From Candidatus Methylomirabilota bacterium (lineage in GTDB: Bacteria; Methylomirabilota; Methylomirabilia; Methylomirabilales; Methylomirabilaceae): DNA of 52,809 bases. The notes under the pieces are model-generated. The model made no database searches, had not been told where the DNA came from, and was given only the letters and a program-made list of their open reading frames with translations. Below, piece after piece: positions 1 to 52,809 of this stretch. Within the stretch, counting starts at the first letter, position 1; each line of letters starts with the position of its first letter. The position numbers and the translations under genes were made by a program. The stretch is taken from positions 1-52,809 of the forward strand of contig JACQQF010000069.1 of NCBI GenBank assembly GCA_016207095.1, given 5' to 3'.

Positions 1-89
1 CATCTGCCGTCTTCACCCCCACCCAAGCCCTCCCCCATCTCAGGGGGAGGGGAAAAATTATGGTCCGAATCTGTGACTCAGGACACTAG
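1..89. repeat. Element A, copy 1 (cut by the window edge)
   Basis: This is the right part of a palindromic intergenic element that recurs in full at 86-259 and, inverted, at 17286-17459. It contains the hairpin-forming block of facing C-runs and G-runs at about 29-53 and ends in GGACACTAG. Its terminal CTAG (86-89) is also the first four bases of the next copy. Confidence 0.85.
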
Positions 90-259
90 TGTCCCGAGTC
101 TACAGTTCGCTTCAGAAATCCCCCCTCCCTCGACGGGAGGGGGCGTGGGGGAGGGTGACCAAACATCCGGCATCTGCCGTCTTCACCCCCACCCCAGCCC
201 ACCCCCCTCTCAGGGGGAGGGGAAAAATTATGGTCCGAATTTGTGACTCAGGACATTAG
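86..259. repeat. Element A, copy 2 (174 bp, CTAG-ended)
   Basis: A complete copy begins CTAGTGTCC and ends GGACATTAG. The outer ~25 bp form imperfect terminal inverted repeats, and two GC hairpins lie inside (about 120-142 and 204-233). Its length is identical to the inverted copy at 17286-17459. No ORF inside looks real, so it would be non-autonomous. The rest of the gap (260-435) shows no gene or promoter that I can support. Confidence 0.85.
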
Positions 260-435
260 CACACCGTCACACCGCATGAATGAAACCCGAAGCCGTCCCG
301 CCGGGCGGCAGCCGCTTCGTCACGCTTCAACTCATGATGGCACACCTTCTTCCGTACTGGAGTGGAAGGGCAGGACGGATGAACGGGGAGTTCCCGACTC
401 GAGACGCTAGACAGCCCTAAGTGCCTTCTGGCACA

Positions 436-2034
436 TTACATTGGTCTGGAAGCAGTCGGAGGTACTTGATTGAGGCGCGCACATGCCCCAAGAATGCCTA
501 AATAGCCCCAAAAGAGGAATGCCTGCTCAGAGAGCACCAGGGGATGTTGGGCAAGCGCCGTGAAGAGATATCCCCCTACGCCAATCGCGAGAAGCCGAGT
601 CCGAGAGTGCTTCTCAATCGAGGCTCGGGTAAAGCCCGGCACCAACACGGTACCGACGCACCATAGGAACGCCGCGAGGCCAAATATCCCTGTCTCGGCG
701 GCTATCTGAACGAAGTAGTTGTGGGCATTCTCGTGACGAAAACTCTCGCTTTCGTACCCTGGCCTATGGTAGTGGCCCACCTCGGAGAAGAATGTCCCCG
801 GACCCTGGCCGAACGCCGGCTTGTCCACAACCATCCGCAGCCCAGCCGCCCACAATGCTTGATGGAATTCCTGCCAAGCCTTCAGCACGAGCCTGGCATC
901 CATCGCTTTGGCGAATCTATCCACCCGCCAACTAGACAGCCGAGGATGGTTTCGAAGTGTCTCTTCGATTACCGTTCTGCCCCCCAAGAGGGGGAAGACA
1001 AGGATCCCGCTTGCCAGAGCAGCCAGGACACACCCGCGAATCCACCGCGCTCTCCTTGACCTCGCCAGGGTCGTCCAGGCAATCCCCGCCCCCGCCGCTG
1101 CCGCGATGACCGCGATTCGGGATCCAGAAAGGGGGATCATCCATACCGTGAGGACAAGGGTGAGCCCGGCCATCGCTCGTGCCCACAGCTTGTTCTCGGA
1201 CACGTACGCCGCCCACGCCATGAACAGGGTCAGCACCAAGTACGCCCCGTATGAATTGACCTCGTCGAGCACCGATTCGATCCGGGCGTACATGACGCCT
1301 TCATGTCGCGCCCACATCCTCAGGCCATAGAGCGCCGTCACAATGCCTCCGAAAAGCCAGCCACGACACACAAGCTGGATCTCCTTGGAGGTTACCAATC
1401 GGTCGAACGTCAACCGGTAACAGAGGAGAGATGCCAGGATAAGCAGCCCTGCCCGCAGCGGGTGATTCGGGGAAAGCTGACGCATTCGCGGGATGTGGAG
1501 CCAGGCCATTGTGAGACGATCCCACCACCACGGGCTTTGGAGGAAGAACAGAGCCAGCGACGTCAGCACCACAACCGCGTAGAAGCCAACGGCCGCTTCA
1601 GGCCGTTTCGAATCGATAGGTTCTGACAAGGCAGCCCGCCGAAGAAGGAGCCCGATCACAAGACTGAGAAACATCGGTTCGACCCAGAACATTCCAGCCT
1701 TGTGGTGAACCGTCGCACTGCCAAGAACCAACCGGGCCACGAGACCATTCACTAGCGGGGCCACAGCGAAGAAACCTGCCAGCGCCCAGACGGGTCGAAG
1801 AAGGGAGAAGAGTACGAGGAACGACACCCCGATAACCAGGAGAGTTGAAAGTGGAATCCCGACAAATGGGTGAAGAACTCGTCGTGACAATGCCAGCGCG
1901 ACGCGGACATATGGGACGAGGAGAACCGCCAATAAGACGACGAGCAGAGATGACCAGATGCGGCCTCGCCATGCGCCAAGAGTTCGCGCAATGCTAAGGA
2001 TCGAGTCCATCTGGGAAGGCTCGCCCTGCTCCAT
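436..2034 (-). CDS. O-antigen ligase / polymerase family membrane protein
   Basis: This polytopic membrane protein of about 532 residues has roughly a dozen hydrophobic segments. A large periplasmic-type loop in the C-terminal half carries the family hallmark HNYFVQIAAETG (about residues 433-444), as in Wzy_C proteins (WaaL ligases and Wzy polymerases). It follows an ABC-type polysaccharide exporter on the same strand, so attachment of an exported glycan to a lipid acceptor (WaaL role) is the more likely job; Wzy activity cannot be excluded. ATG at 2034 has AGGG seven bases upstream; ATGs at 2070 and 2010 are alternatives. Confidence 0.8.
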   Translation of the reverse strand: MEQGEPSQMDSILSIARTLGAWRGRIWSSLLVVLLAVLLVPYVRVALALSRRVLHPFVGIPLSTLLVIGVSFLVLFSLLRPVWALAGFFAVAPLVNGLVARLVLGSATVHHKAGMFWVEPMFLSLVIGLLLRRAALSEPIDSKRPEAAVGFYAVVVLTSLALFFLQSPWWWDRLTMAWLHIPRMRQLSPNHPLRAGLLILASLLCYRLTFDRLVTSKEIQLVCRGWLFGGIVTALYGLRMWARHEGVMYARIESVLDEVNSYGAYLVLTLFMAWAAYVSENKLWARAMAGLTLVLTVWMIPLSGSRIAVIAAAAGAGIAWTTLARSRRARWIRGCVLAALASGILVFPLLGGRTVIEETLRNHPRLSSWRVDRFAKAMDARLVLKAWQEFHQALWAAGLRMVVDKPAFGQGPGTFFSEVGHYHRPGYESESFRHENAHNYFVQIAAETGIFGLAAFLWCVGTVLVPGFTRASIEKHSRTRLLAIGVGGYLFTALAQHPLVLSEQAFLFWGYLGILGACARLNQVPPTASRPM

Positions 2035-2257
2035 AGGTGATAGGTGATCCCTGGTCCGGCTCAGCCGCATCCTGTTTCATCTTGACACGCTTCATCTATC
2101 GGTCAGATTCTCCTGCCGCCCTCGCATTGTCGGCTCGACCCTCGCCATGACACATATCGGTAGCACCCCTTATTCTCAATGTACGCGCCCATCATAGGGA
2201 AAAGCCTAGAGTGTCCTTTCGCCGTGCTACGCGCTGCGCTTCGGTTGGCAGTGAAAT

Positions 2258-3121
2258 TCAGGGGCGAGTACGCTGGCCGGGGGGTGACGAGGCGCTGAAA
2301 CGCTCGTACCCGGCCACAACCTCGTCGGTCGGGCCGATGGCAACGATTCTCCCATGCTGGAGGAACACGGTGCGGGAACAGGTTTGACGGATCAGGTTCA
2401 TGTCGTGGGACACCAAAAGGATTGTCACGCCCTTCACCTTGAACGATTCCATCCGTTGCTCACACTTCTTTTGGAAGCCGGCGTCCCCCACGGAGAAGAG
2501 CTCGTCGAGCAGGAGCAGGTCTGGCTCCACGGTCGTGGCGATGGCGAATCCCAGGCGGGCGGACATCCCGACCGAGTAGTTCATCAACGGGACATCAATG
2601 AACTCCTCCAGCTCGGCGAACGTGACGATGCGGTCAAAGCGGCGCTCTAGCTCCTTTTGCGGAAACCCGAGAAGGGATCCGTAGAGGAAGACGTTTTCTC
2701 GCCCGGTCAAATACGGGTCGAAGCCGGCCCCGAGCTCGATGAGCGGGGCGATCCGCCCTCGCACAACCACCCTCCCGACCGACGGGGGGATGATGCCGGC
2801 AATCACCTTCAAGAGCGTGCTCTTCCCCGCCCCATTTGGACCGATGATGCCGAGGCGCTCCCCGCGATTGACCTCAAAGGACACCTCCCGCAGGGGCCAG
2901 AATTGGTCCCGCTCGACCCGCCGCCTCTTTAGCACACGGATGGCGTATTCCCGTATTGATGTCGTCCGTTCCCGATGCAGCAGGAGACGGATCGAGAGAT
3001 CCCGTATCTCCAAGACCGGCCGATCGCTCGAACGGGTCGAGGCATGGTCGTGGGTGACCTGATCGACCCCTGGGAGGTGAAGGAGCCGGGAGGCTTGGCC
3101 CAGCTTGCCGCTTCTAGACAT
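2258..3121 (-). CDS. Polysaccharide ABC exporter, ATP-binding subunit (Wzt/KpsT/TagH type)
   Basis: This nucleotide-binding subunit has Walker A GPNGAGKST, a Walker B LLLLDE, a degenerate signature YSVGMSARLGFA typical of polysaccharide exporters, and an H-loop in LLVSHD. An N-terminal extension of about 45 residues precedes the ATPase fold. At 287 residues it lacks the ~150-residue C-terminal glycan-binding domain of long Wzt proteins, so it resembles KpsT/TagH or short Wzt. The ATG at 3121 overlaps the permease stop by eight bases, which indicates translational coupling. A longer ORF upstream is an overlap artefact inside the permease gene. Confidence 0.9.
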   Translation of the reverse strand: MSRSGKLGQASRLLHLPGVDQVTHDHASTRSSDRPVLEIRDLSIRLLLHRERTTSIREYAIRVLKRRRVERDQFWPLREVSFEVNRGERLGIIGPNGAGKSTLLKVIAGIIPPSVGRVVVRGRIAPLIELGAGFDPYLTGRENVFLYGSLLGFPQKELERRFDRIVTFAELEEFIDVPLMNYSVGMSARLGFAIATTVEPDLLLLDELFSVGDAGFQKKCEQRMESFKVKGVTILLVSHDMNLIRQTCSRTVFLQHGRIVAIGPTDEVVAGYERFSASSPPGQRTRP

Positions 3122-3971
3122 AGTGGATGAAGCGCCCCTCGAATCGGTGGAATACAGCCCATCCGAGGAGAAGGGTGAACAGGGAGATGCCGAGTCCGAG
3201 AAACAAAAGGTCCAGGCGAGGCGCGGTTCCCTGGTAGAGGGGGGTTCGGAGAGATTCGAGAAGCGCGTACATGGGATTGACATACAGCAGAAACTTGAAT
3301 GTGTCGGGAATGATCTCCGGAGGATAGAAGATCGGGGTGGCGTAAAACCAGGCCAGGACGCCGGCTTCGTAGAAGTACTTCACGTCCCGGAAAAACACGT
3401 TGAAGGTCCCCAGGAGTAGCGCAATGCCCAGGGCGAAGCAGGCGAGGCTCAACAACGGAATAGGCAGCCAGAGGAGGCTCCGGCCGAATCCCACCCCAAT
3501 GGCGACCATGAAGAGAAAGAGCGGAACCAGCGAGAAGACGAAGTTGACGACCTGGGAAGCCACGGACGCGACCGGAAAGATCGCCTTGGGGACGAAGACC
3601 TTTCGAATGATGGGACCATTGATGACGACGCTGTCCAACCCCCTGGATGTCCCCAGGGAGAAGAGGTTCCATCCCAGGAGGGCGGTGATGACATAGAGAG
3701 GGTAGTTGGGACGGTCGCCGAAGATCCTGGAAAATACCATCGTGAAGATGGCCATCGCGAAGAGGGGATTGAGGACGGTCCATGCGAACCCGAGGACCGA
3801 TCGCTTGTAGCGAAGCTTGACCTCCCGGATGACCAGTTGGCGAAGTAGCTCTCGATACCGAAAGAGGGTCAGAAGGGGGCCGGAGGAACAGTGCTCTGCG
3901 AAATAGATCCCCGGCTCAGGTGTGACGCTCTCAGGGCGTACCGAGGGACCGGAAGAGAACGCCTTCGTCAA
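3114..3971 (-). CDS. Polysaccharide ABC exporter, permease subunit (Wzm/ABC-2 type)
   Basis: The ABC-2 type integral membrane subunit shows the family N-terminal block [20 protein letters not shown] followed by about six membrane segments. It pairs with the ATPase encoded next to it to move a lipid-linked glycan across the inner membrane. I chose TTG at 3971 because it overlaps the upstream TGA (TTGA) and has GGAG nine bases ahead. A longer in-frame ATG at 4049 would run deep into the epimerase gene and looks artefactual. The product is 285 residues, normal for Wzm. Confidence 0.9.
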
Positions 3972-4912
3972 TTGACGCTCTCCAGTTGTCCCCGAAAGTA
4001 ATGGATGGTACGGGCGAGTCCCTCCGTGATCTCGACGGTGGGCTCCCATCCGAGTCGCGCCCTCGCCCGGCCAATATCCGGCTGGCGTATGCGGGGGTCG
4101 TCCGTGGGCAATGGGTAGAACTCGATGGTGGACGGGCCGCCGACCGCACGGAGGACCATATGAGCGAGCTCAACGACGGTGAACTCTTTGGGGTTCCCAA
4201 GGTTGATCGGGTCCACCTCGCTCGACATCAAGAGGCGGTACAGCCCTTCCACCATATCCGAGACGTAACAGAAGCTTCTGGTCTGCGACCCGTCGCCGTA
4301 CACCGTGAGCGGCTGGCCGCGAAGCGCCTGGTTGATGAAGTTTGACACGACTCGGCCATCGTTGGGTCGCATGCGTGGCCCGTAGGTATTGAAGATCCGC
4401 ACAATACGCGTATCGAGACCATGATACCGGTGATAGGCCATTGTCATCGCCTCGGCGAACCGCTTCGCCTCGTCGTACACCCCGCGTGGGCCGATCGGAT
4501 TCACGTTTCCCCAGTAATCTTCCCGCTGGGGATGAATCACAGGGTCGCCATACACTTCTGAGGTCGAGGCGAGTAAAAAGCGGGCGGCCTTGGCCTTGGC
4601 CAGGCCGAGGGTTTTATGGGTCCCGAGGGAGCCGACCTTCAAGGTCTGGATCGGAAGACGCTGATAATCGACGGGACTGGCCGGGGAGGCAAAGTGCAGG
4701 ACATGATCCACAGGGCCATCTATGTCCAGGTACTCTGTGACATCGAGTTTGATGAAACGGAACGCCTCGTGATCCAGTAAGTGCGCCACGTTCTCCATCC
4801 GCCCGGTGATCAGGTTGTCCAGGCAGATGACCTCATGGCCATCCCGGATCAAGCGATCGCAGATATGTGAGCCGAGGAAACCTGCGCCGCCGGTGATCAG
4901 GGTGCGAGGCAT
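3968..4912 (-). CDS. UDP-glucuronate decarboxylase (UDP-xylose synthase) family SDR
   Basis: This extended short-chain dehydrogenase has the NAD-binding GGAGFLGSH at residues 8-16, TSEVYGDP near 117-124 and the catalytic YxxxK at 146-150 (YDEAK). The [19 protein letters not shown] and [13 protein letters not shown] blocks are characteristic of UDP-xylose synthases. It should convert UDP-glucuronate, the product of the adjacent dehydrogenase, to UDP-xylose. A UDP-glucuronate or UDP-glucose 4-epimerase is the alternative. At 314 residues it is full length. Confidence 0.86.
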
Positions 4913-4925
4913 GGCTCGTGAAGAG

Positions 4926-5013
4926 CGTGCGCGATGCGAGGTCCGGGGTGCGAATCATATCGACCGGCGGTGCGCACTTCGCACTCCGCACTTCGCACTC
5001 CGCACTTCTCGCG
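4926..5013. repeat. Heptamer array with inverted arms (GCACTTC type)
   Basis: Between two coding regions, units of seven bases repeat with variation. A left arm (about 4927-4953) reads TGCGAGG, TCCGGGG, TGCGAAT; a right arm (about 4971-5010) reads GCACTTC, GCACTCC, GCACTTC. The arms are roughly complementary and could fold into an imperfect hairpin in DNA or in the operon transcript. Confidence 0.8.
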
Positions 5014-5021
5014 TTCTCTAT

Positions 5022-6365
5022 TCACCGTCCGATCCCCAGGTATTCGAACCCCATCGATTTCATCTTCTCGCGGTCGAACAGGTTGCGACCGTCCAGGACG
5101 AGGGGCCGCCGCATGAGTGTCTTCACGCGGGTGAGGTCAAGGGTCTCGAACTCCTTCCACTCCGTGGCCACGACCACCGCATCTGCACCGGAGACGGCCT
5201 CGTACGGGTCCCGGCAGAGCGTGGCAGAGGCGATCTCCCCCCGCGCCGTCTCCATTGCCTTCGGGTCGTAGGCTCTGACCGAGGCGCCCTCGGCCAGCAG
5301 TTGCTTGATGAGCGCGATGGCGGGGGAATACCGCACGTCATCGGTATCCGGCTTAAACGCCAGTCCCCATACGCCGATGACCTTCTCCTTGAGAATCCAC
5401 AGCTGCTCCTTGAGCCTCTTGATCGCCTGGGGGATCCGAGCCTGGTTGATTCGATCAACTTCTCGGAGCAGCCGAAAGTCGTGCCCGCACTTCTCCGCGA
5501 TCTTGACGAACGCCTGAAGATCCTTCGGAAAACAGAAACCTCCGAATCCGAGGCCCGCCTTCAGGAAGGCTCGACCGATGCGGGCGTCGAGCCCCATCCC
5601 CTCCGCGACGAGCTCCACGTCAGCGCCTACCAGTTCACAGAGATCGGCCACACTATTGATAAAAGAGATCTTTGCGGCCAAGAAGGAGTTCGAGGCGTGC
5701 TTGATCAGCTCAGCGCTCCGGATGTCGGTCACCAAGAACGGGACCGGGTCCGTCGCGGAGCAGGTGGAATGCACAGGGCAGACAAATGTCCGCCGAATGA
5801 TGGGATCATACATCTCCCGAAGCAGCCGCTCCGCCCTGGGATGTCCCACCCCGACGACAATCCGGTCGGGGTGCAGAAAATCGACCACGGCACTCCCTTC
5901 GCGAAGGAACTCGGGATTGGAGGCGACGTCGAATTCGAGGTGGCTGCCGTTGCCATAGACCTTGAGCGTCTTCTCGATCCACATCCCGGTTTGGACCGGA
6001 ACCGTGCTTTTCTCCACCACTAGCTTATAGGAAGAGGAGAGTTCCCCGATTCGCCGCGCCACCTGTTCCACCGCCGACAGATCGGCATCCCCGTCCTCCA
6101 GCGGAGGCGTCCCCACGCAGATGAAGACCGCCGTGGCAGCTTCGATCCCTTCCTTCAGATCAGCCGTGAAGGCCAGGTGGCCCTTCCGCAGGTTTCTTGC
6201 GACCAACTCCTCAAGCCCCGGCTCATAGATCGGCATCTCTCCCGATTGCAGCACCTCGATCTTTTGCCGGTCGTCGTCAACACACACGACCCGGTGGCCG
6301 ATCTCTGCCAGACACGTCCCGGCGACGAGGCCGACATACCCTGTTCCAACGATGCAGATCCGCAT
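5022..6365 (-). CDS. ugd: UDP-glucose 6-dehydrogenase
   Basis: The enzyme oxidises UDP-glucose to UDP-glucuronate with two NAD+. The Rossmann motif GTGYVGLVAG lies at residues 7-16, the catalytic cysteine is Cys278 in GFGGFCFPKDL, and the C-terminal UDP-binding domain contains GLAFKPDTDDVRYSP. The length of 447 residues is typical. It feeds the decarboxylase encoded just downstream, and both sit in the polysaccharide operon. GDP-mannose 6-dehydrogenase is a less likely alternative given the neighbouring UXS. Confidence 0.93.
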   Translation of the reverse strand: MRICIVGTGYVGLVAGTCLAEIGHRVVCVDDDRQKIEVLQSGEMPIYEPGLEELVARNLRKGHLAFTADLKEGIEAATAVFICVGTPPLEDGDADLSAVEQVARRIGELSSSYKLVVEKSTVPVQTGMWIEKTLKVYGNGSHLEFDVASNPEFLREGSAVVDFLHPDRIVVGVGHPRAERLLREMYDPIIRRTFVCPVHSTCSATDPVPFLVTDIRSAELIKHASNSFLAAKISFINSVADLCELVGADVELVAEGMGLDARIGRAFLKAGLGFGGFCFPKDLQAFVKIAEKCGHDFRLLREVDRINQARIPQAIKRLKEQLWILKEKVIGVWGLAFKPDTDDVRYSPAIALIKQLLAEGASVRAYDPKAMETARGEIASATLCRDPYEAVSGADAVVVATEWKEFETLDLTRVKTLMRRPLVLDGRNLFDREKMKSMGFEYLGIGR

Positions 6366-6371
6366 CCAGAC

Positions 6372-8419
<2,048 letters not shown>

Positions 8420-8437
8420 GGCTGGCGCGGTTCCCTC

Positions 8438-8917
8438 TCACTCCCCATCGCCTCGACCATAGTCGTCATGAAGGCGGACGATATCGTCTTCACCGAGATA
8501 GGGGCCACTCTGAATCTCGATGATGGTCAAAGGAAGCGGGCCGGGGTTCTCGATCCGATGGGACGTGCCCGCGGGGACGAAGGCCGATCCCTGGGGATGG
8601 ACATCAGCGATCTGTTCCCCAATAGTCACCCTGGCCAAGCCGGACACTACAATCCAATGCTCACTCCGATGATGGTGAAACTGAAGGCTCAGGCGACAGC
8701 CCGGATTCACGTCGATCTGCTTGACCTTGTACGCCTTTCCCTCCCCGAGAACTGTCCATCGCCCCCACGGGCGTACCTCGGTGACACCCGCAAGCACTGA
8801 CTCCGGAGCCTGTCGTGAGCGTTGTGGTTCCAACGGCACCCCTCTCTTCAGGACACATCTTTCCCGAACAGGCCGATACCGCGCGGCCCGACCCTGAATT
8901 CCGATGAATGTATACAA
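8438..8917 (-). CDS. Stand-alone type II mannose-6-phosphate isomerase-like cupin
   Basis: The C-terminal ~110 residues match the cupin domain normally fused to ManC: WGRWTVLGEGKAYKVKQI, then the metal-binding block RLSLQFHHHRSEHW and the later GSAFVPAGTSHRIEN. It would interconvert fructose-6-phosphate and mannose-6-phosphate or serve as the detached half of a bifunctional enzyme. The start is unsure: TTG at 8917 gives 159 residues with an unconserved leader, while GTG at 8839 gives 133. Confidence 0.82.
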   Translation of the reverse strand: MYTFIGIQGRAARYRPVRERCVLKRGVPLEPQRSRQAPESVLAGVTEVRPWGRWTVLGEGKAYKVKQIDVNPGCRLSLQFHHHRSEHWIVVSGLARVTIGEQIADVHPQGSAFVPAGTSHRIENPGPLPLTIIEIQSGPYLGEDDIVRLHDDYGRGDGE

Positions 8918-8931
8918 CTATGCCGTGGAAG

Positions 8932-9963
8932 TCAATCGGATTGCGGACAAGGGAGAGAAAGCCCACTGTACGTTCGGTGGTAATACTGCCGGTAGTCGCC
9001 GTCCTTCACGCGTCGCCACCAAGATTCGTTCTGCTGATACCAGCGAATCGTCTCCAGAAGCCCGGCCTCGAAGGTGTAACGGGGCGTCCAATGCAGCTCC
9101 CGTTCGAGCTTACCGGCATCGATCGCGTATCTCCGATCGTGCCCCAACCGGTCCGTCACATGAACGATCAATGCATCAGGCTTGTCGAGGGCCCTGAGGA
9201 TCAGACGAGCCACGTCGATATTCGCCCGCTCGCTGTTGCCGCCGATATTGTAACTCTCGCCCTCCCGGCCCATTTTGAGAATCAGCGTCAGCGCTTCACA
9301 GTGATCCTCCACGTGAAGCCAGTCGCGGACGTGAAGCCCGTCGCCATACAGCGGGAGCGGTTCGTTGGCGAGCGCATTGGTGATAAACAGCGGGATGATC
9401 TTCTCGGGGAACTGGTAGGGGCCATAGTTGTTGCAGCTACGGCTGATGATCACCGGCAAGCGGTAGGTGTGAAAGTACGCGTTGGCCAGGAGATCCGCCG
9501 CCGCCTTGCTGGCCGCGTATGGACTGTTCGGGGAAAGGGGGCTCCGCTCTGTGAAGCGCCCGCTCGGTCCAAGCGAGCCGTACACCTCGTCTGTGGACAC
9601 CTGCAGCATCCTCGGAACCCGTCGCCGACGACAGGCGTCCAACAGGATCTGGGTCCCCAGGACATTCGTCTCCACAAACGCTCTCGCATCCTGGATGCTC
9701 CGGTCCACATGGGACTCCGCGGCAAAGTTCACCAGGGCGTCGAACTGCATCCCGAGCACCTCATTCACCAATTCGGCGTCGCAGATGCTTCCCTTCTCGA
9801 AGCGGTATCGGGGATTCCCCTCGGCATCGGCGAGATTCTCGAGGTTGCCGGCATAGGTCAACTTATCGAGATTGAGAACGGTCCAATCCGGCTCTCTGAC
9901 AAGGAGATGGCGGATGAAGTTCGATCCGATGAATCCGGCCCCGCCGGTCACGAGGATGCGCAT
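8932..9963 (-). CDS. rmlB: dTDP-glucose 4,6-dehydratase
   Basis: RmlB converts dTDP-glucose to dTDP-4-keto-6-deoxyglucose. The sequence has GGAGFIGSN at residues 7-15, the Thr-Asp-Glu catalytic triplet at about 124-126 (STDEVYG) and YxxxK at 149-153. I place the start at the ATG at 9963 directly before the Rossmann fold. An open frame continues upstream to 10071, but it only translates the heptamer array into an Arg/Cys-rich leader. The product is 343 residues, normal for RmlB. No rmlC or rmlD is present. Confidence 0.93.
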   Translation of the reverse strand: MRILVTGGAGFIGSNFIRHLLVREPDWTVLNLDKLTYAGNLENLADAEGNPRYRFEKGSICDAELVNEVLGMQFDALVNFAAESHVDRSIQDARAFVETNVLGTQILLDACRRRRVPRMLQVSTDEVYGSLGPSGRFTERSPLSPNSPYAASKAAADLLANAYFHTYRLPVIISRSCNNYGPYQFPEKIIPLFITNALANEPLPLYGDGLHVRDWLHVEDHCEALTLILKMGREGESYNIGGNSERANIDVARLILRALDKPDALIVHVTDRLGHDRRYAIDAGKLERELHWTPRYTFEAGLLETIRWYQQNESWWRRVKDGDYRQYYHRTYSGLSLPCPQSD

Positions 9964-9974
9964 TGGCTTCGCCA

Positions 9975-10074
9975 AGGTGCGGGGTGCGGAGTGCGGAGTC
10001 CGGGGTGCGGCATGCAGTGCACCTCGCACCTCGCACCTCGCACCTCGCACCTCGCACTTCGCACTTCGCACAGG
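9975..10074. repeat. Heptamer array with facing inverted arms
   Basis: The left arm (9979-10013) has units such as GTGCGGG, GTGCGGA, GTCCGGG; the right arm (10017-10072) has TCGCACC repeated, then TCGCACT. The two arms are near-complementary, with the centre at about 10015, so the stretch could fold into a long stem. It lies between rmlA and rmlB. Its open frame makes gene callers extend rmlB too far upstream. Confidence 0.88.
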
Positions 10075-10075
10075 T

Positions 10076-11140
10076 TCATACGAGCCCGACCTGGCTGCTA
10101 TCGCCCAGCATGAGACGGTAGGCCTTCGGTTTGGCGTCAGAGCGGAACACCTCGACGCTCTTGCCGATCAAGCTATCCTCCAACCTGCCGCCGATATCGG
10201 TGATCCGGCTGTGGTCGAGGATGATGCTGTGCTCGATCTCGCTATTCTGTACCAGGGTGTCGTGATAGATCGAGGTGAATGGCCCGATGTAGGAATTGAT
10301 GATCTGGCAGCGCTTGCCGATGATCACCGGCCCTCGAACGGTGCTGGCCACAATCTTCGCCCCCTGCTCCACGACCACCTTGCCGATAAGCTGCGAGGCC
10401 TCATCCACCTCGCCCTCCACCCTCGGGGTAACGGCCTCGAGCATGATCCTGTTGGCCTCCAGCATGTCTTCAAGCTTCCCGGTATCCTTCCACCAGCCGC
10501 TGATCACGTGTGGATGGACACGATATCCTTTGTCGATAAGATATTGGATCGCATCGGTGATCTCCAGCTCGCCCCTCGGGGACGGCGTGATGGCGTGAAC
10601 CGCCTCAAAGATGGTCTTGTCAAACATATAGACGCCCACGAGCGCGAGGTCGCTTTTCGGGTTGGGGGGTTTCTCCTCCAGGGAGACGACCCGCCCATTC
10701 CGAAGCTCCGCCACCCCAAACCGTTGCGGGTCACGGACCTTGGCAAGCAGGATCTGAGAGTTGGGCTGGAGCTGCTTGAACTCTTCTACCAGAGAACGGA
10801 TCCCGTCTTTGACCAGATTATCCCCGAGATACATGACAAATGACTGATCTCCGAGAAACGATTCGGCGATCTTGACCGCGTGGGCCAGACCGAGGGGCGC
10901 TTCCTGCTCGATATAGGAGACGTGGAGGCCCCACCGCGCGCCGTCGCTCACGGCCTCACGGATCTCCTGCTTCGTCTCACCCACCACGATCCCCACCTCC
11001 CGGATCTCGGCTTCCGCGATCGCCTCCAGCGCATAGAAAAGGATCGGTTTATTGGCGATGGGCACAAGTTGTTTGGCGCTGGTGTGAGTGATGGGACGCA
11101 AGCGGGTCCCCCGACCACCGCTCAGGATCAAGGCCTTCAT
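10076..11140 (-). CDS. rmlA: Glucose-1-phosphate thymidylyltransferase (long RmlA type)
   Basis: The enzyme makes dTDP-glucose for RmlB. GGRGTRLRP lies at residues 8-16, followed by a signature resembling KQLVPIANKPILFYALE and the conserved YLGDNLVKDG. Beyond the transferase domain, about 100 C-terminal residues look like a left-handed beta-helix (repeating hydrophobic hexads, as in VVEQGAKIVASTVRGPVIIG). This is the 350-residue form rather than the 290-residue E. coli form. Its ATG overlaps the upstream stop by ATGA. Confidence 0.9.
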   Translation of the reverse strand: MKALILSGGRGTRLRPITHTSAKQLVPIANKPILFYALEAIAEAEIREVGIVVGETKQEIREAVSDGARWGLHVSYIEQEAPLGLAHAVKIAESFLGDQSFVMYLGDNLVKDGIRSLVEEFKQLQPNSQILLAKVRDPQRFGVAELRNGRVVSLEEKPPNPKSDLALVGVYMFDKTIFEAVHAITPSPRGELEITDAIQYLIDKGYRVHPHVISGWWKDTGKLEDMLEANRIMLEAVTPRVEGEVDEASQLIGKVVVEQGAKIVASTVRGPVIIGKRCQIINSYIGPFTSIYHDTLVQNSEIEHSIILDHSRITDIGGRLEDSLIGKSVEVFRSDAKPKAYRLMLGDSSQVGLV

Positions 11141-11433
11141 CGCGGCGCCTCCGTTAAGCGAGGCCCTTCCAGCGCCTCCTGGAGGTCGATCGAGGCAGGG
11201 ATCAGTGACGGGTCGTCGAGCGCCTTGAGGGCCGAGGTCGCAAGCGCAAGCCCTTCCTCGTCATCGCTCTCGAATTGTCGGAGGAGTAAAGGAATGGCCT
11301 GGGCACGATGATCGAGAAGCGAGTGAAGGCGCCGCCTGAAGAGGTCGGGGGAAAGATCCTCCCGCTTCAGCTCGTCCAGCAGCGCAGCAAGGTCCGAGGC
11401 TGACTCCTCGCAAATGCCCGTCTTTCGGCCCAA
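11137..11433 (-). CDS. Hypothetical small helical protein (HEAT-like), first gene of the polysaccharide operon
   Basis: I do not recognise this 98-residue acidic, helical protein. A segment near AIPLLLRQFESDDEEGLALATSALKAL resembles a HEAT-type helical repeat pair. The TTG at 11433 is preferred: AAGGA lies six bases upstream, and the longer in-frame starts (11505, 11478) lie within or ahead of the promoter at 11477-11505 and would not be transcribed from it. It is coupled to rmlA by a four-base overlap, which suggests a role tied to the sugar pathway, but no function can be assigned. Confidence 0.6.
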   Translation of the reverse strand: MGRKTGICEESASDLAALLDELKREDLSPDLFRRRLHSLLDHRAQAIPLLLRQFESDDEEGLALATSALKALDDPSLIPASIDLQEALEGPRLTEAPR

Positions 11434-11476
11434 GGCGATTCCTTCCTCTTGTGGTGTTCCGTAGGAGGTCGGAGGC

Positions 11477-11505
11477 ATTCTACGGGAGGGGGGAGGGCTT
11501 GTCAA
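11477..11505 (-). promoter_or_regulatory. Sigma-70 type promoter of the polysaccharide operon
   Basis: On the minus strand TTGACA (11505-11500) is followed, after exactly 17 bases, by TAGAAT (11482-11477). That is a perfect -35 and a 5/6 -10. It points into the 98-residue gene, rmlA and the downstream polysaccharide genes, which run almost without gaps. Confidence 0.75.
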
Positions 11506-11531
11506 CGCCGATTAGCGCCGGATCTTCGTGT

Positions 11532-11984
11532 TCAGACGTCGAACACCACCCTGCCGTACCAGCGATCCCCATCCCTCCGACACTGCAGGAGGTGATAGGT
11601 GGCTGCCTTGACGATGGTCTTGAACCGATGGCGGGCCGGGTCGGCAGGCTCTCCCAGCAACTCTCCGCGCACACGCCCACCTTCGACCTCAAGCACTCGG
11701 ACATCGGCCGGTGCCCACTCCTCGACCTCGCATCGGTACAAGAGCTCGTTCAACCATGCCACCAGAAGGGAAGGAAGATCCGTGCCACGCGCCTCAACGG
11801 GAAGGCTCCCTGCCGGCCGGGTCGTGTCAGGGGCGATCATGAGGGCGAACATTCCCCGGGCGGCATTGGCAAACAGCTCATGCAGTGTGTCGGCGGAGGC
11901 GGTGATTCCCACATCCGCCGTGACCTCGAATAACTCAAACCCCGCCTGTTCCACGCTCCCTTCTTTATCGCCCCCAGTCTTCAC
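11532..11984 (-). CDS. Archease family protein
   Basis: The sequence follows the archease pattern closely: FELFEVTADVGITA, LFANAARGMFALM, DLPSLLVAWLNELLYRCE, GEPADPARHRFKTIVKAATYH and a C-terminal VVFDV. In known systems archease activates the RNA ligase RtcB by aiding guanylylation and multiple turnover. No rtcB occurs in this window, so its partner must be elsewhere. The frame opens with GTG at 11984; a GTG at 11954 is an alternative. It precedes the polysaccharide promoter and is probably transcribed separately. Confidence 0.88.
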   Translation of the reverse strand: MKTGGDKEGSVEQAGFELFEVTADVGITASADTLHELFANAARGMFALMIAPDTTRPAGSLPVEARGTDLPSLLVAWLNELLYRCEVEEWAPADVRVLEVEGGRVRGELLGEPADPARHRFKTIVKAATYHLLQCRRDGDRWYGRVVFDV

Positions 11985-11989
11985 TCACC

Positions 11990-12066
11990 CTCGCACGCCG
12001 CACCCCGCACTTCGCACCCCGCACTGGTCTCACGCACCTCGCACCTCGCACCTCGCACCTCGCACT
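11990..12066. repeat. Heptamer array (GCACCTC type, single orientation)
   Basis: About ten 7-base units of GCACCTC, GCACCCC and GCACTTC type fill the gap between the archease gene and the efflux permease gene, with a short interruption near 12027-12033. No facing arm is visible here. Confidence 0.85.
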
Positions 12067-12070
12067 GCAT

Positions 12071-13303
12071 TTACTCATACCTCAACGCCTCAATCGGGTC
12101 CAGGAAGGCCGCTTTGCGGGCGGGGTAGTAGCCGAAGAACACCCCAACCAGGGCGGAGAAGGCGAAAGCCAGAAGGATGGCGCCCCCGCTGATCAGGGTG
12201 GACCACTTTGCCAGATACGAGATTGAGAGCGATGCCAGGAGCCCGAGAGCGATCCCGATCAATCCTCCGACAAGTGACAGCGTGACCGCCTCTACGAGGA
12301 ACTGTGTCAGGATGTCCCGCGCTCTTGCGCCGACCGCCAACCGCAATCCGATCTCCCGTGTCCGCTCCGTCACGGACACCAACATGATGTTCATGATTCC
12401 GATCCCCCCGACGACCAGGGAGACAGAGGCGATGGCACCCAGCAGGATCGACATCACCCGGGCCGAATCCTCCTGGGCGGCAAACACCTCCGAAAGGTTG
12501 CGAACGTTGAAGTCATCCTCCTGTCCCGGCTGCAAGCGATGCCGCTGTCGAAGGAGGGCCCCGATCTGCGCTTCGGCTTCCTTCATCATCATCGGACCGC
12601 GGGCCTGAACCACGATCGCTCCCACCGCGCGGGCATTGGCCTGGCTCACCCCCAACACCTTCTTCTTCGTCGTGGAGATGGGAAGCAGGATGATATCGTC
12701 CTGGTCCTGTCCCCAGGGAGATTGTCCCTTCGGCGAAAGGACGCCGAGGACGGTGAACGGGACCTTCTTGATCCGGACGATCTGACCGACTGGATCGGTG
12801 CCCCCGAAGAGATTCTCCACGACTGTCCGGCCGACGAGCGCCACCTTCGTCGCCCCGTCCACGTCCTGCCAGGTGAAGGGGCGCCCGGACACCACCCTGT
12901 AGTCCCTGATCTCCAGGTATTCCGGTGCCGTTCCCTGGATCACAGTAGACCAGTTGTTGTTCCCGAACACTACCTGCGCTGTTCCCCGCACAGATGGCGA
13001 CGCCGCCGCCACCGCAGGGCACTCCAGCGCGATCGCCTTCGCATCCTCCTCGGACAGGGTCTGGACCGAGCCATGCCCGAGCCGGATACCTCCGCTTGTC
13101 ACGCTCCCCGACAGAATTATGATGACGTCGCTGCCGATGCTTTTGATCTGTTCGGCGATCCGAGCCGTGGCACCCGAGCCCACGGCCACCATGGCGATGA
13201 CGGCGGCCACGCCGATGATAATCCCCAACATGGTGAGAGCCGACCGGAGCCTATTGACCCTGAGGGCCCTCAGTGCGATCCTGACGCTTGCGAGGATTTT
13301 CAC
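12071..13303 (-). CDS. MacB/FtsX-type ABC transporter permease
   Basis: The 410-residue protein has one N-terminal membrane segment (LTMLGIIIGVAAVIAMVAVG), a periplasmic MacB-like domain of about 230 residues, and three C-terminal segments containing the FtsX-family block ERTREIGLRLAVGARARDI. The start is GTG at 13303: it sits one base after the ATPase stop and has GGAG ten bases upstream, whereas the longer frame lies within the ATPase gene. It acts with the downstream-listed ATPase, adaptor and TolC-like protein as a tripartite pump for a macrolide, peptide or lipid-like substrate. Confidence 0.92.
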   Translation of the reverse strand: MKILASVRIALRALRVNRLRSALTMLGIIIGVAAVIAMVAVGSGATARIAEQIKSIGSDVIIILSGSVTSGGIRLGHGSVQTLSEEDAKAIALECPAVAAASPSVRGTAQVVFGNNNWSTVIQGTAPEYLEIRDYRVVSGRPFTWQDVDGATKVALVGRTVVENLFGGTDPVGQIVRIKKVPFTVLGVLSPKGQSPWGQDQDDIILLPISTTKKKVLGVSQANARAVGAIVVQARGPMMMKEAEAQIGALLRQRHRLQPGQEDDFNVRNLSEVFAAQEDSARVMSILLGAIASVSLVVGGIGIMNIMLVSVTERTREIGLRLAVGARARDILTQFLVEAVTLSLVGGLIGIALGLLASLSISYLAKWSTLISGGAILLAFAFSALVGVFFGYYPARKAAFLDPIEALRYE

Positions 13304-13304
13304 C

Positions 13305-14045
13305 TTAGCCGTGCTCCGCGGAGAGCTGTTGCTGGTTCTCCAAGGCTTGCTTTGGCCGCTCGGTTCGCTCGTCCCGCACCAGCCGGCCATCCCTGAAGTG
13401 GAGGGTCCGGTTGGCAAAGGCGGCGATATCCGACTCATGGGTGACAAGGATCAGTGTGATCCCCGCCTCCCGGTTGAGGCGCTGGAACACCGCCATGATC
13501 TCGACGCTGGTCGCGGAATCGAGATTGCCGGTCGGCTCATCGGCCAGGATGATCTGCGGGGCATTGACAAGGGCCCGGGCAATGGCCACGCGCTGTTGCT
13601 GGCCGCCAGAGAGCTGGCTTGGGTGGTGCTCCTCTCGCCCGGCGAGGCCAACCGAATGGAGGGCCTTCAGCGCCTTGGTCCGGCGGTCACGCGCCGGCGT
13701 GCCGTTGTAGAGCAGCGGAAGCTCTACATTCTCCAACGCGCTGGTCCTGGCCAGAAGGTTAAAGGTCTGGAAGACGAACCCGATCTTGCTATTTCGGATG
13801 CTCGCCAGCCCATCCCGATCGAGGTCCGCGACGTTCACCCCGTCAAGCCGGTAGAGACCGGAGGTCGGCTTATCCAGGCAGCCAAGGGTATTCATCAACG
13901 TGGACTTACCCGACCCGGAAGGCCCCATGATCGCGACGAAGTCTCCACGCTCAATCTTGAGAGATACCCCCCTCAGGGCCTGGACCGTCACATCGCCTAA
14001 CTGATAGTGTTTGACCAGGTCCTCAATCTCGATCAGAGCGGCCAC
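13305..14045 (-). CDS. MacB/LolD-type ABC transporter ATP-binding protein
   Basis: This 246-residue ATPase has Walker [10 protein letters not shown], a Q-loop in FVFQTFNLL, signature [15 protein letters not shown] and Walker [14 protein letters not shown], the standard pattern of the MacB/LolD/FtsE class. MacB of E. coli fuses this domain to the permease; here the two are separate adjacent genes, as is common outside enterobacteria. It lies between the adaptor and permease genes with only 1-10 bp spacing. Confidence 0.94.
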
Positions 14046-14054
14046 GACTTCATC

Positions 14055-15494
14055 CTAGAATCTCGGCCCGCGCTGGCCGACCGGTTGCCTCGGACTTCCG
14101 ACAGTAGACCCCTCTTTGGAGACGACCCCGACCAGTACTTCTTGTCCCTCCTTGAGATCGCCCTCGGTCAACTCGCTGAAGCTTCCATCGGTAATTCCCA
14201 GCTTCACTGCGACAGGCCGAGGTTTCTTGTCATCGCCCAGGACCCAGATGGTCTGCCCGCCCCCACCTTTCCGATCGCCGCGCATCCCCGGCGCTCCACC
14301 GCCGATCGCGGGACCCTGGGCAGCGCGAACGTTCCCGTCACCATCGTGTCGCTGTTGGCCTTTGAGATCGGGGGGTCGGAATCTGAGCGATGCGATCGGA
14401 ATCCTGAGGACGTTCTCACGGCGGTCCACCATGATCTTGACGTTCGCCGTCATCCCCGGGAAAAGCTTCAAGTCCTGGTTGGAGACCCCGATGACCACGT
14501 TGTAGGTGATCACGTTCTGGACATTGATCGGCGCCTGCCGGATCTGAACGACCTTTCCCCTGAAGATCTCACCCGGGTAGGCGTCCACTGTGAAGGTGGC
14601 GTCCTGTCCAACCCGGACCCGCCCGACGTCGGACTCGTCCACGTTGGTGTCCACCTGCATCTTGGTCAGGTCCTGCGCGATCAAAAAGAGGGTCGGCGCC
14701 GAAAGGCTCGCCGCCACTGTCTGTCCGACGTCCACGTTTCTGGAGACCACTGTCCCATCGACCGGCGCCCGGATGTAGGTATGGTCGAGATCGATCTGGG
14801 CCTGCCTCAGGGCTGCCTCCTGCTGCTTCACCTGCGCTTCGCCTGCCGCGAGTTGAGCCTTGGTGACCTCATGCTGAGCCTGGGCCGCTCGGATGCCGAA
14901 CTGGGCGGCCTGCTCCTGCGCCTGGGCCGCCTCCAGCGCCGCCACGTTGGAATCGTAGTTCGCCTGTGCAGAATCACGCTCTTCGGCCGAGATCCCTCCC
15001 TCTTTGAAGAGGCCGATCCGGCTCTTGAGCTTGATCTGTGCATCCAGGACAGAAACCTTTGCCTTGGCCATATTCGCCTTCGCGCCCTCCAGCGAGGCCC
15101 TGGCGTTCGCTATATCGGCCTCGGTCTTCTGGAGCATGGCCCGTGCATTGAGGACCGCCGCCCTGGCGTTGTCGAGGTTCGCTCTTGCCTGGCTCAGCTT
15201 GGCCTCCAAGATCTCGGGATCGATCCTGGCCACCAGTTGTCCTTTCTTGACCCTGGTGTTGAAGTCGGCATGGAGCTCCTTGATATTCCCCGAGACCTGG
15301 CTGCCGACCTGAACGGTGACCACGGCGTTGGGGTTGCCGGTCGCCGAGATGGTGGCCTCGATGTCTCCCCGTTCAACGCGAGCTGTCCTGTACTCGACCC
15401 GGTTCTGCCCTCGAAAGTAGGCCCAGCCGCCCAGAGCAATGAGGGCGATGACCCCAATGATGACCAACAACACTTTCCCCTTAACCGATTTCAT
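14055..15494 (-). CDS. Periplasmic adaptor (MacA/HlyD membrane-fusion) protein
   Basis: An N-terminal anchor segment (about residues 8-27) is followed by a biotinyl-lipoyl-like half motif, a long alpha-helical hairpin rich in Ala and Gln (about 95-220), the second lipoyl half DHTYIRAPVDGTVVSRNVDV, and beta-barrel/membrane-proximal domains. A Gly-rich insert with RGDRKGGGGQTIWVLGDDKK lies near 390-410. It should connect the MacB-type pump with the TolC-like channel. The 479-residue length is somewhat longer than E. coli MacA because of the extended hairpin. Confidence 0.93.
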   Translation of the reverse strand: MKSVKGKVLLVIIGVIALIALGGWAYFRGQNRVEYRTARVERGDIEATISATGNPNAVVTVQVGSQVSGNIKELHADFNTRVKKGQLVARIDPEILEAKLSQARANLDNARAAVLNARAMLQKTEADIANARASLEGAKANMAKAKVSVLDAQIKLKSRIGLFKEGGISAEERDSAQANYDSNVAALEAAQAQEQAAQFGIRAAQAQHEVTKAQLAAGEAQVKQQEAALRQAQIDLDHTYIRAPVDGTVVSRNVDVGQTVAASLSAPTLFLIAQDLTKMQVDTNVDESDVGRVRVGQDATFTVDAYPGEIFRGKVVQIRQAPINVQNVITYNVVIGVSNQDLKLFPGMTANVKIMVDRRENVLRIPIASLRFRPPDLKGQQRHDGDGNVRAAQGPAIGGGAPGMRGDRKGGGGQTIWVLGDDKKPRPVAVKLGITDGSFSELTEGDLKEGQEVLVGVVSKEGSTVGSPRQPVGQRGPRF

Positions 15495-15500
15495 GAGACC

Positions 15501-17120
15501 TCACAGCTCGAGCCGATTTTTCTCGAGGACCGTCCCCTTGACCAGCTCGAGATTGGCCAGGTCCTGATTGTAGGTGGTGATGGCCTGGATCTCGCTCGCC
15601 TGGGCCGCCGCCAGATCACGCTGAAACGAAAGGACGTTAAAGGTGGTCGTGACACCCGCCTCAAGCCGCTTTCGCTCGACCCGGAGCTGCTCCTCGGCCA
15701 ACCCCCGCGCCGCGCGAGTGGCCTCCACGCGCCGGATGTCGGCCTCGATCCGCCGGACCCCCTCCCGAACCTGAGAGACGATCTGACGCTTGAGATTCAG
15801 CAGAGACGTCATCGACTGATCGTAGCTGAGCCTCGCCTGGACGAATGCCGATTTGGCTGACCGGTTACCCAAGGGATACTCCAAGACCAAGGCCGCCGAC
15901 CACGAGGGGAAGTCTCCGGAGGCCAGACGGTTGTAGTCGCTGCCGAGACCTTTGTTGATGTCGCTGAGGCCGTTCAGGCCAAGGCTCCCCTGCAGTTGGA
16001 GGCTGGGGAGCAACTGATTTCTGGCAACTCTCAGGTTGAGATCGTTGTTCTGCAGCGTCAGTTTTGCCGCGGCGTACTCGGGGCGCTTCTCCAGGGCCTC
16101 CTGAATGCTCGCTTCCGTCTCCACCCGCGCCACGTCAAACGGCGGGCCGTCGGCCGGGATGATACTTCTGGCCCATATCCTCTCTCCATCGGGGATGTTG
16201 ATGATCAGCTTGAGCTGGTCTTCGGCATCCTTCACGGCCTTCTCAGCAAGGATGACATTTTGCAGTTGGGCCGCCGCCTGAGCCTCGGCCTGGATGACCT
16301 CCACAGGTGCCGCAACGCCGGCCCGCACCCGGGCCTTATTCAACTCCTCCAGATCCCTGGCCAGGCGGAGCGAACGCCTCTGGACCTCCAGATTTTCGAT
16401 AGCGAAAACAAGATTCCAGTAAGCGTTGTGGACGTTGGTGATCACCTGGTTCGCCTGCAGTCGAAGCTGCGTCACCGAGATCACCTGATTGTTTCTCGCA
16501 ATCTTGATGGAAGCGGTGTTCACATCCGGCCCGAAGTTCTTGAGGAGATTCTGGGTCACGCTCAACGCGAGAACCGTTCGGTAGGCAGGGTTGTTTGGAA
16601 CGAACTCCGAGTTTGTATCCTGCCGGTTATTGGTGAGACTCAACGTGTAGCTGCCACCGATCGGCAGTTGCTGGGTTAGGGAGGCATTCACGTCCTGGTT
16701 CGATATCCTGCTCACCCTCGCCCCTGCAAGGACGTTCGCAGATGGCGTGACAGTGCGGTTGGCATCTGCCGTGAGGGAGAAGACCGGATCGAAGACCGCC
16801 TTCTGGATGATGATGTCTTCCGCAGCGATCCTTGGGTTGTAGTTCGAAATGGCGATGTCGAGGTTATTCTTCAGGGCCATCAGCACCGCCTCCCGGAGTG
16901 ACAGGCGAAGTTCGCCCACATCGGCCAACCCGCCGCTGGGCAGAACCTCCTGAGGCGTTACCTGGACCACAAGGCGCCCGAAATCGACGGACGCGGCAAC
17001 TCGGCCTTGACCCGGGGCAACTGACAGGCCATCCTCCGCGCCCGCCATTCCAACGGAAAGAACAAGGATCAACACCACCAGCTTAATCCACAAGCAGACC
17101 TTGCCACGGAAGGCCGTCAT
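15501..17120 (-). CDS. TolC-family outer-membrane efflux protein
   Basis: A signal peptide (hydrophobic residues about 11-28, cleavage near AGA) is followed by two homologous outer-membrane efflux repeats. The SLREAVLMALKNNLDIAISNYN and IQEALEKRPEYAAAKLTLQNNDLNLRVARNQLLP blocks are the usual starts of the two halves. At 539 residues it is typical. It is the first gene of the four-gene efflux operon and has a clear AGGAGG four bases before the ATG. Confidence 0.93.
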   Translation of the reverse strand: MTAFRGKVCLWIKLVVLILVLSVGMAGAEDGLSVAPGQGRVAASVDFGRLVVQVTPQEVLPSGGLADVGELRLSLREAVLMALKNNLDIAISNYNPRIAAEDIIIQKAVFDPVFSLTADANRTVTPSANVLAGARVSRISNQDVNASLTQQLPIGGSYTLSLTNNRQDTNSEFVPNNPAYRTVLALSVTQNLLKNFGPDVNTASIKIARNNQVISVTQLRLQANQVITNVHNAYWNLVFAIENLEVQRRSLRLARDLEELNKARVRAGVAAPVEVIQAEAQAAAQLQNVILAEKAVKDAEDQLKLIINIPDGERIWARSIIPADGPPFDVARVETEASIQEALEKRPEYAAAKLTLQNNDLNLRVARNQLLPSLQLQGSLGLNGLSDINKGLGSDYNRLASGDFPSWSAALVLEYPLGNRSAKSAFVQARLSYDQSMTSLLNLKRQIVSQVREGVRRIEADIRRVEATRAARGLAEEQLRVERKRLEAGVTTTFNVLSFQRDLAAAQASEIQAITTYNQDLANLELVKGTVLEKNRLEL

Positions 17121-17152
17121 GCTTCCTCCTTTCAGATTTTCCCATTGAGTGT

Positions 17153-17289
17153 CCAGTGCCGTTCCAACTTGTTGCGGCTAATGCCGTTCCAACTCTTCTC
17201 GCCTAATCGCCAACAAATATTCTTTTGCCCAAACGGTTGGAACGGCACTGGCCTTACCATTTAGGCGTAAATAGTTGGAACGGCACTAG
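17153..17289. repeat. Nested pair of element B copies
   Basis: Four copies of the element B end TGCCGTTCCAAC occur here: two direct at the left (near 17158 and 17182) and two inverted at the right (near 17236-17248 and 17273-17286). The arrangement looks like one element inserted into another. The right end CTAG (17286-17289) is shared with element A copy 3. It lies just upstream of the tolC-like gene start at 17120. Confidence 0.85.
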
Positions 17290-17459
17290 TGTCCTGTCTC
17301 AGAAATTCGGACCATAATTTTTCCCCTCCCCCTCAGATGGGGGAGGGCTTGGGTGGGGGTGAAGACGGCAGATGTCTGATATTCACTCACCCTCCCCCGC
17401 ACCCCCTCCCGTCAAGGGAGGGGGGATTTCTTAAGCGAACTTGAGAGTCAGCACACTAG
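17286..17459. repeat. Element A, copy 3 (inverted, 174 bp)
   Basis: The sequence from CTAGTGTCC to GCACACTAG is the reverse complement of the element at 86-259, with the same length of 174 bp, the same two GC hairpins and imperfect terminal inverted repeats. Together with the element B nest it fills the gap between the sigma-factor locus and the efflux operon; I see no gene in 17121-17487. Confidence 0.88.
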
Positions 17460-17487
17460 CGATGGAACGATCTCGCCGAACGCCTCT

Positions 17488-17925
17488 TCAGGGCGCACGC
17501 CGCCCCGCCTTCGCGCCTGAGGCTGCCTGCTCCTCTGCACGACGCTCCTCGTCCCAGCGCTTCACAAACGCCTCGAAGCGCCCCTGTTGCTCGGCGTTGA
17601 GGATCCCGCGGATCCGGACGCGGGCCCGCTGCCTGACCTCGTCGAACTGGGGGCGGAGGCGCGCCCGCAAGGCGAGAAACTCCTCTCGCGTCCCATCCAG
17701 GATGGCGTTCAACCCGCCCATCTGCTCTGGCTGCAGTCCCACCGCCTCCGTCATCTGCTTGACGTAGCGCTCCCGATCGAACCGTCCCGTCCAACCGGAG
17801 GGACGACCAGGGTCGATCCCACGATAATAGACGGACACCCCCAGAGCGCCGGCGGCAATGCCCAGGATGAAGATACTGACGAAGGCGAGCCGGACCTTCA
17901 CGCGCGTTTCCACCATCCAATCCAT
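17488..17925 (-). CDS. Membrane-anchored periplasmic Spy/CpxP-like (heavy-metal sensor type) protein
   Basis: The 145-residue protein has a single N-terminal membrane segment (VRLAFVSIFILGIAAGALGV) and a helical Arg/Glu-rich periplasmic domain resembling the Spy/CpxP/CnrX group (GLQPEQMGGLNAIL, ILNAEQQGRFEAFVKRW). ATG at 17925 follows the anti-sigma stop after one base. With an ECF sigma factor and anti-sigma factor upstream, a role as a periplasmic sensor or chaperone of an envelope-stress circuit is likely. The signal cannot be read from the sequence. Confidence 0.72.
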   Translation of the reverse strand: MDWMVETRVKVRLAFVSIFILGIAAGALGVSVYYRGIDPGRPSGWTGRFDRERYVKQMTEAVGLQPEQMGGLNAILDGTREEFLALRARLRPQFDEVRQRARVRIRGILNAEQQGRFEAFVKRWDEERRAEEQAASGAKAGRRAP

Positions 17926-17926
17926 C

Positions 17927-18433
17927 CTACTCTCCAGACCCCGCACCCCGCGCCTGCCCCTGCATGAGCACAAAGGCCAACATCTGGTCCTGATTGGGCC
18001 GCTCCACGCTCCCCGTCAGATTCACCTCCTCAAGCGAGAAGGCATAGATCTCTCTGCTGTGAGCACCCTGGACCTGCCGGGGCATTGACGGGCCTTCCAG
18101 TGAGATGGTGACACCGGCCAGGACCAGGACCCCGAGTGCCACAGCGGGGATGAGTCGCCTCGCAAAGCCCCAGGCATGAAGGAGGGTCGAGTCCGGCTGG
18201 GCACTGCCAGCCGCTGCGAGCCGTTCCCGCAATCGAGCGTAGAACGATGGCCCCGGCACGATCTCCTGACGAAGGGTTCCCAGCAGGACCGAAGAGAGCC
18301 TGGCGACCTTCGCCGTCTCGCCGCAGCGGCGGCACGCTGCCAGATGACGCGTCAGTGCCTGTTGCTCGCCAGGGGGAATCTCACCTTTTCGTTCGAGCTC
18401 AAGCAGGTTCTCCGTGTCACGACAGGTCATCAT
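17927..18433 (-). CDS. Anti-sigma factor with zinc-finger (ZAS) domain
   Basis: The cytoplasmic N-terminus carries the zinc-binding pattern HLAACRRCG typical of zinc-finger anti-sigma proteins, followed by a single membrane segment (RLIPAVALGVLVLAGVTISL, about residues 91-110) and a short periplasmic tail. It lies directly after the ECF sigma gene and presumably sequesters that sigma factor. The small membrane protein encoded immediately afterwards may supply the periplasmic input. Confidence 0.82.
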   Translation of the reverse strand: MMTCRDTENLLELERKGEIPPGEQQALTRHLAACRRCGETAKVARLSSVLLGTLRQEIVPGPSFYARLRERLAAAGSAQPDSTLLHAWGFARRLIPAVALGVLVLAGVTISLEGPSMPRQVQGAHSREIYAFSLEEVNLTGSVERPNQDQMLAFVLMQGQARGAGSGE

Positions 18434-18459
18434 GTCCTCCCCGTGGTGCGATCTCCCAT

Positions 18460-19110
18460 CTATTCGTCGTGCTCATCCTGCCGGATCAGCCGTCGAAGCG
18501 CAGCCTGCATCGCCCGACGCGCGCGGAACAGGCGGACCTTTGCGGCCGCCCGGCTGCAACCGAGTGAGCCTGCGATCTGGGCGATCTCGAATCCATTGAC
18601 CTCCCTGAGCGTGATCGCCAGACGATCCTTGGGAGGGAGCGTGGCCAAGATCCGTTCCGCCAGATCCCTGGCGGCGAGGCGATCGTCCGCCTCGCCCCCG
18701 CCCGATAGGTATCCTTTCTTCACGTAGCGGTCGAGGAAGTCGGCCTCGCTCTCCGCCAGGTCAGCGATCCCGATCTCCGGGCGCCGGCGGATCCCTCGTA
18801 GATGATCGTAACAGGTGTTGACGGCGATCCGGTGAAGCCAGGGGGCGAATGGCGCCCCTGACCGGAACCGCCCGATTGCAAGGTAGGCCTTGAGAAACAC
18901 CTCCTGTGCCAGGTCCTCCACGTCCTGCCGGCGCCGCAGAAAGCTGCCGATGATCCCGAAGACCAACCGCTCATGCAGCCTGACCAGGGCCTCGAAGGCT
19001 CGTTGGTTCCCGTCCTGCGCCTGCCGGATGAGGCGAGCCTCCTCCTGAGCTGCTTCGTCCCTCTGCTCCCTCGCAGGCTCCAGGCCTTTCTCCTTATCAT
19101 TATCATTCAT
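18460..19110 (-). CDS. ECF-type RNA polymerase sigma factor
   Basis: Region 2 contains the -10-recognition block DVEDLAQEVFLKAYLAIGRF, and region 4 the helix-turn-helix LREVNGFEIAQIAGSLGCSRAAAKVRLFRARRAM. The 216-residue size and absence of regions 1 and 3 fit an ECF sigma factor of the RpoE-like group. I start at the ATG at 19110; the frame stays open far upstream into the neighbouring gene without conserved sequence. The Shine-Dalgarno is weak. It is co-transcribed with its anti-sigma factor. Confidence 0.88.
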   Translation of the reverse strand: MNDNDKEKGLEPAREQRDEAAQEEARLIRQAQDGNQRAFEALVRLHERLVFGIIGSFLRRRQDVEDLAQEVFLKAYLAIGRFRSGAPFAPWLHRIAVNTCYDHLRGIRRRPEIGIADLAESEADFLDRYVKKGYLSGGGEADDRLAARDLAERILATLPPKDRLAITLREVNGFEIAQIAGSLGCSRAAAKVRLFRARRAMQAALRRLIRQDEHDE

Positions 19111-19264
19111 GCATATATACGCTCGCCAAGAACGATCGGTTACGGGCATACGTGCGGCGAGACAGTCGGAAGTCCTGGCCCGTCTAGCCCACCGCAGGGG
19201 CGCATCACCGGAGGGTGAACACAAGCCGACGAAGAGAGCGCCCCAAGCGCGCCTGGCCGAGGCC

Positions 19265-20722
19265 TCAGTAACGCTGGGCGAGGCCCTCTCGTTCGATCCG
19301 GTGGGGCCGATAGGCGACCGACGTTTCAACGCAGGACTTACTGGTGGGAAGGAGCTTGCCCGGGTTGCACCGCTGGGTCCGATCGAAGGCGTTCCGAACC
19401 TTTCGCATCGCGTCGAGGTCGTCCGGACTGTACATGAGGGGCATGAAGTCGATCTTCTCCATCCCGATCCCATGCTCTCCCGTAATACTGCCACCGACGG
19501 AAAGGCACAGTTTCATGATCTCCGCCCCGGCTGCAATGGCCCTCTGCAGCTCCCCTTCTCGCCGTGAGTCAAAGCAGATGAGGGGATGAAGGTTACCATC
19601 GCCGGCGTGGAAGACGTTGGCGATCAGAAAGTCGTAGCGCCGGCCGATCGCTTCGATCTCCCTCAGCACATACGGGAGTTTGGTTCGCGGCACAACCCCA
19701 TCCTGCAGATAGTACTCATGGGTAATACGACCGACGGCCGCGGCTGCGCCTTTCCGTCCCTTCCAGAGCAGGGCCCGCTCCTGATCGTCCTTGGCGTTTC
19801 GCAGGTCCAGAACCCCCTGGGTCCGGCAAATCCCTTCGATCCCTCTGGCTTGGGCGGCGATCTCGGCCGCCGGCCCGTCCAGCTCGATGAGGAGGACCGC
19901 CCCGGCCCCCTCATGATAGCCGATGTGCAGCCACTCTTCCAGCGCGCGGATGATGTGCCTGTCCATCAGCTCCAGGGCCGACGGGATGATCCCTGCCGCG
20001 ATGATCGTAGACACGACCTCGCTGGCCTCTTCGATCCCCCGGAATGAGGCCAGCAGCGTCTGCACCGCCTCCGGCTGGCGAACGAGGCGGACGATCACCT
20101 TCGTACAAATCCCAAAGGTTCCTTCGGAGCCGACGAAGAGGCCGGTCAGGTCGTAGCCGGGAACGTCGAGGGTCTTGCCGCCAACCTGGACGATCTCTCC
20201 AGATGAGAGGACCAGCTCGAGCCCAAGGATATGCATGGTGGTGGCCCCGTACTTGAGACAATGAGGGCCACCGGCATTCTCCGCCACATTGCCGCCGATG
20301 CTGGAGGCGGTCTGGCTCGCGGGATCGGGGGCGAAGAAGTACCCGTGATCTCGAACGGCCTGAGTCAGAGCGATGTTCACCAGCCCGGGCTCCACGACGG
20401 CGCGTTGGTTCGGCAGATCGATCTCCAGGATGCGGTTCATCCGGTTGAGCCCGATCATGACGCCGCCCTTCAGCGGAAGGGCCCCGCCCGAGAGGCCGGT
20501 CCCTGCCCCACGCGGCACGACGGCAAGCCCCTCCCGATCGCACACCTTGACGACTGCGGCCACCTGCTCCGTCGTGTCGGGGAGGACCACCACATCAGGC
20601 ACAGCCTTGTCCAGGTAGGTCATCCCGTCACACTCATAGACGATCAATTCATCCGCATCGGAGATGACCCACTCCCGGCCGACGATCGCCGCCAGTTCGT
20701 CAACGATCTTGGACTTATCCAT
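19265..20722 (-). CDS. glcD: Glycolate oxidase subunit GlcD-like FAD-linked oxidase
   Basis: This 485-residue FAD-binding protein of the 2-hydroxyacid dehydrogenase type has VVVLPDTTEQVAAVVKVC, the flavin-contact PRGAGTGLSGGALPL, SSIGGNVAENAGGPHCLKYG, the metal/active-site NVFHAGDGNLHP, and the C-terminal GGSITGEHGIG. With GlcE and GlcF, encoded upstream, it should oxidise glycolate (or D-lactate) to glyoxylate and pass electrons to the quinone pool. It is separated from glcF by two sugar-modification genes. Confidence 0.9.
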   Translation of the reverse strand: MDKSKIVDELAAIVGREWVISDADELIVYECDGMTYLDKAVPDVVVLPDTTEQVAAVVKVCDREGLAVVPRGAGTGLSGGALPLKGGVMIGLNRMNRILEIDLPNQRAVVEPGLVNIALTQAVRDHGYFFAPDPASQTASSIGGNVAENAGGPHCLKYGATTMHILGLELVLSSGEIVQVGGKTLDVPGYDLTGLFVGSEGTFGICTKVIVRLVRQPEAVQTLLASFRGIEEASEVVSTIIAAGIIPSALELMDRHIIRALEEWLHIGYHEGAGAVLLIELDGPAAEIAAQARGIEGICRTQGVLDLRNAKDDQERALLWKGRKGAAAAVGRITHEYYLQDGVVPRTKLPYVLREIEAIGRRYDFLIANVFHAGDGNLHPLICFDSRREGELQRAIAAGAEIMKLCLSVGGSITGEHGIGMEKIDFMPLMYSPDDLDAMRKVRNAFDRTQRCNPGKLLPTSKSCVETSVAYRPHRIEREGLAQRY

Positions 20723-20764
20723 TATGATGCTCGCCTTCTAGCAGCCAACGATGATGAGCCACCT

Positions 20765-21865
20765 CTATCGGCCCTCTTGTCGTTTCAGCAGTCTCATCAT
20801 CCGCTGATAGGCTGGCATCACAAAGCGGTATTTTATCGGCCCGTAGCGCCTGCGCAGTCGCCAGCCTAAGAAGTACGCGTAAGCCATAGCGCGCTCCCTG
20901 GCATTGTCCTTCGCCCGCCCCCTTCTCACGTGTTCCCTGAGGACCTCTCGGTACAGTTCGAGTAATCCATCCACTGCTCCATCGCGTCCCGCGGTAGCAC
21001 GGATTCGCCGTGAGACTTCGGCAGCGTCCTTTGGGTCGTAACAAGCGATCTCCCAGCCGATCACGTCAGGATGGATCGGTCCCGAGAGGGTATGTCTCCC
21101 GAAGTTAAGGGACCGGAGCCGATCCAATTCACCAGTCGTTACCATGGGACCCGCGCCTGCCACGTCGCAGAGGATCACGGCCGCGCCGACTGCGGCCGCT
21201 TCTAGGGCGCACCGCCCCTTGGCGAACACGAGATCATATCGCCCGAGCACTTCCTCCGGCCTTGCGCAGACATTGCCTGCGCTTGCCCCTATGACATCAA
21301 GCGCGATGCCCGCACGACCACACGCCTCGCGTACCGCCCCCACGTGGGTGCGCTCGCTCGCGTTGTTGCTAAAGACTAATGCGCGCGCAAGGCGAGGCGG
21401 GAGAGGGTCGCGAGGAGTGAATCGCTTGAGATCAACGAAGTTCGGCAGCACGCGGACTCGGTCCTCCGGGATGCCGTGCCTCCGCACAAGCCGGTCGCGG
21501 CAAGCGAGATCGACGGCCACATACTTGAGAATGCGCGGGAACCGCGGCGGGCTGTCATGCCAGGCCCGCGAGTCGTGGCAGAAAAAGACTGCCGGTACGC
21601 CCGCGAAACGCAATAGCGCCTTCACCGTGGGGAGGTTGTGATGTCCGTGAATCACATCAGGCGGCGTAGCGACCGCCCTCAGGTTATCAACCACCGTGAC
21701 TCCCGCGTCCCGGAGTTCCTCGGCTACCAGCCCCAGCTCAGGAGAGTAGACCATCGGGGTGTAACCACGATCGAGCAACCCCGTTGCCAGGTCGCGAACA
21801 TACAGCTCCGTTCCCGTCCGTGTCGCGAGCGTGATGTTGGTGATGAGGATTCGCAACCCGCTCAT
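20765..21865 (-). CDS. Glycosyltransferase, GT-B type (GT4-like)
   Basis: The 366-residue protein has an N-terminal block LRILITNITLATRTGTELYVRDLA typical of the acceptor domain of GT-B enzymes, then DVIHGHHNL, and a donor-domain segment VRVLPNFVDLKRFTP. The usual EGxPxxxLEA donor motif is replaced by a shorter FAKGRCALEAAAVGAAVI. The start overlaps the deacetylase stop (TGATG), so the pair is translationally coupled. Donor and acceptor are unknown; together they suggest deacetylation and glycosylation of an amino-sugar glycan. Confidence 0.8.
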   Translation of the reverse strand: MSGLRILITNITLATRTGTELYVRDLATGLLDRGYTPMVYSPELGLVAEELRDAGVTVVDNLRAVATPPDVIHGHHNLPTVKALLRFAGVPAVFFCHDSRAWHDSPPRFPRILKYVAVDLACRDRLVRRHGIPEDRVRVLPNFVDLKRFTPRDPLPPRLARALVFSNNASERTHVGAVREACGRAGIALDVIGASAGNVCARPEEVLGRYDLVFAKGRCALEAAAVGAAVILCDVAGAGPMVTTGELDRLRSLNFGRHTLSGPIHPDVIGWEIACYDPKDAAEVSRRIRATAGRDGAVDGLLELYREVLREHVRRGRAKDNARERAMAYAYFLGWRLRRRYGPIKYRFVMPAYQRMMRLLKRQEGR

Positions 21866-22659
21866 CAGCCGGTCCTTCCCGTGAATCGCCACAGCGCCTC
21901 CGCCAGTGGGAGGACATGCTGCCGATAGCGAATCACCTGCTCGTAATGGCCAGCCGAGACCTGTCCCTCGCCATGTCGTTCATAAGCGGGGGGCTCCTCC
22001 GTCAGGCCTGGGCATTCAGCCCGACCGGCAATGGGCCGGAACCACTCCACGCGGAATGCCTCGATCCCGAACTGCTCGAGCGAAGCCTTCGCCTCGTCAG
22101 CGACTTCGGCATAGTTCCGCGCCGCTTCCAGTTTCCTCGCAAAGGCCTCGTCGTCCAAGTGGAGACAGGTCGAACTGCCACGCAGCGCCTTTGGACATTG
22201 GTCCGGTCGGCTCATGACCAAAAAGTCGAAAGTGGCAACCCGATGGTCTATAGACTGGTTCGCGATCTCTACAGCCGCATTGACGACAAGGCGGCAGACA
22301 TCATGCGCCATGATTGTGCCTTCAGCGGCATCGCTAACGACGTACTCAATGCGGTTGCGGACCATTGCGTCAGCAAGCTGCTCCGCGAGTCCGACGAAGA
22401 GGTCGAAGTCTCCCTTCAGAACAGCCGAGTACAGCATCAGGTCCGTGAGAACTCCGTAGATGGAGCCTGGTTCAGCGCCAACACGGGCAAGGACCTGTGT
22501 CGTCGAGCCCAATCTCGATCGACCCGAACGCCCGGAGCCATCAGTCAGCACAAAGACCGTAGGCCGCGCGAGCTCGAGCCATCCGTGAACCCGTAGCTCG
22601 TGACCGGGGTGGGCAACAACCAGCGCAGTTCGTGAACCCGGAACAGCCGGCAGCCTCAT
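21865..22659 (-). CDS. PIG-L/LmbE-like deacetylase family protein
   Basis: The N-terminus ALVVAHPGHELRVHGWLE corresponds to the AHPDDE zinc motif of PIG-L deacetylases, with the two aspartates replaced by Gly and His. A later EGTIMAHDVCRLV resembles the second metal-binding region. The fold assignment is fair, but the altered motif means catalysis as a classical zinc deacetylase is not assured. It is coupled by TGATG to a glycosyltransferase and lies six to nine bases after glcF. ATG at 22659 is preferred over TTG at 22662. Confidence 0.7.
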   Translation of the reverse strand: MRLPAVPGSRTALVVAHPGHELRVHGWLELARPTVFVLTDGSGRSGRSRLGSTTQVLARVGAEPGSIYGVLTDLMLYSAVLKGDFDLFVGLAEQLADAMVRNRIEYVVSDAAEGTIMAHDVCRLVVNAAVEIANQSIDHRVATFDFLVMSRPDQCPKALRGSSTCLHLDDEAFARKLEAARNYAEVADEAKASLEQFGIEAFRVEWFRPIAGRAECPGLTEEPPAYERHGEGQVSAGHYEQVIRYRQHVLPLAEALWRFTGRTG

Positions 22660-22668
22660 CAATGTTCC

Positions 22669-24027
22669 TTACTTGACCGCCCTCACCATAGCCTTTGAGC
22701 CGCCCTCTCCGGCGCCGGCGTCGTAGGCCCAGGCGAGCAGCTCGACCGGATGGGCGACGCGAACCTTCATGCCACGCCGCTTCATCCCTACATCGAGCTG
22801 GATCAAGCAACCTGGATTGCCGCTCACAACAACCTCGGCGCCGCTCTCAGCGATCCGATTCAGCTTCCGCTCTAGCATCTGGCGGGCTTCCGTGGGGTGA
22901 ATCAGGTTGTAGATCCCCGCGCTGCCGCAGCACACATCTGACTCTTTCAACTCGACGAACTGGGAGTCCGGGATCGATCTAATCAATGTGCGCGGTTCAG
23001 ATCTGACCCGCTGTCCATGGACCAGGTGGCAGGGCTCGTGGTACGTCACCTTCAGCGGAACGCTCCCCAGCTTTCCGTTCATCGGGGCGGCGGCCAGCAC
23101 CTGCGAGACGTCTTTCACCTTTTTGCCGAAGATTGCTGCCCGGGTCGCGTACTGCGGGTCACCATGCAACAAGTCGCCATATGCCTTCATGGCCGAGCCG
23201 CACCCCGCGGCATTGACGACCACGGTATCGACCTCCGCTCGCTCAAAGATCTCTATGGTCTTTCTCGCGAACGCCTTGCCCCGCTCTCGCTCCCCTTCGT
23301 GAATCAAGAGGGAGCCACAGCACCCCTGCCCCTTTGGTGCCACCACCTCGTATCCATTCTCCGCCAGGACCCGCGCCGTCGCCAGGTTTACGCCGGGGAA
23401 CAGCACGCTCTGTACGCAGCCGGCGAGCAGGCCCACGCGACCCCGTTTTGGCCCGATGGCACGGGTCATCTCGGGAAGCGCGTGGCGAAGGCTCAGGTCA
23501 GGGATCGATGGCATCAATCCCTCCATCTCTCCCAGGCGACCGAACAGCGTCAGGAGACCGGAGGCCCGGACAAGAGCCTGTAGACCGGACTTCTGGTAGA
23601 GCCTCAACCCACGAAGCAACCACGTCAGTCGATCGGCATCGGTGAAATAATAAAGGATAAACTCACGTAGGCGCCTTTCGGCTGGCGGATAGGTATAATT
23701 CCGCTTGACCTGCCCTCTCGCCGACTCCATAAGGTGGCCGAACTGGACCCCGGATGGACAGGCGGTTTCGCAGGCCCGGCAGACCAGGCAAAGCTTCATG
23801 TGCTTCACGAAGTTGTCGCTGATCCCGATCTTCCCCTCAGAGGCCGAGCGGATCAAGTAGATCCTGCCACGCGGAGAATCCAACTCGTTGCCGAGGATCC
23901 GGTAGGTGGGGCAGGCCGGCAGGCAGAAGCCGCAGTGGATGCAGTCGAGATAGAGCTCCGTATCGGGCGGATCGATCGCGTCAAACGCACTCTTTTGAGT
24001 GGAACGACCAACTCCCTCGCTGACCAT
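22669..24027 (-). CDS. glcF: Glycolate oxidase iron-sulfur subunit GlcF-like
   Basis: Two 4Fe-4S motifs lie in the N-terminal third (CIHCGFCLPACPTYRI and CLVCRACETACPSG). Two CCG domains follow, with CCGSLL, HEPCHLVHGQ, CCGSAGIYNL and GNPGCLIQL, as in GlcF and heterodisulfide-reductase-like proteins. It should accept electrons from the GlcD/GlcE flavoproteins and deliver them to membrane quinones. The length of 452 residues is typical. Confidence 0.9.
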   Translation of the reverse strand: MVSEGVGRSTQKSAFDAIDPPDTELYLDCIHCGFCLPACPTYRILGNELDSPRGRIYLIRSASEGKIGISDNFVKHMKLCLVCRACETACPSGVQFGHLMESARGQVKRNYTYPPAERRLREFILYYFTDADRLTWLLRGLRLYQKSGLQALVRASGLLTLFGRLGEMEGLMPSIPDLSLRHALPEMTRAIGPKRGRVGLLAGCVQSVLFPGVNLATARVLAENGYEVVAPKGQGCCGSLLIHEGERERGKAFARKTIEIFERAEVDTVVVNAAGCGSAMKAYGDLLHGDPQYATRAAIFGKKVKDVSQVLAAAPMNGKLGSVPLKVTYHEPCHLVHGQRVRSEPRTLIRSIPDSQFVELKESDVCCGSAGIYNLIHPTEARQMLERKLNRIAESGAEVVVSGNPGCLIQLDVGMKRRGMKVRVAHPVELLAWAYDAGAGEGGSKAMVRAVK

Positions 24028-24042
24028 CCTTCTGCATCCCTC

Positions 24043-24080
24043 TTGGGACCTGGAACCCTGAACTGTGAACTGTGAACTAA
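24043..24080. repeat. Short heptamer array (GTGAACT type)
   Basis: Five 7-base units run in phase: GGGACCT, GGAACCC, TGAACTG, TGAACTG, TGAACTA. This is the same heptad style as the GTTCATG arrays at 25620-25722, in the opposite sense. Confidence 0.65.
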
Positions 24081-24097
24081 TACAAACGCATTAAGTG

Positions 24098-24175
24098 GGG
24101 TGTCATTCTGAGCAGAGCGAAGAATCTGAGTATCCGAAGAGCGAGACCCTTCGCTTCGCTCAGGGTGACAGGTCG
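24098..24175. repeat. Palindromic intergenic repeat (CATTCTGAGC...GCTCAGGGTG)
   Basis: GTCATTCTGAGCAGAGCGAA at the left is mirrored by TTCGCTTCGCTCAGGGTGAC at the right, forming an imperfect hairpin of roughly 70 bp. Similar sequences are common intergenic repeats in environmental bacterial genomes. The rest of the 24028-24246 gap holds the heptamer array and no gene. Confidence 0.75.
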
Positions 24176-24246
24176 CGGACAACCGGCCCCACAGTGAGGA
24201 GGGTTTTCTAAGCAACCACGGTGTAACAGGATTTATGGCGCTTGCA

Positions 24247-25608
24247 TTAGATGCCCCCCACAAACCGACCCGGATTCAAGATCCGATGGGGATCGAACTG
24301 CTGTTTCAATTCCTGCATCAACGGCAAGGCCTTTCCGACCGGTCCCCACACATCGACCGCGGCCTTGAGGGCTGGAGGGGCCGACATCACCACGAGGTTG
24401 CCGCCCTCGCGCACGATCGAATCCCGGAGTGCCTCGATCGCCTTCGCCATCACCTCGACCGCCACGCCCGGCTCGCCTGCATTATTGGTCCAGTGCAGTC
24501 GGACGATCCCGCTCCCTGCCTCACAAATCGCGAAGGACTGCAAACCAACGGCGCGCGCGATCTCCTCACCACGGCGAACCGCCTCGAGAACCTTACTGAT
24601 CACGACGCTCGCTTTCAACACCGCCCCCACCCGGCCATTGCGTTCGCCGGGCATAAACTCGCTGATCGCTGTCCGGAAGCGCTCCTGGGCATCCCCCTCA
24701 AGGAGGAATCCACCCCCAGCCCCGTTCCGCTCCGAGATCCTCTTGATCTGGCCGAGCTGCGCATCAACCGCCTCGGCCACGCTTCCTACCGAGGAGGCGA
24801 GCGCGACATGTCCTTGCGGAAGGGAGAGACCGGCCAACCTCGCAACCGATTGCGCCGCGGGAGATGAGAGGAGCTCGAGGCTGCTCGGCACGATTGGCGC
24901 AGCGAGCATCTCTGCCACCGCTGAGGATGCGCCCTCTCCGTCCGGGAAGGAGGCGACCCAGGTCCGCTCCACCGCCGGCAGCGGATAGATCCTAAACGTC
25001 GCCTCCACGATGATCCCCAACGTCCCGAGCGAGCCGATGTAGAGCTTCGGCATGTCATAGCCGCTGACGTTCTTCACCACCTTTGCGCCGCCCCTCGTCG
25101 CGGTGCCGTCGGCATGGACAACGCGAAGCCCGATCAGCAGGTCGCGGGCGGCGCCGTACAGGAGCCGTCGCGGGCCGCTCGCATTGGTGGCCAGGATCCC
25201 GCCGATCGTTGCCCGGGCAGCCAGTGGAGGATCGAGGGGCAAGAACTGCCCTCGCTGGCCGAGGTAGGCCTGGACCTCGCGAAGCAAAGCGCCCCCCTGG
25301 ATAGTAACGGTGAGGTCAGCCGGTTCGTGTTCGATGACCCGATTGAACCGTGCGAGCCCGACAAGCAGGTCGACCCTTTCAGGAATGCCGCCAAAGGAGA
25401 TCTTCGTGCCGCTTCCCCACGGCACGACCGACAGGCGCTCTGAGGAGGCCAACCGCATGACCTTAGAGATCTCCTCCACAGTGGCCGGAAACACCGCCGC
25501 TGTTGGCGCCTTCCCGTCCACGGCGTACTGGGCGCACCGCTCTTGGGCCAGGACGTGCTCCTGCCCAACGATCCCTGCAAGCCGCGCCGCCAGCAGATCA
25601 GGCGTCAT
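24247..25608 (-). CDS. glcE: Glycolate oxidase FAD-binding subunit GlcE-like
   Basis: This FAD_binding_4 protein of about 453 residues has VVPWGSGTKISFGG at the flavin phosphate site, TIGGILATNASGPRRLLYGAARDLLIG, and VKNVSGYDMPKLYIGSLGTLGII, all characteristic of GlcE. The C-terminal ILNPGRFVGGI fits the family ending. It is upstream of glcF on the same strand, separated by about 220 bp of repeats. ATG at 25608 is preferred; a GTG two codons earlier is possible. Confidence 0.9.
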   Translation of the reverse strand: MTPDLLAARLAGIVGQEHVLAQERCAQYAVDGKAPTAAVFPATVEEISKVMRLASSERLSVVPWGSGTKISFGGIPERVDLLVGLARFNRVIEHEPADLTVTIQGGALLREVQAYLGQRGQFLPLDPPLAARATIGGILATNASGPRRLLYGAARDLLIGLRVVHADGTATRGGAKVVKNVSGYDMPKLYIGSLGTLGIIVEATFRIYPLPAVERTWVASFPDGEGASSAVAEMLAAPIVPSSLELLSSPAAQSVARLAGLSLPQGHVALASSVGSVAEAVDAQLGQIKRISERNGAGGGFLLEGDAQERFRTAISEFMPGERNGRVGAVLKASVVISKVLEAVRRGEEIARAVGLQSFAICEAGSGIVRLHWTNNAGEPGVAVEVMAKAIEALRDSIVREGGNLVVMSAPPALKAAVDVWGPVGKALPLMQELKQQFDPHRILNPGRFVGGI

Positions 25609-25617
25609 GTGCACGCC

Positions 25618-25722
25618 GGTTCAGAGTTCATGGTTGATAGTTCATAGATTGGGACACGCGCACAAAATCTTCGTCGTGAACTGACAATCCACCATGAACC
25701 ATGAACTCCGAACTATGAACGT
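25618..25722. repeat. Heptamer array with facing inverted arms (GTTCATG type)
   Basis: Left arm: GTTCATG, GTTGATA, GTTCATA (about 25625-25645). Right arm: CATGAAC, CATGAAC, TCCGAAC, TATGAAC (about 25693-25720), the reverse complement of the same unit. A third partial block GTGAACTGACAATCC lies between them. The arms could pair over about 25 bp. This is a different unit sequence from the GCACCTC arrays but has the same 7-base period. Confidence 0.8.
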
Positions 25723-25729
25723 TTTTCGG

Positions 25730-27097
25730 TTACAGGCTGCCTTCGTCCTGCACAAGACACACTGCGGCCTCAAAGGCTCGAATGGTCTTCTCCAGGTCCT
25801 CGTCCGAGTGAGCGGCTGAAATCCAGCCGTGGAAGAGCGGAAGATCAACGCCGTGCAGGATCAGGGCACACCGCAGCATGTGATACGCTTCCAGATTCGG
25901 ATGCCCCATGAGCACTCGGTGGTCCAGCCGTGAGTCGGGGCACGCGACGTCAAGGCCGTGCCGCCCAGGGCCGAGAAAGAGGTTGATGATCGAGGACTCA
26001 CCGTAGACATGGGCATCCACGCCGAGCGTCTCGATCACCTCCGCGATTCCGGCCCGCAGAATCTCTCCGGCGCGATCGGCCTTGGCCTGAGCCTGGCCGT
26101 CGGCGAGCTGCTCCAGGGTGGCAATGCCCGCGGCGGCAGAGAGTGGATTCGCGTTGAACGTCCCGGCGTGAGCGACTCGATCTTCCCGGTTCCAGACCGA
26201 GTCGTCCCTGAACGCCAGTTGGTCCATGATCACAGCGCTGCCTACCACAGCGCCGCCCGGCAGGCCGCCAGCCAGGATCTTGGCGAGAGTGGTCAGGTCT
26301 GCATAGATCTCGTAGCGCTGCTGCGCGCCCCCGGGTGCGAATCGGAACCCGGTGATCACTTCGTCGAAGATCAGGACCATGCCCTGTGCCCGCGTGAACT
26401 CTCGCAGCCGCGTCAGGAAGCCTCGGTCGGTCGGGATGGTTCCGGAGCTCCCACCGCCCGGCTCGAGGATGACGCCGGCGATGTCGTCCCTCCTGGAGGT
26501 CAGAGCCACGAAGGCGTCCCAATCGTTCGGCGGGCAGATCAGAAGGCCGGCCAGGACGCCTTGAGGCACGCCAGCGGAGACGGGACGATCGAACGGCGGG
26601 CGGACCGCCGCGACCGCGTAGTCATGCCACCCATGAAAATGGCCTTCGAACTTCACGATCTTGTCTTTGCCTGTTGCGGCCCTGGCCAGCCGGATCGCCA
26701 GCAGCGTCGCCTCGGTGCCGGATCCGACAAAGCGGACCCGCTCGGCGCGCGGCATCAGCTTGAGTACGGCCTCCGCCCATCGCACCTCGAGCTCGTGACA
26801 GGCGCCATAGTGGGTCCCGCGACCGAGTTGACTCCCGACGGCCTGTTGGACGGCCGGGTTCGCATGTCCAAGGAACAGCGCGCCATGACCGACCCAGTAG
26901 TCGATCAACTCGTGGCCATCGACATCCCATTTCCTGGATCCGCCGGCCCTATCCGCATAGATGGGGAATGGCCGGAGATACCGGATGTCATGAGTAAGGC
27001 CGCCGGCGATGGCCGCCTTGGCCCGACGGAACAGTGCCTCCGACCGTGGATGCGCCCGGCGAAATTGCTCTTCAACCGACACCTTGGTTTTCGTCAT
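25730..27097 (-). CDS. Glutamate-1-semialdehyde 2,1-aminomutase family class III aminotransferase
   Basis: The 455-residue PLP enzyme has FVGSGTEATLLAIRLARAATGKDKIVKFEGHFHGWHD, the PLP-phosphate region FDEVITGFRF, and the Schiff-base lysine in TTLAKILAGGLPGGAVVG. It matches the GSAM branch of class III aminotransferases. It may be HemL itself, but the C-terminus and the coupling to a glutaredoxin-like gene rather than to heme genes leave room for a related aminotransferase. ATG at 27097 has GGAG eight bases upstream, and the much longer open frame is an overlap with the upstream gene. Confidence 0.83.
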   Translation of the reverse strand: MTKTKVSVEEQFRRAHPRSEALFRRAKAAIAGGLTHDIRYLRPFPIYADRAGGSRKWDVDGHELIDYWVGHGALFLGHANPAVQQAVGSQLGRGTHYGACHELEVRWAEAVLKLMPRAERVRFVGSGTEATLLAIRLARAATGKDKIVKFEGHFHGWHDYAVAAVRPPFDRPVSAGVPQGVLAGLLICPPNDWDAFVALTSRRDDIAGVILEPGGGSSGTIPTDRGFLTRLREFTRAQGMVLIFDEVITGFRFAPGGAQQRYEIYADLTTLAKILAGGLPGGAVVGSAVIMDQLAFRDDSVWNREDRVAHAGTFNANPLSAAAGIATLEQLADGQAQAKADRAGEILRAGIAEVIETLGVDAHVYGESSIINLFLGPGRHGLDVACPDSRLDHRVLMGHPNLEAYHMLRCALILHGVDLPLFHGWISAAHSDEDLEKTIRAFEAAVCLVQDEGSL

Positions 27098-27393
27098 CAG
27101 CTCGTCTCCTTCGCCGCGACTCCGAGAATCCACCGCTGCCAAAGCAAGAAGGTCAGCTTGCGGCGGAGCGCCGCTTCGCTCACCCGATACTTGAAGGCCT
27201 TGCGACCATCGAGGTAGAGCACCGGGATCTCCTCGGCGAATCGGCCAAACAGCGAGGCATCGGCGCGAATGTCGATCTCCCTGATGGCAAGCGGATATTC
27301 CCCGCGAAGGCGCTCGAGCACTGACCTCATCTCGCGACAGAGGCTGCACTCCTCAGTCGTATAAAGCTCAGCAACGATCGGTTTGGCATTCAT
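27097..27393 (-). CDS. Glutaredoxin-like (DUF836) thioredoxin-fold protein
   Basis: The 98-residue protein has a CxxC motif in YTTEECSLCREM and the cis-proline region EEIPVLYLDGRKAFKYRVSEAALRRKL of small glutaredoxin-like proteins. Its TGA overlaps the ATG of the aminotransferase (TGATG). A longer in-frame start at 27426 exists, but the ATG at 27393 directly precedes the fold. Confidence 0.82.
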   Translation of the reverse strand: MNAKPIVAELYTTEECSLCREMRSVLERLRGEYPLAIREIDIRADASLFGRFAEEIPVLYLDGRKAFKYRVSEAALRRKLTFLLWQRWILGVAAKETS

Positions 27394-27584
27394 GATTCCC
27401 GCCAGTAGTGATGGTGACGTTACCACGCTGAATCCTTACTGTCAACGCGACCCTGCCTGCCTTTGGCTCTTCTGCTGCTCTCTTGATGACCTCTCTCATT
27501 ATCAATCGACATCTCGCCTCTTGCATCCGCTACTATGGCTCATCTTCGGTCTGAGCCAGAAATGTCCCCCTCGTAAACTCTCAG

Positions 27585-27933
27585 TAACTTATTGATTTAT
27601 CTAGTTATTATAACGAACAAGTGATTGTTTTCCCAAGCAAAAAAAAGGCTTGACAGTCACGTGAACGTAGGCTAAAAGAGACTTCTCTTCTGGAGGTCGA
27701 AGCCCGCAAATGCCCATTGGACGCGGTTTTCCACAGTTGCACTATATGTCATACCTGTCGGCACCATGCAAAATGCTGGCTCTAATGCGGCGGGGCGGGC
27801 GTTTCCGCCTTATCCACACCTGGGGATAAGTCTGTGGATAACCGAACCCGCGTCCCGCAAGGCTTTTTCAGTGGCCGAGCGCACTTTCCATAACACATTC
27901 AACTGGTTAGATGAGGAGGCTGCTTGTGGATAA
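27585..27933. other. Probable replication origin (oriC) upstream of dnaA
   Basis: Three perfect DnaA boxes TTATCCACA are present: 27810-27818 (plus), 27833-27841 and 27925-27933 (minus). One-mismatch boxes lie at 27727-27735 (TTTTCCACA) and 27821-27829. An AT-rich stretch at 27587-27648 could be the unwinding element. Genes run leftwards on the left side for 27 kb and dnaA runs rightwards, as expected at an origin. Apart from these elements the 27394-27952 gap shows no gene. Confidence 0.82.
27650..27678 (+). promoter_or_regulatory. Putative dnaA promoter
   Basis: TTGACA (27650-27655) and TAAAAG (27673-27678) are separated by 17 bases: a perfect -35 and a weak -10. The DnaA boxes lie between it and the dnaA start, which would allow autoregulation by DnaA. 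Confidence 0.5.
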
Positions 27934-27952
27934 CAACGGTGGAGGTCAGGAG

Positions 27953-29311
27953 ATGAGTCCCGTAAGCACCGTTCCCAATGCCCGCGAGATCTGGGACGAA
28001 GCCCTATCGGCTATCCAAGGCAGGATTGCGCGTCAGAGCTTCGACAACTGGTTCCGTCCCCTAAGCCTGGAGTCGATAGAAGGGTCTCGCATCAAGATCC
28101 TGCTTCCGAACCGTTTCTTCAAGGAGTGGTTCGAGGACCATTATCTGGCGATCCTCAAGACGGTGCTGGAGGATCTGATGTTCTCCAGCGTGGAGGTGAT
28201 CCTCCGGGTTCCGGAGCAAGAGAATCAGGCTGGAATCGATACGAAGGTCGAGCGTTCCGCCAAGCGTCCGATCCGCCGACACCGGAACGAGGCAACCTAT
28301 CTCAACCCGAAATACACCTTCGAGACCTTCGTCGTAGGAAGCTCAAACCAGTTCGTCCACGCAGGCTGTCTGGCCGTAGGGGAGCAGCTCTCAAAGGCGT
28401 ATAACCCGCTCTTCATCTACGGAGGTGTAGGACTTGGGAAGACCCACCTGCTTCACGCGATCGGCCATCTCGTCTTGAGGCGCAACGGCAGGCTCCGGCT
28501 CTCCTATGTCTCCTCTGAGAAATTCACCAATGACCTGATTAACGCGATTCGATTCGACTCCACCGTGGAGTTCCGGAACCGCTACCGAAGCCTGGACCTG
28601 CTCCTGATCGACGATATCCAGTTCATTGCGGGCAAGGAGCGAACCCAGGAAGAGTTTTTTCACACCTTCAATGAACTCTACGATTCAACCAAGCAGATCG
28701 TGATCTCCTCCGACAGCCTCCCCCGCGAGATCCCCACCCTCGAGGAGCGCCTGAGATCCCGATTCGAATGGGGACTGATCGCCGACATCCAGCCGCCTGA
28801 CCTCGAGACGAAGGCGGCCATCCTTCGAAAGAAGGCCCAGGCCGAGGCGGTCCGGCTTCCTGATGAGGTCTCGCTCTTCATCGCGAAGAACGTCCAGTCA
28901 AACATTCGCGAACTGGAGGGCTCGCTCGTGCGCCTCATCGCCTACGCCTCGTTGACCGGCCGCGAGATCAGCCTGGAACTGGCGCAAGAGACGTTGAAAG
29001 AGCTCAACGCCGAGCGGGCGAAGGTCATCACGCTTGGCGCCATCCAGCGAGCGGTGGCCGACTTCTTCCGAGTCAAGGTCGAGGACCTGAAGTCCAAGGA
29101 CCGGAATCAGGGTATCGTCTTGCCACGACAGGTGGCGATGTACCTCAGCCGGACCATGACCGCCTCCTCGCTACCGGCCATCGGTGAGGCGTTCGGCGGA
29201 AAGGACCACACGACGGTGATTCACTCCTGCGAGAAGATCAAGCGACGACTGGCCGGAGATGATGGGTTCCGGCGGCAGATCGAATCCCTCACCCAAGCGA
29301 TCGCTTCCTAG
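27953..29311 (+). CDS. dnaA: Chromosomal replication initiator protein DnaA
   Basis: Domain I (EIWDEALSAIQGRIARQSFDNWF) is followed by the AAA+ domain with Walker A GGVGLGKTH near residues 155-163 and Walker B LLLIDDIQF near 216. The C-terminal helix-turn-helix contains the DnaA signature GKDHTTVIHSCEKI near 416. I prefer ATG at 27953 because GGAGGT lies six bases upstream; the ATG at 27911 would place a DnaA box inside the coding region. The TAG stop is part of the CTAG end of an element B copy. No dnaN follows. Confidence 0.96.
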   Translation: MSPVSTVPNAREIWDEALSAIQGRIARQSFDNWFRPLSLESIEGSRIKILLPNRFFKEWFEDHYLAILKTVLEDLMFSSVEVILRVPEQENQAGIDTKVERSAKRPIRRHRNEATYLNPKYTFETFVVGSSNQFVHAGCLAVGEQLSKAYNPLFIYGGVGLGKTHLLHAIGHLVLRRNGRLRLSYVSSEKFTNDLINAIRFDSTVEFRNRYRSLDLLLIDDIQFIAGKERTQEEFFHTFNELYDSTKQIVISSDSLPREIPTLEERLRSRFEWGLIADIQPPDLETKAAILRKKAQAEAVRLPDEVSLFIAKNVQSNIRELEGSLVRLIAYASLTGREISLELAQETLKELNAERAKVITLGAIQRAVADFFRVKVEDLKSKDRNQGIVLPRQVAMYLSRTMTASSLPAIGEAFGGKDHTTVIHSCEKIKRRLAGDDGFRRQIESLTQAIAS

Positions 29312-29415
29312 TGCCGTTCCAACTATTTTCGCCGAATCAGTCACGCTTCGCTGAAAGTGACGTATGTGCTGCATAGCTCTCTTCCATTAGCCGCAACACG
29401 TTGGAACGGCACTAG
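29308..29415. repeat. Element B, short copy (108 bp, CTAG-ended)
   Basis: The element has near-perfect terminal inverted repeats, CTAGTGCCGTTCCAAC at the left and GTTGGAACGGCACTAG at the right, and no coding capacity. Its left CTAG contains the dnaA stop codon. The inner arms (ATTTTCGCCGAAT and CATTAGCCGCAAC) recur in the nest at 17153-17289. Confidence 0.9.
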
Positions 29416-29445
29416 TCCGAGGCAGTGTCCGGTGGACAGCCGCAT

Positions 29446-29510
29446 CCACACGCCGCACCTCGCACCCCGCACGCCGCACCTCTGACCTCGCACTCCTCAC
29501 CTCGCACTTT
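29446..29510. repeat. Heptamer array (GCACCTC type)
   Basis: Eight or nine 7-base units such as GCACCTC, GCACCCC, GCACGCC, TGACCTC, GCACTCC run in one orientation between the element B copy and the hpnA fragment. Confidence 0.82.
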
Positions 29511-29555
29511 ACTTGGACCATTGCCCAAACAGAGCTGTGCACGTAACATGGGGCC

Positions 29556-29755
29556 ATGCTAAATCTCGTCACGGGCGGGACAGGGTTCGTCGGCGCAGCG
29601 GTAGTCCGACTCTTGATCTCGGAAGGTCACGCCGTCCGAGCCCTGGCGCGGTGAGGGAGCGACCTTCGAAATCTCTGCGACCTTGATATCGAACTGTCCT
29701 ACGGCGACCTTGCCGATAGCTATTCGCCGGGACGGGCTTGAGGGGATGCCGACAT
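29556..29755 (+). pseudogene. Truncated duplicate of the 5' end of hpnA
   Basis: From 29570 to about 29697 the sequence is almost identical to 31733-31860, the start of intact hpnA. Upstream (to about 29520) and downstream (to about 29750) the similarity continues but is clearly lower. The frame opens with ATG at 29556 (MLNLVTGGTGFVGAAV) and stops at TGA 29652-29654, because CGA has become TGA; a one-base deletion follows. The copy ends near 29755, and about 90 bp without recognisable content precede the next gene. Confidence 0.85.
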
Positions 29756-29844
29756 CCTTATCGTGCCGGCACCGAGTCTAATTTCTGACGGCTGTGGCTG
29801 GGGGAACCATGAAGTGATGGTCTAAGGCTGGTAGGTGATGAGAA

Positions 29845-30825
29845 ATGAGGAGGCGATCGGTTCTCATCGGGGTCCTTGTGGTTGCGGTGCTCGTCCAGGG
29901 AGCACCCGCCCTGGCGCAAGAGAACCTCCAAAGCGGGGTTCAGAATCTGGTGCGGCAGATAATCGCCGGCATGGAGCAGCAACAGAAACGGAAACTGGCG
30001 ATTTTGGACTTCGCCAAGCTGGACGGCTCGGCGGACAACTTGACACGATACCTTACCGAGCAACTCGCCACCCACATGGTGATTGCTAGACGCAATTTCG
30101 ACGTGATAGAGCGCAAGCACCTGGACAAGATTCTCGCCGAGCAGGGGCTGAACCTTTCCGGAATTATCGAGCCCCAGAACGCCAGGCAGGTAGGCAGGCT
30201 TTCCGGTGTTGATGCCATAGCCACTGGCTCGGTCACCGAGCATCCCACGGCACTCGAGGTGACGACGCGCCTGATCGACACTGAAACCGGGAAGGTTTTC
30301 GCGGCGGCAGTTACCCGCTTTACCAAGGACGTCGAAGTCGAGGCTCTTCTCGGTCTTGGGGGGCGCAAGCAACCCGAAGCCGAACGTCTGCCAGTGGTTG
30401 CTCCGATTCCTCCTCTGAAGCCCGCCGATGACCCTCGGAACCTCGCGTTTCAAACTTTGAGGCGGGTGGCCGACATTGGTAGGAGTGTCCATGTTACACC
30501 CGACTCCTACCAATCGACGTTTTTGGTTCCTCACCCGTGGTTAGATGGCCGGAGCATAGAGACTAAGGCCAAAGTTCAATTCAAGGATATTTCGCGAGCG
30601 AGATTCCTCAAGAGAGGCGCATTTTTGTTCATTTCATCTCCTCAAGCATTTCTCTTCTTCAGATTTCGAGATGTTGAGTTTGAAAATCCCATGGCTCAGC
30701 AACAGAGCAGAAGCGACCGAGAGTTGCAAATCATAATGGTTGTCGACTCTAACGACAATCTCGCGAAGTTGCGTAGTGCTTTGGAAATCCTCTCTGGAAA
30801 ACAAATGCCAGAACTTGAGGAGTGA
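29845..30825 (+). CDS. Exported CsgG/FlgO-like protein with unusual C-terminal half
   Basis: A signal peptide (residues 1-25, cleavage near ALA-QE, no lipobox cysteine) precedes a domain of about 120 residues with LAILDFAKLDG, MVIARRNFDVIERKHLDKIL and GVDAIATGSVTE, the pattern of CsgG/FlgO-type outer-membrane or lipoprotein families. Residues from about 210 on are not recognised. The DNA of that half (30500-30830) is visibly richer in A and T than the first half, suggesting a fused or acquired segment. The function of the fusion is unknown. Confidence 0.68.
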   Translation: MRRRSVLIGVLVVAVLVQGAPALAQENLQSGVQNLVRQIIAGMEQQQKRKLAILDFAKLDGSADNLTRYLTEQLATHMVIARRNFDVIERKHLDKILAEQGLNLSGIIEPQNARQVGRLSGVDAIATGSVTEHPTALEVTTRLIDTETGKVFAAAVTRFTKDVEVEALLGLGGRKQPEAERLPVVAPIPPLKPADDPRNLAFQTLRRVADIGRSVHVTPDSYQSTFLVPHPWLDGRSIETKAKVQFKDISRARFLKRGAFLFISSPQAFLFFRFRDVEFENPMAQQQSRSDRELQIIMVVDSNDNLAKLRSALEILSGKQMPELEE

Positions 30826-30931
30826 ATCCCTTCCAGAGACCATCTTTCCCACATCCGTATAAGGGTCAGATGACAGCTCAGTCTGATGCTTTTTTCAATC
30901 GCTCAGCTTCTGAGATCCGAAAGAGGGGCGT

Positions 30932-31336
30932 TCAACGAAGACTATCAAGGAACTGTCTGGGAGAGACAATGCGGATACTACGAAACGTCTTGAGGGGCAG
31001 GAGATGTTTCTTGTCGCCCGTTACCAGGCAGTCCGCGTTGGCGGCCAGCGCGCACTCCAGGATTCGGTGGTCCTGCTCATGCCCAAGAACCCCCGAAAGT
31101 CTAACCGATGGCCTCACGAGCGAAGCCAGCGTGTTGACCTCGGCTAGGGCCTCCCGGACCCGAGGCTCCGGCCAGCCGAAGGTGTGTCCAAGCACCGACC
31201 TTAGCTCTCTCTGGATCGGCGGGGACACAAACAGTTCCACGATTCCGGCCCGGGCCAGCGCCAGGATGGCCTCACAGTTTCCGCCGAAAAGCACGGCAGA
31301 CACATAGACGTTCGTGTCAGCGACAACCCTGATCAC
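30932..31336 (-). CDS. PIN-domain toxin (VapC-like ribonuclease)
   Basis: The 134-residue protein has the PIN-domain acidic residues in VVADTNVYVSAVLFGG (first Asp), a central glutamate in PIQRELRSVL, and DHRILECALAANADCLVTGDKKHL (two further acidic positions). It matches the PIN subgroup often annotated as putative toxin COG1569. GTG at 31336 overlaps the antitoxin stop (GTGA). A longer open frame upstream is overlap with the antitoxin gene. Confidence 0.88.
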   Translation of the reverse strand: MIRVVADTNVYVSAVLFGGNCEAILALARAGIVELFVSPPIQRELRSVLGHTFGWPEPRVREALAEVNTLASLVRPSVRLSGVLGHEQDHRILECALAANADCLVTGDKKHLLPLKTFRSIRIVSPRQFLDSLR

Positions 31337-31590
31337 CCCCAGGTCTTCCGTCGCCCTGCACGTACCTCGTCGAGCAGGCGCTGGAGGTCGGCCTCGGTCT
31401 TGAGCCCGAGTCGTTCGGCCGTCTCGGCGCCCCACTGGCGCAGACGCTGCCAGCGGCGAGAAGCGAGGTACTGCCGGAGGGCATCGCGGATCAACTCACT
31501 CCGGGTGCGTGTCTCCTCCTTGGCGACCCGTTGCGTCTCCCGTAGCAGGTCGGTCGGCAGCGAAATTGTGATCGGTTTGGTGGTGCGCAT
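31333..31590 (-). CDS. Ribbon-helix-helix antitoxin (CopG-type)
   Basis: The 85-residue protein has an N-terminal beta strand and two helices, PITISLPTDLLRETQRVAKEETRTRSELIRDALRQYL, which is the ribbon-helix-helix DNA-binding fold. The remainder would bind the PIN toxin encoded downstream with a four-base overlap. A strong AGGAGG lies eight bases before the ATG. Autoregulation of the pair is expected from the family, though I did not identify an operator. Confidence 0.88.
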   Translation of the reverse strand: MRTTKPITISLPTDLLRETQRVAKEETRTRSELIRDALRQYLASRRWQRLRQWGAETAERLGLKTEADLQRLLDEVRAGRRKTWG

Positions 31591-31718
31591 GGTGAGGTCC
31601 TCCTGTGATGTTACTCGGTAATATTCTACGAACTCTAACCCAGTCTGTCAAGTGGTGCCAGGCGGAAGAAGGCAAGTGAACTGTTGCTCAATGAGAACTG
31701 TTCACGTACCATGGAAGC

Positions 31719-32711
31719 ATGTTAAGCCTTGTCACGGGCGGGACAGGGTTCGTCGGCGCAGCGGTAGTCCGACTCTTGATCTCGGAAGGTCACGCCGTCC
31801 GAGCCCTGGCGCGGCGAGGGAGCGACCTTCGAAATCTCTGCGACCTTGATATCGAACTGACCTACGGCGACCTCCAGGATAAGGATTCGCTGCGACAGGC
31901 CCTCAAGGGATGCCGACGCCTCTACCATGTCGCGGCCCACTACTCGCTCTGGGAGCCTGACCCAGGCGTCTTCTACCGGGTGAATGTTGACGGGACGAGA
32001 ATCCTCCTCGAAGCAGCCCTGGAAGAAGGGATGGAGCGGGTCGTCTACACCAGCAGTGTCGGCGCCTTGGGTTACCGGGACGACGGCGGACCGGCCGACG
32101 AGGAGACGCGGGTGAGCCTCGACCAGATGGTAGGCCACTACAAGCGGTCGAAGTTCCTCGGAGAAGAAGTCGCCCGCCAGGCTGCAGTCCGTGGACTGCC
32201 GGTTGTGATCGTCAACCCGAGCACACCGGTCGGGCCGCGAGACATCAAGCCGACGCCCACCGGGCGGATCATCGTCGATTTCCTGAACCGTCGGATGCCG
32301 GCCTATATCGACACCGGCCTGAACCTGATCGACGTGGATGATGTGGCCCGAGGCCTCCTGCTGGCGGCGGACCGTGGTCGCGTCGGAGAGCGTTACATTC
32401 TCGGCCACAGGAACCTGACCCTCGGGGAGATCTTCGCCCTCCTGGGACAGATCACGAAGATCCCGCCGCCCATGCTCCGATTGCCCTATCATGTCATTCT
32501 GCCGCTGGCCTATGCGAATCAATGGCTCTCTGACCGCATCACCCGGAGGCCGCCAAGGATCCCTCTGGAAGGGGTGAAGATGGCCAAGCGGCGCATGTTC
32601 TTCAACGCTTCCAAGTCAGTCCGGGAGTTGGGCTTGCCACAATCGCCGATCGAACAGGCGTTGGAAAAGGCGGTGCGCTGGTTCACCGATCATGGGTATG
32701 TGCAGAAGTGA
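31719..32711 (+). CDS. hpnA: Hopanoid-associated sugar epimerase HpnA
   Basis: This NAD-dependent epimerase/dehydratase of 330 residues has TGGTGFVGAAVVRLL at the N-terminus, the HpnA-type block LYHVAAHYSLWEPDPGVFYRVNVDGTRILLEAALE, VVYTSSVGALG, and a YxxxK motif in HYKRSKFLGEE. HpnA is linked to hopanoid side-chain biosynthesis in bacteria, but squalene-hopene cyclase is not in the window. A damaged copy of the gene's beginning lies 2.1 kb upstream. Confidence 0.88.
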   Translation: MLSLVTGGTGFVGAAVVRLLISEGHAVRALARRGSDLRNLCDLDIELTYGDLQDKDSLRQALKGCRRLYHVAAHYSLWEPDPGVFYRVNVDGTRILLEAALEEGMERVVYTSSVGALGYRDDGGPADEETRVSLDQMVGHYKRSKFLGEEVARQAAVRGLPVVIVNPSTPVGPRDIKPTPTGRIIVDFLNRRMPAYIDTGLNLIDVDDVARGLLLAADRGRVGERYILGHRNLTLGEIFALLGQITKIPPPMLRLPYHVILPLAYANQWLSDRITRRPPRIPLEGVKMAKRRMFFNASKSVRELGLPQSPIEQALEKAVRWFTDHGYVQK

Positions 32712-32748
32712 GTGCGGGGTGCGAGGTCCGTGGTGCGATGTGCGGAGG
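32711..32748. repeat. Heptamer array (GTGCGGG type) at the hpnA 3' end
   Basis: About five units GTGCGGG, GTGCGAG, GTCCGTG, GTGCGAT, GTGCGGA directly follow the hpnA stop. They are in the opposite sense to most other arrays of this type. Confidence 0.7.
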
Positions 32749-32804
32749 GAGCTGAAAGGCCGGATGGCCGCGCACTACCTGGGCGAGCGCAAAAGGAGGA
32801 TCGG

Positions 32805-33167
32805 GTGACCTTTGGAGACTATCTAGGACTGGAAACCAAGCGGACCGACGGCGGGGCTGAGGTTCAACTTGAAATCACGGAGCGGGCTCTCAATAGCCTT
32901 GGCGTTGCCCATGGCGGCGTGATCTGCAGTCTGGTGGATCACGCGATCGGAGCTGCGGTCGCCTTCGCCCTTGGCCGAGGTAGACGAGCAGTGACAGCAG
33001 AGCTGAAGGTGAATTTTCTCGCTCCGATCACAGCAGGCACCGTAATCGCCAGAGGCCGGCTGCTCCGAGAAGGCAGGCGCCTTATCGTCGGGGAAGCAGA
33101 GGTTGTGGACCAGACAGGCAGGATGATCGCCAAGGGGCTTGGGACGTGGGCAGTCGTGGAGTCGTAA
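32805..33167 (+). CDS. Hotdog-fold thioesterase (PaaI/YbgC-like)
   Basis: A 120-residue hotdog domain with the PaaI-type signature LGVAHGGVICSLVDHAIGAAVAFAL and the following VTAELKVNFLAPITAGTVIARGRLL. It likely hydrolyses an acyl- or aryl-CoA thioester in the cytoplasm; the substrate is unknown. GTG at 32805 has AGGAGG five bases upstream. The open frame extends to 32712, but that part is translation of the heptamer array. Confidence 0.85.
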   Translation: MTFGDYLGLETKRTDGGAEVQLEITERALNSLGVAHGGVICSLVDHAIGAAVAFALGRGRRAVTAELKVNFLAPITAGTVIARGRLLREGRRLIVGEAEVVDQTGRMIAKGLGTWAVVES

Positions 33168-33268
33168 GGTCCGTTCGCCCCTTCGATTGTGGCACCGCTC
33201 CATTTGATATCATCTTTGCATCGTGAAAAACACCGATTGTGCCCTCGACTAAAGGAGCGCAGAAGCCA

Positions 33269-34297
33269 ATGCCGGAATCGAGCGACCTGCATGACGTTAC
33301 GATCATCGGCGGTGGACCGACCGGCCTGTTCGCCGCCTACTATGCCGGCTTTCGGGGCCTCACCTGCAAGATCATCGACAGCCTGCCCGAGCTCGGCGGA
33401 CAGCTCACGGCCGCCTACCCGGAGAAGTATATCTATGACGTGGCCGGCTTCCCGAAGATCCTGGCGAAGGATCTCGTCAGGAACCTGGTCGAACAGGCCA
33501 TGCCGTGTGGGCCCACAGTCCGTCTTGGCGAGAGCGTCCAGAAGCTGGCGTCGGCCGGGGGGGAGCACCTCCGGGTCCTCACCGACCGGGCAGAGCATTG
33601 GAGCAGGGTGCTGATTATCACCACCGGGCTGGGAATGTACACCCCCAGGCGCTTGAGGGGATCGGAGTCGTTCGAGGGGAAGGGCCTCTATTATACGGTG
33701 ACGCGGACTGATGAGTTTCTGGGGAAGGAGATATTGATCATCGGCGGCGGCGACTCGGCTGTGGACTGGGCGCTTCACCTGGAACAGGTCGCCAGCGGCA
33801 TTACGCTCATCCACCGGCGAGAGCAGTTCCGCGCCCACGAGGAGAATGTGCGGCGACTCCTCAACTCGACCGTAACGGTCAAGCTCTCCTGCAGGGCGAA
33901 AGAGCTCAGGGGGGAGGCGCACGTCCGCGAGGCGGTGATCGTCAACACGACGACGACGGCAGAGGAGGTCCTCCGCGTCGATGCCGTCCTCGCCTGTCTC
34001 GGCTTCTCCTCTGACTTGGGTCCGATGGCCGACTGGGGACTGGAGCTGGAGGGGAATGATGCCATCAGGGTCAACACCAAGATGGAGACCAATATCGCTG
34101 GAATCTACGCCGCCGGCGACGTGACCGCCTTTCCAGGGAAGGTGAAGCTCATCGCCACCGGCTTCGGCGAGGCGGCGACCGCGGTCAACAACTCGGCGCA
34201 CTACATCAATCCCGGCATGAAAGTCTTTCCCGGCTACAGCACCACCATCATGAAGCAGCGCGAGCGCAAGAAGACGAAACACGACGCCCCCGCTTGA
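33269..34297 (+). CDS. Thioredoxin-reductase-like ferredoxin/flavodoxin-NADP+ reductase (YumC type)
   Basis: The FAD-binding motif VTIIGGGPTGLFAAYYAGFRG lies at the N-terminus, followed by ELGGQLTAAYPEKYIYDVAGFP and the NADP-binding motif LIIGGGDSAVDWAL. The C-terminal GIYAAGDVTAFPGKVKLIATGFGEA completes the fold. The thioredoxin-reductase CxxC is absent, as in ferredoxin-NADP reductases of the YumC group. ATG at 33269 has AAGGAG eleven bases ahead; GTG at 33239 is a longer alternative. The product is 342 residues. Confidence 0.88.
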   Translation: MPESSDLHDVTIIGGGPTGLFAAYYAGFRGLTCKIIDSLPELGGQLTAAYPEKYIYDVAGFPKILAKDLVRNLVEQAMPCGPTVRLGESVQKLASAGGEHLRVLTDRAEHWSRVLIITTGLGMYTPRRLRGSESFEGKGLYYTVTRTDEFLGKEILIIGGGDSAVDWALHLEQVASGITLIHRREQFRAHEENVRRLLNSTVTVKLSCRAKELRGEAHVREAVIVNTTTTAEEVLRVDAVLACLGFSSDLGPMADWGLELEGNDAIRVNTKMETNIAGIYAAGDVTAFPGKVKLIATGFGEAATAVNNSAHYINPGMKVFPGYSTTIMKQRERKKTKHDAPA

Positions 34298-34305
34298 CCT
34301 CGGAG

Positions 34306-34388
34306 GCACCTCGCACGTCGCACCCCGCACCGTTCTTTTCGGACCTCGCACCCCGCACTTCGCACCTCGGACCTCGCACCCCGCACGT
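34306..34388. repeat. Heptamer array (GCACCTC type) between convergent genes
   Basis: About twelve in-phase 7-base units (GCACCTC, GCACGTC, GCACCCC, GGACCTC, GCACTTC, GCACGTA) fill nearly the whole gap between the reductase gene and the convergent MATE gene. There is one off-pattern unit (TCTTTTC). Confidence 0.86.
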
Positions 34389-34399
34389 ATTTCCTCAGC

Positions 34400-35740
34400 C
34401 TACAGCCTGACCTCGGTCCAGCGCATTCGGCGGAAGCGCAGCAGCACGACCGCACCCCGCACCCACCAATCGAGCCACATCGTCAGCCAGACCGCCACCA
34501 AGCCTAAATCGAGCTGTATGCCGAAGAGATAGGCCAGCGGGAGCCTGACCACCCACCCCCCGAGGATGGCGGCGTACAGGACGACCTTTGTCTCACCGGC
34601 CCCTCGGAGGGCGCCCTTAAGGGCCAGGGCAAGCGCCAGCGGCGGCTGCAGGAGCGCCATGACCCACATCAAGGTGCGGCCATAGGCCAGCACATCCTGG
34701 TCGGTGGTGAAAAGCGCCATCCACTGAGAGGGGAAGAGCAGATAGGTCACTCCAAAGGCCGACATGGTCGCCACAGCAAGCCAGGACGCATAGATCCCGC
34801 TGCGTCGTGCGGCTGGCCCCTCCCCAGCCCCCAGGCGCTGGCTGATAAGGGTGGTGGCCGCCTGAGCGAAGCCGAGGCCCGGCAGGAAAGAGAGGGCCTC
34901 GATGTTCAGCCCCACCTGATGTGCGGCATAGGCGGCCACACCGAACCCGATCACGAGCTTGGTATAGGCGAGCTGCATCCCGTGTGTGATGAGGCGCTCG
35001 CCCATCGCCGGCGACCCAATCGAAACGATACGCCGGACCTCAAGGGTATCGCCCCAACACCCCCTCCACGACAGCCATCCGCGGCGGGAAGCCATCACCA
35101 CGAGCGAGACAGCACCGAACGCCTCGGAGACGACGGAAGCGATGGCCGCTCCCGGGACACCCATCCTGGGCACACCGGCCCATCCGAAGACCAGCGGGAA
35201 GGCGATCCCGACATGGATCAGATTCACAAAGGCGACGACAGCGAGCGGCGTCCGGCTGTCTCCAACGCCGTAGAAGATGCTCGCCGCCATGTGCAGCATC
35301 ACCTTGAAGATGAAGAAGGTCCAGGTGATGACCAGGTACTCCGCGGTCAAGGTAAGGACCTGCCCCGACGCCCCGAGAAACCGGGCCGTCGGCTCCGAAA
35401 CAGAAAGCCCCAATACGGTGAGGCCCGCGGAGGCGGCAAGGCCGAGCAGCAGAGACGCGCGGATTGCGCGGGCGCGCTCGTCCCGATCGCCGGCGCCGGT
35501 GTGGTAGGCCACCGCCACGGTGCACCCGATCCCGAGGCCATAGACGAGAGCCATCAGGAAGAAGATCAGGAGTTGAGAGAGGCCGACGGCGGCCAGCTCG
35601 GCGGCGCCTAGCCGGCCGACCATCAAGGTATCGACGATCCCGACACCGCGCTGGAGCAGGTTGCTACCGGCGATCGGCAGGGCAAGGCGGACGAGAACGG
35701 GAAGGAGAGGTTCGTTCGACGAAGCGGGGGCCGGCCTCAC
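34400..35740 (-). CDS. MATE family multidrug/metabolite efflux transporter
   Basis: Twelve hydrophobic segments and the MATE patterns LALPIAGSNLLQRGVGIVDTLMVGRLGAAELAAVGLS near the N-terminus and GLGFAQAATTLISQRLGAGE in the second half identify the family. It would export cationic or small organic substrates using an ion gradient. GTG at 35740 overlaps the ccdA stop by GTGA; GTG at 35758 would add six residues. Neither has a strong Shine-Dalgarno, so the gene probably depends on coupling to ccdA. Confidence 0.9.
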   Translation of the reverse strand: MRPAPASSNEPLLPVLVRLALPIAGSNLLQRGVGIVDTLMVGRLGAAELAAVGLSQLLIFFLMALVYGLGIGCTVAVAYHTGAGDRDERARAIRASLLLGLAASAGLTVLGLSVSEPTARFLGASGQVLTLTAEYLVITWTFFIFKVMLHMAASIFYGVGDSRTPLAVVAFVNLIHVGIAFPLVFGWAGVPRMGVPGAAIASVVSEAFGAVSLVVMASRRGWLSWRGCWGDTLEVRRIVSIGSPAMGERLITHGMQLAYTKLVIGFGVAAYAAHQVGLNIEALSFLPGLGFAQAATTLISQRLGAGEGPAARRSGIYASWLAVATMSAFGVTYLLFPSQWMALFTTDQDVLAYGRTLMWVMALLQPPLALALALKGALRGAGETKVVLYAAILGGWVVRLPLAYLFGIQLDLGLVAVWLTMWLDWWVRGAVVLLRFRRMRWTEVRL

Positions 35741-36486
35741 AGCCTCTGCCAGAGCCACTGGGGCGTCAGGCGAAGCGCGTAGGCGGAGAGGATGGTGAAG
35801 TAATTGGTCAGTAAGAGAGTACCGACGACAATCAGGAAGAGCCCGCCGGCCATATTGACTGCCGGCATCAGGCCTTTGAACCGGTCAAAGATGTCGAGGA
35901 AGCGATTGAGGGCCAGGGCGCTCAGGAAGAATGGGATGGCGAGCCCGAGCGAGTAGGCCCCGAGCATCAGGACTCCGGTGCTGGCGGTCTTGGCCGTGCC
36001 GGCGTAGAGCAGGATGGAACCCAAGATCGGGCCGACGCAGGGGGTCCAACCGGCGGCGAAGGTAACCCCCACAATGAAGGCGCCGAGGTACCCGGCAGGG
36101 CGATCCTTCAGTTCGATCCGGATGTTCCGCATCAGGAAAGGAAGCCTCAGGAGCCCGGCAATGTACAGGCCGAACAGGATAACCAGGACCCCACCCGCCT
36201 TTCTGAGGATCTGCTGATAGTCGAACAGGAGTCGCCCCAACAAGCTGAAGGAGGCGCCGAGTGACATGAATACCAACGAGAAGCCAAGGATGAAACAGAG
36301 GGAGTTCAGGATGATCGCCCGGCGCGTCTTGGCATTGGCCACCGACCCCGACAGCTCGCCGAAGGAAACGCCGGTCACAAAGGAGAGGTATGAAGGAAAA
36401 ATCGGGAGCACACAGGGCGAGAGAAAGGAGAGAATCCCCGCCCCCATCGCCACCCAAATGCTCAACGATTCGCCAGTCCCCTGCAC
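35737..36486 (-). CDS. ccdA: Cytochrome c biogenesis / thiol-disulfide transporter CcdA
   Basis: A 249-residue, six-segment membrane protein with the two CcdA cysteines in FLSPCVLPIFPSYLSF and GWTPCVGPILGSIL. CcdA carries reducing equivalents across the membrane for cytochrome c maturation or other extracytoplasmic thioredoxin-like proteins. The N-terminal GILSFLSPC is typical. It precedes and overlaps a MATE gene. No cytochrome c assembly genes adjoin it here. Confidence 0.92.
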   Translation of the reverse strand: MQGTGESLSIWVAMGAGILSFLSPCVLPIFPSYLSFVTGVSFGELSGSVANAKTRRAIILNSLCFILGFSLVFMSLGASFSLLGRLLFDYQQILRKAGGVLVILFGLYIAGLLRLPFLMRNIRIELKDRPAGYLGAFIVGVTFAAGWTPCVGPILGSILLYAGTAKTASTGVLMLGAYSLGLAIPFFLSALALNRFLDIFDRFKGLMPAVNMAGGLFLIVVGTLLLTNYFTILSAYALRLTPQWLWQRL

Positions 36487-36514
36487 GCTTGATTCCCCTT
36501 CTTTCCTCTGCGCC

Positions 36515-36724
36515 CTAGCAAAAGAACAGCGTTGGCTGGCGCCCCTTCAACCAATTCCCCTTACAGTGGGTGGACACTGTGCCGGGCCAAGAAGCGAGCA
36601 TACCAAGGCGCCATCCCCAGGGCCGCACCCACTTCGCGGGTACCCGGCGTACGTTGTCAGGTACGTCGCAGGGAGTGCCCTGGGGGTCGGCAACGCTGGT
36701 AGGCGAAGCTAATTGGACCGTCAC
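36515..36724. repeat. Element B, degenerate long copy
   Basis: The core from about 36583 to 36712 matches the reverse complement of the long element at 42080-42271, including GTGCCGGGCCAAGAA, CCCAGGGCCGCACCCAC and GGGTACCCGGCGTAC. The ends have decayed: CTAGCAAAAG at the left and TTGGACCGTCAC at the right instead of TTGGAACGGCACTAG. No gene is visible in the 36487-36727 gap. Confidence 0.75.
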
Positions 36725-36727
36725 CGA

Positions 36728-38077
36728 TCACTCAGGCAGCGAAGCCCTTGCCTGGTCGGCCACGACAACCAGGACGTACCGATCAGGCGTAAGATAGGCG
36801 CGCGCCACACGAAGGATCTCCTCCTTGGTGATGGCTTCGATCAGCGTCCGGTAACGATCGGCGTAATCCAGACCCAACTTGTAATACTCGACCGTGGAGA
36901 TCAGCCCCGCCAGCTTGCTATTGGTGTCGAGCCGAAGGGGGAAGCTGCCGGTCAGATACGCCTTGGCATCGGCGAGCTCCTGGTCGGTCACGCCCTGATC
37001 CCGAATCCTCCGCACTTCGCGGAGCACCTCTCCCACCGCCGGACCTGCGTTCTCGTTTTTCGTCTGCAGCCCCACCTGAAACGCCCCCCGCTCGAGGCCG
37101 GGGTAGAAATACGAATGCACATCGTAGGCCCACCCCTTCTGCTCACGGATCCGCTCCACCAGCCGAGAGGAGGACCCGCCACCGCCCAGGATATAGTTCA
37201 TGACCGTCACGGCATAGAAATCCGGATTGTCCCGTCGCATCCCCTGGTGTCCGAGGATGATGCTGGCCTGGGTCACGCTCCGATCGATCTTCTTGACGAG
37301 CGCGCCGCCCTGAAGCGGGTTCGGTTGCCCGGCCCTTTCCACTGTCACCGTCCCTTTGGGCCAGGGTTTGAGGAGCGCGCGAAGCTGGCCTGCGATCTCC
37401 TTCGATTCGACATCGCCGACCACCGTGATGATAGTCCGCTCCGGGGTATAGTAATCGCGATAGAACCTTACAATGTCATTCCGGGTGATCGCGGAGAGGG
37501 ACGCATCGGTCCCCTCAAGCGGCCGACCGTATGGATGTCTACCGAACACCAGCTCGTTGAATGCTTCCAGGGCAACCTCACCCGGATCTTCCTGCCGCTT
37601 ACGCAGGGCTGCCTTGATCTCCCTCACCTTCCTGGCGATCTCCCCCTCCTGGAAGGCGGGGTGAAGCAGGACATCCGCGAGCAACTCCAGTCCGATCGGC
37701 AGATCCTTCTTCAGCACGGTCAGGTCCAGGTCGCTGGAGTCTCGATCGGCCCCGGACGAGAGTGAGGCGCCGATGAAGTCGACCGCCTCGTCGATCTGGG
37801 CCGCCGTGCGGCTCGTTGTCCCTCTGGTCAGCAGCGAGGCGGTCAGATAGGCCAGGCCCGCCCGCCCCTCCGGCTCCCAGAGGGAGCCCGCCTGCACCGT
37901 CACTCTTATGGTGACGATGGGCAGCGCCCGCCTGCTCGCCACAAGCAGGGTCAGGCCGCTCTCCAGGGCCTGCCGCTCGGCCAGGGGCGCCGCCGCCACG
38001 AGCACCGGGAGCAGCACAAAGATAAGGATCAGCCAGCCAACGGACTGCCTTAGGCACATCGCTCCGGACCTTGTCAT
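36728..38077 (-). CDS. M16 family peptidase-like protein lacking the zinc motif
   Basis: About 449 residues with an N-terminal signal segment (VGWLILIFVLLPVLVAAA). The protein has M16 features (PEGRAGLAYLTASLLTRGT, FQEGEIARKVREIKAALRKR, GRHPYGRPLEGT, SIILGHQGMRRDNPDF), but the HxxEH zinc site is replaced by AYLTA, so it should be the non-catalytic partner. Its partner is the catalytic M16 protein encoded just upstream. ATGs at 38077 and 38059 are both plausible; the frame opens with TTG at 38110. Confidence 0.88.
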   Translation of the reverse strand: MTRSGAMCLRQSVGWLILIFVLLPVLVAAAPLAERQALESGLTLLVASRRALPIVTIRVTVQAGSLWEPEGRAGLAYLTASLLTRGTTSRTAAQIDEAVDFIGASLSSGADRDSSDLDLTVLKKDLPIGLELLADVLLHPAFQEGEIARKVREIKAALRKRQEDPGEVALEAFNELVFGRHPYGRPLEGTDASLSAITRNDIVRFYRDYYTPERTIITVVGDVESKEIAGQLRALLKPWPKGTVTVERAGQPNPLQGGALVKKIDRSVTQASIILGHQGMRRDNPDFYAVTVMNYILGGGGSSSRLVERIREQKGWAYDVHSYFYPGLERGAFQVGLQTKNENAGPAVGEVLREVRRIRDQGVTDQELADAKAYLTGSFPLRLDTNSKLAGLISTVEYYKLGLDYADRYRTLIEAITKEEILRVARAYLTPDRYVLVVVADQARASLPE

Positions 38078-38112
38078 CTGCTTCACATTCACTATTGTCA
38101 AAGCGCTCAATC

Positions 38113-38210
38113 AGACCCCCTCACCTTCATCCTCTCCCCCTTCGAGGGGGAGAGGAGTTTCTTTTTGTAGCTCCCCTCTCCCCTCTGGGGAGAGGGCTGG
38201 GTGAGGGAAA
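38113..38210. repeat. Palindromic repeat between the paired M16 genes
   Basis: Two strong hairpins, one centred near 38143 (CCTCTCCCCC with GGGGGAGAGG) and one near 38185 (CCTCTCCCC with GGGGAGAGG), are enclosed by an outer CCCTCACC / GGTGAGGG pair. The structure is typical of REP-like intergenic repeats and could shape mRNA levels of the two genes. Confidence 0.8.
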
Positions 38211-38224
38211 AGTCACTTCGAGAA

Positions 38225-39622
38225 CTACCGCTCGGTCTTCGTCGGGATGAGCACTGCAACGGTTCGGCTGTCAGGGGTCAGGTAGGCCTTCGCGACTCGC
38301 TGCAGATCATCCGCCTTGACGGCGCGGATACCCGGGACGTAGGCCTCCCATACGCGCCAGCCGGCCACGATCTCATACTCGGCCAGTTGCCTGGCCAGAT
38401 TGAAGACGGAATCCTGCCCGAACAGGAAACCGGCCTCGATCTGATTCTTCGCCTTCTCTAGCTCCCGGTCCGGGACAGGCTCGCTCTTCAGCCGCTCGAT
38501 CTCCGCTGTGAGCGCCTGTTCAACCTCCCGTGCCGTTTTCTCCGGCATGACGCTGGCATAGAAGTAGAAGAGGTTGGGATCGATGCTTTCCCGGTCATAC
38601 CCACCGCCGGCGAACAGGGCAAGTTGTTTCTCGTAGACCACGCGCTTGTAGATTCTGGCGCTCTTGCCGCCGGACAAGATGTACGCCAACACCTCGAGCG
38701 CAAAGTTATCCGGGTGTTTCAGGTCCGGGACGTGATAGCCCATATACACAAAGGGGAGCTCGGCTTCCTTCCTCAGGACAAGCCGCCGCTCTCCACGCTG
38801 CACCGGCTCCACAGCTCGGACCCTTGGCGGCTCTTGACCCCGCGGAATTCCACCGAAGTGATGTCGGATCTTCGGGAGCAACTCGCCGCTGTTGAAATCG
38901 CCCACGACGATCAGCACGGCGTTATTCGGGACATAATAGGTATTGTAGTGCCGGACCAAATCCTCCCGCATCAGGCCCTGGAGGTCCGACATCCAGCCGA
39001 TGACCGGCTGGCGGTAAGGATGCACCTGAAAGGCCGCGGCTCCCATCGCCTCCTGCAAGGCAGAGACGGGGTCGTCGTCGGTCCGTAGCCGGCGCTCCTC
39101 CATCACCACCTTCTTCTCGGACTCCACCTCTTTCGGATCGAGTAGCAAGCCTCGCATCCGATCAGCTTCGAGCTCCAGTGCCAGTTCGACTCGATCCGAG
39201 GCAAAGGTCTCAAAGTAACCGGTGTAATCGTCGCTGGTGAAGGCATTATCGCGGCCACCGTTCTTCTGGACTGTCTTCGAAAACTGGCCTGGACCCAGTT
39301 TCGACGTCCCCTTGAACATCATGTGCTCCAAGAAGTGGGACAGTCCGGTGACTCCGGGTTGCTCGTTGCGCGCGCCGACCCGATACCAGACATGCACCGT
39401 CACCACAGGCGCCTTGTGCTCTTCGAGCAGCAAGACCCTCAGTCCGTTCTCGAGGACGGATTCCTTCACCCTCGTTGTGATCTGGGGCCCCGCGAAGCCT
39501 CCGGTCGCGAGCAGGAGGAACAGCACTATAGCCGCTGGGATCGCCCACCTCACCAGATGTCGCCCCGTCTGTCTGTTCGCCACCGTCACCATTCCGAATA
39601 TACCAGTCGCCCAACAACTCAT
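38225..39622 (-). CDS. M16 family zinc metallopeptidase (catalytic)
   Basis: Up to 465 residues, with a signal/anchor segment (IPAAIVLFLLLATGGFAG) and the inverted zinc motif HFLEHMMFKGT. A downstream glutamate in the ELALELEADRM region completes the M16 site. The C-terminal half has the family fold, with ELPFVYMGYHVPDLKHPDN. It should act in the periplasm as a heterodimer with the inactive M16 protein encoded downstream. The start is unsure: 39622 and ATG 39592 are both in frame without clear Shine-Dalgarno sequences. Confidence 0.9.
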   Translation of the reverse strand: MSCWATGIFGMVTVANRQTGRHLVRWAIPAAIVLFLLLATGGFAGPQITTRVKESVLENGLRVLLLEEHKAPVVTVHVWYRVGARNEQPGVTGLSHFLEHMMFKGTSKLGPGQFSKTVQKNGGRDNAFTSDDYTGYFETFASDRVELALELEADRMRGLLLDPKEVESEKKVVMEERRLRTDDDPVSALQEAMGAAAFQVHPYRQPVIGWMSDLQGLMREDLVRHYNTYYVPNNAVLIVVGDFNSGELLPKIRHHFGGIPRGQEPPRVRAVEPVQRGERRLVLRKEAELPFVYMGYHVPDLKHPDNFALEVLAYILSGGKSARIYKRVVYEKQLALFAGGGYDRESIDPNLFYFYASVMPEKTAREVEQALTAEIERLKSEPVPDRELEKAKNQIEAGFLFGQDSVFNLARQLAEYEIVAGWRVWEAYVPGIRAVKADDLQRVAKAYLTPDSRTVAVLIPTKTER

Positions 39623-39634
39623 TGGCTTGTCTTT

Positions 39635-40102
39635 CTATTTGTGTGTCACCCTGACTGACTGACCCACTCGAATCCCCATCTCTTTGGCGTAGCCGGCCGG
39701 CACCTCCAACACGAGGTCGGCCACGTGACTGAAGACGGCCAGCGCGCCGTTCGAGGATGGGGGCGGGACCTTCGCTTCGATGGCCACGATCCTGCCCTCC
39801 CGGATCCAGAGAATGTCGATCGGGATCCGCATCCCCTTCATCCAGATGCCCCGCGGCCCCGGCCCGTCATAAGGAAACACCATCCCCGTTCCTTTCTTGA
39901 GGGACGGCCGGCCCCCTAACCCTCTGGTCTGCGCTTGGGGACTCCGCGCGACCTCCACGTTGATGGCGACCCGGCCGTCGATCACCACCTCCCCTTTCTG
40001 AAGGGCTAAAGCCGCGGGAGGCTCAACCGCGTAGTGCAGCAGCGCGAGAGGGAGCATGAGCCTCAGGATCAAACGTGTCCGGATCGCCCCGGTCCCTGTC
40101 AT
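39635..40102 (-). CDS. Exported DUF192 family protein
   Basis: A signal peptide (ILRLMLPLALLHYAVEPPAALA) precedes a DUF192 domain recognisable by VEVARSPQAQTRGLGGRPSLKKGTGMVF, GIWMKGMRIPIDILWI, and the C-terminal VLEVPAGYAKEMGIRVGQSV. The biochemical role of DUF192 is not established. Its ATG overlaps the htrA stop by ATGA, so it is made together with the HtrA-like protease. Confidence 0.88.
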   Translation of the reverse strand: MTGTGAIRTRLILRLMLPLALLHYAVEPPAALALQKGEVVIDGRVAINVEVARSPQAQTRGLGGRPSLKKGTGMVFPYDGPGPRGIWMKGMRIPIDILWIREGRIVAIEAKVPPPSSNGALAVFSHVADLVLEVPAGYAKEMGIRVGQSVRVTHK

Positions 40103-41217
40103 GCCTCGGGAAGCTCCCCCAGCCGAACGGAGAGTGTAAGCGGCCGGCCATCCCTAAGCAGCTCGACCTTCACCTTGTCCCCTACCTTATGCTCAGCGTC
40201 CAGGAAAGCGGTCATCTCGTCCACCGATTGGATCTTGCGCCCATTGACCTTGACGATGATGTCCCCCCCTACGTTGACAAGCGTGTTGCCGACCCGTGTT
40301 CGCTTCGTGCTCCCCTTGATGCCCGCGCGACCGGCCGGACCTTTCGGCGAAACCTGAATGACCAGGACCCCCTCTCGCGCCGTAAGCTTCAAGGCCTTGG
40401 CCACCTCGGGCGTGACATCCAGACCGGAAATGCCAAGCCACGGATGGCTCACCCGCCCCTTAGCGATCAATTGGGGAAGGAGTCGCCTCGCGGTGTTCAC
40501 CGGGATGGCGAAGCCGATCCCAACCGACCCGCCACTCGGCGTGTAGATCGCGCTGTTGATTCCGATGACCTCGCCCCTTGAGTTCAGCAGCGGACCACCC
40601 GAGTTGCCCGGATTGATCGGCGCATCGGTCTGGATGATTCCTCGAATCTGGCGTCCGCTATCGGAGCGCAACATCCGGCCCACCGAGCTCACCACGCCGC
40701 GCGTGACGGTCCGATCCAGTCCGAACGGGTTCCCGATGGCGATCGCCATCTGCCCGACCTGCAGGGTGTCGCTATTTCCCAGCTTCAGCGGAAAAAGCTT
40801 CTCCTTCGGAACGTCGATCTTGATCACCGCCAGGTCGTTGCTGGGATCACGGCCGACTAACTTTGCACGAACCTTGCTCTTGTCGGTCAACGTCACCTCC
40901 AGGCTATCGGCCTCGTCGACCACATGGTTGTTAGTCAAGATGTATCCCCGGTCATCAAGGACGAAGCCCGACCCGGTCCCCTTCTGGGGCACCGGATTAA
41001 AGAAAAAATCATAGGCAAGTGCGGTGCTGGTGATATGGACGACGCCCGGGCTGGCCCGCCTATAGACGGCGATCACGATCTGCTCCTCTGGGCTCAGCCC
41101 CTGAACCTCCGGCTGGGATTTTTGCGCCTGGGCGACCGCCCCGACCCCGAGCAATTCCATTGCGATGAGGGCGGCGAGGAGCGCGGGTCGAATCTGTCGC
41201 GGAGGAGCCACCGACAT
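40099..41217 (-). CDS. Periplasmic serine protease HtrA/DegP-like
   Basis: This 372-residue protein has a signal peptide, a trypsin-like domain with catalytic His98 (TNNHVV), Asp128 (SNDLAVIK) and Ser206 (GNSGGPL), and one C-terminal PDZ domain. It fits the single-PDZ DegS/HtrA group of envelope quality-control proteases. ATG at 41217 is chosen because AGGGGTG lies just upstream; GTG at 41226 is the longer option. The DUF192 and M16 genes follow on the same strand, forming an envelope-protein maintenance block. Confidence 0.93.
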   Translation of the reverse strand: MSVAPPRQIRPALLAALIAMELLGVGAVAQAQKSQPEVQGLSPEEQIVIAVYRRASPGVVHITSTALAYDFFFNPVPQKGTGSGFVLDDRGYILTNNHVVDEADSLEVTLTDKSKVRAKLVGRDPSNDLAVIKIDVPKEKLFPLKLGNSDTLQVGQMAIAIGNPFGLDRTVTRGVVSSVGRMLRSDSGRQIRGIIQTDAPINPGNSGGPLLNSRGEVIGINSAIYTPSGGSVGIGFAIPVNTARRLLPQLIAKGRVSHPWLGISGLDVTPEVAKALKLTAREGVLVIQVSPKGPAGRAGIKGSTKRTRVGNTLVNVGGDIIVKVNGRKIQSVDEMTAFLDAEHKVGDKVKVELLRDGRPLTLSVRLGELPEA

Positions 41218-41246
41218 ATGAATCACCCCTATCGGACAATCGACGA

Positions 41247-41277
41247 CCCAAAAAGAAAAGTGGACTCACGGTCCACT
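41247..41277 (-). terminator. Rho-independent terminator of the metal locus
   Basis: A perfect 7-bp stem AGTGGAC / GTCCACT with a 5-base loop (41259-41277) is followed on the minus strand by TTTTCTTTTTGGG. It lies between the YHS gene (ends 41381) and htrA (starts 41217) and would end leftward transcription from the csoR-copA locus. Confidence 0.78.
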
Positions 41278-41380
41278 CCACTCACTCTAGTCTACAACCG
41301 TGACCTTGTCAACGCCCACGCCCGGTGCTCACCCCATTCCTCTCCATCAAGAGGGGGCAAAGGTGGGAGCGATCAGGCTT

Positions 41381-41530
41381 TTAACTCTTCGCGGTGTACT
41401 TCTCGGGCGTTTGCTCGAACGCCCGCTTGCACATCTGGGCGCAGAAATAGTAGGTCGTGCCCTGATAGACGGCGGTGGCCGCCGCCCGCTTCTCATCCAC
41501 CATCATCCCACAGACCGGATCCTTCGCCAT
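41381..41530 (-). CDS. Small YHS-domain protein
   Basis: A 49-residue protein beginning MAKDPVCGMMV, followed by AVYQGTTYYFCAQMCKRAFE and ending near PEKYTAKS. It is a complete YHS domain with three cysteines (VCGM, FCAQMC), closely resembling the N-terminal YHS domain of the CopA-type ATPase in this locus. YHS domains are found with copper and heavy-metal transporters; a metal-chaperone role is an inference. It is the last gene before the terminator. Confidence 0.85.
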   Translation of the reverse strand: MAKDPVCGMMVDEKRAAATAVYQGTTYYFCAQMCKRAFEQTPEKYTAKS

Positions 41531-41576
41531 CGCTTACTCCCACTCAGCGCCGCAGAAACCTGTGAGCGCCAGAGAT

Positions 41577-42029
41577 CTACCGGTATGGCCGAAATCGGGC
41601 GTACTTGGCGTCAATCGCCGCCTTGATCTCCGGAATCCTCTTCCTCTGCTTGTACATGGCATACGCATCCAGCGTAATGTCCTGGCAGATGTCTCACCCG
41701 AACGCGTGCCGGTCCACATAGCAGTCGAGGTTGTTCTGATGGCTATGTGACTTGTTGCACCCGCAGTAGCACGACATCTGTTCAATCAGCTCCGGCATTT
41801 CCTTAGCAACCTGATAGGCCCGTGCCGTCTTCCCCTCGAACAGCGCCGGCGAAAGCGTTGTGGGACGCGGGCGCCTCGGAATCGCCGGAAGGCCTCGACC
41901 ACCATGCTCCGCCCCGTGTGCAGCCGGGCCCCCACCAACGATCGCTTCGAGCAGGAAAGCGGCCACGCCTCCTCCCAGGACCTTAAGCACCCATCGCCTG
42001 TCAGGGTGTTGAACCGATTGCTGTTGCAT
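41577..42029 (-). CDS. Tat-exported CYCGC-motif protein with in-frame TGA (candidate selenoprotein)
   Basis: ATG at 42029 has a strong GGAGG-type Shine-Dalgarno. The N-terminus has a Tat-like DRRWVLK before a hydrophobic stretch. The mature part has ELIEQMSCYCGC, then NNLDCYVDRHAFG, as in PCYCGC-family proteins. TGA at 41694-41696 comes next. The frame then continues DICQDITLDAYAMYKQRKR for 38 residues to TAG at 41577-41579. Family members as I recall them have CxxC exactly here, so TGA occupies the first cysteine (UxxC). A weak hairpin (CCAG/CTGG, loop 41681-41673) follows 12 bases after TGA. If TGA terminates, the product is a truncated 111-residue protein. Selenocysteine decoding is not proven. 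Confidence 0.7.
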
Positions 42030-42058
42030 GTCGATCACCCCCCTCCGTGTCATTGGTA

Positions 42059-42080
42059 GGGACACGGCATGCCGTGTCCC
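42059..42080. repeat. Perfect 22-bp palindrome
   Basis: GGGACACGGCA is followed directly by its exact reverse complement. It abuts the left CTAG of element B long copy and lies 30 bp upstream of the CYCGC gene start, where it could form a strong hairpin in the leader of that gene or in the 3' part of the copA transcript. Confidence 0.85.
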
Positions 42081-42271
42081 TAGTGCCGTTCCAACTAACT
42101 TCGCTTAGCGGCATTGCTGGCCCCCAGGGCGCTCCCTGCGACGTACCACCGTATGTACGCCGGGTACCCGCAAAGTGGGTGCGGCCCTGGGGTCCGTGCC
42201 TTGCTCTGCTCGTTTCTTGGCCCGGCACGATGCCCCACTAAGTTAGAGCAAAATAGTTGGAGGAGCACTAG
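42080..42271. repeat. Element B, long copy (192 bp, CTAG-ended)
   Basis: The ends are CTAGTGCCGTTCCAACTA and TAGTTGGAGGAGCACTAG. The interior carries a large palindrome built around GGGTACCCGC with flanking CAGGGCG/CCCTGGG blocks. The right CTAG (42268-42271) contains the copA stop codon. A degenerate relative lies at 36515-36724. No gene lies in 42081-42267. Confidence 0.87.
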
Positions 42272-44793
42272 TACAGGTGGATCATGGGCCGGAAGCGTCG
42301 CAGCCGCAGCGCGTTGCCGACCACCGTGACCGAGGAGAGCGCCATGGCGGCCCCGGCCAAGACTGGGCTCAACAGCATCCCGAACACCGGATAGAGGACG
42401 CCGGCGGCTACCGGGATCAGGACGACGTTGTACGCAAATGCCCAGAACAGGTTCTGCTTGATGTTCCGCATCGTCTGTTTGCTCAATTGGAGTGCGGTCA
42501 CGACGCTTCGCAGGTCGCCGCCGATCAGGGTGATATCGGCCGCCTCCATCGCCACATCGGTCCCGGTCCCGATGGCGATCCCGACATCGGCCTGCGCCAG
42601 GGCCGGGGCATCATTGATCCCGTCGCCCACCATCGCCACCAGCTTCCCCTGCTCCTGAAGCCTTCTCACCTCTAACGCCTTGTGCTCCGGCGGGACCTCC
42701 GCCAGGACGCGATCGATCCCGACCTGTCGGGCGATCGCCTCTGCCGTCCGGCGGTTATCGCCTGTGATCATGACGACCTCGATACCCAGGCGACGCAAAG
42801 CAGCCACCACCGCCTTCGAATGCGGCTTAAGGGTGTCGGCCACAGCCACGATCCCAAGAAGCTGACGGTCTGCGGCGACAAACATCGGGGTCTTCCCCTG
42901 CCTCGAAAGCGTCTCGGCACGTTCGGCCATCCCCGCCACGTCGATGCCGCGCTCCTGCATCAGGCGACGATTGCCGAGGAGCACCTCTCTCCCTTGTACC
43001 ACGGCCCTCATCCCATAGCCCGGGATCGCCTTGAACTCTTCCGGCCCGACCAACTCGAGGCCCTCGTCCTTCGCGTGATTGACGATCGCCTCCCCAAGGG
43101 GATGCTCGGACCCCTTTTCCGCCGACGCGGCCAGCCAAAGTAAGTCGTGCGGGGTGTCCAGATCTTGCGTCGCACCTCGCACCTCGGACATTGCACTCCC
43201 TTCCTGGCCCCTCGCACCTCGCACCTCGGACCTCGCACTCAGTATTACATCGGTCACCGACGGGTGGCCCACGGTCAGCGTCCCGGTCTTATCAAAGATG
43301 AGGACGCGGGCCTGATATGCCCGCTCCAGACTCTCGGCGTTCTTAATCAGTACCCCATGCTCCGCCCCCTTCCCGGTTCCGACCATAATCGAGGTGGGGG
43401 TGGCAAGACCCAGCGCGCAGGGGCAGGCGATCACCAGGACCGCCACAAAGTTGGAGAGTGCAAACAGGAAGGACGGTTCAGGTCCGAAACGCAGCCAGAC
43501 ACCGAACGTCACGACCGCAATCACGAGGACGATCGGCACGAAGACCCCGGCGATCTTGTCCACCAGCCGCTGGATGGGCGCCTTTGAGCCCTGGGCCTGC
43601 TCCACCAGTCGGACGATCTGAGCCAGGGCGGTCTCCCGTCCAACCTTGATGGCCTCGAAGGTGAAGCTGCCTGTCTTGTTCAAGGTGGCGCCAACGACGT
43701 GATCCCCGGGGCCCTTCTCCACCGGAAGGCTCTCGCCGGTCAGCATCGACTCATCGAGTGCGGAGCGGCCCTCGCGGATGATCCCGTCCACCGGCACCTT
43801 TTCCCCGGGACGAACCAGGACGAGGTCACCGGCCCGGACCTCGTCCACCGGGATGTCATGCTCCAGGCCGCCACGGATCACCCGCGCGGTCCTGGCCTGG
43901 AGTCCCATCAGTTTCTTGATCGCCTCCGAGGTCCGACCTTTGGCCTTGGCCTCGAGCCACCGGCCCATGACGATGAGGGTCATCAGGATGGCGGCGGTGT
44001 CGTAGTAGGTCATCGCCTCCATCCCCTTCGGCGCAATAGCGGAGGGGAAAAAGGTCAGGGCGACACTGTAGAAGTAGGCGGCATTCGTGCCGATCGACAC
44101 CAGGGTGTTCATGTCGGCTGTTCGGTGTTTCAGGGTCGCCCAGAACCCCCGGTGGAACTGCCAGCCGACCCAGAATTGAATCGGCGTGGTGAGCAGCAAG
44201 AGCAAGAAGGGGTTGGATAGGACCGCCGGGGCCCATGGAAACCAGTCGGGAAAGCTCCCGAGCAGAACCGGGACGCTCAGGACCGACCCGACCAGCAATT
44301 TGGTTCGAAGGAGGCTAATCTCCGCCTCCCGTGCCGCCTCCTCTCGATCGGGCGAGCCGGACGTCGCCGCAAGTTCCACCACTCGATACCCTGCCTCCTC
44401 GATCGCCTTCCGGAAGCTGGCCGGCTCAGCGACCGAAGGAAGGTACGAAACCGTGGCACGCTCCGCGGCAAAGTTCACGTCGGCGCTCACGACGCCGGGG
44501 GTCTTCAGGAGCGCGTTCTCGATCCGTTGTACGCAGGAGGCACAGCTCATTCCCCGAATCGGGATCTCAATCTGTTTAGCGGCCCCGACCATTTCAGGCT
44601 GTTTTGGCTTGATCTCCAGCAGCCTCAATGGCGCGGCCTCGACCGCGGAACCAGATAGATAAGGACCCGGCGACTTGTCAAACGCCTCTTTGCAACCAAC
44701 CGCGCAAAAATAATAGTCTGCTCCCTTGTAGCGGCTCGTGCCGACCGCCTCCTCCGGGAGCACATCCATTCCGCAGACCGGATCTGTCGCCAT
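42268..44793 (-). CDS. copA: Copper-type P1B ATPase with N-terminal YHS and HMA domains
   Basis: The 841-residue pump has a YHS domain (residues 1-45, DPVCGMDV), one heavy-metal-associated domain (GMSCASC), eight membrane segments with the CPC motif in [14 protein letters not shown], the phosphorylation site [15 protein letters not shown], and [14 protein letters not shown]. The CPC and CsoR context indicate Cu+ export. Between DKTGTLT and SEHPLG an insert of about 25 residues ([19 protein letters not shown]) is the translation of a heptamer array. The stop TAG belongs to element B. ATG at 44793 overlaps the upstream TGA. Confidence 0.93.
43167..43240. repeat. Heptamer array inside the copA coding region
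   Basis: Two blocks of TCGCACC/TCGGACA-type units (about 43170-43197 and 43211-43238) lie in the nucleotide-binding domain part of copA and keep the frame open. The encoded residues (about 518-542) replace what is normally a short loop. Confidence 0.85.
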
Positions 44794-45986
44794 CAACGTT
44801 CTTCTTTATTCCCTTGTTTGCTGCGGACCTGCCCTCCATCGATCCGGGTACGGAGTAGCAGGTCCAAGGGCCATGGAATCTCCGCCCAGACACGGTCAGC
44901 AAACGATCTGTAGCTCTCTTCCCCCATCAATACCTTTCTGTAGAAATCGATTGCCCCGGGGCGACGCTTCAGCGCCTTGAACCACAGCCAGGGTAGCCGA
45001 TAGGCCAGGCGGCTGAGTCCGCCGGCCGCCTCCAGTTCCGGCGTGATCTCGGCCGAGATCGCCGTTTGATACCGCGCGAGGTCACCGCCATTTCGCTCGG
45101 CGCTGAGGATCGCCCTGGCCGCCAGTTGTCCGCTCAGGATCGCGTAGTAGATCCCCTCTCCAAGAAACGGATCGACGAGGGCGGCCGCATCACCCGTGAG
45201 CAGTGCGCGACCGTGATACAGCGGCGCTGAATCGCCGGCATGAAGTGGGATGAGCGCCCCGTGGGTTCGAGCTGGACTCCGGTTGCCAAAGCCGCCCGCC
45301 CCCAGGAAGGCCTCCAGACAATGAGAAGCGTTCTTCGCAGCCGTGCGGCCGACCATGGCGCCGACCGAGGCAACGTCTCGCTTCGGAAAGGCCCAGCAGT
45401 AGCCGCCGGAGGCATGGCCAAGCTCGATCACCACGCGGCCTTTGAGCGCAGCTTCAGCAACACTCGTCAATGGAAGATCTGCATCCACGCCGACAGCTCG
45501 TGCCTTTCGGCGAGCCGGGAAGAGATCCCTCGCCACAACCCCGCAGGCGCCATCCGCTCCGACCAAAAAGTCGCCGGTCTCCATCTTGCCGCTGACGTCG
45601 ACCTCGACTCGGCTGTCCACTTGCCTCACAGCCCGAACCGTCCCTCCATCACGGAGCTCGGCGCCAGCCGCAGCCGCACTCAGGCAGAGCGCCTGATCGA
45701 ACCGATCGCGCCAAACCATGTAGGCCACCGGCACCGCGAATGCCGCCTCGATCGGCTCGCGACCACGGTAGGTGAACGTCAGGCCCGTGATCCGCTCTTC
45801 GATGAGGCCAGCCGGGTCGATGTCGAGCAGCTTCTCCACGCGCCGAGACAGACATCCGCCGCAGGCCTTGTAGCGAGGCAGCCGCCGTCGCTCCAGCAGG
45901 AGCACCCTCGCGCCTGCCTTCGCCAGCCCACGGGCAGCCGTCGCCCCGGCCGGTCCGCCTCCTACCACGATCACATCGTATCGCAA
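44793..45986 (-). CDS. Geranylgeranyl reductase family FAD-dependent oxidoreductase
   Basis: This 397-residue flavoprotein has the dinucleotide motif [30 protein letters not shown], the GGR-type [14 protein letters not shown] and [14 protein letters not shown], and the second FAD motif [25 protein letters not shown]. The family reduces isoprenoid double bonds or acts as a general oxidoreductase. The frame starts at TTG 45986, with GGAGAGG five bases upstream. It lies between csoR and copA, so a metal-linked or membrane-lipid role under copper control is possible but unproven. Confidence 0.86.
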
Positions 45987-46011
45987 TGAACCTCTCCGCT
46001 GCGTATGAGCG

Positions 46012-46133
46012 GTCAGCCGTCAGCAATCAGCCGTCAACACGAGATGCAAGCCCATGGACGCACCGCCGGTGCATGAGGTATTGCTCCTTCCCTGTTGGTT
46101 TCTGCTGAAAGCTGAGGGCTGATACCTGAGTGC
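46012..46133. repeat. Facing heptamer arrays (TCAGCCG type)
   Basis: Left arm (46015-46038): TCAGCCG, TCAGCAA, TCAGCCG, TCA. Right arm (about 46106-46127): GCTGAAA, GCTGAGG, GCTGATA, the reverse complement of the same unit family. About 70 bp separate the arms. They lie between the csoR and reductase genes and could fold in the transcript. Confidence 0.75.
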
Positions 46134-46144
46134 TTTCAATCGCC

Positions 46145-46423
46145 CTACTTCGTGTATCGCGAGAAAACCTCGAGGAGCTCCTCGATCTTCTTCTGGCGAT
46201 CCCCAGCACGCCCGGAGGCCATCGCGTCGGCCACGCACGACTCGATGTGACGTCCCAGGAGGATCTTGCGCACCTGTTCCAGGGCGCCCTGGATGGCGGA
46301 GATTTGCAGGAGGATATCCACGCAGTACTTCTCCTCGTCCACCATCCGCTGCACCCCCTGCACCTGGCCTTCGATCCGATTGAGGCGGGCCATCGCCTTT
46401 CGCTTCGTCTCCTCGTTGATCAC
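46145..46423 (-). CDS. csoR: CsoR-family copper-sensing transcriptional repressor
   Basis: The 92-residue all-helical protein has LNRIEGQVQGVQRMVDEEKYCVDILLQISAI. The Cu+-binding triad sits at Cys34, His59 and Cys63, equivalent to Cys36, His61 and Cys65 of M. tuberculosis CsoR. GTG at 46423 has GGGAGG seven bases upstream and lies downstream of the promoter; earlier in-frame ATGs fall in the operator. It heads an apparent unit with the flavoprotein, copA, the CYCGC gene and the YHS gene. Confidence 0.93.
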   Translation of the reverse strand: MINEETKRKAMARLNRIEGQVQGVQRMVDEEKYCVDILLQISAIQGALEQVRKILLGRHIESCVADAMASGRAGDRQKKIEELLEVFSRYTK

Positions 46424-46451
46424 CGCCCATCCTCCCTCAGCGCCGCTCATC

Positions 46452-46502
46452 GACATATACCATACTAGGGTACAGTATAAATACCACAACCCGGCCTGTC
46501 AA
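46452..46502 (-). promoter_or_regulatory. csoR promoter with overlapping CsoR-type operator
   Basis: On the minus strand TTGACA (46502-46497) and TATACT (46479-46474) are separated by 17 bases. Immediately downstream, about 46455-46475, is the imperfect palindrome TACCATACTAGGGTA flanked by ATA/TAT, which resembles known CsoR operators (TACCC..GGGTA cores). CsoR bound here would block transcription until Cu+ releases it. Confidence 0.78.
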
Positions 46503-46512
46503 GGCTTAACGG

Positions 46513-46605
46513 CTAGGACTGGCGCGACCCGGCCATCTGCGCGAAGAAAATCTCCGCCCGCTTGCGGATCTCTTGCAGGGTCAGGTCCTCCCTGTGTGTC
46601 GCCAT
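46513..46605 (-). CDS. Possible 30-residue small protein
   Basis: A short frame starts at the ATG at 46605 (MATHREDLTLQEIRKRAEIF...) and ends at 46513. It would be a charged amphipathic helix. The ribosome site (GGGG directly upstream) is weak, and I do not recognise a family. It could instead be untranslated 3' sequence of the kelch gene. Confidence 0.25.
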   Translation of the reverse strand: MATHREDLTLQEIRKRAEIFFAQMAGSRQS

Positions 46606-46637
46606 CCCCCATTCATGGCCGAGCAGATTGACCTCTT

Positions 46638-47597
46638 TTATGAGCCAGGGTCGAAGACCTCGTTCAGGTTGCTTCTGGAGGCGCCGGGTTTGACGCCGCC
46701 CCCGATGACGAAGATCTTCCCGCCGACCGCCGCCGCGCCGAGGCCGTGTCGCGCCGTCGGCATCGCCGCCATGGCGGTCCAACGGTCTGTGGCCGGATCG
46801 TAGGCTTCATTCTGCGCAAAGGTCCCCGCCGATTCCTCGCCGCCGAAGACGAACAGCCGCCTACCAAGGGCGATCGCGGCAATGCCGCCCCTGGCCGTCG
46901 GCATCGGCCGCCTCGCTTCCCAGCGATCGGTCGCGGGATCGTAGACCTCCGTGGCGGCCAGATTCCGACTCATCAATCCGACGCGGCCACCAACGACATA
47001 GACCTTCCCGCCAAGTCCCGCGGCGGCCAGATGATCCCGGCCCGTCGGCATCGGTGCCCGCGATCGCCAGGAATCGGCCACCGGATCGTACTCCTCATTG
47101 GTCGTGAAGACCTGCCCGTCCTTGCCTCCGACGGCGTAGAGTTTCCCGTTCACGATCGCGACAGCCAATCCCCCGCGCGGTGTCGGCATCGCGCGCCTCG
47201 GCTCCCACCGATCGACCCCGGGATCGTAGCGCCAGACAGTCGCCATCGGCTTCCAGGGCCAAAGGTCCCGATACCCACCGACGACATAGAGCTTGCCGTC
47301 GAGGGCAGCGGCGGCGGTATGATGAAGCGCTTCGGGAAGCGGCGCTCGATCCCGCCACAGGTCACGGACTGGGTCATACTCCTGGACGGCATTGGTCACG
47401 CCACCGGCGAAGAACATCTTAAAACCGCCGATCACATAGATCCTTCCGGCGAGGGCTGCTGCTGCCACTTCGGTTCGTTCGATCGGCATCGGCGCGGCGG
47501 CACGCCAGCTCCCGAAGCGAGCGGCAGATGCGCCAAGACCGGCAACGAGGCAGGCAGTGCCAACAGCCATCGCCAGGCATACTGTTCGAGGATTCAT
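46638..47597 (-). CDS. Exported kelch-repeat beta-propeller protein
   Basis: A signal peptide (CLAMAVGTACLVAGLGASA) precedes six kelch repeats of about 47 residues, each with a pattern such as IYVIGG ... EYDPVRDLWRDRAPLP. The repeats are highly regular (YVVGG, YAVGG, YVVGG, FVFGG, FVIGG), enough for one propeller. The likely role is protein or glycan binding outside the cytoplasm; no catalytic residues are evident. AGGGGGG lies four bases before the ATG. It is divergent from the hydrolase gene. Confidence 0.85.
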   Translation of the reverse strand: MNPRTVCLAMAVGTACLVAGLGASAARFGSWRAAAPMPIERTEVAAAALAGRIYVIGGFKMFFAGGVTNAVQEYDPVRDLWRDRAPLPEALHHTAAAALDGKLYVVGGYRDLWPWKPMATVWRYDPGVDRWEPRRAMPTPRGGLAVAIVNGKLYAVGGKDGQVFTTNEEYDPVADSWRSRAPMPTGRDHLAAAGLGGKVYVVGGRVGLMSRNLAATEVYDPATDRWEARRPMPTARGGIAAIALGRRLFVFGGEESAGTFAQNEAYDPATDRWTAMAAMPTARHGLGAAAVGGKIFVIGGGVKPGASRSNLNEVFDPGS

Positions 47598-47616
47598 CCG
47601 TCCCCCCTCAGAGTGA

Positions 47617-47646
47617 TTGACACGTCCGACCCCACGCTCTTACAAT
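47617..47646 (+). promoter_or_regulatory. Promoter of the hydrolase gene, apparently leaderless
   Basis: TTGACA (47617-47622) and TACAAT (47641-47646) are 18 bases apart. Only six bases separate the -10 from the ATG at 47653, so transcription should start at or within a base or two of the start codon. No Shine-Dalgarno sequence is present. Confidence 0.65.
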
Positions 47647-47652
47647 CGCTTC

Positions 47653-48447
47653 ATGGCAAAGGTGCGAGTCGGCCAGATCGAGATCTTTTACCGTGAAGAT
47701 GGCCACGGCGATCATGTCGTCTGGATCCAAGGGCTCGGCCTGGACCACCGCGGCTGGGCCTTGCAGACCCCACTCTTCAGCCAGCACTTCTGTTGCCTGA
47801 CTTTCGACAATCGAGATGCGGGCCAGACCGGCCGGTCACCAGGCCCCTATACCATCAAGACCATGGCCGACGACACCATCGGGCTGATGGACGCTCTCGC
47901 CATCAAGCATGCCCACATCGTCGGCCTCTCGATGGGCGGCGCCATCGCCCAGGAGCTGGCCATCCACTACCCTGCTCGTGTGAGGCGGCTGGTTCTGGTG
48001 GCCACCTACACGTCCGGCGATCCGCGAGGGACCGCCCTCTTGAACTCGTTCGTGCAGATGCGCGCCCGCTTCACCAGGGAGGAATACCTGCGCGCCATCA
48101 GTCCGTGGCTCTTCAGTTACCAGGATTACCTCATCCCTGGACTGGTCGAGTCAGCCATCAAGAAAGGAATGGAAGATCCCTATTTTCTCCCGCCAAGGGT
48201 CTATGCCCGCCAGGTCGAAGCTGCGACCAGTCACGTCACCGAAGATCGCCTGAAACGGATCAAGGCCCCGACCCTGATCGTGGCCGGTGAGGACGATCTG
48301 CTGACCCCGATGCGCTTCGCCAGAACCCTTCACGAGGCGATTCCGGGCGCCAGACTTGCAGTGATCCAGGGCACAGGTCACGGGCTGATCTGGAGCCGCG
48401 CCGAGGAGTTAAACGCCCTCCTCCTGTCCTTCCTGAAGGAGGCGTAA
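47653..48447 (+). CDS. Alpha/beta hydrolase
   Basis: The 264-residue protein has an oxyanion-loop block VVWIQGLGLDHRGW, the nucleophile elbow GLSMGG, the acid in GEDDLLTP, and the catalytic histidine in GTGHGLIW. It resembles 3-oxoadipate enol-lactonase and other small esterase-type hydrolases, but the substrate cannot be inferred. ATG at 47653 is preferred; the frame extends to 47617, but that region is the promoter. Confidence 0.88.
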   Translation: MAKVRVGQIEIFYREDGHGDHVVWIQGLGLDHRGWALQTPLFSQHFCCLTFDNRDAGQTGRSPGPYTIKTMADDTIGLMDALAIKHAHIVGLSMGGAIAQELAIHYPARVRRLVLVATYTSGDPRGTALLNSFVQMRARFTREEYLRAISPWLFSYQDYLIPGLVESAIKKGMEDPYFLPPRVYARQVEAATSHVTEDRLKRIKAPTLIVAGEDDLLTPMRFARTLHEAIPGARLAVIQGTGHGLIWSRAEELNALLLSFLKEA

Positions 48448-48502
48448 GCCTCACCTCCCACCCGCCTGTCACCAATCTGCTCTGCGCTCCGGTCTGCACC
48501 GC

Positions 48503-49669
48503 TCACGACCCAGCATAGGCCATCGTCTCCAGGATCCTGATCCGCTCGGCCATTGGGGGGTGGGTGGCCAGGAGATCCGCCCAGAACCCTTTACCGTCAT
48601 CCAAACGATGGTGCAGCGGATCGCAAATGCAGAGCGGCGCCGTTCCGCGGCTGATGCTCCGTGTAGGGGCCGTGGCCTCCTGGAGCTTCCGCAGGGCGCT
48701 CGCCAGTCCCATAGGGTTTCGGGTCAGCTCGGCACCTGAAGCATCGGCGAGATACTCACGGCTCCGCGAGATCGACATGGCGATCAGTTGACCGAGGAGG
48801 GGAGCCAGCACAACCAGGACGATCCACAGAATGAACAACACGATCTGGCCCGCCCCCCCGCCCTTTCTGTCACTCGAATCGCGCACCCGCCATGATCCGC
48901 TCCGCGCGCTCCAATCGTGCAGCAGAAGCATGGTTCCAAGGAGGGCCGCCGTCACGGTCATCGTCCGGGTATCATAGTTTCGGATGTGAGACATCTCATG
49001 GGCGATCACCCCCTGCAGTTCCTCCCGGCCCATCATCTCCAGGAGGCCTTGGGTCACCGCGATGGAGGCGTGGGCCGGGTCGCGACCGGTGGCGAACGCG
49101 TTCGGATCGGGATCCTGCACGACGTAGACCCTCGGCTTCGGAAGGCCGGAGGCGATCGCCATCTCCTCCACGACGTTGTCGAGTTGCCGGGATTTCAAGT
49201 CGGTCGTGGCAAGCGGGACGGCCCGGGAGGAAGCGAGGACCAACGTATCACCGTTTCTGTAGCCGAGCCAGGCCGTCAGCGTCCCCACTCCAAGGGCCGC
49301 GACGGTTGCCACTGGAAAGGCGACCTGCCTCGAGGGTCGGGCCCGGGAAGGCTCGAATGGGCTGCCGTCCCAGAGGGGTATCGAGAAGCCGGAGCCGATG
49401 ACGAACCGATCGACTCCATAGCCCAGAAGGATCACGAGCAGCATGAAGAGACCGATCACGAAGGCCGTCTTCCACCGGTTTCTGGCCTGCTGGTCGTACA
49501 GGTTCAGCGGCCGGACAAGCCGCGAGGGGCGGGTCGCCGTGGCTGGTCCAGAGAAGCCGGGGGTGGATACGATGGACGCGACAGGCTGGCGGGGGGTCGG
49601 CGACAGGGCTCCGCACTGTTTGCAGCGAGGAGCATCAAACTGGACGAACCCGCACGAAGGACAGCGCAT
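48503..49669 (-). CDS. M48 (HtpX-like) membrane zinc metalloprotease with N-terminal zinc ribbon
   Basis: The N-terminus is a zinc ribbon (MRCPSCGFVQFDAPRCKQCG). Two membrane segments follow, then the M48 domain with HEMSH near residue 224 and the glutamate ligand in SREYLADASGAEL, with two further membrane segments between them. The C-terminal THPPMAERIRILETM is typical of HtpX-like proteases that degrade misfolded membrane proteins. The zinc ribbon is an addition not present in classical HtpX. It lies directly downstream of lemA, a frequent pairing. Confidence 0.9.
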   Translation of the reverse strand: MRCPSCGFVQFDAPRCKQCGALSPTPRQPVASIVSTPGFSGPATATRPSRLVRPLNLYDQQARNRWKTAFVIGLFMLLVILLGYGVDRFVIGSGFSIPLWDGSPFEPSRARPSRQVAFPVATVAALGVGTLTAWLGYRNGDTLVLASSRAVPLATTDLKSRQLDNVVEEMAIASGLPKPRVYVVQDPDPNAFATGRDPAHASIAVTQGLLEMMGREELQGVIAHEMSHIRNYDTRTMTVTAALLGTMLLLHDWSARSGSWRVRDSSDRKGGGAGQIVLFILWIVLVVLAPLLGQLIAMSISRSREYLADASGAELTRNPMGLASALRKLQEATAPTRSISRGTAPLCICDPLHHRLDDGKGFWADLLATHPPMAERIRILETMAYAGS

Positions 49670-49691
49670 CGTCCCGCCTCACCTCCGGCAC

Positions 49692-50249
49692 TCAGTTCAG
49701 CGAGAGATCCACGCGGGGGGAGGCCTTCTCAGCCTCCTCGATTCGAAAGTAGTCGGCAAGGGCGAAGCCCATCCCGGCCGCCATCAGATTCGTAGGGAAG
49801 ACTTGCTGCTTGATGTTATACCGGGCCACGAGATCATTGTAGAGCTGGCGGGCGAAGCCGATCCGATTTTCGGTGCTGGTCAGCTCCTCCTGAAGCTGAA
49901 GGACATTGTGGCTCGACTTGAGGTCCGGGTAGTTCTCCATCAGCGCGAACAGCCGCGAGAGCGCCTGGCCGAGCTGTCCCTCAGCCGCCGCGGCCTCTTG
50001 GGCCCCCTTCGCGGAAACCGCGCGGTTGCGCGCGCCGATGACCCGTTCGAGGGTGTCGCGTTCGAACTGCATTGCGCCTTTCACGGCATTCACCAGATTG
50101 GGGATCAGGTCATGGCGGCGCTTGAGCTGGACATCGATCTGCTGCCAGGCGTTCTGGACCTGATTCTTCAGGCTGATCAGCCCGTTATACATCACAACCA
50201 GCCATACCAGAATGAGGACGACAATGCCGAGGGTGAGATAAAAGGCCAT
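49692..50249 (-). CDS. LemA family protein
   Basis: A 185-residue protein with one N-terminal membrane segment (LGIVVLILVWLVVMYNGLI) and the LemA helical domain (LKNQVQNAWQQIDVQLKRRHDLIPNLVNAVKGAM, later NRIGFARQLYNDLVARYNI). LemA proteins commonly occur next to HtpX-like proteases, as here. A strong AGGAGG precedes the ATG. Confidence 0.93.
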   Translation of the reverse strand: MAFYLTLGIVVLILVWLVVMYNGLISLKNQVQNAWQQIDVQLKRRHDLIPNLVNAVKGAMQFERDTLERVIGARNRAVSAKGAQEAAAAEGQLGQALSRLFALMENYPDLKSSHNVLQLQEELTSTENRIGFARQLYNDLVARYNIKQQVFPTNLMAAGMGFALADYFRIEEAEKASPRVDLSLN

Positions 50250-50384
50250 GCCTGCCTCCTTTCAGACGTGATGCCTCCCAACCGCCGCCCGAGGTGCCAT
50301 CGCGCAGGATCCCTTCTTTTCTATCATTGATACTCCCGCCGGTCAATGACGATCATCCGGTCGGGCCAGCGGGCCGGATTGGTT

Positions 50385-50413
50385 TTGAAACCCGCCGGCC
50401 GTTATGCTACAGT
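50385..50413 (+). promoter_or_regulatory. Possible promoter of the second M16 pair
   Basis: TTGAAA (50385-50390) and TACAGT (50408-50413) are spaced by 17 bases, 42 bp before the M16 start at 50455. Both hexamers deviate from consensus, so support is moderate. Confidence 0.4.
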
Positions 50414-50454
50414 GTCACCCGCTCTCTATCAGCGAGAGGATGAGGGTCTGACCG

Positions 50455-51981
50455 ATGCGAACACGATGGCTTTCTCTCATAGTGTCGGCACTGCTGTCCA
50501 CCCTGATCGCTTACAGTGTCAGGGCGCAGGAGATCTCCCTCGACGTCAGGGAACATACCCTGAAGAACGGGATGAAGGTTTTGATCCTGCCACGAAGGAA
50601 CTCCTCCACCTTCTCCGCCTACCTGCGCTTCAAGACGGGCAGTGTCCATGAACAGGCCGGCAAGACCGGACTTTCCCACATGCTGGAGCACATGATGTTC
50701 ATGGGGACTCGGTCGATCGGGACCCTGGACGCCAAGGAGGAGGAGGCGATCCTCGAGAAGCTTGATCAGCTCCACCGCAAGATCTCGGAACTGCGCGAGT
50801 TGGAACGCTCTCCCTTCCAGCCGCCTGCCCTGAGCCCGGTCGAAGGGAAGGACCCCAGTCGACTCATGGCGTTAGAGAAGGAGATCGCCGCGGCAACCGC
50901 GGCCCACAAGCAGCTCATCATTCCCAACGAGTTCTGGGAGATCTACCGCCGCCACGGCGCCGTCGGCCTCAACGCCTCGACCTCAAGGGATGGAACACAA
51001 TACTATGTGAACCTTCCCAGCAATCGCCTGGAGCTGTGGACAATCCTGGAATCCGACCGGATGAAGAATCCGGTCTTCCGGGAGTTTTACACCGAGCGCG
51101 AGGTTGTGAAAGAGGAGAGGCGACAGCGCTACGAGGCGAACCCAGCGGGCGCCCTCTCGGAGGCGCTGATCGCACTGGCCTTTGCCGCCCACCCGTACCG
51201 TAACCCGATCATCGGCTGGCCCAGCGACATCGATCGTCTCCTCCGCCCCGACGCCCTCCGCCACTTCAAGACCTTCTACGCTCCCAACAATGCGGTCCTG
51301 GTCCTCGTCGGCGACCTCGATCCGGAACAGACGATCCGGATCATGGAGGAGCAATTCGGCTCGATTCCGCCGCAGCCGCTCCCCGAGCTCCACATCACGC
51401 AGGAGCCGCCACAACGCGGGGAGCGACGTGCGTCGGTCCGATTTGACGCCCAGCCCCGCTTCATGATCGGCTACCACATCCCAGCCATGGGCCACCCCGA
51501 CCATCACGCGCTGCAGGTCGCCGCCGCCATCATGGGGAGGGGTAGAACGAGCCGATTCTACCGGAGCCTCATCGATGGCAAACGTCTGGCCGCCTCAATC
51601 GATGTCTCTGTGAGCCCGCTCCGGGACCCTGGGCTTCTCACCGTCTCGGCCACTCCTCGCGCGCCCCACACGCCAGAGGAACTGGAGAAGGAGATCGGCG
51701 CCGAGATCGAGCGATTGAAAGGGGCGGCCGTCACCGATCAGGAACTCCTGCGGGTCCGGAACCAGTTGGAGGCTGACTTGGTCCGGTCGTTGCGCTCCAA
51801 CGCCTCTCTGGCAGCCGAGCTTGGTAGCTCACAGGCGATGGCGGGTGACTGGCGGTACCTGCTGGAGTCTCGCAAGCGGCTGAAGGCGGTGACGGCCGAG
51901 GACGTGCAGCGGGCAGTGACACGCTACCTCACTACAGACAACCGCACCGTCGCCATATTGCTTCCCACAAAACCGCGATGA
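50455..51981 (+). CDS. M16 family zinc metallopeptidase (catalytic, second pair)
   Basis: A signal peptide (SLIVSALLSTLIAYSVRA) is followed by the zinc motif HMLEHMMFMGT near residue 75 and the family blocks AAHPYRNPIIGWPSD and FMIGYHIPAMGHPDHHALQVAA. Between the zinc motif and its distal glutamate, an insert of about 60 helical residues contains the sequence PPALSPVEGK, the translation of a palindromic repeat at 50828-50847. At 508 residues it is longer than the other catalytic M16 protein (up to 465). It is followed by a second M16 gene in the same direction. Confidence 0.92.
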   Translation: MRTRWLSLIVSALLSTLIAYSVRAQEISLDVREHTLKNGMKVLILPRRNSSTFSAYLRFKTGSVHEQAGKTGLSHMLEHMMFMGTRSIGTLDAKEEEAILEKLDQLHRKISELRELERSPFQPPALSPVEGKDPSRLMALEKEIAAATAAHKQLIIPNEFWEIYRRHGAVGLNASTSRDGTQYYVNLPSNRLELWTILESDRMKNPVFREFYTEREVVKEERRQRYEANPAGALSEALIALAFAAHPYRNPIIGWPSDIDRLLRPDALRHFKTFYAPNNAVLVLVGDLDPEQTIRIMEEQFGSIPPQPLPELHITQEPPQRGERRASVRFDAQPRFMIGYHIPAMGHPDHHALQVAAAIMGRGRTSRFYRSLIDGKRLAASIDVSVSPLRDPGLLTVSATPRAPHTPEELEKEIGAEIERLKGAAVTDQELLRVRNQLEADLVRSLRSNASLAAELGSSQAMAGDWRYLLESRKRLKAVTAEDVQRAVTRYLTTDNRTVAILLPTKPR

Positions 51982-52000
51982 GCTCTTGACGGAGATACGA

Positions 52001-52809
52001 GTGGACGCATTGACCCGCGCCGTCGGCGCGGCCATCCTGATTGCCGGACTCATTGCAGGCTCGGCGGCGGCGCAGGAACAGGGCGCGGCCCCTGTCGAGC
52101 GTCGCTCCGCTGGGGCGGAGAGGATCGGCTTGATGATCTTCCCGCCGCTCTTCTGGCGCCCACCGGCTGTCGGGGACGAGGTCGAGCGCCGCACCCTTAG
52201 CAACGGGATCATCCTCTACCTGTATCCCGACCGTACCCTCCCGCTCCTGGACCTGGTCGGCCTGATCCGCGGCGGCCGCCTGTACGATCCCGGCGAGAAG
52301 GCAGGCCTGGCGCGCGTCGCCGCGTCACAGATCCGCGCCGGCGGTACGATCTCAATCGCGCCAGATGCCCTGAACGACGAGCTGGAATCGCTGGCGGCTT
52401 CCCTCGAACTGTCGGCGGGCGACGAGGCGCTCGAGGTGCGCTTGAATCTCTTGTCACGACATACCGAAAGAGGCGTCAAGCTCTTGGCCGACGTGCTGCT
52501 GCGGCCGGCATTCGATGCGGGGCAACTGGAGCTGGCCAGAGGCCGCCTCCTGGAAGAGCTTCGGCGGCGGCGCGACAACCCGACCGAGCTCCTCCACAAG
52601 GAGTTTGCCGCGCTCCACTACACCGACCGGCACCCGCTGGGGCTGGAGCCCAGCGAGCCGAGCCTCCGGAGCATCAGTCGCGAAGATCTCATCGCGTTCC
52701 ATCGACGCTACGTCCGCCCCGACAACCTCATGCTGGCAGCGGCCGGCGATTTCGACACGGAGTCGCTGGTCGCGCTCCTTGAACAGTCGCTCGGTAGCTG
52801 GTCCGCCAA
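52001..52809 (+). CDS. M16 family peptidase-like protein lacking the zinc motif (partial)
   Basis: The gene runs off the window; 269 codons are visible. GTG at 52001 has GGAG six bases upstream and follows the previous stop by 19 bp. A signal peptide (AAILIAGLIAGSAAA) is followed by an M16 N-terminal domain (RTLSNGIILYLYPDRTLPLLDLVGLIRGG, then YDPGEKAGLARVAASQIRAGGT). HxxEH is replaced by ARVAA, so it should be the inactive partner of the preceding peptidase. Confidence 0.87.
   Translation, partial: MDALTRAVGAAILIAGLIAGSAAAQEQGAAPVERRSAGAERIGLMIFPPLFWRPPAVGDEVERRTLSNGIILYLYPDRTLPLLDLVGLIRGGRLYDPGEKAGLARVAASQIRAGGTISIAPDALNDELESLAASLELSAGDEALEVRLNLLSRHTERGVKLLADVLLRPAFDAGQLELARGRLLEELRRRRDNPTELLHKEFAALHYTDRHPLGLEPSEPSLRSISREDLIAFHRRYVRPDNLMLAAAGDFDTESLVALLEQSLGSWSA

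What the first reader, a model, noticed from the sequence alone, without database searches (positions are those of the whole stretch)
41577..42029. In-frame TGA at a conserved cysteine position: candidate selenocysteine in a CYCGC-family exported protein
The frame carries a Tat-like signal and CYCGC motif, then TGA (41694-41696), then 38 more codons that look like the C-terminus of the same family (DICQDITLDAYAMYK) and end in a proper TAG. From memory of PCYCGC proteins, a CxxC stands at this place, so TGA replaces its first Cys and gives UxxC, a classic redox selenocysteine arrangement. A small hairpin (CCAG/CTGG, loop beginning with G) starts about 12 nt after TGA, slightly closer than usual for bacterial SECIS elements. 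The downstream part shows no frameshift or extra stop. A recent TGC/TGT to TGA mutation or a sequencing error would look the same.
Basis: partly seen in the sequence, partly recalled or inferred. Interest (0 to 1): 0.85.

Follow-up and report, generated by a model that had tools for sequence, protein, structure and literature searches.

The report
Known-family selenoprotein beside copper pump
The in-frame TGA is almost certainly a selenocysteine codon in a small exported protein of an already catalogued selenoprotein family (OS_HP4/CYCXC), here sitting between a copper-pump gene and a metal-binding YHS gene.

Summary
Confirmed and largely ordinary. The gene lies on the minus strand (42029..41577), with TGA at 41696..41694 and 38 further codons to TAG. 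Read through, the protein belongs to NCBIfam NF041379 "CYCXC family (seleno)protein" (OS_HP4; 123 bits, cut-off 90) and Pfam PCYCGC. A 2026 review already lists this family as a UxxC selenoprotein (PMC13188914). The genome carries tRNA-Sec, SelA, SelB and SelD. In the window's phylum 70 of 95 genomes have PCYCGC matches, and all 81 matches contain a TGA. Six of seven homologues read outside the phylum have Cys at that column. A hairpin 14 nt after the TGA fits the published bacterial SECIS model and, averaged over three groups, is more stable than synonymous recodings, at that place only. Function is unproven: in 7 of 7 same-genus regions fetched the gene sits between a copper-type ATPase and a YHS gene, and several Cys homologues lie in copper loci, so an exported copper-handling or thiol/selenol redox protein is the best guess. 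New member of a known selenoprotein family.

The parts
41577..42029 (-). OS_HP4/CYCXC family selenoprotein gene, 150 residues with Sec at position 112, ATG start, TAG stop
   Evidence: NF041379 123.3 bits over cut-off 90; PF13798 49 bits over cut-off 25; coordinates
41694..41696 (-). In-frame TGA read as selenocysteine (U112 of U112-D-I-C115)
   Evidence: Aligned with Cys in Bacillota and Burkholderiales homologues; TGA in all 81 phylum matches
41757..41771 (-). CYCGC motif, residues 87-91
   Evidence: C87, C89, C91, H97, C103, column 112 and C115 invariant in 14 aligned homologues (TGA read as C)
41660..41679 (-). SECIS-like hairpin, loop UGGAU at 41671..41667; loop begins 22 nt after the TGA
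   Evidence: Synonymous-recoding control and position scan, pair counts, model limits in PMC13188914 section 5
42038..42046 (-). Purine-rich GGAGGGGGG upstream of the ATG, possible ribosome-binding site
   Evidence: Read from the sequence; not tested
41381..41530 (-). YHS-domain protein, 49 aa, directly downstream
   Evidence: PF04945 59.7 bits; next to OS_HP4 in 7 of 7 same-genus regions fetched
42268..44796 (-). Heavy-metal (copper-type) P-type ATPase with N-terminal YHS and HMA domains, directly upstream; TTG start as given by the ORF tool
   Evidence: TIGR01511 636 bits over cut-off 397; PF04945, PF00403, PF00122

Best explanation
The gene encodes an exported selenoprotein of the OS_HP4/CYCXC (PCYCGC) family. 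SelB with Sec-tRNA(Sec) recodes the UGA using the hairpin 14 nt downstream, giving a UxxC pair next to a CYCGC cluster (well supported by comparison, not shown by experiment; the confidence given is for this part). The protein most likely works outside the cytoplasm as a thiol/selenol protein that binds or redox-handles copper together with the neighbouring copper-type ATPase and YHS protein (inferred from gene context only, about 50%).
For: Family: NF041379 123 bits. Machinery: tRNA-Sec 71.4 bits with TCA anticodon, SelB 367 bits, SelA 597 bits, SelD 398 bits with its own TGA. Phylum: 70 of 95 genomes, 81 of 81 matches with TGA; 74 of 75 non-duplicate phylum loci read have C.C.C...UxxC, and the other, L035, has the TGA at the same place. 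Cys at the same column in 6 of 7 homologues read outside the phylum. dN/dS 0.08 after the hairpin in 14 near relatives, against 0.10 before the TGA. Hairpin: mean excess stability of 2.4-5.4 kcal/mol over synonymous recodings only in windows starting at +12 and +18, in three groups; it meets the bSECIS limits on loop, G, spacing and energy. TGA is a normal stop for 4 of 9 neighbouring genes, so the code is not reassigned. Context: ATPase - OS_HP4 - YHS in 7 of 7 same-genus regions fetched; Cys homologues near P-type ATPases, ArsR, multicopper oxidase, CueR or DsbD.
Against: No protein or selenium data. One sequence at a time the hairpin is weak: 4 of 14, 16 of 21 and 4 of 38 sequences in the three groups beat synonymous recodings at 0.05; over 28 nt only 3 of 14 of the window's group reach -7.5 kcal/mol, 13 of 14 over 42 nt; the 42-nt stretch of the window is unremarkable against dinucleotide shuffles (z -0.51). 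Covariation rests on two pairs, and the number of such pairs is not above shuffles (212/500). Four of the 70 genomes with TGA copies (G004, G057, G076, G087) show no clear machinery at the limits used, one of them scored 100% complete, though it has a SelB-like fragment at a contig end. Copper context is not seen outside the genus: 0 of 10 regions have the ATPase.
Confidence: 0.95

Rival explanations
1. The TGA is a real stop: a recent mutation, a sequencing error or a decaying gene, with a truncated 111-residue product.
For: From one genome alone it would look the same. Decayed-looking relatives exist: a fragment at G000:C100:29239-29316 and L035 with CYCGL and a second TGA.
Against: TGA in all 81 phylum matches, same column as Cys, dN/dS 0.08 downstream among near relatives, full Sec machinery.
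Confidence: 0.02
2. TGA is read as another amino acid, by near-cognate suppression or a code change.
For: Readthrough of some kind is required by the downstream conservation.
Against: 4 of 9 neighbouring genes end in TGA; many family members themselves end in a TGA after the Sec TGA; 0 of 84 SelB matches carry a TGA; homologues have Cys here.
Confidence: 0.02
3. Function: a thiol/selenol oxidoreductase of the envelope acting on cytochromes or other redox proteins, not a copper protein.
For: UxxC is a redox-type arrangement; outside the genus one region examined (L110) has cytochrome c, Rieske and cytochrome b genes, and L112 has a cytochrome c gene; DsbD lies near the two Burkholderiales Cys forms read.
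Against: Within the genus the constant neighbours are the copper-type ATPase and YHS. No known redox fold was found, but the model is poor, so this counts little.
Confidence: 0.4

Closest known systems
CYCXC family (seleno)protein OS_HP4, NCBIfam NF041379 (Zhang and Gladyshev 2007, Olavius algarvensis symbiont, as cited in PMC13188914 and PMC9312934)
   Same: Whole domain, CYCGC, H, C, UxxC; score over the curated cut-off; UxxC and PF13798 as in the review table
   Different: Nothing essential; new host genome, and gene neighbours described here
PCYCGC motif-containing (lipo)protein, Pfam PF13798 (Bacillota, Burkholderiales)
   Same: Same domain and Cys/His pattern, 24-32% identity for the four Cys forms aligned; copper or heavy-metal neighbourhood
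   Different: Cys in place of Sec; the three Bacillota forms and the Sec-bearing long forms (L010, L018, L026, L097) have an extra loop before the UxxC/CxxC motif, absent here and in L076
E. coli fdhF SECIS (recalled, no call)
   Same: Short stem with G in the apical loop shortly after UGA
   Different: Different sequence; no E. coli copy was folded here

Membership tests
NF041379 OS_HP4 CYCXC (seleno)protein | Curated score cut-off 90 bits | tested here: met
   123.3 bits
NF041379 OS_HP4 CYCXC (seleno)protein | UxxC with the in-frame UGA (review table) | tested here: met
   U112-D-I-C115 when read through; Sec itself not shown chemically
PF13798 PCYCGC | Gathering score 25 bits and CYCGC motif | tested here: met
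   49 bits; the residue before CYCGC is Ser here and Pro in most near relatives
Bacterial selenoprotein gene | tRNA-Sec, SelA, SelB, SelD in the genome | tested here: met
Bacterial selenoprotein gene | UGA aligned with Cys in homologues | tested here: met
   6 of 7 non-phylum homologues read have Cys
Bacterial SECIS (model in PMC13188914 Fig. 2 legend) | Loop 3-9 nt, upper stem 4-16 bp, G in first two loop positions, 16-37 nt from UGA, MFE -7.5 or lower | tested here: met
   Loop UGGAU 5 nt, 4-5 bp, G second, 22 nt, -9.5 kcal/mol over 42 nt. The 20-nt core alone gives -6.0, and 11 of 14 of its group are above -7.5 over 28 nt
Bacterial SECIS (model in PMC13188914 Fig. 2 legend) | Recognition by SelB | not testable with these tools
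   Needs a binding or reporter assay
Bacterial selenoprotein gene | Selenium present in the product | not testable with these tools
   Needs 75Se labelling or mass spectrometry

The most novel reading that the evidence does not exclude
Sec 112 is a metal ligand: the protein is an exported copper chaperone or scavenger with a mixed thiolate-selenolate site, forming a three-gene copper unit with the ATPase and YHS protein, and the phylum has fixed the Sec form of this family, no intact Cys form having been found in 95 genomes.
Probability: 0.2. Interest if true: 0.5.

Novelty: new member of a known kind. Interest (0 to 1): 0.22.

Why it matters
It confirms a selenoprotein that annotation may cut at the TGA (as it is in Thermomicrobium roseum), and gives a consistent gene context (copper-type ATPase - OS_HP4 - YHS) for a family listed only as a hypothetical protein. 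That makes a copper or redox role testable. The recoding itself follows a known mechanism.

Tried and rejected
Rfam at gathering score found nothing in the window, and at E up to 10 only three chance-like hits in 41500-42100. A code change and a recent stop mutation were rejected (see rivals). A structure of the window's protein alone was poor (pLDDT 63, pTM 0.48) and Foldseek against PDB gave no match at E <= 0.001. phmmer against PDB gave two matches judged unrelated (7on8 at 2e-5, residues 78-105, no stretch passing on its own). The search for related loci in genome contigs returned one locus, a Woesearchaeota Cys form. Clustering of ORFs around the gene outside the genus was swamped by overlapping shadow ORFs; only six of its proteins were identified. 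A paper search for PCYCGC with selenoprotein gave 0, because the family is published as OS_HP4. The 2007 paper is not held, and reference 66 of the review (the 63-selenoprotein MAG) was not read.

Full report
What is there. The gene runs on the minus strand from 42029 to 41577: 111 codons from ATG, TGA (41696..41694), 38 codons, TAG. The protein is MQQQSVQHPDRRWVLK... with a twin-arginine-like start, CYCGC at residues 87-91, and U112-D-I-C115. With the TGA read as a residue it scores 123.3 bits to NCBIfam NF041379 (OS_HP4_CYCXC, "CYCXC family (seleno)protein", cut-off 90) and 49 bits to Pfam PF13798 (cut-off 25).

Sec machinery. The window's genome (G000, 2.9 Mb, 103 contigs, 94.9% complete) has one tRNA-Sec above the Rfam score (71.4 bits; TCA anticodon), SelB (367 bits), SelA (597 bits) and SelD (398 bits, itself with one TGA inside).

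Relatives in the phylum. Of 95 genomes searched with PF13798, 70 have a match. I count 81 matches, of which 77 contain one TGA and 4 two; none is without. For 3 of those 4 (G094, G074, G083) the tighter family profile counts one TGA, and the printed frames fit the second being the terminal stop after the domain; the fourth, G009 (L035), has CYCGL and a second TGA inside the domain and may be decaying. With NF041379, 83 matches were found in 70 genomes; 82 contain a TGA, and the one without is a 26-residue fragment in G000 contig C100. As a control for the search, 84 of 84 SelB matches in the same set of genomes have no stop inside. Within the genus, 13 of 14 other genomes have a match, each with a TGA; one of these (G024) is below the cut-off at a contig edge. 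Of 75 non-duplicate phylum loci that I read (the window's own gene included), 74 have C.C.C then UxxC by pattern; the exception is L035. The remaining 6 of the 81 matches were not read.

Relatives elsewhere. tblastn against plasmids gave 40 records; I fetched 6 of them. Paenibacillus, Priestia, Exiguobacterium, Paraburkholderia and Caballeronia have Cys at the TGA column, as does a Woesearchaeota contig. The Thermomicrobium roseum megaplasmid has TGA there, and its annotated gene ends exactly at that TGA; that plasmid holds neither tRNA-Sec nor SelB at the limits used, and its chromosome was not searched.

Selection after the TGA. Among 14 near relatives (13 of the genus, the window included, and G016 of the same order) the 21 codons after the hairpin have pS 0.582 and pN 0.084 (dN/dS 0.080), against 0.099 for the 25 codons before the TGA. 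The same bases read in the other two frames give pN above pS. In a second group (18 sequences of the OS_HP4 type from other genera) the value is 0.361 against 0.088, so constraint is weaker there, but pS still exceeds pN.

SECIS. A hairpin stands 14 nt after the TGA at the same place in three sequence groups: CAUUACGC-UGGAU-GCGUAUG in the window's group, GAGGCGC-UGGAY-GCGUCUC in most of the second group, CAUCACG-CGUGA-CGUGAUG in much of the long PCYCGC form. Against random synonymous recodings, 24-nt windows starting at +12 and +18 show mean excess stability of -3.0 and -3.3 (14 sequences), -2.4 and -5.4 (21), -3.2 and -2.5 (38) kcal/mol. The lowest value elsewhere between -120 and +105 is -1.6 (no sequence was dropped). 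For the window itself 0 of 500 recodings reached the observed -9.7 over 28 nt; sequence by sequence, however, only 4 of 14, 16 of 21 and 4 of 38 pass 0.05. Over 28 nt, 3 of 14, 21 of 21 and 37 of 38 reach -7.5 kcal/mol; over 42 nt, 13 of 14, 21 of 21 and 38 of 38. Dinucleotide shuffles of the window give z -0.51 for 42 nt and -2.66 for the 20-nt core. Pair counts on 35 sequences (26 distinct): 93.6% of cells paired, two pairs with double changes, covariation score 0.279 against 0.137 (0 of 500 shuffles reach it), but the number of such pairs is not above shuffles (212/500), a +2 slide scores 0.244, and the outermost pair fails in 10 sequences. In the window's group these can pair instead with a bulged U. 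[quoted passage not shown]

Exceptions. Of the 70 genomes with PCYCGC matches, 5 had neither tRNA-Sec nor SelB at the limits (G004, G055, G057, G076, G087). A looser search found SelB pieces and SelA on one contig in G055; in the others only weak SelB matches of a strength also found in all 14 control genomes, with a 70-residue SelB-like piece at a contig end in G087, and no SelA. Three of the remaining four are 76-78% complete, but G087 is scored 100%. At least one of tRNA-Sec and SelB is also present in 23 of the 25 genomes without a PCYCGC match, so machinery does not by itself predict this gene.

Context and function. In 7 of 7 same-genus regions fetched (of 14 other genomes in the genus), homologues of the copper-type ATPase, OS_HP4 and YHS stand in that order; in 0 of 10 regions from other genera is the ATPase found, though two of these regions are short (L115, L116). 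In one of those ten (L110) the nearby genes include cytochrome c, Rieske and cytochrome b proteins, and in another (L112) a cytochrome c; only five proteins of L110 and one of L112 were identified. The Cys homologues lie near heavy-metal ATPases, ArsR, multicopper oxidase, CueR and DsbD; the T. roseum copy has no metal gene in view. An exported thiol/selenol protein for copper handling or envelope redox is the best reading, by inference only. The structure model was too poor to help.

Literature. The 2026 review PMC13188914 (passages, outline and section 5 seen) lists [quoted passage not shown], with reference 60, Zhang and Gladyshev 2007. PMC9312934 (passages seen) lists OS_HP4 as UxxC. The 2007 paper was not held. 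The same review mentions a Methylomirabilota MAG with 63 predicted selenoproteins. The passages seen of PMC2398784 and PMC12013277 name other OS_HP families, not OS_HP4. [quoted passage not shown] So the recoding claim is right, and it is not new as a kind.

Noticed in passing
L097 (Thermomicrobium roseum plasmid NC_011961.1, 573004-573321): The annotated PCYCGC gene ends exactly at the TGA that aligns with Sec; the frame continues with the conserved C-terminus and a similar hairpin sequence, so it is probably a truncated annotation of a selenoprotein. No tRNA-Sec or SelB on that plasmid.
   Followed up: partly
G000:C100:29239-29316 (L077): A fragment resembling the OS_HP4 form of other genera (LYCYCECDKHQGHKSLPSCFTD) without a recognisable remainder, probably a decayed second copy.
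   Followed up: partly
L035 (G009 contig C48): Long-form PCYCGC copy with CYCGL in place of CYCGC and a second in-frame TGA, perhaps decaying or an assembly error.
   Followed up: partly
L094 and L095 (G040, G041): Long-form copies that end in a TAG 20 codons after the Sec TGA, before the usual C-terminal helix.
   Followed up: no
G000 contig C18, 30067-30990 (L073): selD itself carries an in-frame TGA, as expected of a selenoprotein SelD.
   Followed up: no
G026, G033, G034, G031: G026, G033 and G034 have a second tRNA-Sec match of 54-58 bits besides the main one; G031 has only a lower-scoring one (56.4 bits).
   Followed up: no
window 42268-44796: The P-type ATPase carries both a YHS and an HMA domain at its N-terminus, and a separate 49-residue YHS gene stands on the other side of OS_HP4.
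   Followed up: no
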